Below, piece after piece: positions 1-64,000 of a DNA stretch of 64,000 bases (positions within the stretch are counted from its first letter, which is position 1; every line of letters begins with the position of its first letter). Source of the DNA: a marine gamma proteobacterium HTCC2080 (GTDB lineage Bacteria; Pseudomonadota; Gammaproteobacteria; Pseudomonadales; Halieaceae). Under the pieces are notes generated by a model. It made no database searches, had not been told where the DNA came from, and saw nothing but the letters and a program-made list of their open reading frames with translations. The translations under genes and the position numbers were made by a program. Location: positions 62,001 to 126,000 of the forward strand of contig AAVV01000008.1 in the NCBI GenBank assembly GCA_000169115.1, in the 5' to 3' direction.

Positions 1-2
1 AT

Positions 3-575
3 GAGGATCTTCAGTTTGAGCCCCCGTCTGCGGGCAGCTATCAACTTCCGTCTATGGGTGAGGCAGCCGATGGCCTGATACTTAATACCTTGGGTAATGC
101 TGGTCGTTTGCATGATTACTTGGGTGATAAAGCGACGGTGTTGAGTTTTATTTTCACCACCTGTAACGATGTGAACGGCTGTCCCCTTGCGACCTATGTT
201 ATGAGCGGTGTTCAAAAGGCCGTCCTGAAAGATCCTGATCTTGTCGATCAAGTCCGTATCGTTAGCTTTAGTTTTGATCCCGAGAAAGACACCCCTTCGG
301 TATTGGGGCGCTATGGTGATCAGTTCAGGGCGGAAGGTTTTGATTGGGAATTTCTTACGACCGCTTCAGAGGATGCTCTTCGACCTACCCTCGATGCCTA
401 CGATCAGTGGGTGATTCGAGATTACGATGAAGAGGGTAACTACTTAGGAACTATGTCGCACATATTACGGGTGTACCTGATCGACAGTGATCGACGCATT
501 CGCAATATCTATAGTACGTCTTACTTGCACGCGGATACTGTTGTAAATGACTTGCGAACCCTGCTCATGCAGTAG
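3..575 (+). CDS. SCO1/SenC family protein, 5' end outside the window
   Basis: The frame is open to the left edge of the window and the sequence before the first ATG (position 54) still reads like the family N-terminus (YQLPS...), so the true start lies upstream. SCO proteins are thioredoxin-fold copper chaperones or thiol reductases at the periplasmic face. The core FIFTTC motif, the DPEKDTP segment (family signature DPxxDTP) and a conserved histidine in SHILRVYL are visible. The metal/thiol cysteines are spaced as CNDVNGC (five residues between them) instead of the usual CxxxC, a variant I associate with a subgroup continuing GCPLA. No cytochrome oxidase gene is visible. The fold is secure; the specific role is not. 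Confidence 0.85.
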   Translation, partial: EDLQFEPPSAGSYQLPSMGEAADGLILNTLGNAGRLHDYLGDKATVLSFIFTTCNDVNGCPLATYVMSGVQKAVLKDPDLVDQVRIVSFSFDPEKDTPSVLGRYGDQFRAEGFDWEFLTTASEDALRPTLDAYDQWVIRDYDEEGNYLGTMSHILRVYLIDSDRRIRNIYSTSYLHADTVVNDLRTLLMQ

Positions 576-859
576 GCGCGACTTTTGATCTATGCATAAC
601 AACCGAACCAATTTATAAGCGACGTATCCGCCGCGCTAAATTTAATCCCTGTTTCTGCTGTACGCGGCGGCTGAAGTTGCTCTGGCAGGTTTTAAGGATG
701 TGGCTGAGGAGTATTGGCATTCGGAACAGAGCATGCCACGTTGGGTAAAAGGCCTAATCGCCAGTCGTTGTTCTGATGCTGCTCGCCGTAGTCCTAGTCA
801 CAATATCAGTCTTGCCGCTGGGCTAATCAAAGTAATGAGTGATAAGTAAGGAGTAGATC
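576..859 (+). other. Gap with a possible gene remnant
   Basis: There is no convincing gene here. One plus-strand frame stays open from 646 to a TAA at 847-849 and its translation looks protein-like (for example EEYWHSEQSMPRW), but it has no start codon with a ribosome binding site and no upstream continuation. It may be the 3' end of a decayed gene. The AAGGAG at 848-853 belongs to the next gene. Confidence 0.3.
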
Positions 860-2281
860 ATGTATATCAACGGACAGTGGCTTGAAGAAGGGCCCACCTT
901 TGAGGTGTACAACCCTGCAACAGGCGTCTCAATAGGTTCGGTGATCGATGTTAGTAACGAGCAAGTTCTAGACGCGGTTGCCGCAGCCGAAGCGGCCTTT
1001 CCGGCGTGGTCAAAGACAACCGCTTACGAGCGATCGGCGATTTTGACGCGGTGCCATACCTTAATGATGGAGCGCCAAAGGACGCTGGCCGAGCTTATGA
1101 CCTCCGAGCAGGGCAAACCCTTGAAAGCGGCCATGAACGAAGTGAAATACGCCGCCGATTTTCTACTGTGGTTTGCTGAAGAGGCTAAGCGTATATACGG
1201 CGAGACGATTCCCTCCGCCCGATCAGATCAGCGTTTTCTCGTTCACAAGCAAGCTGTTGGTGTTGTTGCCGCAATTACGCCGTGGAATTACCCCATTTCT
1301 ATGCTGACGCGGAAGCTGGGTCCAGCCTTAGCGGCGGGATGTACTGCTGTTCTTAAACCGGCAGAAGCGACACCGCTGTGTGCCGTTGCGGTTTTTGAAA
1401 TTCTGCATGAAGCCGGTTTGCCCGCGGGTGTTGCGAACCTTGTAACGGTCAGCGACCCCAAGCCTGTCGGCGAAATATTCTGTACGCACCGAGCCATTCG
1501 TAAGCTGACCTTCACGGGCTCCACCGCTGTAGGGAAGTCTCTGGCTCAGGCGGCGGCTCCGCAACTAAAACGTGTATCTATGGAGCTGGGAGGGCATGCG
1601 CCTTTTATTGTCTTTGATGATGCTGATCCGGTTCACGCCGCTAAGGGTGTTTCCCTGGTTAAGTTCTTGAACACGGGACAGGCCTGTATCAGCCCCAACC
1701 GAATTTTTGTCCAGCGAAAAATTCTCGATAGCTTCCTCGACACACTTCAGGGCCGAATTGAGAAACTTCACGCAGGTGACGGCATGGAGCCATCGACCAC
1801 GATAGGCCCCCTCATTAATCATGCTGCAATTGAAAAAATTGACCGGCAAGTTCAGGATGCCGTCGCCCAGGGCGCAAGTCTCCATAGTGGCGGCCGCCGC
1901 CTTACTGAGGACGGTCTCGAAAAGGGCTGCTTTTATTCGCCAACCCTTCTCAGCAATGTGTCTTCTGACATGCTGATTTATCGCGAGGAGACCTTTGGGC
2001 CGGTTGCCGCTGTAATTGCCTTTGATGACGACGATGACGTTATCGCAATGGCGAACGATACTGACTATGGGCTGGCTGCTTACGTTTACACGCAGAACTT
2101 GTCTCGGGCATTACGCACCTTTGAAGAGTTGAATTTTGGCATCATCGGCATCAACGATATCAATCCAACCAGTGCCGCGGCACCATTTGGTGGTATGAAG
2201 GAGAGTGGTTTAGGACGGGAGGGTGCACGGGAGGGTCTTGAAGAATATCTTGAGACAAAACTGGGGGGGCTCAGTATTTAA
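860..2281 (+). CDS. NAD(P)-dependent aldehyde dehydrogenase, succinate-semialdehyde dehydrogenase-like
   Basis: This is a full-length aldehyde dehydrogenase of 473 residues that oxidises an aldehyde to its acid with NAD(P)+ in the cytoplasm. The oxyanion Asn143 (TPWNYP), cofactor Lys166 (LKPAEAT), FTGST loop, catalytic base Glu242 (MELGGH) and nucleophile Cys276 (NTGQACISPNR) are all present, as is the C-terminal PFGGMKESG segment. AAGGAG at 848-853 lies six bases before the ATG and fixes the start. The pattern is closest to the succinate-semialdehyde/betaine-aldehyde branch; the substrate is not readable from the sequence. It stands alone between a SCO gene and the convergent corrinoid operon, so an aldehyde from amine degradation is possible but unproven. 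Confidence 0.9.
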   Translation: MYINGQWLEEGPTFEVYNPATGVSIGSVIDVSNEQVLDAVAAAEAAFPAWSKTTAYERSAILTRCHTLMMERQRTLAELMTSEQGKPLKAAMNEVKYAADFLLWFAEEAKRIYGETIPSARSDQRFLVHKQAVGVVAAITPWNYPISMLTRKLGPALAAGCTAVLKPAEATPLCAVAVFEILHEAGLPAGVANLVTVSDPKPVGEIFCTHRAIRKLTFTGSTAVGKSLAQAAAPQLKRVSMELGGHAPFIVFDDADPVHAAKGVSLVKFLNTGQACISPNRIFVQRKILDSFLDTLQGRIEKLHAGDGMEPSTTIGPLINHAAIEKIDRQVQDAVAQGASLHSGGRRLTEDGLEKGCFYSPTLLSNVSSDMLIYREETFGPVAAVIAFDDDDDVIAMANDTDYGLAAYVYTQNLSRALRTFEELNFGIIGINDINPTSAAAPFGGMKESGLGREGAREGLEEYLETKLGGLSI

Positions 2282-2460
2282 ATGCTGGAAGCCCTTGAAC
2301 GCGGTGCGCGATTGGGTTTTGTGTTCCTGACATCTTCTAGGTTGGGTAACGTACTCGTCACATTGCCTTAGATATCTCCAAGTGACGTCATGATTGCCTC
2401 CAACAGCCTGAAGAAACTAGATTCTGTGAGGCGCTAATTCAAGCCTGAAATTAAAATAAT
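2282..2460. other. Convergent intergenic region
   Basis: This short spacer lies between the plus-strand aldehyde dehydrogenase and the end of the minus-strand corrinoid operon. I do not see a clear hairpin-plus-T terminator for either side. Confidence 0.4.
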
Positions 2461-4488
2461 TTAGCTGCGTGCACGCCCTCGTCGGCGTCGCGTGTTGCCT
2501 GCAGCACTTTGCTGTGTTCGTACAACCGGCGGTGGAATTTCACCAAAAAGATGTGTGAAAGGGTCAGACTTGTGGGGGAATGCCATGGCGTCTACAAAGT
2601 AGTCTTGAAATTTATCTTCGACGGCAGTTTCAATGCGCTCGGCCCAGCGCACAATTTTCTCAATGTGACCCCGACTGTCGCGGTCGAGTAGGGCAATGCG
2701 TGCTCCCATTCCGGCGGCATTACCTGCCGCGGAAACATTTTCCAATGGGCAGTCGGGTATCAATCCCAGCACCATGGCGTGGGATAGGCTAATGTGGCTG
2801 CCAAAAGCACCTGCGAGGCGAATGCGATCGATTTGTTGAGTGCCCATATGGTCTTGGAGTAGCTTAACCCCTGCATATAGGGCGGCTTTGGCCAGTTGAA
2901 TTTGTCGAATATCGTTTTGAGTGACCGAGATATCGGACTGACCCTCGGCGGTAGCACTATGAAGCTTGTAGGACCAGGTTCTGTCTGAGGCGAAAATTCG
3001 TGAATTTTGGCTTTCGAGGTCACCATTCACCACACCATCGGTGGAGACTATGCCGGCTAGGAACATCTCGGCGACGGCTTCAATAATGCCAGAGCCACAG
3101 ATGCCGGTGACGCCAATTGTCCCTATAGCCTGCTCAAAGCCCGGCTCATTGGACCAAAGATCAGAACCTATGACTTTAAAGCGTGGCTCCAGAGTTTCTC
3201 GGTCAATGCGAACGCGCTCGATGGCACCGAAAGTCGCTCGCTGCCCCGAGCTTATTTGAGCCCCTTCAAAGGCAGGGCCGGTGGGAGTGGAGCAGACCAG
3301 CATGCGATCTTTGTTACCCAAGACAATTTCCGCGTTCGTACCGACGTCGATTACCAGGGTCATTTCGGCGTCTTGCTCGGGATGCTCGGCTAAAATAACA
3401 CCTGCCGAATCTGCGCCTACATGTCCTGCGATGCAGGGCAAGACGTAAACTCTCCCGCCAGGATGAATGTTGATGTCCAGATCTTTGGCTCTCAGCTCAA
3501 GGGCTTCGGTTGTGGTGAGGGCAAAGGGAGCACCCCCTAAATTTACAGGATCAATGCCCAGAAAAATGTGGTGCATGATGGGGTTGGCGACCAAAGTGAT
3601 CTCGAGAATATCTTCCAGGTCTCCAGCGACACCCTCGCTAAGCTCAACAAACAGATCGTTCAGAGCGCGACGAATAACGGCGGTCATTTCCCCAGCGCCT
3701 TCCGGGTGCATCATAATGTACGACACCCGGCTCATAAGGTCTTCACCAAACCGAATTTGGGGATTCATGACACTCGCGGTCCCCAAGACTTCGCCATTGC
3801 CTAAATCACACAGATGCGCCGCTACGGTGGTTGAGCCCACATCAATGGCTACACCCCTAGGAGATTCAAATAGCCCGGGCCAAATGGCGATAACATCTTG
3901 AGCGTTATACACCGCGACAGTGACCGCCTGTTTACCCTCGATCAACGCTTTCTGCAGACGTGGTAGGACATTGGCTTCAATGCGTAAATTCTCGAGCTCC
4001 CAATCGCGCTTGAGTGCATCGAGAAGAAGTTGGGCTTCTCCGCGTATATCTTCAAGGCTGGCTGATTCAACTTCGACGTAGTGGAGTCGGGTCGCGGTAT
4101 TAAGCCGAATATCTCGGTGTTCAGTCTCTTTACGAATAATTTGTCGATGGACCTGGCTTTCGGGAGGAACGTCAATGACAACATCGTTAAGCAGGGTGGC
4201 ATGACAACTCAAGCGATGACGTTCAGGGAGAGTTCCTTTGCGTTCTTCAAACCGGGCCTCGGTAACGCTGAACGGCGACAGATTTTCGGTATCCGAGGTG
4301 AGTCCGTGTTTTGGAAAGTGCCCGGACATACACTCGACTCTGCAACGGCCACAAAGACCTCGACCACCACAAACCGAGTCTATGTCAACGCCTAGGCTTC
4401 TCGCGGCATCGAGTACCGGTGTGCCTTTGGGAAAGCTTCCCCGGCGCCCAGATGGCATGAAAAGAATTTTTACTGACTCATCAGACAC
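2461..4488 (-). CDS. ASKHA-domain ATP-dependent corrinoid reactivation protein, RACo-like
   Basis: This protein is predicted to re-reduce the inactive Co(II) form of a corrinoid protein to Co(I), using a reduced electron donor and ATP. The N-terminus is a 2Fe-2S ferredoxin domain with Cys40, Cys46, Cys49 (CGGRGLCGRC) and a fourth candidate Cys95 (RLSCHA). The remainder is the DUF4445/ASKHA ATPase, with phosphate-loop-like segments AIDVGSTTVAAHL and VIDVGTNAEIVLG and the glycine-rich GICGSGIIEAVAE. The N-terminal 2Fe-2S arrangement matches RACo of acetogens more than RamA, whose clusters are C-terminal. At 675 residues it is of usual length. It is the last gene of the operon, with its ATG two bases past the stop of the methyltransferase gene. 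The C-terminus ends in an Arg-rich tail (TRRRRGRARS). Confidence 0.9.
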   Translation of the reverse strand: MSDESVKILFMPSGRRGSFPKGTPVLDAARSLGVDIDSVCGGRGLCGRCRVECMSGHFPKHGLTSDTENLSPFSVTEARFEERKGTLPERHRLSCHATLLNDVVIDVPPESQVHRQIIRKETEHRDIRLNTATRLHYVEVESASLEDIRGEAQLLLDALKRDWELENLRIEANVLPRLQKALIEGKQAVTVAVYNAQDVIAIWPGLFESPRGVAIDVGSTTVAAHLCDLGNGEVLGTASVMNPQIRFGEDLMSRVSYIMMHPEGAGEMTAVIRRALNDLFVELSEGVAGDLEDILEITLVANPIMHHIFLGIDPVNLGGAPFALTTTEALELRAKDLDINIHPGGRVYVLPCIAGHVGADSAGVILAEHPEQDAEMTLVIDVGTNAEIVLGNKDRMLVCSTPTGPAFEGAQISSGQRATFGAIERVRIDRETLEPRFKVIGSDLWSNEPGFEQAIGTIGVTGICGSGIIEAVAEMFLAGIVSTDGVVNGDLESQNSRIFASDRTWSYKLHSATAEGQSDISVTQNDIRQIQLAKAALYAGVKLLQDHMGTQQIDRIRLAGAFGSHISLSHAMVLGLIPDCPLENVSAAGNAAGMGARIALLDRDSRGHIEKIVRWAERIETAVEDKFQDYFVDAMAFPHKSDPFTHLFGEIPPPVVRTQQSAAGNTRRRRGRARS

Positions 4489-4490
4489 AG

Positions 4491-5396
4491 CTAGGCACTC
4501 CTGCGCCGTCCTGTACGACCGCCACGACCACCGCGGCCGGTTCCCTCAGCAGCCGGCTCTCTGTAGGCTTTGATCCAGTTGGCACAGTTGGGGTCGTGCC
4601 CCATCATGACGTCGCCACCACGAACCGCCTGCATGACTTCAGCATGCAGGGGGCTGGTAATTGCCGAGGTCATCCCCGCACCCATTGCCATCGTTAAAAA
4701 TGCGGCATTGATGCCATTGCGATTGGGCAGGCCAAAACTAACGTTGGAGGCGCCGCAGGTCGTATTGACCTGAAGTTCTTCTCTGAGACGTCGTACCAGG
4801 TGCATCACCTGCACCCCAGCGGTATTAATTGCGCCGATGGGCATAACGAGAGGGTCGACGACAATATTGCTGTGATGAATGCCGTAGTCGGCAGCGCGCT
4901 CAACAATTTTCTTGGCAACAGCGAAGCGTTCATTAGGGTCTTCAGAAATCCCCGTTTCGTCGTTAGAAATAGCAACTACGGCCGCATTATAGCGGGCTAC
5001 CAGCGGCAAAACACGTTCCAATACTTCGTCTTCGCCAGTGACTGAATTGACCAATGCTTTGCCCTGATAAACGGCTAATCCTGCTTCGAGTGCCTCGACA
5101 ATGGAGGAATCAATGCTTAAGGGCACGTCGGTGATGGCCTGCACGCGTCGAATCGCCTCGGCAAGAATCGCCGGTTCGTCGGCAAGCGGGATCCCTGCGT
5201 TGACGTCGAGCATTTGAGCTCCCGCGGCAACTTGCGCGAGTGCATCAGACTCCACTCGGCTGTAATCACCGACTTTCATTTCCTCGGCAAGAATTTTTCG
5301 GCCGGTGGGGTTGATGCGCTCGCCAATAATGATGAAGGGCTGATCAAAGCCGATTCGAACTTCTTTGGTTGCCGAACTGAGGATTGTCGTGGTCAT
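4491..5396 (-). CDS. Pterin-binding methyltetrahydrofolate:corrinoid methyltransferase, AcsE/MtgA-like
   Basis: This is a TIM-barrel pterin-binding enzyme that exchanges a methyl group between a corrinoid protein and tetrahydrofolate. Family motifs include the N-terminal IIGERINPTGRK, the DVNAGIP strand, SIDSS, the NSVTGE segment and NVSFGLPNR, all placed as in AcsE/MetH pterin domains. In this operon it would accept the methyl from the methylated corrinoid protein to give methyl-THF. The length of 301 residues includes a tail not expected in the family: the last 16 residues are Arg/Gly-rich (TGRGGRGGRTGRRRSA). The start overlaps the MetF-like gene as ATGA, indicating coupled translation. The direction of reaction is inferred from context. 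Confidence 0.9.
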   Translation of the reverse strand: MTTTILSSATKEVRIGFDQPFIIIGERINPTGRKILAEEMKVGDYSRVESDALAQVAAGAQMLDVNAGIPLADEPAILAEAIRRVQAITDVPLSIDSSIVEALEAGLAVYQGKALVNSVTGEDEVLERVLPLVARYNAAVVAISNDETGISEDPNERFAVAKKIVERAADYGIHHSNIVVDPLVMPIGAINTAGVQVMHLVRRLREELQVNTTCGASNVSFGLPNRNGINAAFLTMAMGAGMTSAITSPLHAEVMQAVRGGDVMMGHDPNCANWIKAYREPAAEGTGRGGRGGRTGRRRSA

Positions 5397-6397
5397 GTAC
5401 TGCTCCTATTCGAGTCCGCTGGACTCCAGGGCACTCGGGTGCCCAATACCTTGGATTTTGTGACGATTTCACCAATTCGGTGTTCTTGACGATAGGCCAT
5501 CAGATGTATGCCGCTGACCCCCTCGATTTCTTGAATTTGCTGCATAAGGTCGATACACAGATCGACCCCTTCCTGTTTTTGATCTTTAGCACCGGCTAGG
5601 CGTTTAATCACGGAATCAGGAATGTGTACTCCAGCGACATTTTTACGGATCCAGTCGGCTGACTTTGCTGAAGCCATAGGGCCCACGCCAGGGAGAATAA
5701 ACACTTTTTCGTGAAGGCCCATGTCACGGGTTTTGGCCATGAATAACTTGAGGCGCTCAATATCGAAGCAGTACTGGGTCTGCACGAACTGGGCTCCCGC
5801 CGCGATTTTTTTAGCGAGCCGTTGGGGTCGAAAATCTAGAGGCGGCGCAAAGGGGTTCGAAGCGCCGCCCATAAAAAGGCGGGGCGGTGACGACAGCGAT
5901 CGGCCACTGAGAAAAGCGCTGTTGTCGCGCATGTGGCGCACCATGGACAGTGCCGAAATACTATCCATGTCAAAAACGGGTTTGGCTTCGGGGTGGTCAC
6001 CCGACTGCACGCCATCGCCGCTTAGGCAAAGAATATTGGCAACACCCATGGCAGCGGCTCCGAGCACATCACCCTGCATAGATATGCGGTTTCTGTCCCG
6101 ACATGACATTTGCAAAATCATCGAGTAACCCATGCGGGTGAGCAGGGCACAAATGCCCATGCTCGACATATGACAATTGGCGCCAGAACCGTCGGTTGCA
6201 TTGATGGCATCAACATAGCCATTGAAATCTTCGGCTCGCGCGTAGACCTCATTGGGGTCAGCTGAGTCAGGGGGGGCTATCTCAGCTGTGACGGCAAACT
6301 GACCGGCTCTCAGTACACGCTCAAAGCGACCAGGAGAAAAATGACCGGGCAAAATAGGCAGGTTTTCGCCGGCGGCTGGCTCGTCAGCAAAGTTCAT
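5393..6397 (-). CDS. Methylenetetrahydrofolate reductase, MetF-like catalytic subunit
   Basis: This flavoprotein interconverts methyl-THF and methylene-THF. Recognisable family segments are TAEIAPPDS near the N-terminus, the LCLSGDG strand, the AGAQFVQTQYCFD strand and VFILPGVGPM. A longer reading starts at 6436, but I chose the ATG at 6397. It overlaps the stop of the preceding gene as ATGA and is preceded by GGGAG at suitable distance, giving 334 residues. In this operon the physiological direction is probably oxidation of methyl-THF, the reverse of the biosynthetic MetF. The adjacent gene carries the separate MTHFR C-terminal domain, the MetV/MetF arrangement known from acetogens. The protein ends in VPWSPADSNRSST without an Arg-rich tail. 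Confidence 0.9.
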   Translation of the reverse strand: MNFADEPAAGENLPILPGHFSPGRFERVLRAGQFAVTAEIAPPDSADPNEVYARAEDFNGYVDAINATDGSGANCHMSSMGICALLTRMGYSMILQMSCRDRNRISMQGDVLGAAAMGVANILCLSGDGVQSGDHPEAKPVFDMDSISALSMVRHMRDNSAFLSGRSLSSPPRLFMGGASNPFAPPLDFRPQRLAKKIAAGAQFVQTQYCFDIERLKLFMAKTRDMGLHEKVFILPGVGPMASAKSADWIRKNVAGVHIPDSVIKRLAGAKDQKQEGVDLCIDLMQQIQEIEGVSGIHLMAYRQEHRIGEIVTKSKVLGTRVPWSPADSNRSST

Positions 6398-6852
6398 GCA
6401 GATTTCTCCCGCCGCGACTTTAACGCGCCCAGCCAACTGCTACGGCCTTTCAGGCGGGTATCGACGGGCAGTTGTATTACCTGCAATCCGCTATCACCCT
6501 GACCCATTTGCTGGCTGCCTTCCCAGGCTTTTACCCACACACAGGTCATCTCGGGTTTGATTTCGCAGCCGCCATCTTGCCTGACACCGCCACAGGGCCC
6601 GTTGCGCAGAGTCTTGGGACAGTTCATAGGGCAGGCCATGCCCGTCGCCCCTAGGGTGCACTGACCGCAGGACTGTGAGTCGAATAAAAATCCTTTGATG
6701 AGCCCTTCAAGGCGAGCAAAGGTTTTGTCTAGGCGCTGATAGCCAATTTTGTGCAAGAGAGGGTCCAGCAATTCTAAGGTCCACTCAAAGGCTTCGTATA
6801 GCCTATGCAGCCCTTTGGCGTGTCGCGTAGACCAATCTCGCGCCGCTTTCAC
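6394..6852 (-). CDS. MTHFR C-terminal domain protein, MetV-like partner
   Basis: This 152-residue protein consists of the cysteine-rich domain found fused to, or next to, MetF (Pfam MTHFR_C). Cys62, Cys65, Cys74, Cys78, Cys87, Cys96 and Cys104 are visible, including CGQC and the signature ACPMNCPK...NGPCGG. In acetogens the homologous MetV subunit binds metal and forms a complex with MetF; by analogy it should partner the adjacent MetF-like protein. The start is a GTG that overlaps the upstream stop as GTGA, with GAGG about eight bases ahead. I cannot say from sequence whether it binds zinc or an iron-sulphur cluster here. Confidence 0.85.
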   Translation of the reverse strand: MKAARDWSTRHAKGLHRLYEAFEWTLELLDPLLHKIGYQRLDKTFARLEGLIKGFLFDSQSCGQCTLGATGMACPMNCPKTLRNGPCGGVRQDGGCEIKPEMTCVWVKAWEGSQQMGQGDSGLQVIQLPVDTRLKGRSSWLGALKSRREKSA

Positions 6853-7157
6853 GTGAGCGCCTCATCGAAGCCCTTCTGAGCCACGAGCCGTGCGATATCG
6901 TCATCAGAATACTGCGCTTCAATTTGTTCACCGAACTCTTGGGCAATGTCTTTCACCGAACCCTCTGCCTCGATGGACGTGGTCACCCGTCGCCACTCTT
7001 CGAGGTAGGCATCACTGCCTCCTTTCCCAGCTTTCATTGCTGCACGGTCGATAGCTGCCTGAAAGCGATGGCTGAGTAGGTGCTTGCCACGATCGCGCCC
7101 GCGTTTGATTAAAACTTGGGCTGGAATATCACGCCAATAAACATCAATGCGCTGCAT
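6849..7157 (-). CDS. Small 'virulence factor' domain protein
   Basis: This 102-residue protein resembles the Pfam Virulence_fact family, whose biochemical role is unknown despite the name. Conserved-looking segments are DVYWRDIPAQVLI near the N-terminus and a C-terminal helical part. I prefer the ATG at 7157 over the longer start at 7175 because GGAG sits about eight bases upstream of it. The gene overlaps its neighbours on both sides, so it is made together with the corrinoid system. Nothing supports a role in virulence; an accessory or assembly role for the methyl-transfer enzymes is inference from position only. Confidence 0.7.
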   Translation of the reverse strand: MQRIDVYWRDIPAQVLIKRGRDRGKHLLSHRFQAAIDRAAMKAGKGGSDAYLEEWRRVTTSIEAEGSVKDIAQEFGEQIEAQYSDDDIARLVAQKGFDEALT

Positions 7158-7785
7158 GATGAGCTCCGCTAGCATGTTGCAAATTAATAACCTGTCTTTC
7201 GAGGTGTTGCCCTAGCTCGCCCATGCCTGTTGTAAGGGTTTCAAAACGAAGCCCCAGGTAGTCGGCGGCTCGGCGCGCGGCAAGCTGCAATTGTTCATCG
7301 TCTTGCTGTGCAAGATAAACAACCCGGCGGTAGTGACCGAAAAACTCCTGCAGCAGCTGTGGATGACGATCGAGCTTCAGGCCTCGGACGACCAGTCGAT
7401 CGAAATGCCTTACCAGGAAATCGGTGAGATAAAAGGTGCCAGGCTCGGCGTCAGCTAACGCATTAAAACGAGCTTCAGTGGCATAAAAGGCATAGCAGTG
7501 AGCACCGGGAAGACGTTCTAGGTTCCACCGCGCCAAGACTTTATCAATGCCGCCGCCGGTGCCACAGTCGCCATAGGCGACAAAAATCTGGTCAAACTGA
7601 TTATGGTTTTCAGCAATCACAGCATCGAGTTTTTCCGGGATTTTCTCCGGGCGGTTGTGCAGTTCAGCGTCGAGGCACTTTACAGACACACTTTGCCAAT
7701 CATTGTTGCGCCTGAGCCATTCGATCTCCCTTGCGAGTGCCCCACAGGCGATCACAAGCAGTGACGATGACTCAGCAATACTCAT
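7144..7785 (-). CDS. DUF1638 domain-containing protein
   Basis: This is a 213-residue soluble protein matching the DUF1638 pattern: a hydrophobic first strand (LLVIACGALAREI), an FVAYGDCGTGGGID glycine-rich loop and a region of alternating helices and strands ending near FETLTTGMGEL. The two conserved cysteines (IACGAL and GDCGTGG) look like ligand or metal positions. DUF1638 genes commonly sit beside MttB and corrinoid genes, as here. Function is unknown; a role in corrinoid or folate handling is only inferred. Its ATG shares one base with the stop of the corrinoid protein gene (TGATG), so translation is probably coupled. Confidence 0.8.
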   Translation of the reverse strand: MSIAESSSLLVIACGALAREIEWLRRNNDWQSVSVKCLDAELHNRPEKIPEKLDAVIAENHNQFDQIFVAYGDCGTGGGIDKVLARWNLERLPGAHCYAFYATEARFNALADAEPGTFYLTDFLVRHFDRLVVRGLKLDRHPQLLQEFFGHYRRVVYLAQQDDEQLQLAARRAADYLGLRFETLTTGMGELGQHLERQVINLQHASGAHHAAH

Positions 7786-8483
7786 CAGGGAACCTGAGCA
7801 AGGCGTCGGGCCTGTACAAAACTGACGGCAGTGGTCGCGGCCTCGGCAGCATCGCGACAGTAGGCGTCGGCGCCAACTGCTTCGCCAAACTCTTCATTTA
7901 GCGGGGCACCGCCAACAAGAACAATGTATTTATCTCTCAGCCCTTGATCTTTTAAAGCGTCGATAACCACTTTCATGTAGGGCATTGTCGTTGTCAGAAG
8001 TGCTGACATGCCAAGAATGTCAGGCTTATGCTCCTCAAGGGCAGCCAGGTAATCCTCGACAGAATTATTAATGCCAATATCGTGCACATCGAAACCTGCG
8101 CCCTCAAGCATCATGGCGACCAAATTCTTACCAATGTCATGAATGTCACCTTTGACGGTGCCTATCACCATAGTACCTACCGGCTTAGCGCCGGTTTCAG
8201 CGAGCAGAGGGCGCAATATAGACATTCCGCCTTTCATCGCGTTGGCCGCCAGCAAGACCTCCGGAACAAACAAAATACCGTCGCGGAAATCGATGCCAAC
8301 AATAGTCATGCCGTCAACCAGGGCTTTGCTTAAAACTTGTTCCGCAGACCAACCTCGGTCGAGCAGAATGTGGGTCGCTGCCTCGATTTCTTCGGTCAGC
8401 CCATCATAGAGGTCATCGTGTATCTGAGGAATGAGATCTTCATCAGAGAGATCGGCGAGGATAATGTCTTCTTCATCGGACAT
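7785..8483 (-). CDS. Corrinoid (B12-binding) methyl carrier protein, MttC-like
   Basis: This is the methyl carrier of the operon: cob(I)alamin on this protein accepts the methyl group from the MttB-like enzyme and gives it to THF through the AcsE-like enzyme. Residues about 20-95 form the helical cap domain. The B12-binding Rossmann domain follows with the base-off signature Asp113-x-His115-x-x-Gly118 (DIHDIGKN), then GMSALLTTTMP and VGGAPLNEEF. The start has a very strong ribosome binding site (AAGGAGG at 8494-8500), suggesting high expression. The first 34 residues contain 14 Asp/Glu and no Lys or Arg. Length is 232 residues, normal for the family. Confidence 0.92.
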   Translation of the reverse strand: MSDEEDIILADLSDEDLIPQIHDDLYDGLTEEIEAATHILLDRGWSAEQVLSKALVDGMTIVGIDFRDGILFVPEVLLAANAMKGGMSILRPLLAETGAKPVGTMVIGTVKGDIHDIGKNLVAMMLEGAGFDVHDIGINNSVEDYLAALEEHKPDILGMSALLTTTMPYMKVVIDALKDQGLRDKYIVLVGGAPLNEEFGEAVGADAYCRDAAEAATTAVSFVQARRLAQVP

Positions 8484-8509
8484 ATTGGGTGGTCCTCCTT
8501 GGGCAGTGG

Positions 8510-10048
8510 TCAGTAGTCACGATCTTCGAAAGAGGCTTTCTGTCGACGCATGTAATCCAACAGGGCTTCATCGATAGCGGGGTCTAGCGCGGGTGGCTCA
8601 TAGTCGGCTAGCATTTTTTTCCAAATGACATTGGCGCGCTGAGCGGTGTCGAGACTTCCCTCGGCAGACCACTGCTCGTAACTGTTGCTGTCGGCTACGG
8701 TCGAGCGGTAAAAGGCCGTTTCGAAGTGCTTGAGGGTGTGCTCAGAGCCCAAAAAGTGTTTTCCGGGGCCGCCTTCTTCAAAGGCACTCATTGCCTGCGC
8801 ATCTTCAGAGAGGTCTACACCGTTGAGCAGTACACCAATCATACTGGCCTGGTCGCAATCCATAATGAATTTTTCATAGCCCATCGCGAGACCGCCTTCG
8901 AGCCAGCCCGCGGTGTGAAGCATAAAGTTCACGCCGGCCAGGGCAGCGGTCTGAAGGGTATTAGCCGATTCATAAGCGGCTTGCGCATCGGGCAGTTTAG
9001 AAGCGCATAAACCGCCCCCACTTCTAAAGGGTACTCCAAGGCGTCGCGCGAGTGCCGCTGCTGCATAAATAACCATGCTTGGCTCAGGAGTGCCAAAAGT
9101 CGGTGCACCTGTTGCCATGGAGACTGCGGCGGCAAAAGTTCCAAAAACCACAGGTGCCCCGGGCCTGATTAGTTGGGTCAGAGTGATACCTGCTAAGGCC
9201 TCGGCCAAAATTTGCGTGACTGTTCCTGTCACGGTTACAGGTGACATGGCGCCTGCCAAAATAAAGGGCGAGATAACGGTGGCTTGATTATTGCGAGCGT
9301 AGACTTTCAATGATCCCAGCATGGTGCCGTCAAAGACCATAGGAGAATTGACGTTGATCAGGCTGGTTAACACGCAATTTTGATCAACAAACTCGTCGCC
9401 AAAGACGAGTTTTGCCATGTCTACAGAGTCTTGAGCTCGGCTATCCAGCGTGACTGAGCCCATAAGGGGTTTATCGCTGTATTTGAAGTGGCTGTAGACC
9501 ATGTCGTAGTGACGCTTGTTAACCGGCAGATCAACGGGTTCACAGACCGTACCACCTGAGTGGTGCAAGCCGGGCGCCATGTACGCTAACTTGACGAAAT
9601 TACGGAAGTCTTCAATGGTGGCGTAGCGACGCCCTTTGTCCAAATCGTGAACAAAAGGAGGGCCGTAAGCAGGGACTAGGACGGTGTTTTTCCCACCAAT
9701 GGTGACGCTGCGGGCAGGATTACGCGCGTGTTGGGTGTAGCTCGCTGGGGCGCTAGCTTGAATGATCGACCGGCAAAGCCCCGGTGCAAAGCGCACACGA
9801 GTACCATCGACGTCTGCCCCGGCATTTTTGAACAGTTCCAAAACTTCAGGGTCATCCAGAAAATCGATGCCAATTTCAGCTAGCAGCCGATCAGCATTGT
9901 GCTCAATAAGTTCAAGGGCCTCGGTAGAGAGCATTTCAAAATAGGGGATCTTTCGCTCAATAAAGGGGGCCGTTGCCGCGACCGTATTGCGCGCCTCGCG
10001 TCGTCCAGCGCGCCCGCCACCTTTCCGTCTGACTCCTCGTTCACTCAT
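8510..10048 (-). CDS. MttB-family (COG5598) corrinoid methyltransferase, non-pyrrolysine type
   Basis: This enzyme is related to trimethylamine methyltransferase and should demethylate a methylated amine, transferring the methyl to the adjacent corrinoid protein. The whole reading frame is open with no internal TAG, so it belongs to the non-pyrrolysine group, which includes enzymes for glycine betaine, proline betaine and carnitine; the substrate here is unknown. Family segments include the early RKIPYFEML, VPAYGPPFV, SGGTVCEPVDLPV and LGSEHTLKHFE near the C-terminus. I chose ATG 10048 over GTG 10060 because AAGGGGGTGAT lies just upstream; this gives 512 residues. The N-terminus is Arg/Gly-rich (ERGVRRKGGGRAGRREARN). 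It is the first gene of the operon. Confidence 0.9.
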   Translation of the reverse strand: MSERGVRRKGGGRAGRREARNTVAATAPFIERKIPYFEMLSTEALELIEHNADRLLAEIGIDFLDDPEVLELFKNAGADVDGTRVRFAPGLCRSIIQASAPASYTQHARNPARSVTIGGKNTVLVPAYGPPFVHDLDKGRRYATIEDFRNFVKLAYMAPGLHHSGGTVCEPVDLPVNKRHYDMVYSHFKYSDKPLMGSVTLDSRAQDSVDMAKLVFGDEFVDQNCVLTSLINVNSPMVFDGTMLGSLKVYARNNQATVISPFILAGAMSPVTVTGTVTQILAEALAGITLTQLIRPGAPVVFGTFAAAVSMATGAPTFGTPEPSMVIYAAAALARRLGVPFRSGGGLCASKLPDAQAAYESANTLQTAALAGVNFMLHTAGWLEGGLAMGYEKFIMDCDQASMIGVLLNGVDLSEDAQAMSAFEEGGPGKHFLGSEHTLKHFETAFYRSTVADSNSYEQWSAEGSLDTAQRANVIWKKMLADYEPPALDPAIDEALLDYMRRQKASFEDRDY

Positions 10049-10512
10049 TTCGACAATCACCCCCTTCAGACCTTCGTTGTGCCGTTTCGTCCGGCTTTAA
10101 GTGCGGCTCACCCATTGGCAACGCGCGTGGGCCTTTCCTCAACTAAAGCCCCTGTTGTGTTAACAATAGGCGCTGCTGGCATGCCTTGCACTGTACTTTA
10201 AAAACGAACGATTAACGCCGCTAATGTCCCCCCTATGGCCTTTTGACACTTGATCTAGACCGACATAGACGGTACCAAAAACGACCTGCTTGGTAGAAAA
10301 AATATGGCCTTTTTCTAGTTCCAAAAACGGCGGATTGGTCGACTATTATTGCGTTCAGTAAAATGTGGAATAACCAGCGATATTTTTATCACTTAAACAA
10401 CAGTGCAAGTCTACATCTATGAGCGTTTCAGCCCACCTGGTGTCACCAAATTGACCTTTTGCACCGGCCAAATTTGCAGCATCGTGCCAGTGCTTTGGCT
10501 TATTGGCTTAGC
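10049..10512. promoter_or_regulatory. Control region of the corrinoid operon, with repeated motifs
   Basis: About 460 bases without a gene lie ahead of the corrinoid operon. TATGGCCTTTT occurs at 10234-10244 and again at 10303-10313, and CCAAAAACG occurs at 10275-10283 and 10321-10329, both in the same orientation. Such paired motifs suggest regulator binding sites, though no regulator gene is adjacent. I could not place a confident -35/-10 pair on the minus strand. Confidence 0.4.
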
Positions 10513-11562
10513 TTAATGCCCTTGGATTTTACTCATCATGGCGACAGGTTCGCCTTTGGTTACCGGCGGTGTGCTAATGACGTAATTGATCACACCAGAA
10601 AAGGGCGCACGTATCTTGGTGATTTCGTTGCCAAAGAAATCTACTAAGACCCCCAGAAGAGCACCTTTTGTGACCGTATAGCCGTCTTTAGTAGCGGGCT
10701 TGAAAATTCCGGAAGCCGGGCTCTTTACCACCTGATAGTCGGTGAGCCAAGTGATACCGAGATTGGGAACCTCGACACCGGGCACCATGCGCAAGTGGCG
10801 CAGCACGTTCCAGATGCCAGACTTCGCAAGCTCCGACCAGTGCGGATCGTTGGAGCCAGACTGACCTGTCTCTGTCGTGATAGCAGGTATTCCCCTCACC
10901 AACGCCGTTTGATCGGAAAATAGCGACGGGCCTGAGGCATACTGCGGACCTGTGTCGATCACAATATGATCGAGCCCAAATGCAACAGCCATGCCTTTAA
11001 TTTTTTGGTCAAACACCGTATCACCGGTAACTGGCATGTAGACGTACGGTCGTAACGCTTCATTACCGTCACCACTGTGCAGATCAATAAGATAGTCGGC
11101 CTGATCAATGACCTTGGTGGTGATTTGGTGTGCGATACGCTGACTAAGCGTGCCCTCCGGATCTCCGGGGAACATACGATTGAGATTTTTTCCATCCACA
11201 GGGCTGTAATAAATTGTGCGGCCTAAAAATGAGGGCAGATTTGCCACATGCACCAGAATGACCGTTCCTCGTAGCAAAGTAGGATCGATCTCTGATCTTA
11301 TCGACTGAAGAGCTGTAATGGGAGGGTATTCGTAGCCGTGTACGCCTGCGAGTAGGGCAAGTACTGGACCGGGAGTGGCCCCATGAATAACGGTGATAGG
11401 TATCTTGCTGCCAGCGTCAGTGCCTGCAGGAACTTCTAAAAACCCTGAAACCTGTGTTCCCTCAAAAGCTTCTACATCACCCACAGAGAACGGCTCGGCG
11501 CCTGCTGAAAAAGCTGCTGTGACCAGCAGTAAAAAATAGAAAATCGCCCTTAGGTTTTGCAT
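10513..11562 (-). CDS. Exported succinylglutamate desuccinylase/aspartoacylase-like metallopeptidase
   Basis: This is an M14-type zinc hydrolase of the AstE/AspA group with an N-terminal signal peptide (LRAIFYFLLLVTAAFSAGA). Zinc-site candidates are GVHGYE (HxxE) and LIDLHSG (His), and TETGQSG carries a plausible catalytic Glu. The C-terminal part forms the beta domain typical of the family (GIFKPATKDGYTVTKGALL). I chose the ATG at 11562 because it places the signal peptide at the N-terminus; ATG 11577 is also possible and neither has a clear ribosome binding site. Export makes cytosolic arginine catabolism (AstE) unlikely; an N-acyl amino acid or amide substrate in the periplasm is inference. 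It ends about 450 bases upstream of the corrinoid operon on the same strand. Confidence 0.8.
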   Translation of the reverse strand: MQNLRAIFYFLLLVTAAFSAGAEPFSVGDVEAFEGTQVSGFLEVPAGTDAGSKIPITVIHGATPGPVLALLAGVHGYEYPPITALQSIRSEIDPTLLRGTVILVHVANLPSFLGRTIYYSPVDGKNLNRMFPGDPEGTLSQRIAHQITTKVIDQADYLIDLHSGDGNEALRPYVYMPVTGDTVFDQKIKGMAVAFGLDHIVIDTGPQYASGPSLFSDQTALVRGIPAITTETGQSGSNDPHWSELAKSGIWNVLRHLRMVPGVEVPNLGITWLTDYQVVKSPASGIFKPATKDGYTVTKGALLGVLVDFFGNEITKIRAPFSGVINYVISTPPVTKGEPVAMMSKIQGH

Positions 11563-11832
11563 AACGTGTTTACCCATGTCGATGTTGCAAGCGGCCAAAC
11601 TTCCGACTGGACGGACTTGGCACGTTGGATTCAATCCTGGCCTGCAAACATGTGGCGCTTAATGCCAGAGAGCGCAGCCTTTATAACCTGTGAAGTGTTT
11701 CCCGATGAACCGTATTGACGTCGTCCGATTTGGGGTAGGTGCCTATTGAATTTGGAGTCTATACTAAAACCCAAGGTGGCTTGTGACCCGCCGTTATGGG
11801 CAAGTCGCAACTGCTTCGGGGGCGAGTGACAA

Positions 11833-12618
11833 ATGATGAAAGTCTTTAAGACAACCTATGGTCCTTGGGCGCTGGTGGCCGGTGCTTCGGAGGGGTTGGG
11901 TGCGGCGTTTGCTGAATCTCTGGCATCAAGAGGGATAAATCTTATTTTGGTTGCTAGGCGTGAGCCCCAATTACTGGCTTTCGCAGAAGTGTTGAGAGAC
12001 CGTTATGGCGTTACTGTTGAAACCCACGCTTTAGATCTTGCCGTCCCCGGTGCGGCCGAAAGCTTTATTCGCGGTTTGCATCATGATGTGGGGCTGTTGA
12101 TCTGTAATGCTGCTTACTCCGCTGTGGGCTTATTTCAGGAAGTTCCGCTGACTCAGTTGCAGCAAATACTGTCGGTTAACACAGCGGCGCCTTTGGCGCT
12201 GACACGTGAGCTGATCCCCAGGTTGATAAAGCGCGGCCGTGGTGGGGTTGTGCTGATGTCGTCTTTATCGGGAGGGCAGGGTAGCGCCAATATCGCCACT
12301 TATGCCGCGACCAAGGCCTTTAACACCGTGCTTGCTGAGGGCCTGTGGCAGGAGCTGGGGTCTCAAGGCATTGATGTCATCGCCTCCTGTGCCGGCGCGA
12401 TCCGCACGCCGGCTTATCAAAGTGCGCAGAAAGGCGCAGAGGCGCCGGGGATTCTCAGTGCCCATACTGTGGCCGAGGAGACGCTGGGTGCTTTGGGTAA
12501 AACTCCAACCGTGATCCCTGGCCGACTCAATAAAGTGGTTGGATTTTTGATGCGACGCCTGTTGCCTAGAGCCACAGCAATACGGTTAATGTCTAAAAGT
12601 ACTAAGGAGCTCCAGTGA
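11833..12618 (+). CDS. Short-chain dehydrogenase/reductase
   Basis: This is a classical SDR of 261 residues. It shows the nucleotide-binding GASEGLGAA motif near residue 18, the CNAAYS (NNAG-type) segment, the catalytic serine in VLMSSLSGG and the YAATK catalytic Tyr-Lys pair. It reduces or oxidises a keto/hydroxy group with NAD(P). The reading frame begins with two consecutive ATG codons, so the start is uncertain by one codon. Its stop overlaps the start of the ERG4/ERG24 gene as TGATG, with an AAGGAG for that gene inside its 3' end, so the two are translated together. This suggests a shared lipid or steroid-like substrate, which is inference. Confidence 0.85.
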   Translation: MMKVFKTTYGPWALVAGASEGLGAAFAESLASRGINLILVARREPQLLAFAEVLRDRYGVTVETHALDLAVPGAAESFIRGLHHDVGLLICNAAYSAVGLFQEVPLTQLQQILSVNTAAPLALTRELIPRLIKRGRGGVVLMSSLSGGQGSANIATYAATKAFNTVLAEGLWQELGSQGIDVIASCAGAIRTPAYQSAQKGAEAPGILSAHTVAEETLGALGKTPTVIPGRLNKVVGFLMRRLLPRATAIRLMSKSTKELQ

Positions 12619-13697
12619 TGATTGAAGTGATGGGTTTTTTAACGCCTTTTATTGTTTACCTCTGTATTACGCTTTTGCACTTCTTCCTCCCGGGGCGGTG
12701 GGTAGTGGGTTATGTGGATAACCCTAACACTGGCCAGAAATTACGCTATCGACTGAATGGCCGGTTGGTGCTATTGGCGTCGATTGGCCTTTGGTACACC
12801 CTGGGCTATTTGGGATGGGTGTCTTGGGGTTGGCTTTATGAAGTGCGCTGGTCCAGTCTGGCGGGGGCCTGTGTCATAGGCTTGGTGTATTCCCTGGCTT
12901 CGGTTCTACCCTATCCGTCAACCGGCCGAAGTTTTCCAGTCGACTTCTTTTTGGGACGCCCTGAAAACCCTCAATTTAGAGACGGGCATATTGACGCGAA
13001 AATGTGGTTGTACCTGATTGGTGCTGTCATGTTGGCCCTCAACGTCTTGAGTTTTGCTGCGCATCATCACTTAACCTATGGGAATGAATCGTCCGCTGGA
13101 ATATTCGTGAGTGCCGCACTTATTATCTATTTTATTCTGGATTACCTCACTTTTGAAAAAGTGCATCTGTATACCTACGATATTTTTGCCGAGCGGGTTG
13201 GTTTTAAGCTGGGGTGGGGCTGCCTGACGTTCTATCCCTATTTTTATGCCATAGCACTCTGGTCAACTGTCGACCTACCGAATCCCGAGCAGCCGGTCTG
13301 GTGGCCCTATTTGAGTGTCGGGCTGTTTTTCATGGGATGGTGTCTCGCTCGCGGCGCCAATATGCAAAAATTTTATTTCAAAATTCAGCCCGACAAGTCC
13401 TTTTTAGGCATCACTCCAGAAACGGTCACCGATGGGGAGCGTACGCTGTTGGTAAATGGCTTTTGGGGCCTAAGTCGCCACATCAACTACTTGGGAGAAA
13501 TCTTGATGGCCAGCGGCATAGCCCTTGCGGTGGGCTACCCCGGGGCCATTTGGCCGTGGCTGTACCCACTTTATTATGTCGTGCTTTTATTTCCCCGGGA
13601 GCGCGATGATGATCGACGCTGTGCCGCCAAATATGGTCCTCTGTGGCAGGAGTACACAAGTCGGGTTAAGCACCGCATCATTCCTTACATCTATTAA
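12618..13697 (+). CDS. ERG4/ERG24-family sterol reductase-like membrane protein
   Basis: This integral membrane protein of 359 residues is built like eukaryotic C14/C24(28) sterol reductases, which use NADPH to reduce sterol double bonds. The family signatures are clear: ANMQKFYFKIQP, the GFWGLSRHINYLGE loop, and the terminal RDDDRRCAAKYG...RIIPYIY. About eight or nine hydrophobic segments are present. I chose ATG 12618 rather than GTG 12615 because AAGGAG at 12604-12609 is eight bases from it. Bacteria rarely make sterols and no squalene epoxidase or cyclase is in the window, so it may act on imported sterols or another polycyclic or isoprenoid lipid together with the coupled SDR. Confidence 0.88.
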   Translation: MIEVMGFLTPFIVYLCITLLHFFLPGRWVVGYVDNPNTGQKLRYRLNGRLVLLASIGLWYTLGYLGWVSWGWLYEVRWSSLAGACVIGLVYSLASVLPYPSTGRSFPVDFFLGRPENPQFRDGHIDAKMWLYLIGAVMLALNVLSFAAHHHLTYGNESSAGIFVSAALIIYFILDYLTFEKVHLYTYDIFAERVGFKLGWGCLTFYPYFYAIALWSTVDLPNPEQPVWWPYLSVGLFFMGWCLARGANMQKFYFKIQPDKSFLGITPETVTDGERTLLVNGFWGLSRHINYLGEILMASGIALAVGYPGAIWPWLYPLYYVVLLFPRERDDDRRCAAKYGPLWQEYTSRVKHRIIPYIY

Positions 13698-13810
13698 CCG
13701 GTCGCCTTGTGCAGCAGCACCTGCTGGGGAGCTCCACGGGTGCACGTTCTCCAAGCACTAGGACTCGGTTCGGCTTCGACTTGGCAGCAAGCCGCGTGCC
13801 GATGGGTGCG

Positions 13811-15076
13811 CTATCGTGATGCCGGCGCCACTTTGGGCAGCCTGGTAAAAGCGAAGGCGGCAATTGCGCCTATCAGCGCAGTCCCAAGCAGGCACATAAA
13901 CATTTTTTGGAATCCCAGTAGGCCCGGGTTGTTGTCGATTAAATAACCGGCGACAGCAGCCACATAGACATCGGGCGTGTAGCCAATCACCGACACGACG
14001 CCTATTGCTGTGCCTGTCATTGCCAGAGGTATTCGACCTTCCTCGAACAGTGCGAAGTACAAACCGCGCAGTCCAAAAATGGCGATTCCCGTCACTACGG
14101 TGTTAGCCAAAATAAAGCTAAAGCTGCCCATGGCCTGACCGGTAAAAGCGAACAAGCTGTGGCTAATAATTAAAATGCCAAAACACACTACGGTCATTTT
14201 CGATACGCCAAAACGATCGGCCATCAGCCCTAAGATCAGAGCGGCGATTGGTCGCGTCCAAGCACCCAAAGTCACGATTTGCGCGGCTTCAATTTCATCA
14301 ATACCGTGCCCTCGCACAGCAAACAAGGCGTACTGGTCGAAGGCTTTATAGCTCGTGTAGGCGCAAACTAAAACGATGGTTTGCAACCATACGGCGGGAA
14401 TTCGCATCACCTGCCAGAAGTGAACAAACAAGGGGGATTGCGCCGATGTGGTGGTCTCCACAAGACCTCGCAATGTAAACCAGACTATAAGACCGGTTAG
14501 TGCTGTGACGGCGGTATAACCCCATATGATTTGCTGCAATGCCGCCCGTTTAGCCATTACACTTGCGGCATCGTAGCCGTCGGGAAATGCGAAAGAAAAC
14601 AATGCTACCCCTAGCGATGCGAGCACGGCAGCGAGCAAACCCCGGCCGCCATCAAGAACACCATAAGCGAGACCTTGATTGGAAATTCCCCCCCAACTTC
14701 TTGTTGCCTTAATGAGGGCCGCCCAGAAAAGCAGTACGGTGGACAGCCCAAAAAATCCCCAAACAATCATGGCGCCGTAGTAGCCAGGGAAAGTTGCTAG
14801 ATAAAGTCCTCCTGAGGCGGTTAGCCACAGCGAGAGCGCCAGTAATTTGCGGGCGGGAAAACGATCGGCAAGGGGGCCTCCAAAAAAGTAAGCGCCCATG
14901 GCGACAACGCCATAAGCGGCTTGGGCGACGCCTAACTCCGTCGCTGACAGGCCAAAAACTTCGAGTACCGTGGGTCGGAAAAAACGGGTGACGTGATAGG
15001 GCAAAGTAAATATGGCTTCCCCCGCCATAATAAGGGACAACATGATGATCCAGCGCTGTAAGTTAGTTTGCGGCAT
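13811..15076 (-). CDS. Major facilitator superfamily transporter
   Basis: This is a 421-residue inner-membrane carrier with about twelve hydrophobic segments. The MFS loop 2-3 signature appears as GGPLADRFPARKLLALSL and its second-half copy as LGLMADRFGVSKMTVV. The overall pattern suggests the phosphate/nitrate/organic-anion antiporter-like branch of MFS, but I cannot name the substrate. It is transcribed alone; genes on both sides face away or converge. No ribosome binding site of note precedes the ATG. Confidence 0.85.
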   Translation of the reverse strand: MPQTNLQRWIIMLSLIMAGEAIFTLPYHVTRFFRPTVLEVFGLSATELGVAQAAYGVVAMGAYFFGGPLADRFPARKLLALSLWLTASGGLYLATFPGYYGAMIVWGFFGLSTVLLFWAALIKATRSWGGISNQGLAYGVLDGGRGLLAAVLASLGVALFSFAFPDGYDAASVMAKRAALQQIIWGYTAVTALTGLIVWFTLRGLVETTTSAQSPLFVHFWQVMRIPAVWLQTIVLVCAYTSYKAFDQYALFAVRGHGIDEIEAAQIVTLGAWTRPIAALILGLMADRFGVSKMTVVCFGILIISHSLFAFTGQAMGSFSFILANTVVTGIAIFGLRGLYFALFEEGRIPLAMTGTAIGVVSVIGYTPDVYVAAVAGYLIDNNPGLLGFQKMFMCLLGTALIGAIAAFAFTRLPKVAPASR

Positions 15077-15275
15077 GCTGACATCGGGCCTCGGGTTGGT
15101 AAGGATCTACAGGTGAAGATTTACTGCCATCGGTACGTCGGTCAGGCAGGGCTACGGGTGGGTATTATAAACCCATCTGCGAGGTGTATTTTATGGTTGC
15201 GACGCTGTGTCGATAACCGTAACCTTTGGCGGATATCGTGGGTTTTATTGTAAGAAGGCAAGCTGGGACAGAGCG

Positions 15276-16076
15276 ATGAGTGAAGTAGTAGTGAAAACCG
15301 AGCAAGCGGGTCCGGTGCTTTGGATTACTCTAAATCAGGGAAGAATACGTAATCCGTTGTCTTCTCAAATGATCGCGAGTCTCACTCAGGCATTGGCCTC
15401 GGGTTATGAAGATGACCGTTGTCGTGTCATTGTTCTAGCGGCCGAAGGCCCGGTATTCAGTTCAGGACACGATCTGAAAGAAATGCACCCGAAGGAAGGC
15501 GAAGAGAACGCTGCAACAAGGCATCGTATCGTCAATATTCTCGAAAACTGTGCGGCCCTAATGCAGGGTATTGTTCAGGCACCTAAGCCGGTTATAGCTT
15601 GCGTTCAGGGCACTGCAACTGCCGCAGGCTGTCAGCTAGTCTCGGCGTGTGACTTGGCTATTGCAGCTAGTGATGCGCATTTTTGCACGCCAGGGGTTAA
15701 CGTGGGCGCGTTTTGTACTACCCCACTGGTGGGTATTGGTCGTAATGTCTCCCGCAAGCACGCTATGGAGATGGCCTTAACCGGTGACATGTTTTCTGCC
15801 GATGACGCGGTAAAGTTTGGGCTGATCAATCGTCATGTCGCGCCCGAGGTCTTGCTTGCCGAGACGGCTGCTCTAGCGCAGAAGATCGCTTCACGTTCAG
15901 CACAAAGTATTCGCGGCGGCAAAGCCGCTTTTTACCGGCAAATAGAAATGCCGCTGGCTGATGCCTTTGAGTATGCCAATCAGGTAATGCTAGAGGGTAT
16001 GGCAGATAGTGGTGACCCTGAGGAAGGGCGGTTAGCTTTCATTGAAAAACGGAACCCTGTCTGGAACCAAGAGTAA
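15276..16076 (+). CDS. Enoyl-CoA hydratase/isomerase, ECHDC3-like
   Basis: This crotonase-fold protein has 266 residues. The CoA-binding and oxyanion-hole segments are FSSGHDLKEM and GTATAAGCQL, followed by CTPGVNVGAFCTTPLVG, a pattern seen in the ECHDC3 branch. The usual paired catalytic Glu residues of enoyl-CoA hydratase 1 are not evident: the position after the second oxyanion loop reads GVNVGAF. Hydratase activity is therefore uncertain, and another crotonase reaction is possible. The frame is open further upstream to 15207, but the chosen ATG is where similarity begins. It stands alone between the MFS gene and an M20 peptidase. Confidence 0.82.
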   Translation: MSEVVVKTEQAGPVLWITLNQGRIRNPLSSQMIASLTQALASGYEDDRCRVIVLAAEGPVFSSGHDLKEMHPKEGEENAATRHRIVNILENCAALMQGIVQAPKPVIACVQGTATAAGCQLVSACDLAIAASDAHFCTPGVNVGAFCTTPLVGIGRNVSRKHAMEMALTGDMFSADDAVKFGLINRHVAPEVLLAETAALAQKIASRSAQSIRGGKAAFYRQIEMPLADAFEYANQVMLEGMADSGDPEEGRLAFIEKRNPVWNQE

Positions 16077-16158
16077 GCCCGAGCCTATATTGCGCTCACA
16101 TTGGCTGCGGTCGCCGTGATTTGAGCTGACCCTGCAAGGCACCCAGACGGCCCCAGAT

Positions 16159-17478
16159 TTACTGGCCGCCCTTGTCCCGGCTGTCCTTAGATAGGCGCAA
16201 CATCAGTATGGCTGCACGCTTTATGGCGAGAGCCATCGAGTCGAGCTGCAAGCTTTCGTTGGGTGTGTGACCCCCTTTGCCCAGAGCACCCAATCCTGCG
16301 AGAGCATCGGTATAAGGCGCCACGAAAGCTATATCGGCAGCACCCCTGCGCAGGGGATCCCATGTTTTCATAGCACCCCGTCCGAGGTCTTCGTTGACCT
16401 TAGATAGAGCCAGCGCGAGTGTTTTATTGCCTTCGGTTGGGGCCATGGGTGGGTAGCTATCGTCAAAGCTAAGCGTCGCTTCGGTATGCGGTAGGTGTTT
16501 TGCGACAATCGCTTGCATGTGTTGCTTGGCGTTTTTCAGTTGCTCGACAGACAGCGCTCGAATTCCTCCGTGCACGACAGTATTACTGGGCACAACGTTG
16601 GTTTTTCCGAATGTCGTTCCTTTATTGCTTGCTGCTTCATAGGTTGCCGCTGTACCCCCTTGAATATTGCCCGCGTTAAAAGTCAGGCCATATTCTCCAC
16701 GGACTTGCGTGTAAAAGGCATTGAGAATTCGCACGGCTTCATTAATGGCGCCGGCACCAACATCATCACTGAAAATGGCTGATGAATGTGCCTGCCGACC
16801 TTTTACCTCAAGCAGCCAGCTGCTGGAGCTACGCCTGGCAATGGTTGCCCAATCATCGCCCTCAGTCGTGATAGCACCTTCAAAGCCCAGTGCAATATCG
16901 GCCCATTGGCCTGCCTCCAGTAAATCCCTTCGGGATACAGCAAGCGGGCGTCCCGGCTTCTCTTCGTCCCCGGTATAGGCCACTGTTACAGCCATGTCTT
17001 CAAGGGCGCCGATGTGATCAAGCGCTTTTAAGGCATAAACGATCACCGCATTGCCCGATTTCATATCGCTAATGCCGGGCCCCTCAGCAGTGTTAGCTGT
17101 GCGGTTAAAAGCTTGAAACTCGTCGTCCGCCTCAAACACGGTGTCGAGGTGCCCAATGAGCAATAATTTTGCGCCCGCGCCGGCTTTTTTTGCGAACAAG
17201 TGTCCGGCGCGGTTCACCGCCTCAGGCATATCGATCCATCGCACGTCGAGGTTAAGTGCGCTGAGCTCACGGGCCATCACGTCACCGACGGCTCGAACAC
17301 CTTCGTGATTCATCGTGCCACTGCCAATGTTAACGGTCTCTTCCAGAAGGGCGATGGCCTGTTCCTGATGCTGGTCTATCCAGTCACTGATGGCTTGCTC
17401 ATCATCAGAAAGCGCAGCAGCTTTACCTGAAAGGCTGATCAGTATTAAAAGTATGGTCAGTGCATGGGGATATCGCAT
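16159..17478 (-). CDS. Exported M20-family metallopeptidase, glutamate carboxypeptidase-like
   Basis: This is a di-zinc peptidase of the M20 family, similar in pattern to carboxypeptidase G2, preceded by a signal peptide (ALTILLILISLSGKAAA). Metal ligands are visible in GHLDTVF (His, Asp), GISDMKSGNA (bridging Asp), AYTGDEE (catalytic and ligand Glu) and KGGHTPNE (His); the dimerisation lid lies between. I chose ATG 17478 over two upstream ATGs because AAGGGC lies about seven bases ahead of it and the signal peptide then begins at once; length is 439. Release of C-terminal glutamate or other amino acids in the periplasm is likely. It follows the metallo-beta-lactamase-fold gene closely and is probably co-transcribed. 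Confidence 0.85.
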   Translation of the reverse strand: MRYPHALTILLILISLSGKAAALSDDEQAISDWIDQHQEQAIALLEETVNIGSGTMNHEGVRAVGDVMARELSALNLDVRWIDMPEAVNRAGHLFAKKAGAGAKLLLIGHLDTVFEADDEFQAFNRTANTAEGPGISDMKSGNAVIVYALKALDHIGALEDMAVTVAYTGDEEKPGRPLAVSRRDLLEAGQWADIALGFEGAITTEGDDWATIARRSSSSWLLEVKGRQAHSSAIFSDDVGAGAINEAVRILNAFYTQVRGEYGLTFNAGNIQGGTAATYEAASNKGTTFGKTNVVPSNTVVHGGIRALSVEQLKNAKQHMQAIVAKHLPHTEATLSFDDSYPPMAPTEGNKTLALALSKVNEDLGRGAMKTWDPLRRGAADIAFVAPYTDALAGLGALGKGGHTPNESLQLDSMALAIKRAAILMLRLSKDSRDKGGQ

Positions 17479-17534
17479 ATTTTTGCCCTTAGCTAATTTC
17501 ATTGCCGCTGATATAGGCATCAAGCGCACAGCTC

Positions 17535-18434
17535 TTACTCATAAATATCAAGGTCTTCCGCAAGAATAACGGTGCCGTCATAGCGTGATTTTACTTCCTG
17601 AAGGACGGTTTCATCCTCGAGGCCAAAGACCAGGACATGATACAAAATTAACTGCTTGGGTTTAGCGCGAGATGCCAGCGCCGCCAGCTCATAACTCGTG
17701 GTGTGGTTGCTGCGGTGATAGTTTTGCCAAAACTCTGAACGCTGGTTTAGGGCTGCCTCAGAGACGACCTCATGAATCAGTATGTCAGCGCCCGTTGCCA
17801 TGGCTTCTAATTTAGGGTCATAGGCGGCGTCCCCTGAAATGACAATGACTTTATCCGGTGTTGTAAATTTGTAAGCGAATGCATTGGGCCAGGTGCCATG
17901 CTTGACCTTAAGCGCCTCAACAGTCACCCGCTCATCGCGGTAAACAACCCCTTCTTCGATCTCATGAGCATTTATTTTCCAGCCCGATGGGGTTGCGGGC
18001 TCCAAGCCATAAAGTCGGTATCGATTGTCCTCCTGCCAGGCCTCAGCGACATTGCTGGCCATGGCGGCGGTGCCGGGTGGGCCGTAGAGTTCAAAGGCAT
18101 TCTCTCGACCATGGGTCCAGCTGGTGTACACCAGATCGGGTAATCCTGCGGAGTGATCATGATGGAGGTGGGTAAGAAAGGCGATGCCCAGTTGATCTAC
18201 ATTAAGCGCGTTTATCGGACCCCCATACTCTTTCGATACTTCAGCTGCTCTGCGAACCACGCCAGGGCCAAAATCGACGATATAGGCTTTACCATTTACG
18301 ACAATCGCCGTGGCCGGCCCTGAGCGGTTGGGTGTGGGAATGGGTGTCCCGGTACCCAGCATTACAACTTGAGTACGTGCGAGGGAATTTACAGAGAGGA
18401 GAAGCAGTAAGACGAAAAGCGCCAGTACCCTCAT
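17535..18434 (-). CDS. Exported metallo-beta-lactamase-fold hydrolase, RNase Z/arylsulfatase-like
   Basis: This 299-residue protein begins with a signal peptide (LALFVLLLLLSVNSLA) and carries the metallo-beta-lactamase motif THLHHDHSAG, a further metal Asp in ISGDAAYD and a late His (LYHVLVF). The early GTGTPIPTPNRSGPA segment is typical of the RNase Z-like branch, which in exported form includes arylsulfatases and other esterases. tRNA processing is ruled out in practice by export. Start: AAGGAGAC lies about six bases before the ATG. It precedes the exported M20 peptidase by about 56 bases on the same strand, suggesting a two-gene periplasmic degradation unit. Confidence 0.82.
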   Translation of the reverse strand: MRVLALFVLLLLLSVNSLARTQVVMLGTGTPIPTPNRSGPATAIVVNGKAYIVDFGPGVVRRAAEVSKEYGGPINALNVDQLGIAFLTHLHHDHSAGLPDLVYTSWTHGRENAFELYGPPGTAAMASNVAEAWQEDNRYRLYGLEPATPSGWKINAHEIEEGVVYRDERVTVEALKVKHGTWPNAFAYKFTTPDKVIVISGDAAYDPKLEAMATGADILIHEVVSEAALNQRSEFWQNYHRSNHTTSYELAALASRAKPKQLILYHVLVFGLEDETVLQEVKSRYDGTVILAEDLDIYE

Positions 18435-18825
18435 GGTTTGTCTCCTTATTCGCCAACACAGGCCAGCAGCTTGTGCCTATGGCCGACTTATCGGATCGGT
18501 TTAGGCCGTCGGGCCAGTTCCATGTACCGAGGCTAAAGACTCGTGGCTCAATTTACCAGTGGCCCAGTCTTATGTTGAATCCAAAAGTTTTCAAGGGCTA
18601 TCGAGCACCTCGGTGACGACACCTAACCCGATACTTAGGCACGGGGTTAGACGCACAGCCAATGATTGGTGCGCCGCGATTACCCGCGATGCCCATTCGT
18701 CTTATTTGTTAAAGATTGTCACGTTTTGGTAATGCTTGTTAGAAACAAAGCAATGATAATTATCGCTTCCCAGAGCCGTAGTTACTTCCGAATATTGCGG
18801 CGCCCTAACTGTTTTGGAGTCACTT
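18435..18825 (+). other. Intergenic region with a possible Fur-like palindrome
   Basis: No gene is visible here. The perfect 10-base palindrome GATAATTATC lies at 18755-18764, within AATGATAATTATC, ahead of the porin gene. It resembles part of a Fur box but lacks the full 7-1-7 symmetry. GGAG at 18816-18819 is the ribosome binding site of the porin gene. Confidence 0.3.
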
Positions 18826-20250
18826 ATGAAAGCGCTAGTTCGCGCCCTGTGCGTTGTGTTGGCATTGATTTCCCCCGGGGTATTTTCAGCAACCGATGCC
18901 GATCGAATTGAGCAGCTAGAAGAGCAGCTGCGAAATCAGCAACAGTTACTCGATGCCATGCAGGACGAGTTGCAGCGACTCAAGGCCGATGTTGTTGGCG
19001 TAGAGGATAGTGAGCAAGGCGTGACTGTCCCAATGGCTCTAGAGGCGTCAGTCGCCTCTGCAAAAGCGGTCTCTGAAGCGACGGTTGACGAGGCATCATC
19101 ATCTTCTGCCCAGCTCTACGGCTTTGTCATGGCTGATATGATTTATGACTTTAAGCGCGTTGATCCCAATTGGAACGATACCCTTCGTGTCAGTACTATC
19201 GCGACTGACGCCGGTCAGTATGGTCAGGACGGTGAATTCATCTTTGGTGTTAGACAATCCCGTCTGGGCATCAAAGGAAACTATGGCGATGATGTGACCT
19301 ACCTATTAGAGGCCGAGTTATTTGGCGTCGGCGGTGACGAAGGTCAGACGACGCCGCGCCTAAGGCATGCCTGGGCGACCTACAAAAACGTAGGCGTTGG
19401 TCAAACCTGGTCTAACTTCATGGATGGCGATATTTTCCCAAATACGATCGATTACTGGGGACCCACGGGGATGGTGTTCTATCGAAATCAACAGGCGCGA
19501 TATACCTTTCCACTGGGTGAAGATGAATTTTCTATTGCCCTAGAAGATCCGTCGACCGCTTTAACTGTAGGCCGATTCAGAGACACCAACGCCTGTGAAC
19601 TGAACACATCGTCGTATGATTGTGAGTCAACAGGTTCGACAGCCGCTGACATTTATCAGGCACACAACGACGTGCCTGACCTGAGCCTTCGTTATCGTAA
19701 TAACGGCGACTTTGGTCATTATCAGGTGGCCGCTATGTTCCGCGAGTTGGGCTATGAGCGTTTGGATACTGGAGCGCAAGCGAGTGAGTTTGGCTGGGGT
19801 GTCAATGTGAGTGCAGGCATCAAAACCTTTGACAGCGACGTCTTGAAACTACAGGTGGTTTACGGCGAGGGTATTGGTAATTATATGAATGACGGCGGTA
19901 TCGACATTGCTCCCAGCACTGACAACCTTAATACCGCGAGGGCTGAGGCCGTGCCGCTATTGGGAATTAGTGCTTACTACGACCATTACTGGAATGAGCA
20001 GTGGTCGACCTCCATAGGGTGGTCAATGAATGATCTTGATAACAGTTCTGGCCAGTCAGGTTCGGAGTTTGCAAAGGGCCAAATTGCACAGATCAATCTG
20101 CTGCATACCCCCCGTGAGAATGTGATGCTGGGTACAGAGTTTATTTGGGGCGAGCGTCAGGATGTCGATGGCGCGAAGGGCGATGACTACCGCATTCAAT
20201 TTTCGCTGAAGGTGGGGTTTGACTCAGGTAATTTTCTGCGGGGCATGTGA
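18826..20250 (+). CDS. DcaP-family trimeric outer-membrane porin
   Basis: This 474-residue outer-membrane channel follows the DcaP layout. It has a signal peptide ending near VFSA, an N-terminal coiled coil (IEQLEEQLRNQQQLLDAMQ), a low-complexity Ala/Ser linker, then a beta-barrel starting YGFVMADMIYDF with the conserved RQSRLGIKG and GQTWSNFMD strands. DcaP-type porins take up small organic acids. The start at 18826 is set by GGAG six bases upstream. The neighbouring exported glutaminase and the glutamate carrier suggest a role in uptake of acidic amino acids or their precursors, which is inference. Confidence 0.85.
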   Translation: MKALVRALCVVLALISPGVFSATDADRIEQLEEQLRNQQQLLDAMQDELQRLKADVVGVEDSEQGVTVPMALEASVASAKAVSEATVDEASSSSAQLYGFVMADMIYDFKRVDPNWNDTLRVSTIATDAGQYGQDGEFIFGVRQSRLGIKGNYGDDVTYLLEAELFGVGGDEGQTTPRLRHAWATYKNVGVGQTWSNFMDGDIFPNTIDYWGPTGMVFYRNQQARYTFPLGEDEFSIALEDPSTALTVGRFRDTNACELNTSSYDCESTGSTAADIYQAHNDVPDLSLRYRNNGDFGHYQVAAMFRELGYERLDTGAQASEFGWGVNVSAGIKTFDSDVLKLQVVYGEGIGNYMNDGGIDIAPSTDNLNTARAEAVPLLGISAYYDHYWNEQWSTSIGWSMNDLDNSSGQSGSEFAKGQIAQINLLHTPRENVMLGTEFIWGERQDVDGAKGDDYRIQFSLKVGFDSGNFLRGM

Positions 20251-20368
20251 GTTAAGCCGTAGTGCTTAACGCGTGTCACCTATGTAGCGGTGAAATGTTT
20301 AACTCAATGGCTGATTACAACTTAAGTATTTGAGCCTTTCGTAATATCCATATAAGGGAGTGTTGAAG

Positions 20369-21376
20369 ATGACAATGCGATTAGTAGCATCCTGCTTGGC
20401 GTTAGTGTTTGCCTGTAGCCAGACCTTTGCTAAGGAGATGCCCACTGATTTTCAGGCCGTGGTTGACCGTGCCCACGCCCAGTTTAAAGATGTTAAAGAT
20501 GGGGCGAATGCTGACTACATTCCAATTCTTGCAACGGTCCCTAGCGACATGTTTGGTGTGGTCATTGTGACTCGAGACGGACAGGTCTTTTCTGCGGGCG
20601 AGATGGATTACGAGTTTTCGATCCAGTCGGTATCAAAACCGTTTACGGCGTCACTCGTGATGGATCAACAAGGCCCTGCTGCCGTGCGTGAGAAAATTGG
20701 TGTTGAGCCCACAGGCTTGCCTTTTAACTCAAAGATGGCGCTTGAATTATATGCAGCTCGCTCGGTAAACCCGTTGGTTAATGCGGGTGCTATTGCCGCT
20801 GTCAGCCTTGTAGAGGCCGATTCTGAAGAAGATCGTTGGAATCAGATTCACGCTAATTTAAATGCTTATGCAGGCCGAGAACTGCCAGTCTTGGAAGAGG
20901 TTTACACCTCTGAGTACGAAGAGTCTTGGAGTAATCGTGGCATTGCTAATCTGCTCTACAACTACGGGCGACTTTACAGTGACCCTGAAGAAACATTGCG
21001 AGTCTATACCCGGCAGTGCTCTACCGGCATCAATACCCTCGATCTGGGCATGATGGGCGCAACTTTGGCTAATCAAGGTGTTAATCCGGTGTCGGGTAAG
21101 CGGGTGCTTGATGCGGCTCATATCCCAGAGTTGCTCGCCATTATGGCGACGGCGGGCTTTTATGACGAGTCGGGTGAATGGATGTACAGCGCTGGCCTGC
21201 CAGCTAAAACCGGCGTTGGCGGCGGCATTGTTGCCGTAGTGCCAGGCAAGTTTGCAATCGCTACATTTTCTCCTCCCCTCAATGAGGCGGGTAATAGTGT
21301 TAGAGGCATGCAAGCGATTCGTTACATTGCTGGAGAATTGGGCGTCGGTCTCTTTGGTGCAAACAAAGGGGAATAA
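20369..21376 (+). CDS. Exported glutaminase (GlsA family)
   Basis: This is a serine-dependent beta-lactamase-like glutaminase that hydrolyses glutamine to glutamate and ammonia. It shows the nucleophile motif QSVSK (Ser-x-x-Lys), NPLVNAGAI, the Tyr-containing NLLYNYGRLY, and AKTGVGGGIVAVVPGK near the end. Unlike the usual cytosolic GlsA, it carries a clear signal peptide (RLVASCLALVFACSQTFA), so it should work in the periplasm. GTG 20360 is in frame, but ATG 20369 sits eight bases after GGAG and is preferred; length 335. A Na+/glutamate symporter gene converges on it, so periplasmic glutamine could be turned into importable glutamate. Confidence 0.9.
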   Translation: MTMRLVASCLALVFACSQTFAKEMPTDFQAVVDRAHAQFKDVKDGANADYIPILATVPSDMFGVVIVTRDGQVFSAGEMDYEFSIQSVSKPFTASLVMDQQGPAAVREKIGVEPTGLPFNSKMALELYAARSVNPLVNAGAIAAVSLVEADSEEDRWNQIHANLNAYAGRELPVLEEVYTSEYEESWSNRGIANLLYNYGRLYSDPEETLRVYTRQCSTGINTLDLGMMGATLANQGVNPVSGKRVLDAAHIPELLAIMATAGFYDESGEWMYSAGLPAKTGVGGGIVAVVPGKFAIATFSPPLNEAGNSVRGMQAIRYIAGELGVGLFGANKGE

Positions 21377-21563
21377 TTTCTCCCGACTTTTGGGGGCTGG
21401 TCGTCGATTTGTCCGCTAAAGCGAGGCATCTAGAGCGTTGAAAGTGGCGGGCTGATGTGAATTTTGATGGGGAGCCGCGATGCTCCCTTTTTCTTTGGTG
21501 TCAGCAACAGATTTTTGATGCCAGAACCCGATAGAAGCCTACACAGGCGGTCGCTAGAACGGA

Positions 21564-22787
21564 TTAGAGCCAGCTGAACATAAGTTGAATCAAGATGACG
21601 TTAGTGACGTCAATGAAAAACGCACCGACTAGCGGTACAACGATAAACGCCTGATGGCACGGGCCATAGCGCTGCGTGACGGCCGACATATTCGCCATAG
21701 CTGTGGGCGTCGCTCCCATCGAAAACCCTCCAAACCCTGAGGCAATCACGGCAGCTTCGTAACTCTTTCCCATGATGGGAAAGACGACAAAAATCATGAA
21801 GAGTGCTGCAACGACGACTTGCGCCCCCAAGATCGAAAAGAGTGCGCCAGCGAGATCAATGACTTCCCAGAGCTGCATGCTCATCAACGACATGGCTAAA
21901 AAGGTTCCCAAGGAGATATCTGCAATGAGTGCCATGGCGGGCGTACGAGTGGGCCACTGGGTGCCTGTAATGCGAGGTAGTGCATGAGGGCGCAGGTTGG
22001 TCATGATGATGCCTGCAAATAGGCAGCTGACGAAGAGTGGCAGGTGCACGCCTACCTGGTTGAGCCCTTCATTGAGGAAGTAACCGATGATGATGCAGAT
22101 GTGGAGGGCTAAAACGGCATCGAGCAACTCCATATAATTTAGGCTGACAGGGTCTGCCTCGTCATCGATGCCCACATCGAGGTTGTCATCGCTTCCCGCA
22201 ACCAACTGGTGTCGCGTGACCAAGAATTTGGCCACGGGACCTCCGATCAAGCTAGCCAGAACTAACCCAAATGTAGCGCAGGCCACCCCAATTTCCATGG
22301 CGTTGGTGATGCCATAGTTTTCGGCAAATCGCGGTGCCCATGCAATGGCGGTTCCGTGTCCACCGATGAGTGAAACGGTGCCCCCGAGTAAACCCACTGC
22401 AGGTTCAAGTCCCAGCAGGGTCGCGATACCTATGCCCGTCAAATTTTGGATGATCATATAAATAACAGTTACGAGCAGTAGTAACGCGAGGGGCTTTCCG
22501 CCTGCGGCAAGGTCTTTGAAGCTTGCGTTGATGCCTATCGTGGTAAAGAAGTAAACCAGGAGTGCATCGCGAGCGCCGAGTTCAAATTCGATACTGATGT
22601 CGGCAAAGGAGTGGATTGCAAAAAGAATAACGGCGATAAACAGGCCGCCAGTGACGGGCTCTGGAATGCTATACCGGCCAAAAACGGGCACTAGCCGATT
22701 GATACGCTTGCCCAAAAACAAGACCACAATACCTATCGTGACGGCTAAAAAAGTATCGACTTGCCAAACGGAATGTACGGCTTCCAT
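21564..22787 (-). CDS. gltS: Sodium/glutamate symporter
   Basis: This is a 407-residue inner-membrane carrier with about ten to eleven hydrophobic segments in two inverted halves. The two pore-loop motifs of the family are visible: GGTVSLIGGHGTAIAWA in the first half and GFGGFSMGATPTAMANM in the second. GltS imports glutamate with Na+. AGGA lies about six bases ahead of the ATG. The gene converges with the exported glutaminase gene; the 190-base spacer between them shows no strong terminator to my eye. Confidence 0.92.
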   Translation of the reverse strand: MEAVHSVWQVDTFLAVTIGIVVLFLGKRINRLVPVFGRYSIPEPVTGGLFIAVILFAIHSFADISIEFELGARDALLVYFFTTIGINASFKDLAAGGKPLALLLLVTVIYMIIQNLTGIGIATLLGLEPAVGLLGGTVSLIGGHGTAIAWAPRFAENYGITNAMEIGVACATFGLVLASLIGGPVAKFLVTRHQLVAGSDDNLDVGIDDEADPVSLNYMELLDAVLALHICIIIGYFLNEGLNQVGVHLPLFVSCLFAGIIMTNLRPHALPRITGTQWPTRTPAMALIADISLGTFLAMSLMSMQLWEVIDLAGALFSILGAQVVVAALFMIFVVFPIMGKSYEAAVIASGFGGFSMGATPTAMANMSAVTQRYGPCHQAFIVVPLVGAFFIDVTNVILIQLMFSWL

Positions 22788-23139
22788 GAGCTTCCTGTGG
22801 GGCGGCGCCGCCCGTTTACTTGCCGTAACCTTCTGGGATCAACCTGCGCAGGTCAAGACAATGCCACCGAGAGCGGCAAGATGTCGTGAATGGATATAGG
22901 TTTTGCTAGGACGATTTCAGGGCAGCCATTGGCTGCGTTGGCTGCGTTGGCTACTGGGTATAAATAAGGCGTTTGGCGGACATTGCGATCGGTACCACCT
23001 GAGATAAGACATTGGGCGTTGCTTGGATTGATCGGACGGGTAGTTGGAATCCGACTGACGTCAGTATTGGAATGGCGCAATCCCCCGTTAAGAGAAAAGC
23101 GCCGGGGGTCTGTCGATCAGATCAACAACACGGCATGAA
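22788..23139. other. Intergenic region with a short tandem repeat
   Basis: There is no gene. TTGGCTGCG is repeated in tandem at 22929-22937 and 22938-22946, followed by a partial third copy, and GCAGCC/GGCTGC at 22922-22936 forms a small hairpin. The promoter of gltS should lie here but no convincing -35/-10 pair stands out. Confidence 0.35.
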
Positions 23140-24234
23140 CTACTCTGAGACCTTTTTAACAAAGGGTACTAGGCGATAGCCCTCATCCCTAACCCGTTCG
23201 GAGGGACGATAGTGCCTTGCGGTCAAATTAAATACCCCAGAATTATTAATTGTAGGAATGTTATTCATCGCGTCCGAGCCGCAGCCAAAACTCACCGTAA
23301 AGGTTCCATCTTCATTAGGTGTCGCGGTATCAGAGCTCACACTCGCGAGGTCGTCGAACATAAAACCCGCCTCATCATAAACAGTGAATGACCAAAAGGC
23401 GCCGTTTCTAGGGTCTTCAAAGGTCGCCTGATGGCAGCCTTCCGCGGGGTACTGTGGTGAAAGCTCGTAAAGATTATCTATAGATTGAGCTCCTCCCCAC
23501 CCTAGGGCCGCTCCCATCAGATGTTTGTAAACGGTGTAGCTACCACGGGATGCGTCGGTCGGCGCGGTGAACATGCCAAATATAGCGTTGCCCCCTTCCT
23601 CAGCAAGCATTTGAGGGGCTTTTGCGCGTATGGAAGCCTCAGCGGCTATAAAGGATGCTTCATTCACGGGCTCGGCCGAGAAAGCTTCAGCACTGCCAGC
23701 AGAAATAGACATGCCGTCCTGAATACGGTTGGCGTCTGCCTGAGAAAGCGTGCTGTCCAGTCGCACTATCACATAAATATGTGAGCCTTTGTGGGTGGCG
23801 AGTTGAAAGGTGCCGCTGCCATAAGACATCGGCTGTATTCGGTGATCCTCGGTTACGGGTTGCACCGAGGCATAGGTTCCTTCGGGTATTGGCGGGATGG
23901 TAATGCTGGCACCCGCTGACACATCAACGACAGCAAAGCTGTAGTAACTGTCGCGGTTCATACGCACCACGGGTTGGTCGTTGGTCTGTGTGAGCTGACG
24001 AGCGTGGTTGAGAGCATTGACGGGTGCGCGAGACTGTGCGATCAGCAGCTGTCGGGACGTCTCTGCTGTGGGGTAATCCTCGGGAGCGACCTCCAGACCA
24101 TTGGGGTCATAGAACGCATCAATAGTAGTGACGGGTGCACTCAGTGTTTCGAGACTGATAAGCGATGTTGCGATGGTTGCGGCTAACAACATTGTGCAGA
24201 GGCCCGGACGTACGTCGCTGCTGGTGGCGCTCAT
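23140..24234 (-). CDS. Exported DUF1254/DUF1214 domain protein
   Basis: This is a 364-residue exported protein with a signal peptide (GLCTMLLAATIATSLISLE). The middle part matches the DUF1254 style (VVRMNRDSYYSFAVVDV), and the C-terminal part matches DUF1214 (FWSFTVYDEAGFM and a terminal segment RHYRPSERVRD). Proteins with both domains are common in proteobacteria but have no assigned reaction. The start at 24234 has AAGGA eight bases upstream; a longer frame to 24264 lacks this. It stands alone, and the flanking spacers are both over 300 bases. Confidence 0.8.
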   Translation of the reverse strand: MSATSSDVRPGLCTMLLAATIATSLISLETLSAPVTTIDAFYDPNGLEVAPEDYPTAETSRQLLIAQSRAPVNALNHARQLTQTNDQPVVRMNRDSYYSFAVVDVSAGASITIPPIPEGTYASVQPVTEDHRIQPMSYGSGTFQLATHKGSHIYVIVRLDSTLSQADANRIQDGMSISAGSAEAFSAEPVNEASFIAAEASIRAKAPQMLAEEGGNAIFGMFTAPTDASRGSYTVYKHLMGAALGWGGAQSIDNLYELSPQYPAEGCHQATFEDPRNGAFWSFTVYDEAGFMFDDLASVSSDTATPNEDGTFTVSFGCGSDAMNNIPTINNSGVFNLTARHYRPSERVRDEGYRLVPFVKKVSE

Positions 24235-24575
24235 GATGGCTTTCCTTGAAAAATTGGCGAGCACGAATTAAACACACTCATCGAAAGTTAATCCAGCGCT
24301 TCTTGCTGGATGTGTGATTGCACGCAAAGCGCGCTTACCAGGCTTGGCAGTGGCGGTTATTTATTCAGTGCCGATCGTAGACCTTCGTCCCTTATGCTAA
24401 AGCTACCGGACAGCAGGTTGCTTTGAATTTATGAAATTTTAAGTCGGCGTAATATGTTTCAAATTTGGTCATCCGAATTTTTTCCTTTCGATGAGGAATC
24501 TCTGAGGGTGCCAACAAACAAGTGGCTTGCTTATCAGACCGCCTATCTGGCACCTTGTGGCAAAGAGGAAGGCCT
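24235..24575 (+). other. Divergent intergenic region
   Basis: About 340 bases separate the DUF1254 gene (minus) and the SDR gene (plus). It turns AT-rich around 24420-24480, where promoters probably lie, but I cannot assign exact elements. GAGGAAGG just before 24576 is the ribosome binding site of the SDR gene. Confidence 0.35.
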
Positions 24576-25334
24576 ATGCAGTTAGAAAATAAAGTGTCAA
24601 TCGTGACCGGTGCGGCTCGTGGATTGGGGCGAGCCTATGCCGAAGCACTGGCGGGGGCGGGTTCAGCCGTATTGGCTTGTGACGTCAATGACTGTGACGA
24701 AACAGTCGAGGCCATCGTAAGAGCAGGTGGCCAAGCTGTGTCAGCAACCGTGGATATCACCGATATGGCGAGCTGCACGGCAATGGCAGACATGGCCAAG
24801 CAGTCTTTTGGTCAGATAGACGTTCTGGTCAATAATGCAGCGCTTTACGGCGGGCTCAAAGGCGCACGATTTGAATTGCTTGAAGAAGCCCAGTGGGATG
24901 CCGTGATGAATGTCAATGTTAAGGGCGTCTGGAACGCCTGTCGTGCGATCGTACAGCCTATGCGTGACTCAGGTGGTGGCTCCATCATCAACATTGCCTC
25001 GCTAGCAGCGGTCTATGGATTGCCCTACGGCTTGGACTACGTGGCCTCTAAAGCGGCAGTGATCGGCATGACTCGGGGTATGGCAAGAGAGCTAGGGCGT
25101 GACCGTATTCGAGTCAATGCCGTGGCGCCATCGGCTGTGATGACGGAGGGTACTGAGGAGTTTTTTGGCGAGAAATTGGAAAAGGCCAAAAAAGTCATCG
25201 CTTCCGGTCAGGTGATACCGCGTAATCTCGAGACCAGCGACGTCACCGGTACCGTACTGTACTTGGCTTCTGACGCCAGTGCTTTTGTCACCGGCCAAAC
25301 CCATATGGTCGATGGCGGTTCTTGGTTTTTATAA
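24576..25334 (+). CDS. Short-chain dehydrogenase/reductase, FabG-like
   Basis: This is a classical SDR of 252 residues with GAARGLGRA (NAD(P) binding), DITD, NNAALYG, the catalytic Ser in IINIASLAA and YVASK, and a C-terminal GQTHMVDGGSWF typical of this group. The longer frame from 24522 was set aside because GAGGAAGG directly precedes the ATG at 24576. The acyl-CoA dehydrogenase gene begins one base after its stop, so the two form an operon. A 3-hydroxyacyl-CoA or alicyclic alcohol substrate is plausible from that pairing. Confidence 0.88.
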   Translation: MQLENKVSIVTGAARGLGRAYAEALAGAGSAVLACDVNDCDETVEAIVRAGGQAVSATVDITDMASCTAMADMAKQSFGQIDVLVNNAALYGGLKGARFELLEEAQWDAVMNVNVKGVWNACRAIVQPMRDSGGGSIINIASLAAVYGLPYGLDYVASKAAVIGMTRGMARELGRDRIRVNAVAPSAVMTEGTEEFFGEKLEKAKKVIASGQVIPRNLETSDVTGTVLYLASDASAFVTGQTHMVDGGSWFL

Positions 25335-25335
25335 C

Positions 25336-26493
25336 ATGAGTGATGAGCGGCAATACGATGATATTCGGGCAGGTGTAAAGCGCCTTTGCGATTCGTTTCC
25401 TGGAGCGTACTGGCGTGACAAAGACGAAGATCGCAGTTATCCAGTCGAGTTTGTCGAAGCGTTGACGGCAGCAGGGTATCTGTCAGTCATGATTCCGGAA
25501 GTGTATGGCGGGGCAGGGTTACCTTTAGGGGCTGCCTGCGCGATTCTCGAAGAAATTCATCGCAGTGGCTGCAACGGTGGCGCCTGTCATGCACAAATGT
25601 ACACCATGGGCACGCTGCTGCGTCATGGTAGTGAAGCGCAAAAGCAGCGTTATCTTCCGGAGGTCGCCAGCGGCGCTCTGCGCTTACAGGCCTTTGGAGT
25701 GACCGAGCCCAATAGTGGTACCGACACAACGCGGATTCGTACTCACGCGGTTCAAGACGGTGATGACTATGTTGTTAATGGTCAGAAGATTTGGATTTCA
25801 CGAGCTGAACACTCTGACCTTCTAGTACTACTAGTGCGCACAACACCGAGGGAAGACTGTGCCAAACGCTCCGATGGCATGTCTGTTTTATTGGTTGATA
25901 TGCGCACAGCAGTCGGGCGTGGCCTGACGATCAAGCCCATTAAGACCATGATGAATCACGGGGCGACCGAACTTTTCTTCGATGATTTGCGAGTGCCTAT
26001 GGCTAATCGAATCGGGGAAGAGGGAAAGGGTTTTCGTTACATCCTCGATGGTATGAATGCTGAGCGTATTTTGATTGCAGCGGAATGTATTGGTGATGCG
26101 AAATATTTTGTTGAGGCGTCGGCAAAATATGCGTCAGAGCGCGAGGTTTTTGGCGCGCCCATCGCCAAAAATCAAGGAGTGCAATTTCCCATCGCAAGGG
26201 CACATATTCAGGCACAAGCTGCTGCAGGTATGGTGCGACGAGCCATTGATTTGTTTGAGGCCGGTGAGTCCTGCGGCTCCGAGGCCAATATGGCCAAACT
26301 TTTAGCTTCGGAAGCATCGTGGGCTGCGGGGGATACTTGTATCCAAACCTTTGGGGGAGCGGGGTTTGCCACCGACTATGACATTGAGCGTAAGTTCCGT
26401 GAGACACGGCTTTATCAGGTGGCGCCCATCTCGACCAATCTCATCCTGTCACACGTTGCGACTCATGACCTGGGTATGCCTAAGTCGTTTTAA
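25336..26493 (+). CDS. Acyl-CoA dehydrogenase family protein
   Basis: This is an FAD-dependent acyl-CoA dehydrogenase of 385 residues. FAD and substrate segments are visible: LQAFGVTEPNSGTDTTRIRT, VVNGQKIWISRAEHSD and the C-terminal QTFGGAGFATDYDIER. The usual C-terminal base in a YEGT motif is missing; the sequence there reads LYQVAPISTN. A Glu in GMNAERIL falls where isovaleryl-CoA and long-chain enzymes place their base, so that Glu is the probable catalyst. The true start is ATG 25336, directly after the SDR stop; a longer frame overlaps the SDR and is not credible. Reaction: alpha,beta-dehydrogenation of an acyl-CoA of unknown structure. Confidence 0.88.
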   Translation: MSDERQYDDIRAGVKRLCDSFPGAYWRDKDEDRSYPVEFVEALTAAGYLSVMIPEVYGGAGLPLGAACAILEEIHRSGCNGGACHAQMYTMGTLLRHGSEAQKQRYLPEVASGALRLQAFGVTEPNSGTDTTRIRTHAVQDGDDYVVNGQKIWISRAEHSDLLVLLVRTTPREDCAKRSDGMSVLLVDMRTAVGRGLTIKPIKTMMNHGATELFFDDLRVPMANRIGEEGKGFRYILDGMNAERILIAAECIGDAKYFVEASAKYASEREVFGAPIAKNQGVQFPIARAHIQAQAAAGMVRRAIDLFEAGESCGSEANMAKLLASEASWAAGDTCIQTFGGAGFATDYDIERKFRETRLYQVAPISTNLILSHVATHDLGMPKSF

Positions 26494-26600
26494 TAGGCGA
26501 TATCCATCAGTGATCGCGCTACATGCGTCCAGTTCTCTATTGATCACGTAGTGACTGGGCAAAAGATTTTTACGAACACGCCATTAGCAAGGGTTTTCTA

Positions 26601-27800
26601 ATGACCGATCGACAATACGATATTGTGCTCTTTGGAGCTTCTGGTTTTACAGGTGAATTAGTTGCCGAGTATCTCGCAGCGAATGTCTCCGGCATTCGCT
26701 GGGCAATTGCGGGGCGAAGCGCTAGTAAATTGGAAGCGGTGCGAGAACGAATTGGACAGCCCGATTTAGCCATTCTAGTGGCAGACAGCGATGATGCCGC
26801 CGCGCTAACCGCGATGGCAGACCAAGCCCGAGTGGTCATATCAACCGTGGGTCCCTATGCCCGATATGGAACCACGCTGCTTGAGGTTTGTGCCCAGCAA
26901 GGCACCCATTATTGCGATCTCACTGGAGAGGCGCAGTGGATGGCAGAGGTCTATGAGCGTATCAACCCCATCGCAAAAAATAGCGGTGCTCGGTTGGTGC
27001 ACTGCTGTGGATTTGATTCCTTGCCCTCGGATCTTTCGGTTTATTTCTTGCAAAAAGCGTTTAAGGCACAGTTCGGTGAGTACGCACAGTCGGTCGCGGG
27101 GCGCATGGGACGTTATTCGGGTGCCGTGAGTGGCGGCACGGTTGCCAGCATGATGTTGGTGAGTGAGCAAATTATGAAGGATGAAGCCCTTCGTAAGCGA
27201 CTGATGAACCCTTACGCCTTGTATCCTGAAACCATGGAAGCGGGACCTGATCAGCCTGATCAGATGGGTGTGGCTTGGGATGAGAATTTCGGGTCTTGGA
27301 CAGGGCCATTTATCATGGCAGCGATCAATACCAAGGTTGTGCGTCGCTCTAACGCTTTGGCGGGGTTACCCTATGGTAGTGATTTTCGGTACGACGAGTC
27401 GCAACTTTGTAAGGGCCGATTTTCAGCTTTAACGTCATCGATTGCTATTGGTGCCGTCATGGGTGGGGCGCTGTTTAGACCGACGCGCGCGCTGCTCAAG
27501 CGGTTCTTACCCGAACCCGGTGAGGGGCCAAATGCCGAGACTCGGGAAAATGGCTTCTTTGAATTTTGGGCGCACGGCGTATCCGGGGCGGACAACCAGA
27601 ATAACTTGCGAGTAAAAGTAACGGGTAAACGTGACCCAGGATATGGGGCAACCTCACGCATGTTAGCTCAAGCCGGTCTTTGCCTGGCGCAGGATGACCT
27701 CAGTGTAGGGGGTGGTATCTGGACACCAGCGACGGCGTTTCCTGAACAGTTGATCAACAGGTTGGCACAGGTCGATGTGCACTTTGAGGTCGTGGATTAA
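26601..27800 (+). CDS. Saccharopine dehydrogenase-like NAD(P)-binding oxidoreductase
   Basis: This 399-residue protein carries an N-terminal Rossmann fold (IVLFGASGFTGELVAEYL) followed by AIAGRSASKLEAV and the VVISTVGPYARYG segment, and HYCDLTGEAQWM later. This pattern is that of the 'trans-acting enoyl reductase' type saccharopine-dehydrogenase-like proteins, such as those known from mycobacterial lipid synthesis, rather than true saccharopine dehydrogenase. It may reduce an enoyl or keto intermediate. It follows the acyl-CoA dehydrogenase by about 107 bases on the same strand and may belong to the same transcript. No transmembrane segment is evident. Confidence 0.82.
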   Translation: MTDRQYDIVLFGASGFTGELVAEYLAANVSGIRWAIAGRSASKLEAVRERIGQPDLAILVADSDDAAALTAMADQARVVISTVGPYARYGTTLLEVCAQQGTHYCDLTGEAQWMAEVYERINPIAKNSGARLVHCCGFDSLPSDLSVYFLQKAFKAQFGEYAQSVAGRMGRYSGAVSGGTVASMMLVSEQIMKDEALRKRLMNPYALYPETMEAGPDQPDQMGVAWDENFGSWTGPFIMAAINTKVVRRSNALAGLPYGSDFRYDESQLCKGRFSALTSSIAIGAVMGGALFRPTRALLKRFLPEPGEGPNAETRENGFFEFWAHGVSGADNQNNLRVKVTGKRDPGYGATSRMLAQAGLCLAQDDLSVGGGIWTPATAFPEQLINRLAQVDVHFEVVD

Positions 27801-27815
27801 ATATAGTTCTTGGAA

Positions 27816-27844
27816 GCCCACTGGATGGGGCAGGTGGGGTTTTT
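27816..27844 (+). terminator. Weak rho-independent terminator candidate
   Basis: GCCCAC (27816-27821) can pair with GTGGGG (27834-27839, one G-U pair) across a 12-base loop and is followed by TTTTT (27840-27844). It sits just after the saccharopine-dehydrogenase-like gene. The stem is short, so this is tentative. Confidence 0.4.
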
Positions 27845-27862
27845 AGGCAGTCTAGGCGGCAC

Positions 27863-29269
27863 TCAAAAGCCAGAAACTCCCGAGGGATAGGCCGAACCGT
27901 CGCCCTCTATTGCACAGCCGTTGGCAACGCGCTCGATTGCCTCTTCCATGATCGCTAGGCCCTCACGCAAGGTGGCTTCATCCATATTGAGCGCCGGATA
28001 CAGGCGTATCGTATCTTCATGATCTGAGATCGCCCAGACACCGCGCTCCAACATTTCTCCTCTTACCGCCCTTGCGGCCCACCAATCCTCGGCATCCGGA
28101 TGTAACTGCTTGGTGGCCTTGAAGCTAACGCCCATGAGCAAGCCACTGCATCTAATTTGTCCAACAACGGCGTGATGTTCCCAGCCCGACATAATCTCGT
28201 AAGCCACGTCACCCAGTTTTTTGGCATGGGCTACTATTCCGTCTCGCTCGTAGATTTCGAGCGTCTTTATGGCGGCGGCGCATCCTGCAGGGGAGCCAGC
28301 GAAGGTTGACCCCGAATTGAAATGGGAGTTCTCGCCCAAAATATCATCTCTGGCTGAGATGCCTGCTAGCGGCGCGATGCCCCCGGATAAGTTTTTTCCG
28401 TAGACTAAAATGTCCGGGACAACATCGTAGTGTTCAATCGCCCACATCCTTCCCGTGCGACCCACCCCGGTCAGTACTTCATCGCTAATTAGCAGCCAAT
28501 CGTTGCGATCACAAATGCGGCGTAGACCTTGAATAAACGCTTTGGAAGGAATCCAATTGCCTCCTTCGGCAAGTCCCGGTTCGATCAGCACGGCGGCTAT
28601 GTTGTCGGCGCTAGCGATGGTCTCGGGGATCTGTTTTTCCAGGTACCACAAACAGAAGTCGACGTATTGCTCACTGGTCATATCGGCGGGAATATGATCG
28701 CTAAAAGGGTAAGGTGCGCGGATGACACCACCGCCCCAGCCCTCCAAATAGGCGGCCGACTCGCCGCTCAAGCCACTCAATAATTTACCGGCTAGGGAAT
28801 TGCCATGATAGGAAGCACCAAAAGTCACGATATAGCGACGTTGAGTATGGGTTAGGGCGAGGTGCACTGCGGCTTCTGCAGCCTCTGTTCCCGACACCTC
28901 ATAGTTAGTTCTTGGTAGAGCCTTGTCAGGCATGATGTTGGCCAAGCGTTCGGCGAGTTCGTAGCGCAGCGGATGGTCGAAATGAAAGCCGTAGCGCCGG
29001 TTAGCACTCTCAACGACATCCAAAATTTCCGGGTGACAGTTGCCCAGTGGGTTGGTGGCCCAGCCGTTTTGAAAGTCGATGTAGCGCCGGCCATCTAAGT
29101 CCCAAACATAGTCTCCAGCGGCTTTGTCGATCACAATCTGTCGAACGGGTCTAAAGCCTCTGGAACCGGCCTTGTGTTCGTCTTTTTCAAAACGCTGCCC
29201 GTTTTTAAACAGAGGAATTCCTCGACGCAGCGCCGCTTTTGTTTTCGGTCCGGGAAACGTTTTGCTCAC
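27863..29269 (-). CDS. Class III PLP-dependent aminotransferase, glutamate-1-semialdehyde mutase-like
   Basis: This is a fold-type I PLP enzyme of 468 residues. It shows the class III signature LLISDEVLTGVGRTGRMW and the PLP-binding lysine in LVYGKNLSGG, with FGASYHGNS upstream and TFAGSPAGCAAA downstream. The family includes omega-aminotransferases and glutamate-1-semialdehyde mutase; the substrate cannot be read here. The start is GTG at 29269, supported by CAGGAG about eight bases upstream. It lies between a convergent reductase gene and a lipoprotein hydrolase on the same strand. Chromosomal hemL normally has a different NSGTEA context, so a catabolic aminotransferase is more likely. Confidence 0.87.
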   Translation of the reverse strand: MSKTFPGPKTKAALRRGIPLFKNGQRFEKDEHKAGSRGFRPVRQIVIDKAAGDYVWDLDGRRYIDFQNGWATNPLGNCHPEILDVVESANRRYGFHFDHPLRYELAERLANIMPDKALPRTNYEVSGTEAAEAAVHLALTHTQRRYIVTFGASYHGNSLAGKLLSGLSGESAAYLEGWGGGVIRAPYPFSDHIPADMTSEQYVDFCLWYLEKQIPETIASADNIAAVLIEPGLAEGGNWIPSKAFIQGLRRICDRNDWLLISDEVLTGVGRTGRMWAIEHYDVVPDILVYGKNLSGGIAPLAGISARDDILGENSHFNSGSTFAGSPAGCAAAIKTLEIYERDGIVAHAKKLGDVAYEIMSGWEHHAVVGQIRCSGLLMGVSFKATKQLHPDAEDWWAARAVRGEMLERGVWAISDHEDTIRLYPALNMDEATLREGLAIMEEAIERVANGCAIEGDGSAYPSGVSGF

Positions 29270-29356
29270 TGTATAGCTCCTGTATCGGCGGTAGGGGTAC
29301 CCGGCACTGAATCGGTGACGAAGGAATCGCTAAGGAGACCGTCTACTTGGACACGC

Positions 29357-30880
29357 TCACTGTGGTGTTAAGGCATCCCATTGTAAAGCCGCTGCAGCAT
29401 TGACGCGTTCTGCGTCAGGCTCTAATAGAAAACCGTCACTCACCGCCTTGTCGGTGGCCTCGGCGACAGCACTGATATACCCGTCGCGATCGATATACAA
29501 ACTTGCCATAGTAGCGGCATCGAATAGTTCCGTGGTGCCAGAGAGTCGGCATCCTGCATCGCCCTCATTCAGCGCACCTGACAAACGGGCTGCCGGGGCA
29601 TCAACGTAAGGTGATCTCACCCCGCCCAGCACATTACCCAAATCGTCGTAAACGTAATCCGAGTCGTCATCGAGCGTCGCCAAGGGTTCGGCAGAACTCG
29701 CCGCGGTGCCATCACGCACCCAAACATCGAGTGCCTCAAAAGCGGCCATGTATAACCAGGGGTAAGCGCCTGAATTAATCGGGCGCTCGCACTGGAAAAT
29801 CCCCAAAATTGAATCGTTTTCTACCACCTGTGCAAATTCTGCGCCGATGCCGATGTCATTGCGACCACTGACCAACTGATAGTTGTCGTTGTGCGCAATG
29901 CCCGCGACTTCCCACAGGCGAAAGAAATCGCTGTCAGATTGGCGCTCATCAACCGCCCCCAAGGGGATAACGTCGGTTTCTGACTGAAAGTTGATGACGG
30001 GGAATGGCAGATCATCGCGAAAAGTCACGGCGTCGGGAGCGGGTATTTCGGTCTGGGGCGGCTGGGATAATGGCTGACTGCTATCGTACCGGCTGTCCAC
30101 GAGAAATGCGTCGTAGGCACCATACAATGGTTGGATGGCGTTGATGTAGGTCAGCAGCCGAGAGGCAGATTGTGATTCGCCCCCTGCGATAAGCACCTCA
30201 GCAGCAAAGCCACCCAATATGCCTGTTTCCGCCGTATCACGAATGGCGGCTGAAACTTGGGTAAAGATATCGTACGAGAAAGAGTCTCCAGGATGCGTCA
30301 GTGATTCGTAGCGTTCGGGATTCGCCACTTTAAGTGCCAGCGGTAGAGTGGGATTTTCAACGCCTTCAATACCGACTAACTGGGCTGATACATTTACCCA
30401 GGCGTGACCATCTCGCAAGGCTTCCACGTGCCCCGCTCCCCAACCCACGGGTACATCGAAGCCTTGAGTAACGTTTAGCCATTCAACGAATACGGTACCA
30501 CTGAAGGCCTCACTATCTTCTGGGCGGTAGACCACAACCCGAGTTTTGTACTCCGCGGTTTCAGCCGCTTCAACTTCCCACAGTCCGTCACTACCAAGCT
30601 CGTTAAGATTGGTGAAAGACGACGCCGTACCCGAGAGAAAAAACTCTTGCTGAATAAAGCCGACAGAACCCAAGTCGAAAAATGTACTGATGAGCGATAG
30701 GTCGCCGATGTCCGGTGGTGTTTCTATGGAAGGCACAGCGACTGAGAGATATTCGGGTTCTGGTGGCGGCGGTGGCGGCTCGTAGGTGGGGCCAGAATTG
30801 CCGCTGTCACTGCAGCCCATAATAAGGAGCGATCCGAGAAAATAACCCAAGCTTGCCCGAGCAAAGTACCGTGTTTTCAA
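29357..30880 (-). CDS. Lipoprotein alpha/beta-hydrolase domain protein
   Basis: This is a large exported hydrolase of 507 residues. The N-terminus is a lipoprotein signal (GYFLGSLLIMGC, Cys acylated) followed by a proline-rich linker (EPPPPPPEPE). The catalytic serine is likely in IAGGESQSASRLL, and a late His-containing segment GIAHNDNY fits the family of uncharacterised alpha/beta hydrolase domain proteins (Abhydrolase_10 type). I chose the TTG at 30880 because GGAG at 30889-30892 is eight bases upstream and the lipoprotein signal then starts immediately; longer frames to 30931 lack a ribosome binding site. It should sit at the outer membrane or periplasm and cleave an ester; substrate unknown. 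Confidence 0.8.
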   Translation of the reverse strand: MKTRYFARASLGYFLGSLLIMGCSDSGNSGPTYEPPPPPPEPEYLSVAVPSIETPPDIGDLSLISTFFDLGSVGFIQQEFFLSGTASSFTNLNELGSDGLWEVEAAETAEYKTRVVVYRPEDSEAFSGTVFVEWLNVTQGFDVPVGWGAGHVEALRDGHAWVNVSAQLVGIEGVENPTLPLALKVANPERYESLTHPGDSFSYDIFTQVSAAIRDTAETGILGGFAAEVLIAGGESQSASRLLTYINAIQPLYGAYDAFLVDSRYDSSQPLSQPPQTEIPAPDAVTFRDDLPFPVINFQSETDVIPLGAVDERQSDSDFFRLWEVAGIAHNDNYQLVSGRNDIGIGAEFAQVVENDSILGIFQCERPINSGAYPWLYMAAFEALDVWVRDGTAASSAEPLATLDDDSDYVYDDLGNVLGGVRSPYVDAPAARLSGALNEGDAGCRLSGTTELFDAATMASLYIDRDGYISAVAEATDKAVSDGFLLEPDAERVNAAAALQWDALTPQ

Positions 30881-31305
30881 AACATGTTCTCCATGCATTT
30901 GTTGGTGGTTGCCATCTTGTTCTTGCGCCACCGGTTTGGTTTTTATATTTAGTACACACGATGTTTATACCTAAAACGCGCACTTTAGTTAACTAAATTC
31001 GCTGCAACGCCGCTCGAGACTGTGGCGCCTGCTGAATGACAAATCATCCAAGAGGTTATAGGGTACTGTTGCGCAAATAACTGGGCCAATCAGGTAAACG
31101 CTGTGGATTTACCAATAGCAGCGCTTAGCGATGTGTTTGGTGGTAACAGGTAGGCCAGCACGATCAAAGCGAGGACGTAAAGTCAGAACGCAAAGTCAGG
31201 ACGCCTGACCCTCGACATGCCATGAAATTATTTATTTAGACAAATGTGGGCATCGTCTCTGAAAAAATCAGCATGAAGTAATTTGGGCTTAAAAAGGTAA
31301 AAAAA
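30881..31305. promoter_or_regulatory. Divergent control region with palindrome and tandem repeat
   Basis: There is no gene. The perfect 14-base palindrome TTTAGTTAACTAAA lies at 30984-30997 and looks like a repressor operator. A 13-base tandem repeat (AAAGTCAGAACGC then AAAGTCAGGACGC) covers 31179-31204, and GTCAGG/CCTGAC at 31195-31209 forms an inverted repeat. The region serves the lipoprotein hydrolase (minus) and the monooxygenase (plus). Confidence 0.45.
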
Positions 31306-32793
31306 TTGATACCAGAGACGAATGCAAAAACCTATAAAGCAGTCTCAGTTGCGATAGTCGGAGGAGGCTTTGGTGGTGTTGGTGCCGCAATCCGGTTACT
31401 GAAAGCTGGTGTAAAGGACCTTACCGTCTTTGAGCGAAGTGGGGGCGTTGGTGGTGTATGGCACGCCAATACGTATCCCGGCGCGGCCTGCGATGTGCCG
31501 TCGCACCTCTATTCGTTCTCGTTCGCCCCCGGTACCGAGTGGTCTCGGCGCTATGCACCACAAGCTGATATAGAAAGGTACTTAAATACGCTGGTTGACG
31601 ACTTTGGAGTGCGCCCACATTTACGCTGCAACACAAGTGTTGAGAGCGCTGAGTTTGACGCTGAGGTTGGGGCTTGGCATGTAAGGACAAGCGACGGTGA
31701 GAGTCGAAACTTTGATCTTCTCATTGCGGCCTGTGGGCAGCTCTCGAACCCGGCGATTCCTGAGCTTGAGGGTATTGATGCGTTTGAGGGACCCACTTTT
31801 CATTCGGCCAATTGGGATCATGACTGTGATCTAACGGGCAAACGTATAGCTGTTGTGGGCACCGGTGCTAGTGCGATTCAGTTTGTTCCCGAGATCGCGA
31901 AACAGGCCGGGCAGCTCGACATCTATCAGCGCTCGGCTCCATGGATCATGCATAAGTTTGATCGCGAGTATCCGGAGTGGGAGAAGCGCCTATTTCGGAA
32001 GGTCCCTGCGCGTGTCGGATTGAGTCGTCGCTTTTTCTTCTCAGTGTTCGAAATTCTCACTTACGGCTTCACGAATCGTCATTGGGTCTTGAAACCTATG
32101 GCTAAATTGTCGAATGCCTATCGCCGCAAAGAGCTGGGTGAGTACCCAAAACTGTTGGCAAAGGCGACACCGGACTACCAAATTGGCTGTAAGCGCGCGT
32201 TGTTTACAAATGACTGGTATCCAACGCTTAAGCGCGACAATGTTGAATTGGTTCATGGCCAAGCACCCCGTGTTACCGCGACTGGACTGGTTGACGCTGA
32301 AGGCGTTGAGCGGCCTGCGGACGTTATTATTTGGGGCACCGGCTTCCAACCTTTAGATTTTGTTGCGCCTATGGAGATTCGGGGGCTTGAAGGTCGCGAG
32401 CTCAGCGAGGTGTGGAATGGGCGACCCGAGGCTTATCTGGGGACCACCGTCGCGGGGTTTCCCAACTTTTTTATGATGTACGGCCCTAACACTAACCATG
32501 GCTCTGGCTCGGTGCCCTATTCAAACGAGTGCCAATACAACTACATACTCGACGCGGTTGAGCGCCTGTGCGCAGGAGGTTACCGATATCTAGACCTGGA
32601 AGCCGACGCGCTTAAGCGTTGGCGTACCGAGATGGCAGAACGCAGTGCTGAAACCGTTTGGACCCAGGGGGGCTGCAACAGTTGGTATGTTACCGACAGC
32701 GGGGTCAACACCAATAACTGGCCAGGTCCCTGGCTTGAATACAAGCGACGCACCCAACAGATCGACGTCAGTGACTATCGTTTCGTAAAGTGA
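31306..32793 (+). CDS. Flavin-containing Baeyer-Villiger-type monooxygenase
   Basis: This is an FAD/NADPH monooxygenase of 495 residues. The FAD Rossmann motif is VAIVGGGFGGVGAA near residue 16, the NADPH Rossmann motif is VVGTGASAIQFVPE, and between them FEGPTFHSANWD fits the Baeyer-Villiger fingerprint FxGxxxHxxxWD. It should insert oxygen next to a ketone, for example in cyclic ketones or steroids, in the cytoplasm. The start is a TTG at 31306, with AAAGG eight bases upstream and no nearer ATG. It is transcribed alone after a regulatory-looking spacer. A role alongside the nearby lipoprotein hydrolase (ester formation then hydrolysis) is an attractive but unproven idea. Confidence 0.88.
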   Translation: MIPETNAKTYKAVSVAIVGGGFGGVGAAIRLLKAGVKDLTVFERSGGVGGVWHANTYPGAACDVPSHLYSFSFAPGTEWSRRYAPQADIERYLNTLVDDFGVRPHLRCNTSVESAEFDAEVGAWHVRTSDGESRNFDLLIAACGQLSNPAIPELEGIDAFEGPTFHSANWDHDCDLTGKRIAVVGTGASAIQFVPEIAKQAGQLDIYQRSAPWIMHKFDREYPEWEKRLFRKVPARVGLSRRFFFSVFEILTYGFTNRHWVLKPMAKLSNAYRRKELGEYPKLLAKATPDYQIGCKRALFTNDWYPTLKRDNVELVHGQAPRVTATGLVDAEGVERPADVIIWGTGFQPLDFVAPMEIRGLEGRELSEVWNGRPEAYLGTTVAGFPNFFMMYGPNTNHGSGSVPYSNECQYNYILDAVERLCAGGYRYLDLEADALKRWRTEMAERSAETVWTQGGCNSWYVTDSGVNTNNWPGPWLEYKRRTQQIDVSDYRFVK

Positions 32794-32947
32794 ACAAGAG
32801 GACTGACTTTTGTACCCATGGGTGTGTTGTCAGGCGCTAAAGTGATGGGCCATAAAATGGCGAATTAAGGCCGAAACTTAATGGCTTCAGCTGTTTCGTC
32901 AGCTTTCTTATGATGATGGGAAATTGGCCTAGCGTGCTGAGATCGGG

Positions 32948-33472
32948 TCATTGTTGCTCCCAGTCTTCTTCGAATTCTGAGAAGTCCGGCGCTTGCTGCT
33001 TGCCATCACTTTCGCCATTTTCGAAGCGAGCGTTACAAGCATCAATTGCCGGCTTTGCCGAGGCGTAGTTCACGATTAATTCCTGAGTAATGCTGATCTC
33101 TTCAGCGAGGCTAAGATCAGTTCGCCGTAAAATTCGATTGGTCGTGGCCTGCATGCCTGCATCTAGAGGCACCGCACAGCGATGAAAGGGCATTGTTCTG
33201 CCGACCAAGGCCTGCTTTCCCTCTTGATACATAAACGCCTCCTTCGTGTCGGTGAAGTAGGCCATATCTACGGTATTGTCGCCGTCTATGTCTTGAACGC
33301 ACATGCTGAATATCAGATAAGCGTCGCAGACAGTCACGCCCTTGGCCTGTTCTGCGGCCTTATCTGGCTTCACAGCGCAGGCTTGCAGTATTAACACCAA
33401 CGCGAAGGCTATTAGATGTTTCTGTGAACTAGATTTAATAACGTGTTGTGGGTGACTCGGTTTTTTTTTCAT
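32948..33472 (-). CDS. Hypothetical lipoprotein
   Basis: This 174-residue protein of unknown function has a lipoprotein signal: basic N-terminus, hydrophobic core and lipobox LQAC at about residue 32. The mature part holds four further cysteines (TVCDAY, SMCVQD, HRCAVP, DACNARF) that could form two disulphides, and a segment DIDGDNTVD that resembles a calcium-binding loop. The C-terminus is acidic (FSEFEEDWEQQ). I do not recognise the family. It is transcribed alone. Confidence 0.7.
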   Translation of the reverse strand: MKKKPSHPQHVIKSSSQKHLIAFALVLILQACAVKPDKAAEQAKGVTVCDAYLIFSMCVQDIDGDNTVDMAYFTDTKEAFMYQEGKQALVGRTMPFHRCAVPLDAGMQATTNRILRRTDLSLAEEISITQELIVNYASAKPAIDACNARFENGESDGKQQAPDFSEFEEDWEQQ

Positions 33473-33579
33473 CTCAGTGACAGATCATGCTTAACGACTA
33501 GGAAGACTTACTGCTACTAAAGTATAAAACGCCACATACAGTAGTAACGCAACAGCAGTTTATACTCTGCACCGCTGAC

Positions 33580-34587
33580 TTAAAGCTCAACGATGGTTTT
33601 TCCGAAATTGCGTCCGGCAAAAAGATCGGCGTAAGCCTGCCCTATCTGGTGAATGCCTTGGAGACGATATTCAGGTGACGCTAAAGCGCCGCTGCGTAAA
33701 CCCTCAGACAAGGCCTCGCGTGCTTCTTCATAACGGTCATGGCGAAAGTGAGTCATGAAGCCTTCCGCCCGAATTTCTTTAGTGACGATTTCAAAGAGGT
33801 TGCTTGGGCCGTAGGCTGGGACACCGTAGCTTGATACGGCGCCGCACAAGGCCATGCGCCCACGATGATTCATATTTGAAATGGCGGCCTCTAATGCCTC
33901 ACCGCCAACGTTATCAAAAAAGGCATCAACGCCCTCAGGGCAAACTTTTCTGATGGCCTCAGCCATGTTATCGGCGTCGCCACGAACCACCGCAGCATCG
34001 TAGCCCAGCACATCGCAGATCCACTGGCCTTTTTCTTCTGAGCCAACCAGTCCCACAACGCGAGCTCCTGACTTTTTCGCCAGTTGTCCCGCAATCGAGC
34101 CGACTGCGCCACCGGCTCCGCTAATCAACACGCAGTCATTTGATGATGGTTTGAGAATGTCGGTCATACCAAAGTAGGCGGACATGCCGGTATCCCCGAG
34201 CACGCCCATATAAGCTGCGGGGTCAAACTCTAAGGTGGCCGGTAATCGTGCAATGAAATCACTGCCATCGCTAATGCTATGGGTTTGCCACGCAAATCGC
34301 GCCATGAGCATATCGCCCTGAGCGTAAAGCGGGTTGAGTGAATCTATAACCTCGCCTAAAACCAGTCCACAAACAGGCTCGCCAAGTTCCATCGCAGGTA
34401 GTACTGCATCACCCGATCCTTCGTTCATCCAGTTTCGAAACCCCGCGTCCAGTGACACGAAATGGTTGTGACAAAGCAGCTCGCCATCCCGAAGCGTGGG
34501 TAGATCGGAGACTTCAACTTGAAAGTCTTCAGCAACTGGGTTGCCCTTGGGCCGTCTGGCTAAAACCACAGACTTTACCTGTGTCAT
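33580..34587 (-). CDS. Zinc-free MDR-family NADP-dependent oxidoreductase, prostaglandin/curcumin reductase-like
   Basis: This medium-chain reductase of 335 residues lacks zinc-binding cysteine motifs. The NADPH motif VLISGAGGAVGSIAGQLAKK is clear, followed by GLVGSEEKGQWI and FFDNVGGEALEAA, all typical of the leukotriene/prostaglandin reductase and CurA group, which reduces alpha,beta-unsaturated ketones. GAGAGGGT lies just ahead of the ATG at 34587; the longer frame to 34653 lacks support. It stands alone. Confidence 0.88.
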   Translation of the reverse strand: MTQVKSVVLARRPKGNPVAEDFQVEVSDLPTLRDGELLCHNHFVSLDAGFRNWMNEGSGDAVLPAMELGEPVCGLVLGEVIDSLNPLYAQGDMLMARFAWQTHSISDGSDFIARLPATLEFDPAAYMGVLGDTGMSAYFGMTDILKPSSNDCVLISGAGGAVGSIAGQLAKKSGARVVGLVGSEEKGQWICDVLGYDAAVVRGDADNMAEAIRKVCPEGVDAFFDNVGGEALEAAISNMNHRGRMALCGAVSSYGVPAYGPSNLFEIVTKEIRAEGFMTHFRHDRYEEAREALSEGLRSGALASPEYRLQGIHQIGQAYADLFAGRNFGKTIVEL

Positions 34588-35016
34588 AAATACCCTCTCA
34601 CAATGTGTCGATTCCTCACGGGACAGGATAGCCCAGAGACGATCGTGGCGCACAACAAAGTGTCGGGCTGATACCCTTTGTCATAGTTCGACGGCAAATT
34701 ATTACAGAGCGCGTGCAGCCGCTACATGGCCACGTTCCCAAGGGGGCAGCTTTGGTGCCACTACACCACGCCTAGAGAGCAACGAGGCTGTGCGTATCAC
34801 GCCAACCCGTATGCAGAAGTCGCCGAAGATAAGCGTGCGTCTATGATGTTGGATATATCGCTAAGTGGTAGAAAGCTACACGGGCACCATAGCTCCCCTT
34901 GCAGCCAATTCTGCCGCCTTAGCCCCGCGGTGCGCTAACGGGCTGAGTTAAAGGTAGCCATTAAGCGATGTGTTCCATAAAATCTTTGCCAAGCACGAGA
35001 AGATAGGAACAGCTGC
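34588..35016. other. Divergent intergenic region, nothing recognised
   Basis: About 430 bases without a gene. Short open frames here lack ribosome binding sites and family resemblance. TAGGAAC just before 35017 is the ribosome binding site of the next gene. I see no repeat or hairpin of note. Confidence 0.35.
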
Positions 35017-35454
35017 ATGAAAGGTGTTTTTCTAGCGATCTTGCTGGTCGCGATAGCAGGTAAAAGTCTCGCCGCCGAGACACCGACTCAATTCATAGAA
35101 CGGTATGTTAGTTACTTCAACAACGAAGATTCAGCGCGCTACCAGACGACATTTAAGTTCCCTGTAATCAGCTCTAAGGGCGGTGTCCTTCAGGTTTTCT
35201 CAGACCCTGATGTACCAATGGCAAATTTCGACAATATAAAAAAGACGGGTTGGGTGACATCTCGAATCGACTCTATAAAAGTGCTGTCAGAGTCCTCTGT
35301 AGCTTCGCTAGTTGAGTTTTCTTTCTCCCGTATGGATTCCACGGGAAGCCCGTTTTTTCAATCAACCGGCCATTACGGACTTGTAAGCACTGATGATGGT
35401 TGGAAGATACAGAGCTGGTTTTTTGTAAAACCAATTACTGTAGGGAATGACTAG
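35017..35454 (+). CDS. Small exported protein, possibly NTF2-like fold
   Basis: This 145-residue protein begins with a signal peptide (GVFLAILLVAIAGKSLAA). The mature part, with FIERYVSYFNNED early and a final GWKIQSWFF strand, resembles the layout of SnoaL/NTF2-like proteins, but no active-site pattern is clear. TAGGAAC precedes the ATG by about eight bases. The stop codon is part of a perfect six-pair hairpin (35452-35469, TAGCCC/GGGCTA) without a T run. Function unknown. Confidence 0.65.
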   Translation: MKGVFLAILLVAIAGKSLAAETPTQFIERYVSYFNNEDSARYQTTFKFPVISSKGGVLQVFSDPDVPMANFDNIKKTGWVTSRIDSIKVLSESSVASLVEFSFSRMDSTGSPFFQSTGHYGLVSTDDGWKIQSWFFVKPITVGND

Positions 35455-35670
35455 CCCGACGGTGGGCTAACGGGGCTGATTTTCACCAGCAAAATTTTAT
35501 ATAGGTCGTTGACATTGATTCTTAGGCTGCGAGGTGTTTTGCCTCCCGGGGAAGGGAGCAAGCCGGCCGTATAACAATGTGTAAATCGCAAACAAGCGGA
35601 CCTACAGATGCATGAAAAAGAGCCGTTTTTAACCCGCCATCAACCTGTTTTAACGGTATTCCCCACGCAT

Positions 35671-35708
35671 AAAAAAAGGACCAACGCGGTAAGCTGTTGA
35701 TCCTTTTT
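35671..35708. terminator. Strong bidirectional rho-independent terminator
   Basis: AAAAAGGACCAAC and GTTGATCCTTTTT pair over 13 positions (one G-U) around a short loop, with T runs on both strands. It lies directly downstream of the tRNA-Arg gene on the minus strand and most likely ends that transcript. Confidence 0.85.
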
Positions 35709-35716
35709 GCTTTGTA

Positions 35717-35793
35717 TGGCGCGCCTGGAAGGATTCGAACCTCCGACACCCTGATTCGTAGTCAGGTACTCTATCCAGCTGAGCTACAGGCGC
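35717..35793 (-). tRNA. tRNA-Arg (anticodon ACG)
   Basis: On the minus strand a full 77-base cloverleaf is visible. The acceptor stem is GCGCCTG pairing with CAGGCGC, the anticodon loop is CTACGAA with anticodon ACG (arginine, CGN codons), and the T loop is GGTTCGAATCC. An encoded CCA lies at 35717-35719 after discriminator G. The first anticodon A is expected to be converted to inosine by TadA. No other tRNA adjoins it. Confidence 0.97.
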
Positions 35794-36176
35794 TAATTTT
35801 TGCGGCTCCTTACACGTCCCCAGACGTGTGAAACGTCATGGACGGCCGTTGGCCTAATGGAGCAAGCCACCGCGGGCGAGAGTATACCGCAGAGATTTGA
35901 GTTGGGCTACACACGACATGCCCGTGTCTTTAGTTTTGGTGTATCGCTAGTTTCCAGGGGCTTTCGGTTAGCCTTTGCTGCGCCATTGGCTTGGCAGGAA
36001 AAATAAAACTGTCCGGTGCTTGCTCGCACTTTACTGTTCTGTGAATTGCTTATGGCGGGGACGAAGTGAATGGTTTTGTGTTCGCTGATGCCAGCGAGCG
36101 CTATAAATGCAGATAGCCGGGTGGGCAGTGATTAACTAAAGGGTCAGAGGCTTCACCAAGCAGCAGGGGCTCCACC
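35794..36176. other. Intergenic region upstream of tRNA-Arg
   Basis: About 380 bases without a credible gene. The tRNA promoter should lie at the left end of this stretch, on the minus strand. I see no repeats, integrase remnant or duplicated tRNA 3' end that would mark an integration site. Confidence 0.35.
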
Positions 36177-36392
36177 TCAGGGCTCTACGGCAATGCAATC
36201 TGCGTCGATAATGCCTCGGTTGCTGCTTTCCTGCAGGCCAACGTAAAGTCGCGTGTAATGTCGCTCACGAAAGCCGCCGGACTCCTCTGCCACACAGAGG
36301 GGGAAGAACGGCACGGCCTCTGCAGTAACGGGTGTTTTTTCGGTGGTGCTACAGCCCGTAAGGAGCAGTAACCCGGCTACGTAGTACTTCAT
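36177..36392 (-). CDS. Small putative lipoprotein
   Basis: This 71-residue protein opens with a compact lipoprotein signal (MKYYVAGLLLLTGC) ending in lipobox LTGC. The short mature part has two cysteines (PLCVAE and ADCIAV) and no recognisable domain. The ribosome binding site is weak. The clean lipobox is the main reason to accept it as a gene. Confidence 0.5.
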   Translation of the reverse strand: MKYYVAGLLLLTGCSTTEKTPVTAEAVPFFPLCVAEESGGFRERHYTRLYVGLQESSNRGIIDADCIAVEP

Positions 36393-36810
36393 GGTGCTCG
36401 CATGGTGTGACCACTCAGTGTTTTCCTAACGCTCAACCTACAGAAAGCGACTGCCCTTGTCAGGGTTCATCATCTTTTGTGTGTCATCAAACAGTAATGG
36501 CACCGCACAAGAGGGCGCTCTTTGCTAGTTAAAGGGTTATGGATTGGTCCAGAAGCCAGCGCTTAATGGGTGGGGGAGGTACGATGAAATCTTCATGCCA
36601 ACGGAGCTAGATAGCCCTCTTAGGCTCTCGAAAAATTTCAGCGCCTTAACAGGCCGCAGGAAAAGCCGCACCTTGAGAATTGCGATGGGGTTCGCAAAAG
36701 TGCCCCTTGGCCACCCTCTCGGCGCGGTTAGGCTTGGCGATTCCTATGGCTTAATGTAGTAACACAGAGCGGTAAACCATTGAACACAGATGTGAGAAGA
36801 GGACAGTGCA
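36393..36810. other. Intergenic region, nothing recognised
   Basis: About 420 bases. A 71-codon frame at 36544-36759 has no ribosome binding site or family resemblance and is not called. GAGGAC just before 36811 serves the following gene. Confidence 0.35.
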
Positions 36811-37428
36811 ATGAAAGCAAAAAAAATAGCAACGCTAATCCTGACCGTTTCAGCAGTGCATGCGGCCGCGGAGCATCACCAAACAGCAGTGGCAGACCAT
36901 CGATCTGCCGCTTGGCAAATTGAGGCCTACAGTACGGCCGCCCCGGAATTTATTGGCCGGTCTGCAACGATTATTGGCATCAGCGGAGATGTTCTGCGTG
37001 AGGGGAGTAATGGCTGGATCTGTCAATCGGCTAATCCTAGGCCGGTTCCCGAGGCGGGGTGGAGTTCGGCCCACGAGGCGATGGCGGCTTGTCATGATGG
37101 CGAGGGTATGAAGTGGATGACCGGTTATATGGCGGGAGAAAAGCCCCAAATGACCCGGGATACCTTCATGTGGATGCTGCACGGTGATATGGGGGAGGAC
37201 AACACTAAGCCCGCGGTATTTGACAAGGGAGATTCGACACCCGGGGAATGGATAGAGTCAGGTCCCCACCTCATGTTGATGCCAAAAGATCCCGCGTCAT
37301 TGGCCCATTTTCCTACCAACTTCGACACGGGTGCGCCTTACGTGATGTTTTCCGGAACAGACTACGCCCATCTGATGATTCCGGTGACCGGTTATTATCA
37401 GTACCAACCGGAATCTGCCCCAAAATAA
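36811..37428 (+). CDS. Exported protein of a conserved family without known function
   Basis: This 205-residue protein has a signal peptide (IATLILTVSAVHAAAEH). The mature part contains VLREGSNGWICQ, a segment I associate with a widespread uncharacterised exported family, then two Cys (WICQ, AACHDG), GPHLMLMPKD and a closing GTDYAHLMIPV. The His/Met-rich stretches (FMWMLHGDMGED, GPHLMLM) could bind metal, but this is a guess. GAGGACAG lies ahead of the ATG. It is transcribed alone. Confidence 0.65.
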   Translation: MKAKKIATLILTVSAVHAAAEHHQTAVADHRSAAWQIEAYSTAAPEFIGRSATIIGISGDVLREGSNGWICQSANPRPVPEAGWSSAHEAMAACHDGEGMKWMTGYMAGEKPQMTRDTFMWMLHGDMGEDNTKPAVFDKGDSTPGEWIESGPHLMLMPKDPASLAHFPTNFDTGAPYVMFSGTDYAHLMIPVTGYYQYQPESAPK

Positions 37429-37653
37429 GTTCACTCTATGAGGGCCGGTGTTCACTCCAGCCCTAGCTACCCAGGCCGACAAGTCCCGCTGAAAAGCTGA
37501 ACGCCATATCGGCGTGGGTAGGTGACGCTTAGATTTCTTCTGGAACCGAGAATGCGACATAATGCGCCTCTGAGTATCGGGCTGCGCATAGGGAAATAGA
37601 TTAACGCCTCTATGTCGCGTTCTGATAGACCAATAATAAAAGAGGAAACGCCC

Positions 37654-38655
37654 ATGCCTGTCTTATCGTTGCAAGCAATAGAGAGCCTTTGCCGGGAATC
37701 ACTGCTTGCTGTGGGCGCCAGTGATGAGCAGGCCGCCATAGTGGCCGCGGAGATTGCTGAGGCGGAGGCCGAGGGCATTCGCAATGTCGGTTTGGGTTAT
37801 ATTCATCTGTACTTGAAGCATTTAAAAGTGGGCAAGGTGAAGCCCAATGCCCAGCCCTCTGTGGTCAAAACATCAGCCGCCTCTACTGTAGTCGATGCTG
37901 ATTTTGGATTTTGCCATCATGCCTACATGGTGGGTGAGCAGCGTCTTATCGAGACCGCTAGGGAGCAAGGGGTAGCTATGTTGGCTATCCACCAATCTTC
38001 CTCGGCCGGCGTGTTGGGCTGGTTTGTGCGACGCTTGGCTCAGCAGGGTTTGGTTTCGCTGATGTTTGCTAACAGCTCAAAAGCGGTTGCTGCTCACGGC
38101 GGCAAAGTGCCCTTTTTTGGGACCAACCCTTTTGCCTTTGGAGCCCCCAGGGGCACAGATGAACCTTTGGTTGTGGACATGGCGACGGCCTCTACAGCTC
38201 GAGTGAATCTAGTCAAAGCTGCGGCGGAAGGTAGAGAGATTGAACCCGGTCATGCTATTGATGCTGATGGCAACCCCACCACTGATCCTTCTGCAGGTTT
38301 AAAGGGCGCACAGTTGCCCATGGGCGGACCAAAAGGCTTTGGCTTGGGACTCATGGTAGACGTACTGGCGGGAGTGTTGACCGGTAGTAACTGTTCTTAC
38401 GAGGCCTCGATGTTTGCAAATATCGACGGCGGTCCGCCAAACGTAGGTCAAACGATTATTGCCATTGACCCCAACTTTCTTGACGGCAACTTTACGACTC
38501 ACCTGGAAACCATGTTTGCCGCGCTTACTGAGAACAATGATGTGCGAATCCCCGGTGAGCGTCGTGCGCAGCTTCGGGTCAAGCATGAAGCCGACGGCGT
38601 TGATGTTCCCCAAAGCCTGATTGACCAAATCACCGAGCTCGCACAAACCGCCTGA
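37654..38655 (+). CDS. Ldh-family (type 2 malate/L-lactate dehydrogenase) oxidoreductase
   Basis: This NAD(P)-dependent dehydrogenase has 333 residues and an unusual non-Rossmann fold. Family segments are HHAYMVGEQRLIETA, ANSSKAVAAHGGK, FFGTNPFAFGAPRG and VDMATAS, then GPKGFGLGLMVDVLAG. Members include malate, ureidoglycolate and sulfolactate dehydrogenases and delta1-piperideine/pyrroline-2-carboxylate reductases; I cannot choose between them. AGAGGA precedes ATG 37654; the frame from 37612 is not needed. The esterase gene follows 34 bases later, so both are probably co-transcribed. Confidence 0.88.
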   Translation: MPVLSLQAIESLCRESLLAVGASDEQAAIVAAEIAEAEAEGIRNVGLGYIHLYLKHLKVGKVKPNAQPSVVKTSAASTVVDADFGFCHHAYMVGEQRLIETAREQGVAMLAIHQSSSAGVLGWFVRRLAQQGLVSLMFANSSKAVAAHGGKVPFFGTNPFAFGAPRGTDEPLVVDMATASTARVNLVKAAAEGREIEPGHAIDADGNPTTDPSAGLKGAQLPMGGPKGFGLGLMVDVLAGVLTGSNCSYEASMFANIDGGPPNVGQTIIAIDPNFLDGNFTTHLETMFAALTENNDVRIPGERRAQLRVKHEADGVDVPQSLIDQITELAQTA

Positions 38656-38689
38656 CTCAGTCGGCGGTTTTCTACAGGAGACACTAACT

Positions 38690-39613
38690 ATGCAACTCGA
38701 CTACAGCAGGCTTGATCCCGAGTTATTACCCATCCTCGAGACCTTTCCGGCACTGGATATTACCCGGGATAACATCGCTGAAATTAGGGCCTTAATGGCT
38801 GAGACGCCAAGGCCAGAACCCCCTAGCGGATTGTTACAAAGGGATGCCGAGGTCAACACTCCAGAGGGCCCTGTAACGGTACATATCTCTCGTAAAAGTG
38901 ATCGGCCTAATCAGCCCGCATTGCTTTGGATCCACGGAGGGGGTTATGTCATGGGTGCTGCAGACGATGAGCGCTCTATGACTATCGCCCATGAGTGTGA
39001 CATCACGGTATTTTCCGTCGATTACCGACTAGCCCCCGAGCAGCCGTTTCCCGCAGGCCTGAACGACTGTTACAACGTACTGTGTTGGCTTATGAAGGAG
39101 GCCGATAGCTTGGGCATTGACCCGAGCTGTGTCGCCATTGGCGGCGCGAGTGCTGGGGCTGGTCTCGCAGCGGGGTTAGCACTTAAAAATCGCGAGGCCG
39201 CCAATTATCCCTTGCGTTTGCAACTGCTGATTTATCCGATGCTCGATAATTTACACGCGACCGAGTCGGGTCAGTTTGATAATCACCCGATCTGGACGCG
39301 CAAAGCATCGTTTAGTGCCTGGGAAATGTACTTAAACGGAACCCCCGGTGAAGCGGCGTCGCCGATGGCGGCACCAGCAAGAGCAAGCGATGTGTCAGGA
39401 CTCCCGCCGGCCTACCTTAATGTGGGTGTTGAAGATCTGTTTCGCGACGAAGTCATTGGGTATGCCCGCCGATTGATGGACGCAGATATACCGACAGAGT
39501 TGGCATTGTTTCCGGGTATGTATCACGCCGGTGAGGTGTTTACACCTACGGCCGCCATTAGTCGCCGATTAAACCGAAGCTTTCTTCACGCCTTGAGTGA
39601 TGCCCTGCGTTGA
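38690..39613 (+). CDS. Alpha/beta hydrolase, HSL-type esterase
   Basis: This is a carboxylesterase of 307 residues in the hormone-sensitive lipase group. The oxyanion motif HGGGYVMG, the RLAPEQPFPAGLND segment, the nucleophile motif GGASAGAG and a late acid/His region (NVGVEDLFRDE, GMYHAGEVF) are all present. It has no signal peptide, so it acts in the cytoplasm on a small ester or lactone. AGGAGA precedes the ATG at 38690. It follows the Ldh-family gene closely; the pair may convert an ester-protected hydroxy acid, which is inference. Confidence 0.88.
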   Translation: MQLDYSRLDPELLPILETFPALDITRDNIAEIRALMAETPRPEPPSGLLQRDAEVNTPEGPVTVHISRKSDRPNQPALLWIHGGGYVMGAADDERSMTIAHECDITVFSVDYRLAPEQPFPAGLNDCYNVLCWLMKEADSLGIDPSCVAIGGASAGAGLAAGLALKNREAANYPLRLQLLIYPMLDNLHATESGQFDNHPIWTRKASFSAWEMYLNGTPGEAASPMAAPARASDVSGLPPAYLNVGVEDLFRDEVIGYARRLMDADIPTELALFPGMYHAGEVFTPTAAISRRLNRSFLHALSDALR

Positions 39614-39717
39614 CGGTCGTGTGGGCAGTCTTGCGGCGCGTACTTATCATGGGCTACTCGAGGCGAGCGGTTAAGAATGCATTTCACGGTTTGTTTGAGC
39701 AACGGGTCAGTATGGCA

Positions 39718-40290
39718 TTACCGCGTCGTATTAAATTCAGCCATGGCGTCTTGCAATGCTTCCCAGGCGAAGTCAGTCAAGCTTTGGTCAATAAATAGCG
39801 AAAATACCGGCTCACCGCGCCACAGATGGTGCGCGATAATAGTCGAGACAAGCGCCATTTGGGTTTGAGCGACGGTGCCAAGAGGAAAGGCCTTAGACCG
39901 AAGGTCGACACCACAAAGTTTCGCCAGCATATCGGCTCGAGGCTCGCCAGAAAGCACCAACCAGGCATGACTGTTTTGATTATACAGCGGCCAGACCCCG
40001 GGCTTTGTACGCTCAAAGGTTGGCTCAGTGTCCCCGCTTGGATTGTCAGGGTCTAAGAGCCAAAACTCCCGAGTGCTCAGAGCCATGAGCAGACGGTGGT
40101 CTGGCAGCGCTTCAATGGTGTTGGGCTGAAGCTCATGGGGTAATGATTCTGATTTGAGCCATTGGCTTGCATGTACACCCCTCACCCCTGAGCGAGTGGC
40201 AAGGCTTAGGTCACGAAGCTTAAGAGACCCACTTCGATCGTCATCATTAGACGTAAGGCATCGTAAAGGGCTTACCAGATTTGAAGTCAT
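39718..40290 (-). CDS. soxG: Sarcosine oxidase gamma subunit
   Basis: This 190-residue protein is the smaller folate-fold subunit of heterotetrameric sarcosine oxidase. It is recognised by position (last of the soxBDAG order), by size and by segments such as LRDLSLATRSGVRG and LVLSGEPRADMLAKLCGVD followed by HLWRG. It contributes to the THF-binding side of the complex. The start overlaps the soxA stop as ATGA. It ends the long operon; the next 100 bases downstream show no clear terminator. Confidence 0.85.
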   Translation of the reverse strand: MTSNLVSPLRCLTSNDDDRSGSLKLRDLSLATRSGVRGVHASQWLKSESLPHELQPNTIEALPDHRLLMALSTREFWLLDPDNPSGDTEPTFERTKPGVWPLYNQNSHAWLVLSGEPRADMLAKLCGVDLRSKAFPLGTVAQTQMALVSTIIAHHLWRGEPVFSLFIDQSLTDFAWEALQDAMAEFNTTR

Positions 40291-43187
40291 AGCTGCTGCC
40301 TCGCGTTGCCTGGGTCATAAAAGGGAAGGGTGGCAATGGGTGCTTGTACGCAGACGCCGTCGGCAGTGCGTATCGTTACTTCGCTATCAGGTTGAGCATC
40401 ATCGGGGTGCACGTAAGCAAGGCCTATAACCTTGGCAAGAGTAGGGGAGTACTCGCAGGAGGTCACTGTTCCTACAATGTCACCGTCACGCAACACCAAG
40501 TGACCTTCTTCAGGCTTTGGCGCTGATGGTGACAGAGTAAAGCCCACCAACTGACGTTTTAGGGGTTGTGACATTAGGATATCAACCGAGCGTCGACCCA
40601 CAAAAAAGGCCTTTTTCCGATTAATAGCCCAGGCCAGCCCCACTTCTCCCGGATGGCTCATGCCATCGGTGTCCTGTCCAATAATAATGTGGCCTTTTTC
40701 CAACCGAAGTAAGCGCTGAGTTTCGACGCCAAAGGGTTTTATATTGAAGGGTTCACCCGCGACCATCAGCTTATCCCAGAGGGTTTGCGCCATCAGACTC
40801 GGCACGTGAAGCTCAAAGCCCAGCTCACCCACAAAGCCAACCCGCATTAGTCTAGCGGGAATGCCCGCGACCATACCCTCGCGACAAGCGAGATAGGGGA
40901 AGCTCTCGGATGACAATTCGATATTACAGCCGGCCTGCTCCAGCACATCACGGGAGAAGGGCCCAGCCACGTTAACCGCCGAATACGCCGAGGTCACCTG
41001 TGCAATGTCTAGATCCAGTCGCCATTGCGCATTCCAGCGCAACATTTCGCTGTATACACGGTCAACACCCGTGGTGGTTGCCGTTACATAAAAATGATCT
41101 TCCGCCAAACGTGCGGCGACGCCGTCATCGATGATCACGCCTTGTTCATTGGCGAGTGCGGCGTAGCGTGTTTTCCCTACGGGCTGCTTTAGGAACCCAT
41201 AGGTATATATGCGATTCATGAACTCGGCGGCATCGGGACCACGCAGCTCAATGCCCCCCAGCGTGCTGACATCGATCATGCCCACGCCGTTTCGTACTGC
41301 GTGAGCTTCGGCTGCAATATTGGCAGCTCGATGATCGAGAGCCCCGTAAAAGGCGGGGCGGCGCCAGCTGCCGGCGGGAATCATATGGGCCCCTAGCGCC
41401 AGGTGACGCTGATCCATCGGAGTTTTTTTAATGGGGTGAAAGCGCCGGCCCGCAAGGACCCCTAGTGACTCGGGCTTCACTGGAGGACGCGCTGTTGTAA
41501 CTCCGGTCTCCGTGACGGTGCGCTCGGTGGCATCAGCGATCAGTCGGGCCGTCGTTAGTGCCGAGTGACGTCCTTGGGAGGGTCCCATCCCCACCGTGGA
41601 GTAACGCTTAACCAACTGAATATCGCGGTAGCCAAGGCGCGCGCTATTGATGATGTCTTTTATCTGCAAGTCTTCGTCAAAATCGACAAACTCGCGCCCC
41701 TTTGGGTGCTTGAAAATGGGCCAGGGGTGGTTGACATGACGTTCACACTGAACCGTTTCATCGTTATCGGTTTCCAAGGCTAAGGCGCGCAGGGCACCGC
41801 GACCGGCATTGCGGCCATCGGCACAGACAGCCTTTAAATCATGAGTACTGTTAACACTGCCGGCGAGGTGCATTCCCTCTGGTAATTCTGTGAGGGTAAA
41901 TTCACTCTTGTCATCGTGATACGCCAGTTTAGCGCCGCCATGACAAGCCAGTTGATAGGCGGGCATAAATCCCGCAGACATGGCGAGCAGACGACATTCT
42001 AGATGAGTGGGGGTTACGCCTACCTTGCCTTCACTTTCGATAGGATAAATTGTGACGGCTCCCAGCTGCGCCCCTGACTTATCGCTATGGGCCTCATAAA
42101 CCGTCGCACTCTGATAGAGCGTTATGCCAAGTTCACTGAGTGCCGCAGGCAGTGCTAAGTCATCAGGCTCCGATCGGAGGTCGACGACCCCTGCGATGGA
42201 TAAGCCCGCTTCTGCGGCTGTAATAGCTGTTAAGTAGGCATCGTCATTGCCAGCCAGAATGACCGCTGGGCCCTCAGGGCAGACTCCATGATGCATCATT
42301 AGGCGCTCAAGACCACTGCACAGAACGATACCTGGCAAATCATTGTTGCGAAACACGACCGGTTGCTCACTACTACCGGTTGCCAAAACACAGGTTTTTG
42401 CCCGTACTTTATAAAGCCGATCACCTTGAAAAACCGGCAGGTAGTGATCGCTAAACCAGGCATTGCAAGTTGCGCCAGTCAGCACGCGGATCTTGTCGTG
42501 ATTGGCAACTGCGTTAGATAAAGCCTTCAAGGTCTGCGCGCGACTGTCATCCTCGAGGGTAAAACGGTGATAAGTGAGTGCGCCACCAAGAAGCTCTTGT
42601 TCGTCGACGAGTAGCACTTCGGCGCCGCCCGTTGCGGCGGTGAGGGCGGCGTTCAGTCCCGCGGGGCCTGCGCCAATGACAGCTACATCACAAAACAGAT
42701 ATTGCTTGTCGGTGTAGCGAGGCGTGGCCTCGAGATTGGCAACACCTAGACCCGCCGCATTACGGATAACGTTTTCCCAAAAGCGCCACATACCTCGCGG
42801 CTTGAAGAAAGCTCGGTAGTAAAAGCCCACGGGCAAAAAGCGGCCCAGTCGGTCGAGCAGACTGTAGTAATCGAACTTCAGTGAGCCCAAGTAGTTTTGC
42901 CCTGAAAGAGTTCCCTGATCTTTTGCCATCAGGTCTTCAGCCAGTCGGTTGGCTGCGGTAGGGGTCTGTATCAGCGTGTTAGCGTCGTGACCTGCTAGTG
43001 ACAGTGGTCCCCTGGGGCGATGGTATTTAAAAGAGCGCGACATGAGCCAGCGCCCCTCGCCAATCAGGGCGGAGGCCACATTGTCTCCCGCATAGCCCTG
43101 TACGGTTTCTCCTTCAAATTCAAAAGTTACCGGAGTATCACGGTCGATCAATTGACCGAAGGGGTGCTCGAGTCTAGAAGGGCTCAT
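40287..43187 (-). CDS. soxA: Sarcosine oxidase alpha subunit
   Basis: This is the large subunit (966 residues, normal size) of heterotetrameric sarcosine oxidase, which carries NAD and the THF-dependent half that captures formaldehyde as methylene-THF. In order: an N-terminal ferredoxin-like part with GDNVASALIGEG and SRSFKYHRPRGP, a pyridine-nucleotide Rossmann domain (VAVIGAGPAGLNAAL), and a C-terminal aminomethyltransferase domain (LRLEKGHIIIGQDTDG). The start overlaps soxD by ATGA. A sarcosine or another N-methyl amino acid substrate is possible given the unusual neighbours. Confidence 0.93.
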   Translation of the reverse strand: MSPSRLEHPFGQLIDRDTPVTFEFEGETVQGYAGDNVASALIGEGRWLMSRSFKYHRPRGPLSLAGHDANTLIQTPTAANRLAEDLMAKDQGTLSGQNYLGSLKFDYYSLLDRLGRFLPVGFYYRAFFKPRGMWRFWENVIRNAAGLGVANLEATPRYTDKQYLFCDVAVIGAGPAGLNAALTAATGGAEVLLVDEQELLGGALTYHRFTLEDDSRAQTLKALSNAVANHDKIRVLTGATCNAWFSDHYLPVFQGDRLYKVRAKTCVLATGSSEQPVVFRNNDLPGIVLCSGLERLMMHHGVCPEGPAVILAGNDDAYLTAITAAEAGLSIAGVVDLRSEPDDLALPAALSELGITLYQSATVYEAHSDKSGAQLGAVTIYPIESEGKVGVTPTHLECRLLAMSAGFMPAYQLACHGGAKLAYHDDKSEFTLTELPEGMHLAGSVNSTHDLKAVCADGRNAGRGALRALALETDNDETVQCERHVNHPWPIFKHPKGREFVDFDEDLQIKDIINSARLGYRDIQLVKRYSTVGMGPSQGRHSALTTARLIADATERTVTETGVTTARPPVKPESLGVLAGRRFHPIKKTPMDQRHLALGAHMIPAGSWRRPAFYGALDHRAANIAAEAHAVRNGVGMIDVSTLGGIELRGPDAAEFMNRIYTYGFLKQPVGKTRYAALANEQGVIIDDGVAARLAEDHFYVTATTTGVDRVYSEMLRWNAQWRLDLDIAQVTSAYSAVNVAGPFSRDVLEQAGCNIELSSESFPYLACREGMVAGIPARLMRVGFVGELGFELHVPSLMAQTLWDKLMVAGEPFNIKPFGVETQRLLRLEKGHIIIGQDTDGMSHPGEVGLAWAINRKKAFFVGRRSVDILMSQPLKRQLVGFTLSPSAPKPEEGHLVLRDGDIVGTVTSCEYSPTLAKVIGLAYVHPDDAQPDSEVTIRTADGVCVQAPIATLPFYDPGNARQQL

Positions 43188-43480
43188 GGTTCGTTCTCGC
43201 CAGTCGTGAAGTCAACGCGCTCGCTAAATAATTCGCCGGGGTCATAGGTACGCAAAATGTCGTCGCTGGCATTATGGCGTTCTGCAATAAACCAATAGCT
43301 ACTGGGGGCGTGTTGCCACCATTCCCGCACGATGCCAATGGCATTGTTGTCATAAAATACGTAGCTCGCCCAGTCTTTGTCGGAGCACTGCTGAGGATCT
43401 GGCATGGGTTCAACCTGCCCTCCGTAAACGAACTCGCTAATATTTCTTGGCCCATTTAAGGGGCATTGCATTATCTTCAT
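43184..43480 (-). CDS. soxD: Sarcosine oxidase delta subunit with altered zinc site
   Basis: This 98-residue protein is the delta subunit by position, size and pattern (CPLNGPR...EFVYGGQ near the N-terminus, YVFYDNNAIGIVREWWQH mid-way). Known delta subunits bind one zinc through CPxCG and a later H...C pair. Here Cys6 is kept but the second position is Asn9, His57 is kept, and the Gly-Cys after it reads Ser-Ser (HAPSSYW). At least two of four ligands are therefore missing, and zinc binding is doubtful. AGGGGG, overlapping the soxB stop, is the ribosome binding site. Confidence 0.87.
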   Translation of the reverse strand: MKIMQCPLNGPRNISEFVYGGQVEPMPDPQQCSDKDWASYVFYDNNAIGIVREWWQHAPSSYWFIAERHNASDDILRTYDPGELFSERVDFTTGENEP

Positions 43481-43488
43481 CTATCCCC

Positions 43489-44736
43489 CTAGTGACTGGC
43501 GGCCGTTGCGCCCATTTCATTGACTTGTTGAAAGTGATCGAAGCGCTCGAGAGTGAATGGTTGAATAAGTGTGGGCACTTCGCCGCCACTAGCGACGAGT
43601 TCGGCCATGGTCTTGCCACAGATGGGGGTTGCCTTAAATCCCCATGTACCCCAGCCCGCATCAAGGTAATAGTTTTTTAACGGGCTGAGGCCCATGATCG
43701 GGCTGTAGTCGGCAGTCATGTCAGTGATGCCGGCCCATTGTCGCAGCAGCCGCATTTCACTGAGAAACGGAAACATATCGACGGCGCTAGCGATTAAGCT
43801 CTCCTTCAGCGGCAATGAGGCGCGACTGTTGTAGAGGGGATAGGGGTCAGAACCGCCGCCAATGACAATCTCGCCGCGGCTCGTTTGCTGAACATAGCAA
43901 TGCAGCGCGGACGAGCTCACCAGGGGGTTGAGAAAGGGCTTAACCGGTAGGGTGACCATGGCCTGTAGGGGGTAGGCTACTATGGGAAGCGGAAAGCCGG
44001 CTTTTTGCGACATTACAGCGCTGTGCCCTGCGACCGCCTGAATAACCGTGCCACACGCAATTTTTCCGCGATTGGTCACTACGCCCGTCACCTGCCCCGC
44101 CGCACTTTCGATACCTGTGACTTCAGTCAACTGATGCAATTCCACGCCACGCTGCGTGGCGCCTCGCGCATAGCCCCAGGCGACGGCATCGTGGCGGGCG
44201 GTAGCGCCATCTTGGTGCCACAGTCCCGCTAAAACCGGTAACTGTGCAGGATCAAGGTTAAGGCAAGGCACCAATTCGGCAATGCTCTGGCGATCAATCA
44301 TCTCGGTACGGCCACCAAAGTGCTTATTAACTTCGGCCCGCTGTCGGAATGCCCGCACCGTGGCATCGGTATGGGCAAGGGTTAGCTGACCACGCTGGGA
44401 ATACATAATGTTGAAGTCAAATTCGTTGGCGAGATTCTCGTAGAGTTTCACAGAGGCACTGTAGAAGCGAACGCCTTCTGGGGTAAGGTAGTTAGAGCGA
44501 ATAACTGCCGTATTGCGGGCAGTATTGCCGCCGCCCAGATAGGCTTTTTCGAGCACCGCAACATTGGTAATGCCATGATATTTTGCGAGGTAATAAGCGG
44601 TAGCTACGCCGTGACCACCGCCGCCAATAATGACCACATCGTAGTGCTTCTTTAGCTCTCGCGGCCCAGGCAGATCGGGTTGACGCTCGAAGGGGTAGTC
44701 ACTACCTCTCCCATATTTTAAAAGACCTAGGGGCAT
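43489..44736 (-). CDS. soxB: Sarcosine oxidase beta subunit
   Basis: This is the FAD/FMN-containing subunit (415 residues) that dehydrogenates the N-methyl group. The FAD motif VVIIGGGGHGVATAYYL appears at about residue 34. TARHDAVAWGYA contains the His to which FMN is covalently bound in characterised enzymes, and GWGTWGFKATP lies near the C-terminus. Together with soxD, A and G it forms the complete oxidase, which yields glycine (from sarcosine), H2O2 and methylene-THF. It follows the BCCT carrier gene by 76 bases. Confidence 0.93.
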   Translation of the reverse strand: MPLGLLKYGRGSDYPFERQPDLPGPRELKKHYDVVIIGGGGHGVATAYYLAKYHGITNVAVLEKAYLGGGNTARNTAVIRSNYLTPEGVRFYSASVKLYENLANEFDFNIMYSQRGQLTLAHTDATVRAFRQRAEVNKHFGGRTEMIDRQSIAELVPCLNLDPAQLPVLAGLWHQDGATARHDAVAWGYARGATQRGVELHQLTEVTGIESAAGQVTGVVTNRGKIACGTVIQAVAGHSAVMSQKAGFPLPIVAYPLQAMVTLPVKPFLNPLVSSSALHCYVQQTSRGEIVIGGGSDPYPLYNSRASLPLKESLIASAVDMFPFLSEMRLLRQWAGITDMTADYSPIMGLSPLKNYYLDAGWGTWGFKATPICGKTMAELVASGGEVPTLIQPFTLERFDHFQQVNEMGATAASH

Positions 44737-44812
44737 GGACTGTCCTCGCTGGCGAGTCTGTGAGGTTCCTTGCGGTAGCCCTTAATTGTGCGCAGCATTG
44801 GCATTGGGCTTG

Positions 44813-46339
44813 TCATTGACGTCGCTTCAATAATGGCAGCGCACCCCAAAGCGAGGGGAGCAAAAGTAGGGATACTGGCACGGCGGTCACGACAATAAAG
44901 TTCTGAAGTTTACCAACGCCACCGTCGGGCCCTCCCACCAGTATCATGGCCGTTACGCCAAGGGCTAGACCCCAGAACAGGCGCAGTGAGCGAGGAGGAT
45001 TGTCGTGCCCAGCCGACACCACTGACAAGCTGTAGGTCATGGAATCTCCAGTGGTAGCAACAAAGAGCGCTGTGAGAATCAGAAATAGAAATGACACGAT
45101 GGCGTTGAATGGCATGGATTGAGTAATGGCTAGCAACACGGCGGGCAGGTTAAAGCCCTCGAAAGGCTCGGTGATGGTTCCTGCGTTGGCCATCTCAAGC
45201 CCCAGCCCCGTGCCTCCAAGAATCGAGAACCACGCCATGGTCAGTAAGGGGGCGATTACGGACATTAAAATGATAATTTCCCGAGCGCTGCGTCCTCGGC
45301 TAATACGTGCGATGAAAATGGCCATCATGGGGCCATAACCAATAAACCACCCCCAAAAGAAAATGGTCCAGTAAGACAGCCAACCGGGGTTGTCAAACCA
45401 GCCTGCATCGCCACGATAAAGTGCCTGTTCAGGTAGCCACCGTAAATGGCTGAGTAACCCTTCAAAAAATGCCTGAAATATAAAAGCAGTAGGTCCTGCT
45501 AAAAGCAAAAACAGCAGCAATGCGACGCCAAGAACTATATTAAGTCGGCTGAGGATCTGAATACCACGATGCATGCCACTGACCGCTGATGTGAGATAAA
45601 TGACCATCAGTGCGGCAATGGTGAGTAGCTGAATGGTGGTGCTATCGGGGGTGTCATAAAGCGAGCTGAGCCCGTAACTGATTTGCAGGCCCAAAAAGCC
45701 AATCGGTCCAACGGTGCCGGCAAATACTGCGAGTATTGACACAACATCAGCGGCATCACCGATAGGCCCTCGGACGCCTTTTTCACCAAGAAGCGGATAC
45801 AACAATGTTCGGGGCGCCAGCGGTAATCCCATGTCGTAATGTAATCGCATTAGCACCAAGGCGGTCAGGCTGCCCAGAATTGACCAGGCAAGGAATCCCC
45901 AGTGTAAAAACGATTGGGATAATGCCAGTGGAACCGCTTCAGCGGTTTCCGGCGCGATATTACTGAAGACAGGAGGGACGGTGACAAAGTGTGCGACAGG
46001 TTCTGCTGCCGCCCAAAACACACCGCCTCCCGCAAGTAGGGTGCATAGCACCATGGCGACCCACTGGAACCCCGGAAACTCGGGTGTCTCGCAACCACCT
46101 AATTTGAACGTGGCGTAAGGGCGGGTTGCTAGAAAAATCGCAACTGCAAAATTGGCGATCATGAGTAATTGCCAAAACAGCCCAAAGTACTGGGCGCTCC
46201 AACTGAAAGATTGGTCTATCCAGCGCGAAAACAGGGCTGAATCAATAAAAAATAACGCGAGGAATCCACATACGAACAAGGCTGAAAACGCCGTGACGCG
46301 CCTGGGCGCTGTGGTACTGGATGAATGATCAGTCGGCAA
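44813..46339 (-). CDS. BCCT-family carrier (betaine/choline/carnitine type)
   Basis: This is a 508-residue inner-membrane carrier with about twelve hydrophobic segments. The family signature region reads WTIFFWGWFIGYGPMMAIFIARISRGRS, with the conserved FIARISRGR, and the TM3 region has GGGVFWAAAEPVAHF. Compared with typical BCCT members (WAWWISWAPF), two aromatic-box tryptophans are Phe and Tyr, hinting at a substrate other than plain glycine betaine. The start is TTG 46339, preceded by AAGGGA at eight bases. Placement ahead of soxB suggests it imports the N-methylated compound degraded by this operon. Confidence 0.9.
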   Translation of the reverse strand: MPTDHSSSTTAPRRVTAFSALFVCGFLALFFIDSALFSRWIDQSFSWSAQYFGLFWQLLMIANFAVAIFLATRPYATFKLGGCETPEFPGFQWVAMVLCTLLAGGGVFWAAAEPVAHFVTVPPVFSNIAPETAEAVPLALSQSFLHWGFLAWSILGSLTALVLMRLHYDMGLPLAPRTLLYPLLGEKGVRGPIGDAADVVSILAVFAGTVGPIGFLGLQISYGLSSLYDTPDSTTIQLLTIAALMVIYLTSAVSGMHRGIQILSRLNIVLGVALLLFLLLAGPTAFIFQAFFEGLLSHLRWLPEQALYRGDAGWFDNPGWLSYWTIFFWGWFIGYGPMMAIFIARISRGRSAREIIILMSVIAPLLTMAWFSILGGTGLGLEMANAGTITEPFEGFNLPAVLLAITQSMPFNAIVSFLFLILTALFVATTGDSMTYSLSVVSAGHDNPPRSLRLFWGLALGVTAMILVGGPDGGVGKLQNFIVVTAVPVSLLLLPSLWGALPLLKRRQ

Positions 46340-46453
46340 AGTAGGGTCCCTTCAGTTGCGGTCGATTAGGCTTCTTGAAAGCGAATCGACACTTTGAGTT
46401 AGCAGTGCCGCGAATGGTCACCGTACTGAAGTTCATTATCACACAGGGGTGGC

Positions 46454-47209
46454 TCACTCAGCCGGTCCTGCGCCCAGACGCGAGGCGTCGAAGGATTCGA
46501 CCAGAGCATATTGCGCGAGCTCTTTGAGTCGTAGCCAAAGCTCCCCTGATACCTCTATACCTGAAGTCATGGCGCGCTCTCTCACTGCAAGTAACTCAGA
46601 TTCATCGTGTTTGGCGAGCAGGTCATACTTGAAGTCGGAGCGCATGGTAGGAAGCAGGTCGACGTGGTTCGCCATAAACAGCGTAATGCCGTCGTTAGGT
46701 TCGTTTTCCTCGGGAACTTCCTCAACCGCATAAACTCGGATTGATGGTACGGTTGAATTGGCCCTAAATCCCACTACTTGTTCAGTAAGCGGGGACTGCG
46801 CATTGCGCCAAAAGGCGGTCACATTCATGCCTCGCGCCGACAGCCTGGCAAGGTAGCCCATGATCAATTGCCGCTGTCGACAACGCCTTATTTTTATCAC
46901 CGAGAGGCCTCGAGATCGTGCTTTGGCGAAGGCCAGTTCCAGTGCCAAATTGCATGCCCGTAACACGCTAAGGTTGTGGCCATCGACGACGGCTAAATCA
47001 CTATCTTGATAAAGAATTTCAGGATAAGTATCGGGGTCTTCTCCGATCAAATGCTCGAGTCCCAGGTTCAATGCCTCAAGACCGTGCAGATCGTAACTTT
47101 CCATCCAAGTCACCATATCGGCGGCGTCATCAGCATGGCCCTCGGCAAAGCCAATACCAATAAAGGCTTTCCGGGACAGACCTTGGAGTTCGTTAAACGA
47201 GACTTTCAT
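46454..47209 (-). CDS. DUF3726 domain-containing protein
   Basis: This 251-residue soluble protein matches the DUF3726 pattern: N-terminal VSFNELQGLSRKAFIGIGF, ADDAADMVTWME, and a C-terminal helical part ending near ASRLGAGPAE. Some start-proximal features recall Ldh-family dehydrogenases, of which DUF3726 may be a distant or degenerate relative. I chose ATG 47209 over TTG 47227; it overlaps the preceding gene by 17 bases. A single His-rich catalytic site is not evident. Function unknown; its place in the sarcosine-oxidase operon suggests a role in N-methyl amino acid catabolism. Confidence 0.75.
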   Translation of the reverse strand: MKVSFNELQGLSRKAFIGIGFAEGHADDAADMVTWMESYDLHGLEALNLGLEHLIGEDPDTYPEILYQDSDLAVVDGHNLSVLRACNLALELAFAKARSRGLSVIKIRRCRQRQLIMGYLARLSARGMNVTAFWRNAQSPLTEQVVGFRANSTVPSIRVYAVEEVPEENEPNDGITLFMANHVDLLPTMRSDFKYDLLAKHDESELLAVRERAMTSGIEVSGELWLRLKELAQYALVESFDASRLGAGPAE

Positions 47210-48959
47210 GATTTTCCACAGTGTCAAAATCCTCGCCCACTTTTAAGTCGGTCGGCGCTAATGCGTAGCTCCAGTCATCGAAAGCAAAAAGGTCGGTAGG
47301 CTCTCCATTAAGTTCATCAATGAGTGGGGCACCCTGGAAAAAAGTGACGCGAACCCAACGATCCCCCCGAGGGTCAAAGCGATTGGCGCCCAAAAATGAG
47401 AGTTTGGCTCGCAGTAAGTGCATGGGCTTCATGTCACGGTGCCACAAATTGCCCTGAATCTCGCCGTAGGCGGTGGTGGCCATGGTTTGAATGCGACGAA
47501 TACTTTCCATGTGCTTTGGTTGTGCCAGAAGAAAGTCAATCGTGAGCGCCTTGGGATTGCCCTGTAGAAACTCAGTAAGCGCTGCGTAGCTGCGTTGCAC
47601 GCGAGGTGCAATGGCCAGTGGTAGTTCTTTGTTCTCCCCTGGATCAACACCACGAACGCCAAGTCTTGGCTCCTCTTTTTCGACGGACTGGTACCAAAAC
47701 CAATGCTTCGCTTCCGGAGCTTCGAAATCTTCAGACAGCGCCCAGTCGAACTGGGTCTCAATAACTTGCTTCAGCTGAACAAGCGGCATATCGGGTATCA
47801 GCTCAAGCTTTTCTTCAACGGCCATGGCATCCTCGAGCATGTCGACTGACTCTGGGTAGAGTTCGATCAGTAGCGTATTCAAAAGCTCTTGGGTGTCGGT
47901 AGTCTGAGCGGCCTCTGACCAGTCAGTGAGTTGCTGCCACAACGTCTCATGGAGTGCGATCTGCTCAAGCCACGGAATGATATCCGTCAGCTCTTCCACA
48001 ACCGTGGCATTGCGTTCTGCCTGAGCAGTATTTTCGACCGAGGTTTCGTCTAGGTAGCGTTGGGCTCGGAGGCACAGCGCCAGGAGGCGTTCTCGACTTA
48101 GCTCTGAGGGTATCTGGGCTTTGGCTGTCGCCAATGCCTGTTCACGGGCATGAATCCATTGATTGATCAATTGCGGATGGCGGATAAGGAAGGGTGCCAT
48201 GCCTAAACCGGTAGAATTTCCAATGCCTAGGTAGCGCTGTAATTTATTTGCGAGGGGAACCGCTGTCTCAGGGGCCGCTACTCGTGCCAAGTGCTCCGCT
48301 TGGTCTATGGAAAATTGTCGCAACACATAGACCGCGGTCATCTGGGCTGAGAAGGGGTATCGAAAGTCTGGGTTGCCCTGTAGACGACCGTAATCGGCAA
48401 TACCGAATTTACCATTGCCGTAGACGGCTGTAGTGCGATAAAGGTAGCCAACTTCGCGAATGGCTTGTACTGGGGGCTGCTTTCCAGCTGCGAGCGCCTG
48501 CACAAACACTTCAAAATTGCGCAGGCTTTTATTGGCCCGAGAGATAACTAGTAAACGGGGGTGTTGTCGACCTGCCTCCTGAAGTGGAACGTTTTCAGCG
48601 AGTGTTGTGAACAGCGAGTCTTCTACATCGCCCTCCACTAAGCCAAAAGTAACGTCCCAGGCGTTGGCAATGACGCGATCGGTGCGTTCTTCGTCGGTGA
48701 TATGTTGCGAGAAAATAACTACGTGGTATCGACCATGGGGCGTTTGCACCCGGTAGATGACTTCGCCGTAGCCACCGTCGTCCAAGGCAAAATACTCTTG
48801 CGTAATTTGCCACCGCTGTCGCGCCATTTGACGTATAAGGCTTCGGGCAAAACTGAGACGACTTGGGACGAGGGTGCCTAGCCTTTCGAGATCCATCACT
48901 AAGCTCTGTTGTCGCAGCGCGGGTGCAACGCGAGCGGCTTGTAAGACCGCGTCGATCAT
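47193..48959 (-). CDS. Uncharacterised 588-residue protein of the sox operon
   Basis: I do not recognise this family. The protein is soluble, with no signal peptide, membrane segment or P-loop. An alpha/beta N-terminal half holds GEVIYRVQTPHGRYHVVIFS and YLYRTTAVYGNGKFGIADYG; the middle is a long helical stretch rich in Leu, Glu and Gln; the C-terminal part has FWYQSVEKEEPRLGVRGVDP and HLLRAKLSFLGANRFDPRGD. The start was set at ATG 48959, which overlaps the dipeptidase stop as ATGA and follows AGAGGA; the longer frame to 49028 is not needed. Tight coupling on both sides argues that it acts in the same pathway, perhaps with the DUF3726 protein. Confidence 0.75.
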   Translation of the reverse strand: MIDAVLQAARVAPALRQQSLVMDLERLGTLVPSRLSFARSLIRQMARQRWQITQEYFALDDGGYGEVIYRVQTPHGRYHVVIFSQHITDEERTDRVIANAWDVTFGLVEGDVEDSLFTTLAENVPLQEAGRQHPRLLVISRANKSLRNFEVFVQALAAGKQPPVQAIREVGYLYRTTAVYGNGKFGIADYGRLQGNPDFRYPFSAQMTAVYVLRQFSIDQAEHLARVAAPETAVPLANKLQRYLGIGNSTGLGMAPFLIRHPQLINQWIHAREQALATAKAQIPSELSRERLLALCLRAQRYLDETSVENTAQAERNATVVEELTDIIPWLEQIALHETLWQQLTDWSEAAQTTDTQELLNTLLIELYPESVDMLEDAMAVEEKLELIPDMPLVQLKQVIETQFDWALSEDFEAPEAKHWFWYQSVEKEEPRLGVRGVDPGENKELPLAIAPRVQRSYAALTEFLQGNPKALTIDFLLAQPKHMESIRRIQTMATTAYGEIQGNLWHRDMKPMHLLRAKLSFLGANRFDPRGDRWVRVTFFQGAPLIDELNGEPTDLFAFDDWSYALAPTDLKVGEDFDTVENHESLV

Positions 48960-49975
48960 GCAGCGTCCTCTACAGAAAGCGACTTGATGCCCTGAGGTTT
49001 GGCGACGCGGGTCAATAGGCCTACCCAATTACCACCCATAATTTTTCCCGTCTCTTCATCATTGAAGCCTTTCGCCTGAAGTGCGGCTGCAATACCGGGA
49101 AAGTCTCGACTGTCTTTGAACCAAGTTAGCGCATCAGGCCAACCCGCATTGGCCGATGAGCCCTCGCCATAATCCATGGCCTTAGACCAGCGCCCGTTAC
49201 GCATCCACTCGAGCACGCTTTGCGGTTGGTTCTGGCACAGGTCAGAGCCCAAACCGATGCGATCAATACCCATGCGGTCTGCTGTCCAGGCCACCATGTC
49301 ACAAAAATCTTCAAGGGAGCATTGCGGGCCGTTTTTCAAATGGAAAGGGTACAAGGAAAAGCCCAGCAAACCCTGATTATCGGCAATGGCGTCGATGACG
49401 GTGTTCGATTTATTACGCAGTGCGGGGTGAAAATGACTGGGGTTGGCGTGGGAGATAATCACAGGCTGCTGTGAATGTTCTATTGCCTCTAGGGTCGAGC
49501 GTTCAGCGCTGTGAGACATGTCGATGACCATGCCTACCCGATTCATCTCGCGTACTACTTGTTTGCCGTATCGCGTGAGCCCGCTGTCCTCAGCTTCGTA
49601 ACAGCCACAGCCCAGCAGGCTTTGGTTGTTGTAGGTCAGCTGCATGATCATGAGGCCCATGCGCCGCATAATTTCAACGAGTCGAATTTCGTCTTCAATC
49701 GGCGAGCAGTTCTGAGCGCCAAAAATGATGCCAACCTTGCCTTCTTTTTTGGCTCGATGAATGTCTGCCGGCTCGAATACGGGTGTGATTAAATCAGGGA
49801 ATGTCTCAAAGCGAGCGTTCCATTCGCCCAGCCGTGTCAAGGTATCGCGGGTGGTCTCGTGGTAAGCAACAGTAACGTGGACAGCGTTAAGGCCGCCGGC
49901 ACGCATTTGTTCAAAAACCTCGCGTGACCACGCTGAGTACTGTAATCCATCAATAACGGTCCAGGCTGGATTCAT
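48956..49975 (-). CDS. M19 (renal/membrane dipeptidase) family protein
   Basis: This 339-residue metal-dependent hydrolase belongs to the amidohydrolase-like M19 family. The family segment VIDMSHSAERST with the zinc His, ISHANPSHFHPALRNK and the late GIDRIGLGSDL are clear. The normal N-terminal HxD metal pair is not obvious in DGLQYSAW, as in a subgroup of these proteins found in betaine catabolic gene sets of pseudomonads. Such genes may act on N-methylated or dipeptide-like intermediates. No signal peptide is present, so it is cytoplasmic. GGGAG precedes the ATG. Confidence 0.82.
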   Translation of the reverse strand: MNPAWTVIDGLQYSAWSREVFEQMRAGGLNAVHVTVAYHETTRDTLTRLGEWNARFETFPDLITPVFEPADIHRAKKEGKVGIIFGAQNCSPIEDEIRLVEIMRRMGLMIMQLTYNNQSLLGCGCYEAEDSGLTRYGKQVVREMNRVGMVIDMSHSAERSTLEAIEHSQQPVIISHANPSHFHPALRNKSNTVIDAIADNQGLLGFSLYPFHLKNGPQCSLEDFCDMVAWTADRMGIDRIGLGSDLCQNQPQSVLEWMRNGRWSKAMDYGEGSSANAGWPDALTWFKDSRDFPGIAAALQAKGFNDEETGKIMGGNWVGLLTRVAKPQGIKSLSVEDAA

Positions 49976-49991
49976 GTGTCGCTCCCGTTAA

Positions 49992-51434
49992 TTAGGCTTG
50001 AATATAGGTGGTCTTAACCGTCGTGTAGAACTCGCGCGCATACTGTCCCTGTTCTCGAGGGCCAAAACTAGAATTTTTGCGCCCTCCAAAGGGCACATGA
50101 TAATCGGTTCCTGCGGTCGGCAGATTCACCATGACACAGCCGCTGACGGCGCGTTTCTTGAAGTCCATAGCCAACGCGAGGGATTGGGTGATGATGCCGG
50201 CAGTGAGGCCAAACTCTGTATCGTTGAGTATTTCGAGGGCGTGCTCGTAATCTTTTGCTTTAATGACGCTCGCTATGGGTGCGAATAATTCTTCGCGATT
50301 AATGGCCATGGCATTGTCGGTGTCTACAAAAAGCGCCGGTGACATGTAATAGCCCGGTTTATCGAGGCTCAGCCTTTCGCCTCCTTGTGTGAGTTGAGCG
50401 CCTTCTGCCACCCCACGTTGAATCCAAGCGAGATTGGCTTCCAACTGCTCTTCCGATGCGATAGGACCCATGTCTACACCATCCTCAAGAGCATGTCCTA
50501 CTCGGGTTGCCGAGAGTTTTTCTCCCAGCCTCGCTACGAACTCGTCATAAACCTTGGCGTCAACAATTAAACGCGAGGAGGCAGTGCACTTTTGTCCCGT
50601 ACCGCTGTAAGCGCCGACGAAAGCAGCATTGACCGCGACTTCTAAATTGGCGTCAGCGGCAACGATTAACGCATTTTTGGAGCCCATTTCCAGTTGGCAT
50701 TTCACCAAGTTCGCGGCGGTTGCGCTGGCCACTTGGCGTCCAACGGGGAGTGATCCGGTGAAGCTCACTGCGTGAATTTGGTCGCTATTAATCAGTGTAT
50801 TACCGACTTGGCTGCCGCTGCCCATGAGTAAGTTAAAAGCGCCTGAGGGGAGAGCGGCTTGCCGGGCAATGATCTCAGTCAGTGCCCAAGCACTGGCCGG
50901 GACGAGATTGGCGGGCTTGAGAATCACCGAGTTACCAAAGGCAAGGGCCGGCGCAATTTTCCAGACAGCGGTTGCCATTGGGAAATTCCAAGGGCTGATG
51001 ACCACCACCACACCAACAGGTTCTCGGCGAGTTTCTATTTCGATACCAGGTCGAACAGATTCAGCGCGATCATCGATTTGACGATGAACCTCCGCGGCGT
51101 AGTAGTGAAAAAATTGACCCGAACGATAAACTTCACCGACACCCTCAGCTCGGGTTTTACCCTCTTCTCGGGCCAATAATTCCCCCAGTTCTGCGCTGCG
51201 CTGTATCAGCTCATCACCGATCGCCATAAGGACTTGGTATCGGGTTTCTAGAGGAGACTGTCCCCATTGGGCTACCGCTCTGTTAGCGGCGTCAATGGCC
51301 TCTTTAACCTGCTCGGTATTGGCCTGAGCGTAATGCCCAATGACATCATCGGTATCGGAGGGGTTTCGGTTGGCAATGGCTTCAGGGGTGTTCACCCAGT
51401 TACCGTCGATATAAAGGGCGTGCTGTTCTGACAT
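49992..51434 (-). CDS. Aldehyde dehydrogenase, alpha-ketoglutarate-semialdehyde dehydrogenase type
   Basis: This full-length aldehyde dehydrogenase has 480 residues. SPWNFPMA, KPANLVP, FTGSLPVG, the Glu in CQLEMGSKN and the nucleophile Cys in TGTGQKCTASSR are present. The C-terminal VPFGGRKNSSFGPREQG is typical of enzymes oxidising 2,5-dioxovalerate (alpha-ketoglutarate semialdehyde), an intermediate of hydroxyproline and pentose degradation; other semialdehydes remain possible. GGGAG precedes the ATG. It is the first gene of the sox operon and is divergent from the LysR gene. Confidence 0.87.
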   Translation of the reverse strand: MSEQHALYIDGNWVNTPEAIANRNPSDTDDVIGHYAQANTEQVKEAIDAANRAVAQWGQSPLETRYQVLMAIGDELIQRSAELGELLAREEGKTRAEGVGEVYRSGQFFHYYAAEVHRQIDDRAESVRPGIEIETRREPVGVVVVISPWNFPMATAVWKIAPALAFGNSVILKPANLVPASAWALTEIIARQAALPSGAFNLLMGSGSQVGNTLINSDQIHAVSFTGSLPVGRQVASATAANLVKCQLEMGSKNALIVAADANLEVAVNAAFVGAYSGTGQKCTASSRLIVDAKVYDEFVARLGEKLSATRVGHALEDGVDMGPIASEEQLEANLAWIQRGVAEGAQLTQGGERLSLDKPGYYMSPALFVDTDNAMAINREELFAPIASVIKAKDYEHALEILNDTEFGLTAGIITQSLALAMDFKKRAVSGCVMVNLPTAGTDYHVPFGGRKNSSFGPREQGQYAREFYTTVKTTYIQA

Positions 51435-51560
51435 GATGAACTCCCGAACTGTGTAAAGAAACGATGGCGATTGCCACAGGCTAGCGGCTTGTGTTACTTA
51501 AGGAAAATTAATTAATTCAATAAAAATATAAATAATACTTATAATCTGCCGAGGTGGCGC
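51435..51560. promoter_or_regulatory. Divergent promoter region, LysR operator candidate
   Basis: This AT-rich 126-base spacer lies between the aldehyde dehydrogenase operon and lysR. The perfect 12-base palindrome AATTAATTAATT lies at 51506-51517, and further imperfect symmetry is seen around 51531-51544. LysR-type regulators usually bind such sequences between divergent genes, so this is the likely operator. Confidence 0.5.
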
Positions 51561-52448
51561 ATGAACAAAGGTTTAAAGCTGCAGCAGCTGCGATACGTTC
51601 TAGCCGTTTTGGATGAGGGCGGATTCAAAGCTGCGGCTAAGCACCTCCATCGAACGCAGCCTGCACTGTCTTTGGGGATTCGGGAGCTCGAGCACAGCTT
51701 GGGCGCTGCGCTGCTTGAAAAGCAGGGCGCTGGTCGGCTCACGCCCTTTGGTGAAATGTGTATTCCTCGATTTCGAGAGTTACTGGGTGTGCACGATCGC
51801 ATCGTTAAAGATCTCGATGACGTAATCAATCGACGCAGTGGGCGCGTCGAGGTGGTTACAGCACCTTCGATCGCTAGGCGGTACATGCCCTCTGTTCTCA
51901 ATCATTTTTTGCGTAAGTACCCCGGGTTAGAGGTGGGACTTCACGATGGCCCCGCTGATGTCGTAGCAGACATGGTGCGTACAGGAGAGGTGGAGTTTGG
52001 CGTCAGCTCGCTTTGGGCCGACGCTGAAGATCTTGAATTTGAGCCAATTTTGGAGGATGCCGTCGGTGCTGTTTGCCATCAGACGCATTCCCTCGCCGAT
52101 GCCAATAGTTTGCGCTGGCATGATTTGATTGGCCAAACAATGATAAGGAACGGTACGTCTCGCCTGCTAGAGGCAACACCTGCCAAGGAGTTGCTGGCTG
52201 AAAGTCGAATTTATATTTCTGAAATGATTTCTATTGTCGCTATGTTAGAGACGGGGACCGCCTACACGACATTACCTAGGCTGGCATTTCAGGATAGTGC
52301 TTCAACACTGCGTTTCATTCCTATAAAAAACCCTACCGTGACTCGGGTCATTGGCATTATTACTCGCCGTGGTGTGACCCTCTCACCTGCGGCACAAACG
52401 GTAATTTCGGCCCTGCGCGAAACAATCACATCAGATGACGCAGATTAA
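51561..52448 (+). CDS. LysR-family transcriptional regulator
   Basis: This regulator has 295 residues. The winged helix-turn-helix sits at residues 7-65 (LQQLRYVLAVLDEGGFKAAA then HRTQPALSLGIRELE), followed by the substrate-binding domain (VEVVTAPSIARRYMPSVL, EFGVSSLW). It is divergent from the aldehyde dehydrogenase/sox operon, the common layout for a LysR protein and its target, so it probably controls that operon in response to the imported compound. AGGTGG lies just before the ATG. Confidence 0.92.
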   Translation: MNKGLKLQQLRYVLAVLDEGGFKAAAKHLHRTQPALSLGIRELEHSLGAALLEKQGAGRLTPFGEMCIPRFRELLGVHDRIVKDLDDVINRRSGRVEVVTAPSIARRYMPSVLNHFLRKYPGLEVGLHDGPADVVADMVRTGEVEFGVSSLWADAEDLEFEPILEDAVGAVCHQTHSLADANSLRWHDLIGQTMIRNGTSRLLEATPAKELLAESRIYISEMISIVAMLETGTAYTTLPRLAFQDSASTLRFIPIKNPTVTRVIGIITRRGVTLSPAAQTVISALRETITSDDAD

Positions 52449-52711
52449 GGGTCCGCTCGATTTTCTAGGGGGGGGGGCTAGTAATGCCCGAGGATGGTTG
52501 CTGCGTTAGCGATGATGTGACGCAATGTTTGAGTTACTGGGCCGATTTTTGGCCCCGCAGAGGGACTTTGTGAATGCTGCTATGTTGGAATTCCAAATTT
52601 ACTGCCGAGTGTAATATTTTTGCATCCCTATATAACTATTTTGTTCCTCGGTGTGTTTTACTAACAACAGAACAACTAAATAATTAAAAATAAATAATTA
52701 GGAGTTCCTCA
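52449..52711 (+). promoter_or_regulatory. Upstream region of the first TonB-dependent receptor
   Basis: A run of ten G (52468-52477) flanked by CTAG on both sides follows the lysR stop. The perfect palindrome TTGGAATTCCAA lies at 52585-52596 and could be an operator. The stretch 52610-52700 is very AT-rich, and AGGAG just before 52712 is the ribosome binding site. Confidence 0.4.
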
Positions 52712-55315
52712 ATGAAGCAAGTTATGTCGAAGTTGGTCTTGGGCGCAGCCGTGGCTGCCACCTCTATTGGAACCTGGGCTGCCGAGCTTGAAGAAGTATT
52801 AGTAACTGCCCAGAAACGTACTCAAAGCCTGCAGGATGTTCCTATATCGGTAACTGCGATCAGCGGCGAGCAAATTCAGGACGCCTCGATTAGAGGTTTG
52901 GGCGACTTGGGTGCTTACGTACCCAACTTTTCAGTCACTGAAAACGCCGTCAATACGATCATTACCATGCGGGGCATATCAGTAGGTGCTCAACAGTCTT
53001 TTGAACAGTCGGTCGGTATGTTCGTCGACGGCGTGCACTATGGCAAAAGCCGACAGGCACGACTGGGTTTGTTTGATCTAGAGCAAGTCGAGGTTCTGAG
53101 AGGGCCTCAGGGAACTCTGTTCGGAAAGAATACGCTGGCAGGCGCGATCAACGTTCGCACTGCAGCTCCTAAGGTGGGCGAAGGCTTGTCTGGCAGAGTG
53201 GCTGCGAGTTTTGAGAGTGACAATGGTAAGTACTTTGAGGGTTATGTCAGTGGCAGCCTCTCTGATAACTTCGCCATGCGCTTGGCTATTATGGATCGTG
53301 AAATTGATGGCTACCTCGACAACACATCACCCAATGCCTGGGGCGATGATATGCCCAGCACGGATGAAACGATTGCGCGTATTGGCGCTCAGTGGGAACC
53401 CTCAGATCAAACGACCTTAGCGCTTCGATACACCTACAGTGATTTCGTTCGTCAGGGCGGCACGGCTACGGTCACTACGTTCCAACCGTTACCCAATGCG
53501 CCTGCGTCGAACCAGGCAATGTATGCCACTATGGCGCTCGCCTTTCCCAATTTCCAGGCCTCGTCAAATGATACGTTCCGCGATGGCTACTCAATCGGTG
53601 GGGCAGCTTTTTCGGGCCGTGATGGCGCTGAGCGGAAAGAGGGAACCGATACTCAGAACCATGAATTTTCGGTGAACTTTGAGCACGAATTTGACAACGG
53701 CATGACCTTTGCGTCAGTGACCGGCGTGTCAAGTTATGAGTTCGAAGATGGCATCGATGCCGACTTTTTGCCCGTAGAATTTATTGGTCGAAGCGACGAT
53801 TCTGAATACGAGCAATTTAGCCAAGAAATTCGATTGTCATCCGATCCTTCCAAGCGTTTTAGTTGGGTGGCGGGTGCTAACTATATTGATTCAAAGCAGG
53901 AAATTGATCGTTTGGTCGATGTCCGTGGTTCCTTAGGTCAGCCCGACCTGATGCGTTTGATTACTTGTCCTGTGCCGCAGATTCTCGGGGCCTGTGGTTT
54001 CCCGACTTTCCTTGCTTATAGCCCGGCGCAATTAGCGGGTATTGAGGCCGGTCTGGGTTTTCCACCGGGTTCATTACCGCCCGGAGTTGAGGGGCTAACC
54101 ATGTATACTGACGTGGCGCGATTGTCCCGTTGGGTTCAAGATACCGAGTCTTGGGCGGTGTTCCTGCAGGGTACTTTTGATTTGACTGATACCCTTAGCA
54201 TCACAGCGGGTTTACGTTACACCGAGGAAACCAAAGAAGTCTCTGCCCGCACCGACATCACGCAGGGTGCCACGGGAATTACGAATCCAGTCCCCCCCGC
54301 AGTTAATCCGCTATTACACGGGCTAATGGGTGCATCTTTTGATTCTTATGCGCATGAATTTAACGAGGAACGGGACACCGATCAGTTGATGCCGGCGGGT
54401 TCTATTAATTGGCGCCCTGCTGACGATCATCTGCTGTACGTGAGTTATGCGGAAGGCTTTAAAAGCGGCGGCTTTAACTCAGTTGATGATCAAAATCCTA
54501 TCTTTTTACCCGATGGAACAATTCTCCGCGACCAACCGGGCGTAGGTTTCGAATACGACGATGAAACCGCATGGTCTGTGGAAGTGGGAGGTAAGCACAC
54601 GTTCCTAGACGGTTCGTTACGTGTGAACTGGAACTACTTCAACAGTGAGTACGACGATCAGCAAGTATCAACTTTTGTGGGCTTAGGCTTCGTGGTCGCC
54701 AACGCAGCGAGTACCGAAATATCAGGCTTCGAAGTTGATGCCGCTTGGCAGGCTACTGAAAAGCTGCGCCTGAACCTAGCCTTCGGTTATATCGACGGTG
54801 AGTACGGCTCCTTCCCGGGTGCCGGTTGTACCGCTTTGCAGCAAGACGCTTTGCGCGGCTTAGGCATTACCGACTCCAGTGCGCCAGTAACGTCGGTCAC
54901 GGTTGATGGGAGGACTTGCGAGCAGAAATTCTTAGGTAATGGAGCACCCTCGGGAGCCTCTCAAGACCTAAGTGGCGCTGACCTCGGCAGTGCAGAGTAT
55001 TCAGGGTCCTTCGGCGCAGAGTTCGTTCAACCCATTGGCGCCATGGCCTGGTTTACACAGTTGGACGTTAACTTTACTGACGACTATTTCATGACGGGTG
55101 ATCTTGATCCTATTGACGTTCAAGCGGGATTTGAAACGGTCAACATTCGTACCGGTCTTCGTGGAGATAGCTGGATGTTAATGTTTTACGGACGCAACAT
55201 TGGCGATGAGAGATTCGCCACCGGCGCCTTTGACATTCCCCTTGCGTCTGGCTCTCACGGCCAGTATCAAGCTCGCGGAGAGGTCTGGGGTGTGCAGGCA
55301 GCCTGGGAGTTCTAA
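52712..55315 (+). CDS. TonB-dependent outer-membrane receptor
   Basis: This 867-residue receptor has a signal peptide ending near TWAAE and a TonB box-like EEVLVTAQKR. The plug domain holds QDVPISVTAISGEQIQD, MRGISVG and VEVLRGPQGTLFGKNTLAG, and the beta-barrel ends in an aromatic residue (GVQAAWEF). The ligand is unknown; this subtype is common in marine bacteria that take up large hydrophobic or complexed compounds rather than only siderophores. Two Cys pairs in extracellular loops are seen (TCPVPQILGACGF and GCTALQ...RTCEQ). A strong terminator follows the stop. Confidence 0.93.
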   Translation: MKQVMSKLVLGAAVAATSIGTWAAELEEVLVTAQKRTQSLQDVPISVTAISGEQIQDASIRGLGDLGAYVPNFSVTENAVNTIITMRGISVGAQQSFEQSVGMFVDGVHYGKSRQARLGLFDLEQVEVLRGPQGTLFGKNTLAGAINVRTAAPKVGEGLSGRVAASFESDNGKYFEGYVSGSLSDNFAMRLAIMDREIDGYLDNTSPNAWGDDMPSTDETIARIGAQWEPSDQTTLALRYTYSDFVRQGGTATVTTFQPLPNAPASNQAMYATMALAFPNFQASSNDTFRDGYSIGGAAFSGRDGAERKEGTDTQNHEFSVNFEHEFDNGMTFASVTGVSSYEFEDGIDADFLPVEFIGRSDDSEYEQFSQEIRLSSDPSKRFSWVAGANYIDSKQEIDRLVDVRGSLGQPDLMRLITCPVPQILGACGFPTFLAYSPAQLAGIEAGLGFPPGSLPPGVEGLTMYTDVARLSRWVQDTESWAVFLQGTFDLTDTLSITAGLRYTEETKEVSARTDITQGATGITNPVPPAVNPLLHGLMGASFDSYAHEFNEERDTDQLMPAGSINWRPADDHLLYVSYAEGFKSGGFNSVDDQNPIFLPDGTILRDQPGVGFEYDDETAWSVEVGGKHTFLDGSLRVNWNYFNSEYDDQQVSTFVGLGFVVANAASTEISGFEVDAAWQATEKLRLNLAFGYIDGEYGSFPGAGCTALQQDALRGLGITDSSAPVTSVTVDGRTCEQKFLGNGAPSGASQDLSGADLGSAEYSGSFGAEFVQPIGAMAWFTQLDVNFTDDYFMTGDLDPIDVQAGFETVNIRTGLRGDSWMLMFYGRNIGDERFATGAFDIPLASGSHGQYQARGEVWGVQAAWEF

Positions 55316-55329
55316 GTGCTTAGATAAGC

Positions 55330-55361
55330 AAAAAAGGCGACCAATCGGTCGCCTTTTTTTT
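55330..55361 (+). terminator. Strong rho-independent terminator
   Basis: GGCGACC (55336-55342) and GGTCGCC (55347-55353) form a perfect seven-pair stem with a four-base loop, preceded by A residues and followed by eight T. It ends the first receptor transcript. Confidence 0.93.
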
Positions 55362-55498
55362 GCCTGTGTTTGGCCTTTGGCCGGTTATTTGCGCGACATT
55401 CGGCAGCACGGTATTGAGGAAGTAGATCGCACGCTGACGTATTATCCGTGGTCAGAGCGTGTGAGGGGTGTTAACCCAAATAGTAGTATCAATAGACG

Positions 55499-55526
55499 TT
55501 GCGTCCCGCAGCGGCCCCTATATAAT
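55499..55526 (+). promoter_or_regulatory. Sigma70-type promoter candidate for the dehalogenase gene
   Basis: A perfect -10 element TATAAT lies at 55521-55526, with a weaker -35-like TTGCGT at 55499-55504 (16-base spacing). It is 33 bases before the dehalogenase ATG. Confidence 0.55.
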
Positions 55527-55558
55527 GGCACACTATATGCCAATAAATGAGGTGCTCC

Positions 55559-56566
55559 ATGGAGTTTTTACGTACGCCAGATGACCGGTTTGAGAATTTA
55601 GAAAATTTCCCCTACGAGCCCAATTACCTGTCAGTGCCTGATGGCGAAGGGGGGCAGCTGAGAATTCACTATGTGGATACCGGTCCACGTGATGGCAGGG
55701 TTGTTTTACTGATGCATGGCCAGCCTGCATGGTGCTACCTATATAGATCAATGATTCCCTTGCTAGTTGCCAAAGGGTTTCGGGTTGTTGCCCCAGATCT
55801 AGTAGGATTTGGGCGTTCAGATAAACCTACCGAGAGAGCTAATTACACCTACGCTAATCATGTCGCCTGGATGAGTGACTGGCTCACACAGCTTGGACTA
55901 GAAGACATAACCGTCTTTTTTCAGGACTGGGGGAGTCTAATAGGTCTAAGGCTTGTGACCGCATTTTCTGAGCGCTTTAATCATGTTGTGCTAGCCAATG
56001 GCGGGCTGCCCGCTGGTATTATTCCCGAGGCATTTGCCAAGCCCTTGCAGGAGGCCTATGAAACGCTGCCAGTGCCTGAGGCACATGAGCTTGGCGATAG
56101 ATTTCGGGATACTACGGGCATTCCCGGATTTCTCTACTGGCGCAAATTCGCGGCAGAGAACCCAGCCATAGCGCAGCCCGGCAAATCATTAATGAATGAC
56201 TTAATGGGTGCAGGCTTGAGTCAGGGAGAAGTTGATGCCTACGATGCACCGTTTCCAGATCTGTCCTATGCGGCGGGAGCTCGCCAGTTTCCCTCCTTGG
56301 TGCCTTTATTTCATGATGAGCCGGAGGTGCCGGAGAATAAGGCGGCTTGGAAATTGCTTGAGCAATTCGATAAGCCCTTTCTGCTGGCTTTTGCAGACAA
56401 CGATCCGGTGACCCAAGGTGGTGATAAAGCTTTTAAAGAGCGTGTTCCCGGTTGCCAGGGAGTCGAACATCGAACCATTAGTCCTGCGGGCCATTTTTTA
56501 CAGCAGGATCAACCCGAGCAATGTGTGCAGGCGATCTTGGATGTCATGGCCCATGGCAGCTCCTGA
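55559..56566 (+). CDS. Haloalkane dehalogenase, DhlA-like subfamily
   Basis: This alpha/beta hydrolase cleaves carbon-halogen bonds with water. It shows HGQPAWCYLYR (residues 53-63), the nucleophile Asp123 in FQDWGS with halide-binding Trp124, a second candidate halide Trp194 in FLYWRKF, the acid Asp282 in FADNDP and His312 in AGHFLQQ. The Trp pair fits subfamily I (DhlA type). I chose ATG 55559 because GAGG lies six bases upstream; ATG 55547 is also in frame. Length is 335, and no signal peptide is present. It lies between two TonB-dependent receptor genes with terminators on both sides, so it has its own transcript. Confidence 0.88.
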   Translation: MEFLRTPDDRFENLENFPYEPNYLSVPDGEGGQLRIHYVDTGPRDGRVVLLMHGQPAWCYLYRSMIPLLVAKGFRVVAPDLVGFGRSDKPTERANYTYANHVAWMSDWLTQLGLEDITVFFQDWGSLIGLRLVTAFSERFNHVVLANGGLPAGIIPEAFAKPLQEAYETLPVPEAHELGDRFRDTTGIPGFLYWRKFAAENPAIAQPGKSLMNDLMGAGLSQGEVDAYDAPFPDLSYAAGARQFPSLVPLFHDEPEVPENKAAWKLLEQFDKPFLLAFADNDPVTQGGDKAFKERVPGCQGVEHRTISPAGHFLQQDQPEQCVQAILDVMAHGSS

Positions 56567-56939
56567 GTTTGAGGTTTTACACTGCTTAGATTGAGTAGGT
56601 TGTGTTTTGGCACTCTCCCAAAAAAAGGTAGAGCTTTATAAAAGTGCATTCATCGCAGCCTAGTTATGGCAATGGGTAGAGTATCGCTGTTACCCCGACT
56701 TAGGGCCTAAAAACTGGGGCCTAGGGTCTGCTCTGTGCTGTGGCAACGTCAGCATGTCAGGCCGTTTATTAAATTGCTGGTTAGAACTGGCAGCCGCGGA
56801 AAGATGCCGTCCTGTGTCGCTGCATTGCTGTAGGGAATACAATTGTCGAAAGTTTGCCATTAGGGTAGCTTGGCAATTTTCTTTCGGGCAATAAGGGGCT
56901 TGGCTCAGGGTCTTTGATGAGCCTGTTTGCAGCGGTCAA
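56567..56939. other. Convergent intergenic region
   Basis: About 370 bases between the dehalogenase and the second receptor without a gene. No repeat stands out apart from the terminator at its right end. Confidence 0.35.
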
Positions 56940-56972
56940 AAAAAAGCCGCGACTAATGCCGCGGCTTTTTTT
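56940..56972. terminator. Bidirectional rho-independent terminator
   Basis: GCCGCG (56946-56951) pairs with CGCGGC (56960-56965), flanked by an A run on the left and a T run on the right. It can end both the dehalogenase (plus) and receptor (minus) transcripts. Confidence 0.88.
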
Positions 56973-56986
56973 GCTTATCACAATCC

Positions 56987-59704
56987 TTACAAAGCTAACT
57001 TGATACGACCGTACCAAATTTGACCGCGTGGATCATGATGCTTTGGGTCGTAGCTGAAGTTAGCTGCATCAAAGAGTCGAGGTGCATCCTCGTCAGTAAT
57101 GTTCTTACCGCCCAAAGTAATTATTGCTTCCGTATTGCCTAGGTTAAAGCTGTAGGAGTATTGCAGATCAAGAGTCATCCAAGAGTCGATGTCCTGCGAG
57201 TATCCTCGATCAAGCAGCGCATCTGGCACAACACGCGATGTTTCATACTCCGAGGTATAAAAGGCTAAAAGTGCAATTTTATGATTGCCTACGCGCCAGT
57301 CGGCTGTAGCGTTGACCTTTGTCTCAGGGATAGATCGGGCGAAGTTGTCGTAGTTAAAGTAACCCGCAACGTCCTGAACTCCACTGTCGCCTGTACAGCC
57401 TCGATCGTTGGCTGCAGTACAAGGGATTTCATAGCTCAGAAAATGCGTCGCCGACAAGTGCAGTCCGAATTCACCCGCATTGGAAGGGATCATCCAATCT
57501 GCGGTTACATCAATACCATCGGTGGTCACTTCTTGTGCGTTGAGGTAGGCCACGTTAACACCAGACAGCGTGCCGGCAGAATCGCGTATAATGTCAGCAC
57601 CGTTGGGGTTGTCATTGAGCTTGCCTTGGGCGTTTTCAACAGTGATAACGTCCTCGTACTCAAAGCGCCAGTAGTCGACCCTGAAGGTGAGGTTATCGGT
57701 TGGTGTGAATACCGCGCCCATGTTGAAGTTGGTCGAGGTTTCAGGTTCCAGAGCCGTGCTTCCCTGTGAATTTACACGCACAAACAGCGCACTGCTTGAG
57801 CCGCTGGCAGGATCAACAAGTCCCTGCAGCGATGTCTCCTGGTTATAAACCTGCACCAATGAGGGTTCACGGAACGCAGAAGAAGCCGAGGCCCTAAGTA
57901 CCAGCCAGTCAGCAGCTTGCCAACGGAGCGATAGCTTAGGGTCAATGCTGCTATCTGAGCTGAGGTCTTCGTATCGTACCGCAAGATTAGCTTCTAACGA
58001 TGAAGTGAGGGGGAAGTTGGCTTCCGCAAACACAGCGTAGGAATCTCTCGACTCATCAATGGGCAGACCACCGCCCAAAAAGATCAAATCAACGGGAATC
58101 GTTGCGCCAGTTGCAGGATCAATCGACTGTGTATACAACTCATTACGATTGGCCGAGTAACTTTCTTCACGCCACTGGGCGCCCGCGGCAAAGCCAACGG
58201 GTCCAGCGCTCATCTCAAACAGATCGCCGCTCACAACAAAATCTGCGACCGTGAGGTCGGTTTTTTTATTGGTGAAGGTCTGGTAGCTCAGCCATTCAAT
58301 CAATTCTGGCGAGTTAGCACTAGGATCGAAAGGGCTAAACGACTCGGTACCGCTGGGACCACCGGCACCACTTAACGCTGCGCTTAATCGCGAGCTGATG
58401 GTATCTGGCTGATAGACCTCGCGATCATTTTCGGAGTAGGTTAGTGATCCCATCCAGCTCCAGCCGCTGTCAAATTCACCGTCGAGCTGCAGCGATGCAC
58501 GCAGTGTATCGCTATCCCGTGGCGCCAGTGGTGAGGGAGCCTCTGCACCTAAAGGTCGTCCGTACCAACGAACAGGGACACTAAAGGGGCTGCCTGCGGT
58601 GCCGGGTAACAGAGTGGGAAAGGTGAGGGCCGGGTATGAAGGGGACTGAGGGTTGTCTTTTACCTCGTGATGCGTCCATCCCAATTCTGCAACTAATGAT
58701 AATGAGTCAGAAAAGTCATGAGTGACATTACCATACAGCTGCTGCTTTTCCTCTTTGTTGACTATGTTAAAGCGTGGTCCATAGGCAAACCCACACTTGC
58801 CGCCACCGCCGGTGCCCGGCCCAAATGCCCCCTCAGGTACAAACGGCGTACCAGGAGCGCCACCGTTAGCGGTACAGGCAGCGTCAGGGATTGTCTCAAG
58901 GAAGCCATAGCTACCGGCATAATCACCTGTGCCTACGCCGCCTGGCGCTAATGTTAGAAAACTTCGTCCAAGGGTAGAGACCGCATTTTCCGTTGTGTAG
59001 GGACGTTCAGAAGAGCTCAAGGGGTCCTGGCTAATAAACGAGCCTGCCAATGTGACGCGAGTGCGATCGTTGCCAAAGCCGGCTAGTACGTTTAGGTCAT
59101 ACTTGCCAGCACCGCCATCACTGATTTCTTCATAACCGGTAGAGACTTCGACGCCTTCAAAGTCTTTGCGTAGGATAAAGTTGACCACGCCCGCGACGGC
59201 ATCAGAGCCATAGGTGGCGGTTGCGCCTTCCTTCAGAATCTCGACGCGCTCCAGCGCTGCCATGGGAATGGTGCTGGTATCAACAAACACACTGCCGTCG
59301 TTGGCGGTTGCTGCGGTGATTGTTTGGCGTTTACCGTTTACCAGCACCAGGGTGGAAGTGAGGCCTAATCCACGCAGGTTTACGTTGCTGGTGCCTTGGG
59401 TCTCGCCCGAGGTGAATGAGTCAGGGTTGTTTTCAGTACCTGAACTCACGGATAGTTTGCTCGTCAACTCACCGACATCAACAGCGCCTGAATTGACAAT
59501 GTAATCGTTGGAAAGGACTTCTACTGGAGATGCCTCGTCTTGGCTGGTAGATCGAATATAGCTACCCGTCACCATGACTTCTTCAATCACGCTTTCCCCT
59601 TGCTGCGCTAGGGTCGTATTGGCGACGGCAAGACATAGAGGTGCTAACGCAAAGCCCATTAGCTGGTGGCGCAATGTAACTGTTGTGTGGTTTTTATGAT
59701 TCAA
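56987..59704 (-). CDS. TonB-dependent outer-membrane receptor
   Basis: This 905-residue receptor has a signal peptide (FALAPLCLAVANTTLAQ) and a TonB-box region IEEVMVTGSYIRS. The plug segments VNLRGLGLTSTLVLVNGKR and VEILKEGATATYGSDAVAGV are followed by a beta-barrel ending GRIKLAL, without the usual terminal Phe. The start is TTG 59704, supported by GGAGGG six bases upstream; no ATG is nearby before the signal peptide. This subtype is frequent in marine gammaproteobacteria; the ligand is unknown. Confidence 0.92.
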   Translation of the reverse strand: MNHKNHTTVTLRHQLMGFALAPLCLAVANTTLAQQGESVIEEVMVTGSYIRSTSQDEASPVEVLSNDYIVNSGAVDVGELTSKLSVSSGTENNPDSFTSGETQGTSNVNLRGLGLTSTLVLVNGKRQTITAATANDGSVFVDTSTIPMAALERVEILKEGATATYGSDAVAGVVNFILRKDFEGVEVSTGYEEISDGGAGKYDLNVLAGFGNDRTRVTLAGSFISQDPLSSSERPYTTENAVSTLGRSFLTLAPGGVGTGDYAGSYGFLETIPDAACTANGGAPGTPFVPEGAFGPGTGGGGKCGFAYGPRFNIVNKEEKQQLYGNVTHDFSDSLSLVAELGWTHHEVKDNPQSPSYPALTFPTLLPGTAGSPFSVPVRWYGRPLGAEAPSPLAPRDSDTLRASLQLDGEFDSGWSWMGSLTYSENDREVYQPDTISSRLSAALSGAGGPSGTESFSPFDPSANSPELIEWLSYQTFTNKKTDLTVADFVVSGDLFEMSAGPVGFAAGAQWREESYSANRNELYTQSIDPATGATIPVDLIFLGGGLPIDESRDSYAVFAEANFPLTSSLEANLAVRYEDLSSDSSIDPKLSLRWQAADWLVLRASASSAFREPSLVQVYNQETSLQGLVDPASGSSSALFVRVNSQGSTALEPETSTNFNMGAVFTPTDNLTFRVDYWRFEYEDVITVENAQGKLNDNPNGADIIRDSAGTLSGVNVAYLNAQEVTTDGIDVTADWMIPSNAGEFGLHLSATHFLSYEIPCTAANDRGCTGDSGVQDVAGYFNYDNFARSIPETKVNATADWRVGNHKIALLAFYTSEYETSRVVPDALLDRGYSQDIDSWMTLDLQYSYSFNLGNTEAIITLGGKNITDEDAPRLFDAANFSYDPKHHDPRGQIWYGRIKLAL

Positions 59705-60157
59705 AGCTTACCCTCCGGGGTATTTTTATAAAATTATTTTAGATGGCGCGAGTCCTTAACGCCTCGCATAGTGTAGGCATGGCGGACTGTCGTGTATGCC
59801 CAAATACTAACGGTTGTTTTTTTGGCAGAGGTGTGGAGGGCTAGGCATTGGTATGCTGAACTCATTCACTCACATGCCTTGTTAAAGCAGATGGATGGAT
59901 CAGTGTTTAGAGACCGCTATTGATTACTGAGTGACACCTTGCACTTTTTTCAGTGAGATTTAGATGGCTCAGAGTTTAAGCCTTGGCCTTAGAAAAACGG
60001 TGCTTGCCCGTATTGGCTGAGAACGACCGGGCATTAAGGTGCTGTTAGCGCGCCTCATAACTGTGAGGTCAATAATTGTTTTAGGCCGGTTAAGCGTCCC
60101 TCAATGCTAGACCCTACAAAAAAAGGATACGACGCTGAGAGAAGACTTTGACGGCTT
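59705..60157. other. Intergenic region, nothing recognised
   Basis: About 450 bases. The left end is AT-rich and probably carries the promoter of the receptor gene. No gene, repeat or hairpin stands out. Confidence 0.35.
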
Positions 60158-60541
60158 CTATGGGTTCAGTAGCTGTTCAAGGCGAGCCAAGCACGCCTCC
60201 ATGCTTTTGCGAATAAACGCTTCTATATTGACGGGAGTAACTTCTGCGTGCCAAAGGAGTTGGCACCCTTTCGCATTGGGGATCACTTCCATTCGTGCGT
60301 AGTGTGTTTTTAGCGTCCCTGGCGCTTCAAAACAGGAGTACTCAATGATTCGCTGCTCGTTGCTGTAAAACAGTATGCGCTCTTTTATATCACCGGCTCC
60401 GGGTAGGGTGAGTGAGCGAACGTCGCCTTCAAGCACGCAGTGCTGTACCCCTGGTACCCAATCCACCCGGTCGGGTTTCCCAAGAATCTCCCATAAACGG
60501 TCGGCGGTGGTGCGAAATTGATGATCTATGTTTACCGCCAT
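60158..60541 (-). CDS. SRPBCC (START-like) family protein
   Basis: This 127-residue protein with a START/Bet v1-like fold shows N-terminal INHQFRTTADRLWEILG-like residues (here NIDHQFRTTADRLWEIL), a central strand set including RIIEYSCFEAPG, and a C-terminal helix ending ARLEQLLNP. Such proteins bind small hydrophobic ligands or act as polyketide-cyclase-like enzymes. It is transcribed alone; no ligand is predictable. Confidence 0.75.
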   Translation of the reverse strand: MAVNIDHQFRTTADRLWEILGKPDRVDWVPGVQHCVLEGDVRSLTLPGAGDIKERILFYSNEQRIIEYSCFEAPGTLKTHYARMEVIPNAKGCQLLWHAEVTPVNIEAFIRKSMEACLARLEQLLNP

Positions 60542-60970
60542 ACCGGTTCTCTTTGAGCCATGCTTGGCCGTGTGGATCGATCAGATCTTACACAGGGCAA
60601 ATAGTCAAATACCATGAGATATTTTGGAGGGTGAGGACAAATAATGAGTATTTGTAAAAATGCTTCTTTACGGAGAGGGCAGCGCTGTCAGCAGTTCAAA
60701 ATGCAAAAATCTTACGGCGGCTGAATTCATCACAGGCCCATGTCAGTAGCGACGCGATCATTTTCAATGAGCGGTAAAGTACAAATAGTCGAATCAGGCT
60801 TTTTCAGTGGTTTTCTTGCCGTTTGGCTCAAGGCGATCACTCATAGAGAAGTTCTAGAGATCTTTTCTATTTGTGCGCTTGTAAAAATGTGGGCTTATGA
60901 TTGCAATTCTAAGTGGCATAGATGACGCTTGCGGCTGGCTAATAATTATCATTTAAAAAGGAGAAGCGGT
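60542..60970 (+). other. Intergenic region ahead of the third SDR
   Basis: About 430 bases without a credible gene. AATAATTATCATTT at 60941-60954 resembles half of a Fur box and shares AATGATAATTAT (on the other strand) with the site at 18753, but symmetry is incomplete. AAAGGAG just before 60971 is a ribosome binding site. Confidence 0.35.
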
Positions 60971-61750
60971 ATGCCGCGAGTAAATCTAGAAGGTAGTTCT
61001 TCAATCGTTACAGGTGCAGCGTCAGGCATAGGAGAAGCCTGTGCGCGTCAGCTGGCGGAATTAGGCTCAAAAGTTGTCGTTGCTGATTTGAACGAGGAGC
61101 GCGGCAAGCAAGTGGCCGAGGAAATCGGGGGTCAATTTGTTAGGTGTGACGTCTCAAGTATTGAAGACGCGGATGCAGCCGTCGCTGCGGCTGCCGCCTT
61201 AGGCCCACTTAGAGCTTGCGTGAACTCTGCAGGATTGGGCGCCGCGGGTCGCACTGTCAGCCGTGATGGCGAACCCTTCCCGTTAGACAAGTTTAGCTTT
61301 GTGATCAAAGTAAACCTGATTGGTACGTTCAACATGCTCAGTCGTGCTGCCGCCCAAATGGCAAAGAACGAGCCCCTTGATGATGATGGCGGTCGGGGTG
61401 CAGTCGTGAACCTTGCGTCTGCCGCCGCCTTCGACGGACAAATTGGCCAGTGTGCTTACTCTGCCTCTAAAGCAGGTGTGGTTGGTATGGCACTCCCCAT
61501 TGCCCGTGACCTCGCGGCAGTGGGGGTTCGCGTCAACACCGTTGCTCCCGGCCTTATTGATACGCCCATTTATGGTGAGGGGCCAGAATCAGAGGCATTC
61601 AAAGCACATCTCGGAGAGTCAGTGCTATTCCCCAAGCGATTGGGTAGCGCTGAGGAGCTCGCGTTTGCGGTCGTCGACTGCATCACAAACCCCTACATGA
61701 ACGCGGAAGTCATTCGGCTTGATGGTGGTATTCGCATGCCGCCGAAGTGA
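60971..61750 (+). CDS. Short-chain dehydrogenase, 3-hydroxyacyl-CoA dehydrogenase type II-like
   Basis: This SDR has 259 residues: GAASGIGEACARQL (NAD binding), VVADLNEERG (acidic residue favouring NAD), CDVSS, NSAGLG, the Ser in VNLASAAAFD and YSASK with the long insert typical of the HSD17B10 group, then a C-terminal VIRLDGGIRMPP. It probably oxidises 3-hydroxyacyl-CoA or hydroxysteroid substrates. AAAGGAGAAG lies ahead of the ATG at 60971; the longer frame is unsupported. Confidence 0.88.
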   Translation: MPRVNLEGSSSIVTGAASGIGEACARQLAELGSKVVVADLNEERGKQVAEEIGGQFVRCDVSSIEDADAAVAAAAALGPLRACVNSAGLGAAGRTVSRDGEPFPLDKFSFVIKVNLIGTFNMLSRAAAQMAKNEPLDDDGGRGAVVNLASAAAFDGQIGQCAYSASKAGVVGMALPIARDLAAVGVRVNTVAPGLIDTPIYGEGPESEAFKAHLGESVLFPKRLGSAEELAFAVVDCITNPYMNAEVIRLDGGIRMPPK

Positions 61751-61902
61751 GTGACGGTTAGGTTCTGCCCGTGCTTTACCAACCATTGGTCAGATAGCAG
61801 TATCGCGCGGGCAGGAGTCCTCATGGGTATGCCACTTTTCCTCAGTAACCCAAAAAAACCTTTTGTCTAATCCCAATTGTCATTTCTTTCTTTCTGAGGG
61901 AG

Positions 61903-63258
61903 TTATTGTTTTCGCTCAAGGGTGGGTGTTAGCCCTAGCCCTGTGTTGGCTGCGGTGACGGCTGCCGCTCTTTGCGCATTTTGGTAAGCCAGGCCATCGG
62001 GGAATAACGCTTTAGTCGGTTTCACTTCACCGATGCGCCTGATGCTGCAATCTTTATCGTAATCTGGGGCCCCTTGCAGGCCGATGATCCCTGACATTTG
62101 GCGAATCATGAACGTGTAGTTGTTGTACTGTTGGCACTCGGTCATACCCCCGTTTAGGAAGGGAGGCTCTGAATAAAAGAGCGAGGCTTCAAAGTGGGCG
62201 CTGGTGAGCATAATGGTGCCCCCCGCATTTGTGTCGATACTTTTCATGGCCCAGAGGCTGCCTTCGTGAGGAAAATATAGATCATCGTTATCCTGGGAGT
62301 CATCAACAAAGTGCGCGCGTTCTTCGGTCGTTGCATTTTCATTGTTTGCTTCAGTATAAATATAGCTTTCAGTGACCCCGCCCCAATAAATAGCTCTTAA
62401 AGGAGGGGTGCCATCAACCTCTGTTTCGTTCACTCCAGATATTCGGTGGGAGTCATAGGGTGGATTAGGATCGCTTTCAGCGCGCCATGGCCCCGCAATT
62501 TCCTCAATCGGGCCCTCCAAATATGTGGCCGCTAAGGGGCCGTATCCCAGCAGGTTACTGTGATAAGAAACGCCATCCCATTCTTGGCGAGTGAAATCTT
62601 GTGTATTGCTATCGAAGGAATACGTGCCGTTTATACCGTAGCGACAAAACTTATCTTTACAATTTTCAACGGGAACTCCGTCGTCACCTTTCCAGTAGTA
62701 CCCCGCTGTTGCATAGTAAGCACCGGCACAAATACCTACATAGTTACCGCCTTGATCTAGATAAGCGGTCAGCTTAGATTTGCCAGTGGCACCTAAATTG
62801 CGCTGCATTTCGTAAGCATCACCCCCCGGCATCAGGAACAGGGAAGCTTGAGCAAGGCCCACATCGCTACAGTTGTTAAAGTCATCAAGGGTAAGCAAGA
62901 CATAATTCAAACTGGGTTCGCCTGTCCAGGTTGTTCTTGTGCTGTTTAGAAGGGTGGCCTCACTGAGTTGGCGTCGTCCTGTTTTCCAAAAATGGACGAG
63001 TGCCTCTGCCCAAATCTGAGTAGTGCTTGTTGTCCCGTGGCCAATATAAATAGCGATATCGGTGTCTCTCGTCAGTTTGCACTGGCTTGCAGGGTTACCT
63101 TTGATGACGCTTTGATCGGAGCCACGTAGATCGACGATAACCCTGAGGAGCTCTGAGAATTGCGTTTGTGGATTGCTGTGAACCGACGTTGTTGCGCTAC
63201 AGATGACGCCTAGGAACAGGGCGAAGGCTGGCTTGAATGTTCTAAGTTTTAAATGCAC
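61903..63258 (-). CDS. Exported BPL_N-type glutamine-amidotransferase-like protein
   Basis: This 451-residue exported protein has a class I amidotransferase-like domain of the BPL_N type (named for biotin-protein ligase N-termini). LFLMPGGDAYEMQ and the nucleophile elbow GICAGAYYAT with Cys are clear. A signal peptide (KPAFALFLGVICSATTSVHS) leads it, so it is not biotin ligase; the domain probably hydrolyses or transfers an amide in the periplasm, or only binds a ligand. I favour GTG 63258, which is preceded by GGAAAG and places the signal peptide at the start, over the longer frame to 63333. It is transcribed alone. Confidence 0.78.
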   Translation of the reverse strand: MHLKLRTFKPAFALFLGVICSATTSVHSNPQTQFSELLRVIVDLRGSDQSVIKGNPASQCKLTRDTDIAIYIGHGTTSTTQIWAEALVHFWKTGRRQLSEATLLNSTRTTWTGEPSLNYVLLTLDDFNNCSDVGLAQASLFLMPGGDAYEMQRNLGATGKSKLTAYLDQGGNYVGICAGAYYATAGYYWKGDDGVPVENCKDKFCRYGINGTYSFDSNTQDFTRQEWDGVSYHSNLLGYGPLAATYLEGPIEEIAGPWRAESDPNPPYDSHRISGVNETEVDGTPPLRAIYWGGVTESYIYTEANNENATTEERAHFVDDSQDNDDLYFPHEGSLWAMKSIDTNAGGTIMLTSAHFEASLFYSEPPFLNGGMTECQQYNNYTFMIRQMSGIIGLQGAPDYDKDCSIRRIGEVKPTKALFPDGLAYQNAQRAAAVTAANTGLGLTPTLERKQ

Positions 63259-63660
63259 GTCGCTTTCCAATCTCAATAAGATGCTGTTAGGTGCCTCATA
63301 GATGATGTGTTCTAAATTGAAGCGACTAACCAATAATTATCCGTAAAGCGCTGCGGCATTGGTTGCTTGGACTATCGCATCGGCGGTCTCATAATAAAAA
63401 CTCTTTATAGGGTTATCTATAGCCTGCTTTGAGCATCTGCCGCAAATAAAACAACTGCAACTTGGGCCGCAGTTTTTTATACGACCAAACGCATTACTTA
63501 TAACCTCAGCTCTTGGACAGTCGCATGAGAGGCAAACTTTACACAGTGTGGATGACCAGATGTCACCCGTTTTCCCGGCATGGCCGAGCGATCTAAGGAG
63601 TTATGAGCCCAGTGTCAGGATAAGTCTTCAGTTTAACCCGTCCGTGGTGGATGGCCGCAC
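63259..63660. other. Intergenic region with hairpin near 63453-63478
   Basis: About 400 bases without a gene. AACTGC (63453-63458) pairs with GCAGTT (63469-63474) with a T run on the plus strand and a looser T-rich tail on the minus strand. It may end the phytanoyl-CoA dioxygenase transcript coming from the right. Confidence 0.4.
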
Positions 63661-64000
63661 TCAGTCTGACGGTGTGCTAATTTCCGTCTGCAGCGCATCC
63701 AATTCATCTGAAGTGCCCAGCATGCTGCCCTCAACTTTATGCCCAAGCGCATATTGCGGAGGCACGATTTCAGGGTGTTCACCCGGTTGACCCGGGGGGG
63801 TGAAGTAGCCCAAGGCATATTGGCCCATCGAGTAACCGATTAACTCTTGAAGCGGTTTTTCCAGATCCTTAGCGATCTCAGGAGGGCAGGTGAGGTATTG
63901 ATTTTCCTCCTGCCGCAACCAACCTAACGTATAGGTAATATTGATGCCAATACGATCGTGGTTGCTGCGGTTTTCGCCACCACCATGAAAAACTGAACCT
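63661..64000 (-). CDS. Phytanoyl-CoA dioxygenase family protein, C-terminal part only
   Basis: The frame is open to the right edge of the window, so only the C-terminal 112 residues or so are seen. [19 protein letters not shown] carries the distal iron-binding His and the 2-oxoglutarate-binding Arg of the family. [14 protein letters not shown] and [16 protein letters not shown] follow, as usual in PhyH proteins. These are Fe(II)/2-oxoglutarate dioxygenases hydroxylating lipids or small metabolites. The start lies beyond position 64000 on the minus strand. Confidence 0.88.

What the first reader, a model, noticed from the sequence alone, without database searches (positions are those of the whole stretch)
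2461..10048. Arg-rich tails on exactly the three enzymes that must dock to an acidic corrinoid protein
The MttB-like N-terminus (8 basic residues in the first 21), the AcsE-like C-terminus (6 Arg in the last 16) and the RACo-like C-terminus (6 Arg in the last 10) all carry disordered-looking basic tails. The corrinoid protein starts with 14 acidic and no basic residues in 34. These three enzymes are the ones that touch the corrinoid protein; MetF has no such tail. This suggests electrostatic recruitment of the carrier to its partners.
Basis: partly seen in the sequence, partly recalled or inferred. Interest (0 to 1): 0.75.

Follow-up and report, generated by a model that had tools for sequence, protein, structure and literature searches.

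The report
Shared arginine tails for one B12-carrier
Several unrelated bacterial enzymes that must take turns with one vitamin-B12 carrier protein carry a short floppy arginine-rich tail, while the carrier begins with an acidic segment, and related systems whose carrier lacks that segment lack the tails too, which looks like a simple electrical docking tag.

Summary
The operon is a glycine-betaine-type demethylation system: MttB-like (MtgB), corrinoid carrier (MtgC), AcsE-like (MtgD), RACo/RamA-like activase, plus MetF, DUF5981, PF13769 and DUF1638. In 94 homologous loci an Arg-rich C-tail is met on 94 of 94 AcsE-like and 78 of 80 RACo-like proteins and an N-tail on 44 of 45 MttB-family ones, against 2 of 45 MetF. 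In Chloroflexota and Actinomycetota, related systems beside a plain carrier show 0 of 18 AcsE, 0 of 16 RACo and 0 of 18 MttB tails; systems beside an acidic carrier 11 of 11 each; three genomes hold complete pairs. A prediction noted before the search also held: the homocysteine methyltransferase MtgE, a fourth unrelated client, has the tail and its paralogues lack it; the window genome's own MtgE has it, unlinked. So 'exactly three enzymes' is too narrow. GC bias does not explain it. Binding was not measured, half of the acidic segment is predicted helix, and charge covariation does not survive phylogenetic correction. Best reading: an electrostatic client tag for a shared carrier, a new variant of a known kind.

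The parts
8510..10060 (-). MttB-family (MtgB-like) methyltransferase, 516 aa
   Evidence: PF06253 744.6 bits; TIGR02369 only 257.9 bits, below its 525 cut-off
9986..10048 (-). Arg-rich N-terminal tail of the MttB-like protein (residues 5-25; G16 and R17 nearly invariant)
   Evidence: alignment A3; pLDDT 36-49; 44 of 45 homologues tailed
7785..8483 (-). stand-alone corrinoid carrier (MtgC-like), 232 aa
   Evidence: PF02310 and PF02607; model
8382..8483 (-). acidic N-terminal segment of the carrier (34 residues: about 10 of low confidence, then helix 14-26)
4491..5396 (-). AcsE-like (MtgD-like) methyltetrahydrofolate:corrinoid methyltransferase, 301 aa
   Evidence: PF00809; NF005719 368.9 bits over cut-off 259
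4494..4541 (-). Arg-rich C-terminal tail of the AcsE-like protein (last 16 residues)
   Evidence: 94 of 94 homologues
2461..4488 (-). RACo/RamA-like corrinoid activase, 675 aa
   Evidence: PF14574, PF17651, PF17650, PF00111
2464..2526 (-). C-terminal tail of the RACo-like protein, Arg-rich in its last 10 residues
   Evidence: 78 of 80 homologues; the PDB chain 3zyy ends 4 residues after the core match
5393..6436 (-). methylenetetrahydrofolate reductase (MetF), no tail; internal negative control
   Evidence: PF02219; 2 of 45 homologues meet the tail rule
6394..6852 (-). DUF5981, MetF C-terminal-domain protein
   Evidence: PF12225; 19 of 40 meet the tail rule, basic residues mostly in a conserved SSWLR motif
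6849..7175 (-). PF13769 ('Virulence_fact') small protein
   Evidence: found in 73 of the 94 loci (70 measured, 3 dropped)
7144..7785 (-). DUF1638 protein, linked in the literature to B12 reactivation
   Evidence: PF07796; PMC5764234, passages

Best explanation
The operon makes a split cobalamin methyltransferase in which one free carrier (MtgC) must visit several enzymes in turn: MttB-family enzymes (methyl donor side), the AcsE-like MtgD (tetrahydrofolate), the RACo-like activase (re-reduction) and, from another locus, the homocysteine methyltransferase MtgE. Each of these unrelated enzymes carries an Arg-rich tail (N-terminal on MttB-family members, C-terminal on the others). The tails act as a common client tag that binds the acidic N-terminal end and first cap helix of the carrier, raising the local concentration of the carrier at each partner and keeping partners with the right carrier. 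Shown: presence, conservation and distribution of tails and of the acidic segment; predicted disorder of the MttB tail. From published genetics in a relative: MtgC serves both betaine demethylation and methionine synthesis. Inferred: that tail and acidic segment touch, that this recruits the carrier, and that weak reversible binding lets it exchange.
For: (1) Conservation: tail rule met by 94 of 94 AcsE-like, 78 of 80 RACo-like and 44 of 45 MttB-family proteins, against 2 of 45 MetF, 3 of 78 DUF1638, 1 of 70 PF13769 and 0 of 80 carrier C-ends in the same loci. (2) Absent together: beside plain carriers in Chloroflexota and Actinomycetota 0 of 18 AcsE, 0 of 16 RACo, 0 of 18 MttB; beside acidic carriers 11 of 11 each. 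G554, G578 and G611 hold both systems with all three partner types measured in each. Best matches in all Actinomycetota genomes searched that yielded a locus: AcsE tails in 18 of 22 acidic-carrier genomes (the other four are the plain-type AcsE) and 0 of 8 plain-only genomes. (3) Prediction noted before the search: the stand-alone MtgE clade has 23 rows, 22 Arg-rich by rule and one Lys/Arg-rich, while its paralogues are not; the window genome's own MtgE is tailed and unlinked. (4) Tails sit on four unrelated families and at different ends; on the MttB tree the trait needs at least three changes. (5) Not a GC effect: Arg count against locus GC rho 0.03, p 0.76, n 95; in the 38% and 41% GC loci 5 of 7 tail Arg are AGA/AGG; Arg is 98% of basic residues in AcsE tails. 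(6) Annotated S. meliloti and Paracoccus aminovorans proteins agree. (7) MtgC is genetically shared between betaine demethylation and methionine synthesis in R. pomeroyi (PMC12478193, passages).
Against: No binding, complex or mutant was examined. Acidic- and plain-carrier systems are largely separate clades, so part of the co-occurrence may be shared descent. Within tailed systems acidic charge against AcsE tail charge correlates (rho 0.55, n 62) but not significantly after independent contrasts (r 0.24, p 0.058); RACo rho 0.25, p 0.054, contrasts 0.09, p 0.47. Exceptions: divergent MttB-like paralogues without tail beside tailed ones in L074, L075, L089; MtgE relatives without tail in genomes with the acidic carrier (L148, L160; L145); locus L118 has tailed partners but its only visible carrier is plain (its contig begins just upstream of the AcsE gene); G665 has an acidic carrier but only plain-type partners were found; one plain-system MttB (L399) and two in Chloroflexota (L218, L220) meet the rule if a longer stretch or a far start is taken. 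In 14 of the 94 loci no carrier gene was seen. DUF5981 meets the mechanical rule in 19 of 40. About half of the acidic segment is a helix.
Confidence: 0.66

Rival explanations
1. Arg-rich tails bind RNA, ribosomes, polyphosphate or acidic membrane lipids and serve to place the enzymes in the cell; the acidic carrier end is unrelated.
For: Arg/Gly-rich disordered tails are generic binders of polyanions (general knowledge); tail sequences vary apart from Arg.
Against: Does not predict that the acidic carrier end goes with the tails, nor their near absence on MetF and DUF1638 of the same operon.
Confidence: 0.13
2. Tails and acidic segment make the whole set condense or assemble into one multi-enzyme body (metabolon), rather than steering single carrier-partner encounters.
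For: Opposite charges on several proteins of one genome; RG-rich tail of the AcsE-like protein.
Against: Not testable here; one acidic segment per carrier (median net charge -9 against +5 for AcsE tails) also suits one-to-one binding.
Confidence: 0.13
3. Inherited decoration: tails and acidic end were fixed once in the ancestor of this operon and have no present role in docking.
For: Acidic- and plain-carrier systems are mostly separate clades; charge covariation is not significant after contrasts.
Against: The unlinked, unrelated MtgE and two further MttB clades carry tails; Arg is kept in 38% and 41% GC loci through AGA/AGG codons while other tail residues change.
Confidence: 0.07
4. GC-driven or start-codon artefact.
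For: Many loci are GC-rich and N-terminal starts are guessed.
Against: No relation to GC; C-tails do not depend on start choice; annotated strains agree; paired systems in one genome differ.
Confidence: 0.01

Closest known systems
MtgBCDE split glycine-betaine demethylase / methionine synthase of Ruegeria pomeroyi and Phaeobacter inhibens (PMC12478193, PMC5764234; passages seen)
   Same: Same families: MttB-family MtgB, shared MtgC, pterin enzyme MtgD, homocysteine enzyme MtgE, RamA-like activase, DUF1638.
   Different: The R. pomeroyi text has no occurrence of 'tail' or 'arginine', so the tails are not described there; the window genome also has MetH domains.
Desulfitobacterium hafniense MtgB/MtgC/MtgA
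   Same: Same reactions and folds.
   Different: MtgB chains 2qne and 9yce match only from query residues 35 and 38; the AcsE-like chain 4o0q (I recall it as from D. hafniense) ends 9 residues after the core match.
Methanogen MtaB:MtaC and MttB:MttC
   Same: MtaC has an extra N-terminal domain that fits between MtaB subunits and appears to stabilise the complex (PMC9842639, passages).
   Different: There the determinant is one folded domain for one partner; here a short acidic end and tails on several unrelated partners.
RACo (PDB 3zyy; recalled as from Carboxydothermus)
   Same: Full-length match over the RACo fold.
   Different: Ends 4 residues after the core match, no Arg tail.
Acidic carrier proteins recognised by basic patches (acyl carrier protein; recalled)
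   Same: Small acidic carrier, many basic partners.
   Different: Here the basic element is a terminal tail shared by four unrelated families.

Membership tests
MtgBCDE / split cobalamin methyltransferase system | MttB-family enzyme, free B12 carrier, pterin methyltransferase and activase encoded together | tested here: met
   Pfam hits; gene order
MtgBCDE / split cobalamin methyltransferase system | stand-alone homocysteine methyltransferase (MtgE) in the genome | tested here: met
   G000:C22:187340-188179, L301
MtgBCDE / split cobalamin methyltransferase system | glycine betaine is the substrate | not testable with these tools
   MttB-family members differ in substrate (recalled)
NCBIfam MtgC (NF047996) | score over the curated cut-off | tested here: not met
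   199.8 bits against 370
Pyrrolysine TMA methyltransferase MttB (TIGR02369) | score over the curated cut-off; in-frame TAG | tested here: not met
   257.9 against 525; no stop inside the frame
NF005719 (PRK07535) methyltetrahydrofolate:corrinoid methyltransferase | score over the curated cut-off | tested here: met
   368.9 against 259
AcsV corrinoid activator (NF040756) | score over the curated cut-off | tested here: not met
   380 against 800; the Pfam RACo domains are met
Tailed/acidic client-tag group proposed here | acidic carrier N-terminus together with Arg tails on the partner types | tested here: met
Tailed/acidic client-tag group proposed here | tail binds the acidic segment | not testable with these tools
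   no complex prediction or assay available

The most novel reading that the evidence does not exclude
A transferable 'client code': an enzyme given an Arg-rich terminal tail becomes a customer of the acidic MtgC-type B12 carrier, so that unrelated enzymes have gained the same tag independently, the tag insulates co-resident carrier systems from each other, and unknown carrier clients can be found in genomes by their tails.
Probability: 0.4. Interest if true: 0.85.

Novelty: new variant of a known kind. Interest (0 to 1): 0.72.

Why it matters
How one free corrinoid carrier finds several large enzymes in turn, without the covalent linkage used by MetH, is an open question in B12 enzymology. 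A conserved, removable, charge-based tag present on the clients and absent from sister systems makes that question testable with tail deletions and swaps, and offers a sequence handle for annotating MtgE and unknown clients.

Tried and rejected
GC drift as cause of Arg: rejected. Charge covariation within tailed systems: raw correlation for AcsE, not significant after contrasts; the pair test had only 3 pairs on starred branches and no power. A background count from crude ORFs in the 94 loci (87 of 905 C-ends, 70 of 938 N-ends) is inflated by antisense ORFs; operon-mates were used as controls instead. DUF5981 as a further tailed client: 19 of 40 by rule, but the basic residues lie mostly in a conserved SSWLR motif, so not counted. 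RNA- or folate-binding roles were only weighed by distribution. Literature searches: 'MttB + DUF1638' 1 paper; five terms on trimethylamine methyltransferase, corrinoid, Rhodobacter, methyltetrahydrofolate, glycine betaine, at least four, 7 papers; 'corrinoid protein + arginine-rich + methyltransferase + electrostatic' 0; MtgC/MtgD and three further terms, at least four, 2 papers; 'arginine-rich + cobalamin-binding + methionine synthase + disordered' 1, on MMACHC, listing only; 'corrinoid protein + methyltransferase + electrostatic + docking + specificity' 0; 'MttB superfamily + N-terminal extension' 0. The library holds open-licence papers only. PMC7154762 was seen in passages.
Full report
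What is there. On the minus strand, 10060 to 2461, lie eight genes: MttB-family methyltransferase, corrinoid carrier, DUF1638, PF13769, DUF5981, MetF, AcsE-like methyltransferase and RACo-like activase. Published work names these families MtgB, MtgC, MtgD and RamA and shows by mutants in Ruegeria pomeroyi that one MtgC serves both glycine betaine demethylation and methionine synthesis, the latter with a further enzyme, the homocysteine methyltransferase MtgE (PMC12478193, passages seen; split methionine synthase, RamA-like protein and DUF1638 in Phaeobacter inhibens, PMC5764234, passages).

Observation. AlphaFold2 gives the first 30 residues of the MttB-like protein pLDDT block means of 36-49. 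In the carrier only about the first 10 residues are uncertain; residues 14-26 of the acidic stretch are a confident helix. Leu17 and Gln20 are invariant and Leu9 and Leu12 nearly so among 67 carriers, so the segment is more than charge.

Conservation. 80 homologous loci from named records (titles name Gammaproteobacteria, Alphaproteobacteria, Betaproteobacteria, Acidimicrobiia, other Actinomycetota and Chloroflexi) and 14 from unnamed relatives were read. With one rule (a 20-residue stretch beyond the core with at least 4 Arg and 5 basic residues) the AcsE-like tail is met in 94 of 94, the RACo-like in 78 of 80 (the other two, L073 and L095, are basic but short of the rule), MetF 2 of 45, DUF1638 3 of 78, PF13769 1 of 70, carrier C-ends 0 of 80, MttB C-ends 0 of 36, DUF5981 19 of 40 (see for the last). 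The MttB-family N-tail is met in 44 of 45 (the other, L074, has 5 basic residues but 3 Arg) and the acidic carrier end in 69 of 79. In 14 of the 94 loci no carrier was seen, several because the contig ends; in L118 the only carrier seen is plain although the partners are tailed. Some loci are near copies (for example L036 and L067). Arg number does not follow GC (rho 0.03, n 95) and Arg makes 98% of the basic residues in AcsE tails.

Natural controls. Of 201 Chloroflexota genomes 38 have MttB-family members. Their carriers, AcsE-like proteins and MttBs (best loci only) fall in two kinds. G299, G460 and G500 (and G489 and G449 with a somewhat less acidic end) have acidic carriers and tails. Nine (G322, G384, G392, G400, G408, G472, G488, G496, G504) have related operons, all with DUF1638 and six with MetF and DUF5981 in the stretch read, whose carriers begin (M/V)SR(E/Q)EEIR, whose AcsE and RACo proteins lack tails and whose MttBs begin MW.N or VW.N. 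Most further Chloroflexota carriers, AcsE and MttB proteins read are plain and tail-less too. In Actinomycetota 98 of 296 genomes matched the carrier. Counting only stretches that contain a carrier: acidic systems, tails on 11 of 11 AcsE, 11 of 11 RACo, 11 of 11 MttB; plain systems 0 of 18, 0 of 16, 0 of 18 (the AcsE frame of L396 reads on past its tail). G554, G578 and G611 give complete pairs inside one genome; G512, G632, G729 and G489 partial ones, in part with partners on other contigs. Fisher p values are 3e-8 to 8e-8, but the rows are related, so they overstate. Looking at all best-match loci returned for 54 Actinomycetota genomes: AcsE tails in 18 of 22 acidic-carrier genomes, the other four (G665, G527, G729, G632) being the plain-type AcsE, and in 0 of 8 plain-only genomes; MttB tails in 19 of 21 rows of acidic-carrier genomes (not in G527 and G665) and 0 of 10 rows of plain-only genomes. 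G665 thus has an acidic carrier with no tailed partner found; it is a fragmented assembly.

A prediction. If the tail marks clients of this carrier, the unrelated MtgE should have it. The idea was noted before PF02574 was searched in 35 genomes holding these operons. Of 70 rows on a tree built without the tails, the stand-alone MtgE clade has 23: 22 Arg-rich by rule (4 Arg and 5 basic in the last 20), the last Lys/Arg-rich (L170); of 47 rows outside it one meets the rule (L164, a long frame whose end does not look like these tails), one is open and nine are MetH frames labelled 'no' by length. Left out of that tree by a motif filter: L150, tailed, and L145 and L196, not tailed. Two relatives just outside the clade (L148, L160) have none although their genomes have the acidic carrier. 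The window genome's own MtgE (L301) ends SSRRGRRKRA; its paralogue L302 has no tail and its MetH (L300) is cut. Its second MttB-family protein (L127) starts MARRSGGRQARHAQRS. On a MttB tree tails need at least three changes (quick tree, long branches, some labels set by hand).

Named strains. With annotated starts, S. meliloti Ak57 pSymB and Paracoccus aminovorans show the acidic carrier and the tailed MttB, AcsE-like and RACo-like proteins, and in S. meliloti the tailed bmt/MtgE. The PDB chain 4yyc shares the S. meliloti tail sequence, whereas the MtgB chains 2qne and 9yce, the AcsE-like 4o0q, the RACo chain 3zyy and the carrier 1y80 match only the core.

Mechanism. Most likely the tails are a common, weak, exchangeable docking tag for the acidic end and first cap helix of the carrier (confidence 0.66). 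The step from distribution to contact is inference. Against it: covariation fades after phylogenetic correction, tail-less MttB paralogues sit beside tailed ones in three loci, L118 and G665 do not fit cleanly, and the two system types are mostly separate clades. The window genome also has MetH domains at contig ends, so methionine may not depend on this carrier alone.

Novelty. Charge-based carrier recognition is known in other carriers (recalled), and MtaC docks through an extra N-terminal domain (PMC9842639, passages). A terminal Arg tag shared by four unrelated families for one B12 carrier was not found in the searches listed under Tried and rejected.

Noticed in passing
G000:C22:187340-188179 (L301) and G000:C21:110112-111602 (L127): Unlinked MtgE and a second MttB-family protein in the window's genome, both with Arg-rich tails.
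   Followed up: yes
window 6849-7175: The PF13769 'Virulence factor' protein is a frequent member of these demethylation operons (73 of 94 loci); the family name looks misleading.
   Followed up: partly
L074, L075, L089: Divergent MttB-like paralogues starting MRPTLNVL or MRPQLNVL, without tail, near tailed ones; perhaps a partner subunit.
   Followed up: no
G310, G360, G417, G425 (Chloroflexota): MttB-family matches with one in-frame TAG, possibly true pyrrolysine trimethylamine methyltransferases.
   Followed up: no
L396 (G578): AcsE-like frame reads on well past its Arg tail, possibly a lost stop or an assembly error.
   Followed up: no
window 6394-6852; L032-L120: DUF5981 ends in a conserved RL-G-SSWLR motif, whereas plain-carrier systems end SSWINL..GRD or similar.
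   Followed up: partly
window 5393-6436 and 6394-6852: The MetF ORF overlaps DUF5981 by 43 bases if the TTG start is used; the internal Met14 is a likelier start.
   Followed up: no
L118: Acidimicrobiia locus with tailed AcsE, RACo and MttB whose only visible carrier is plain; the contig begins just upstream.
   Followed up: no
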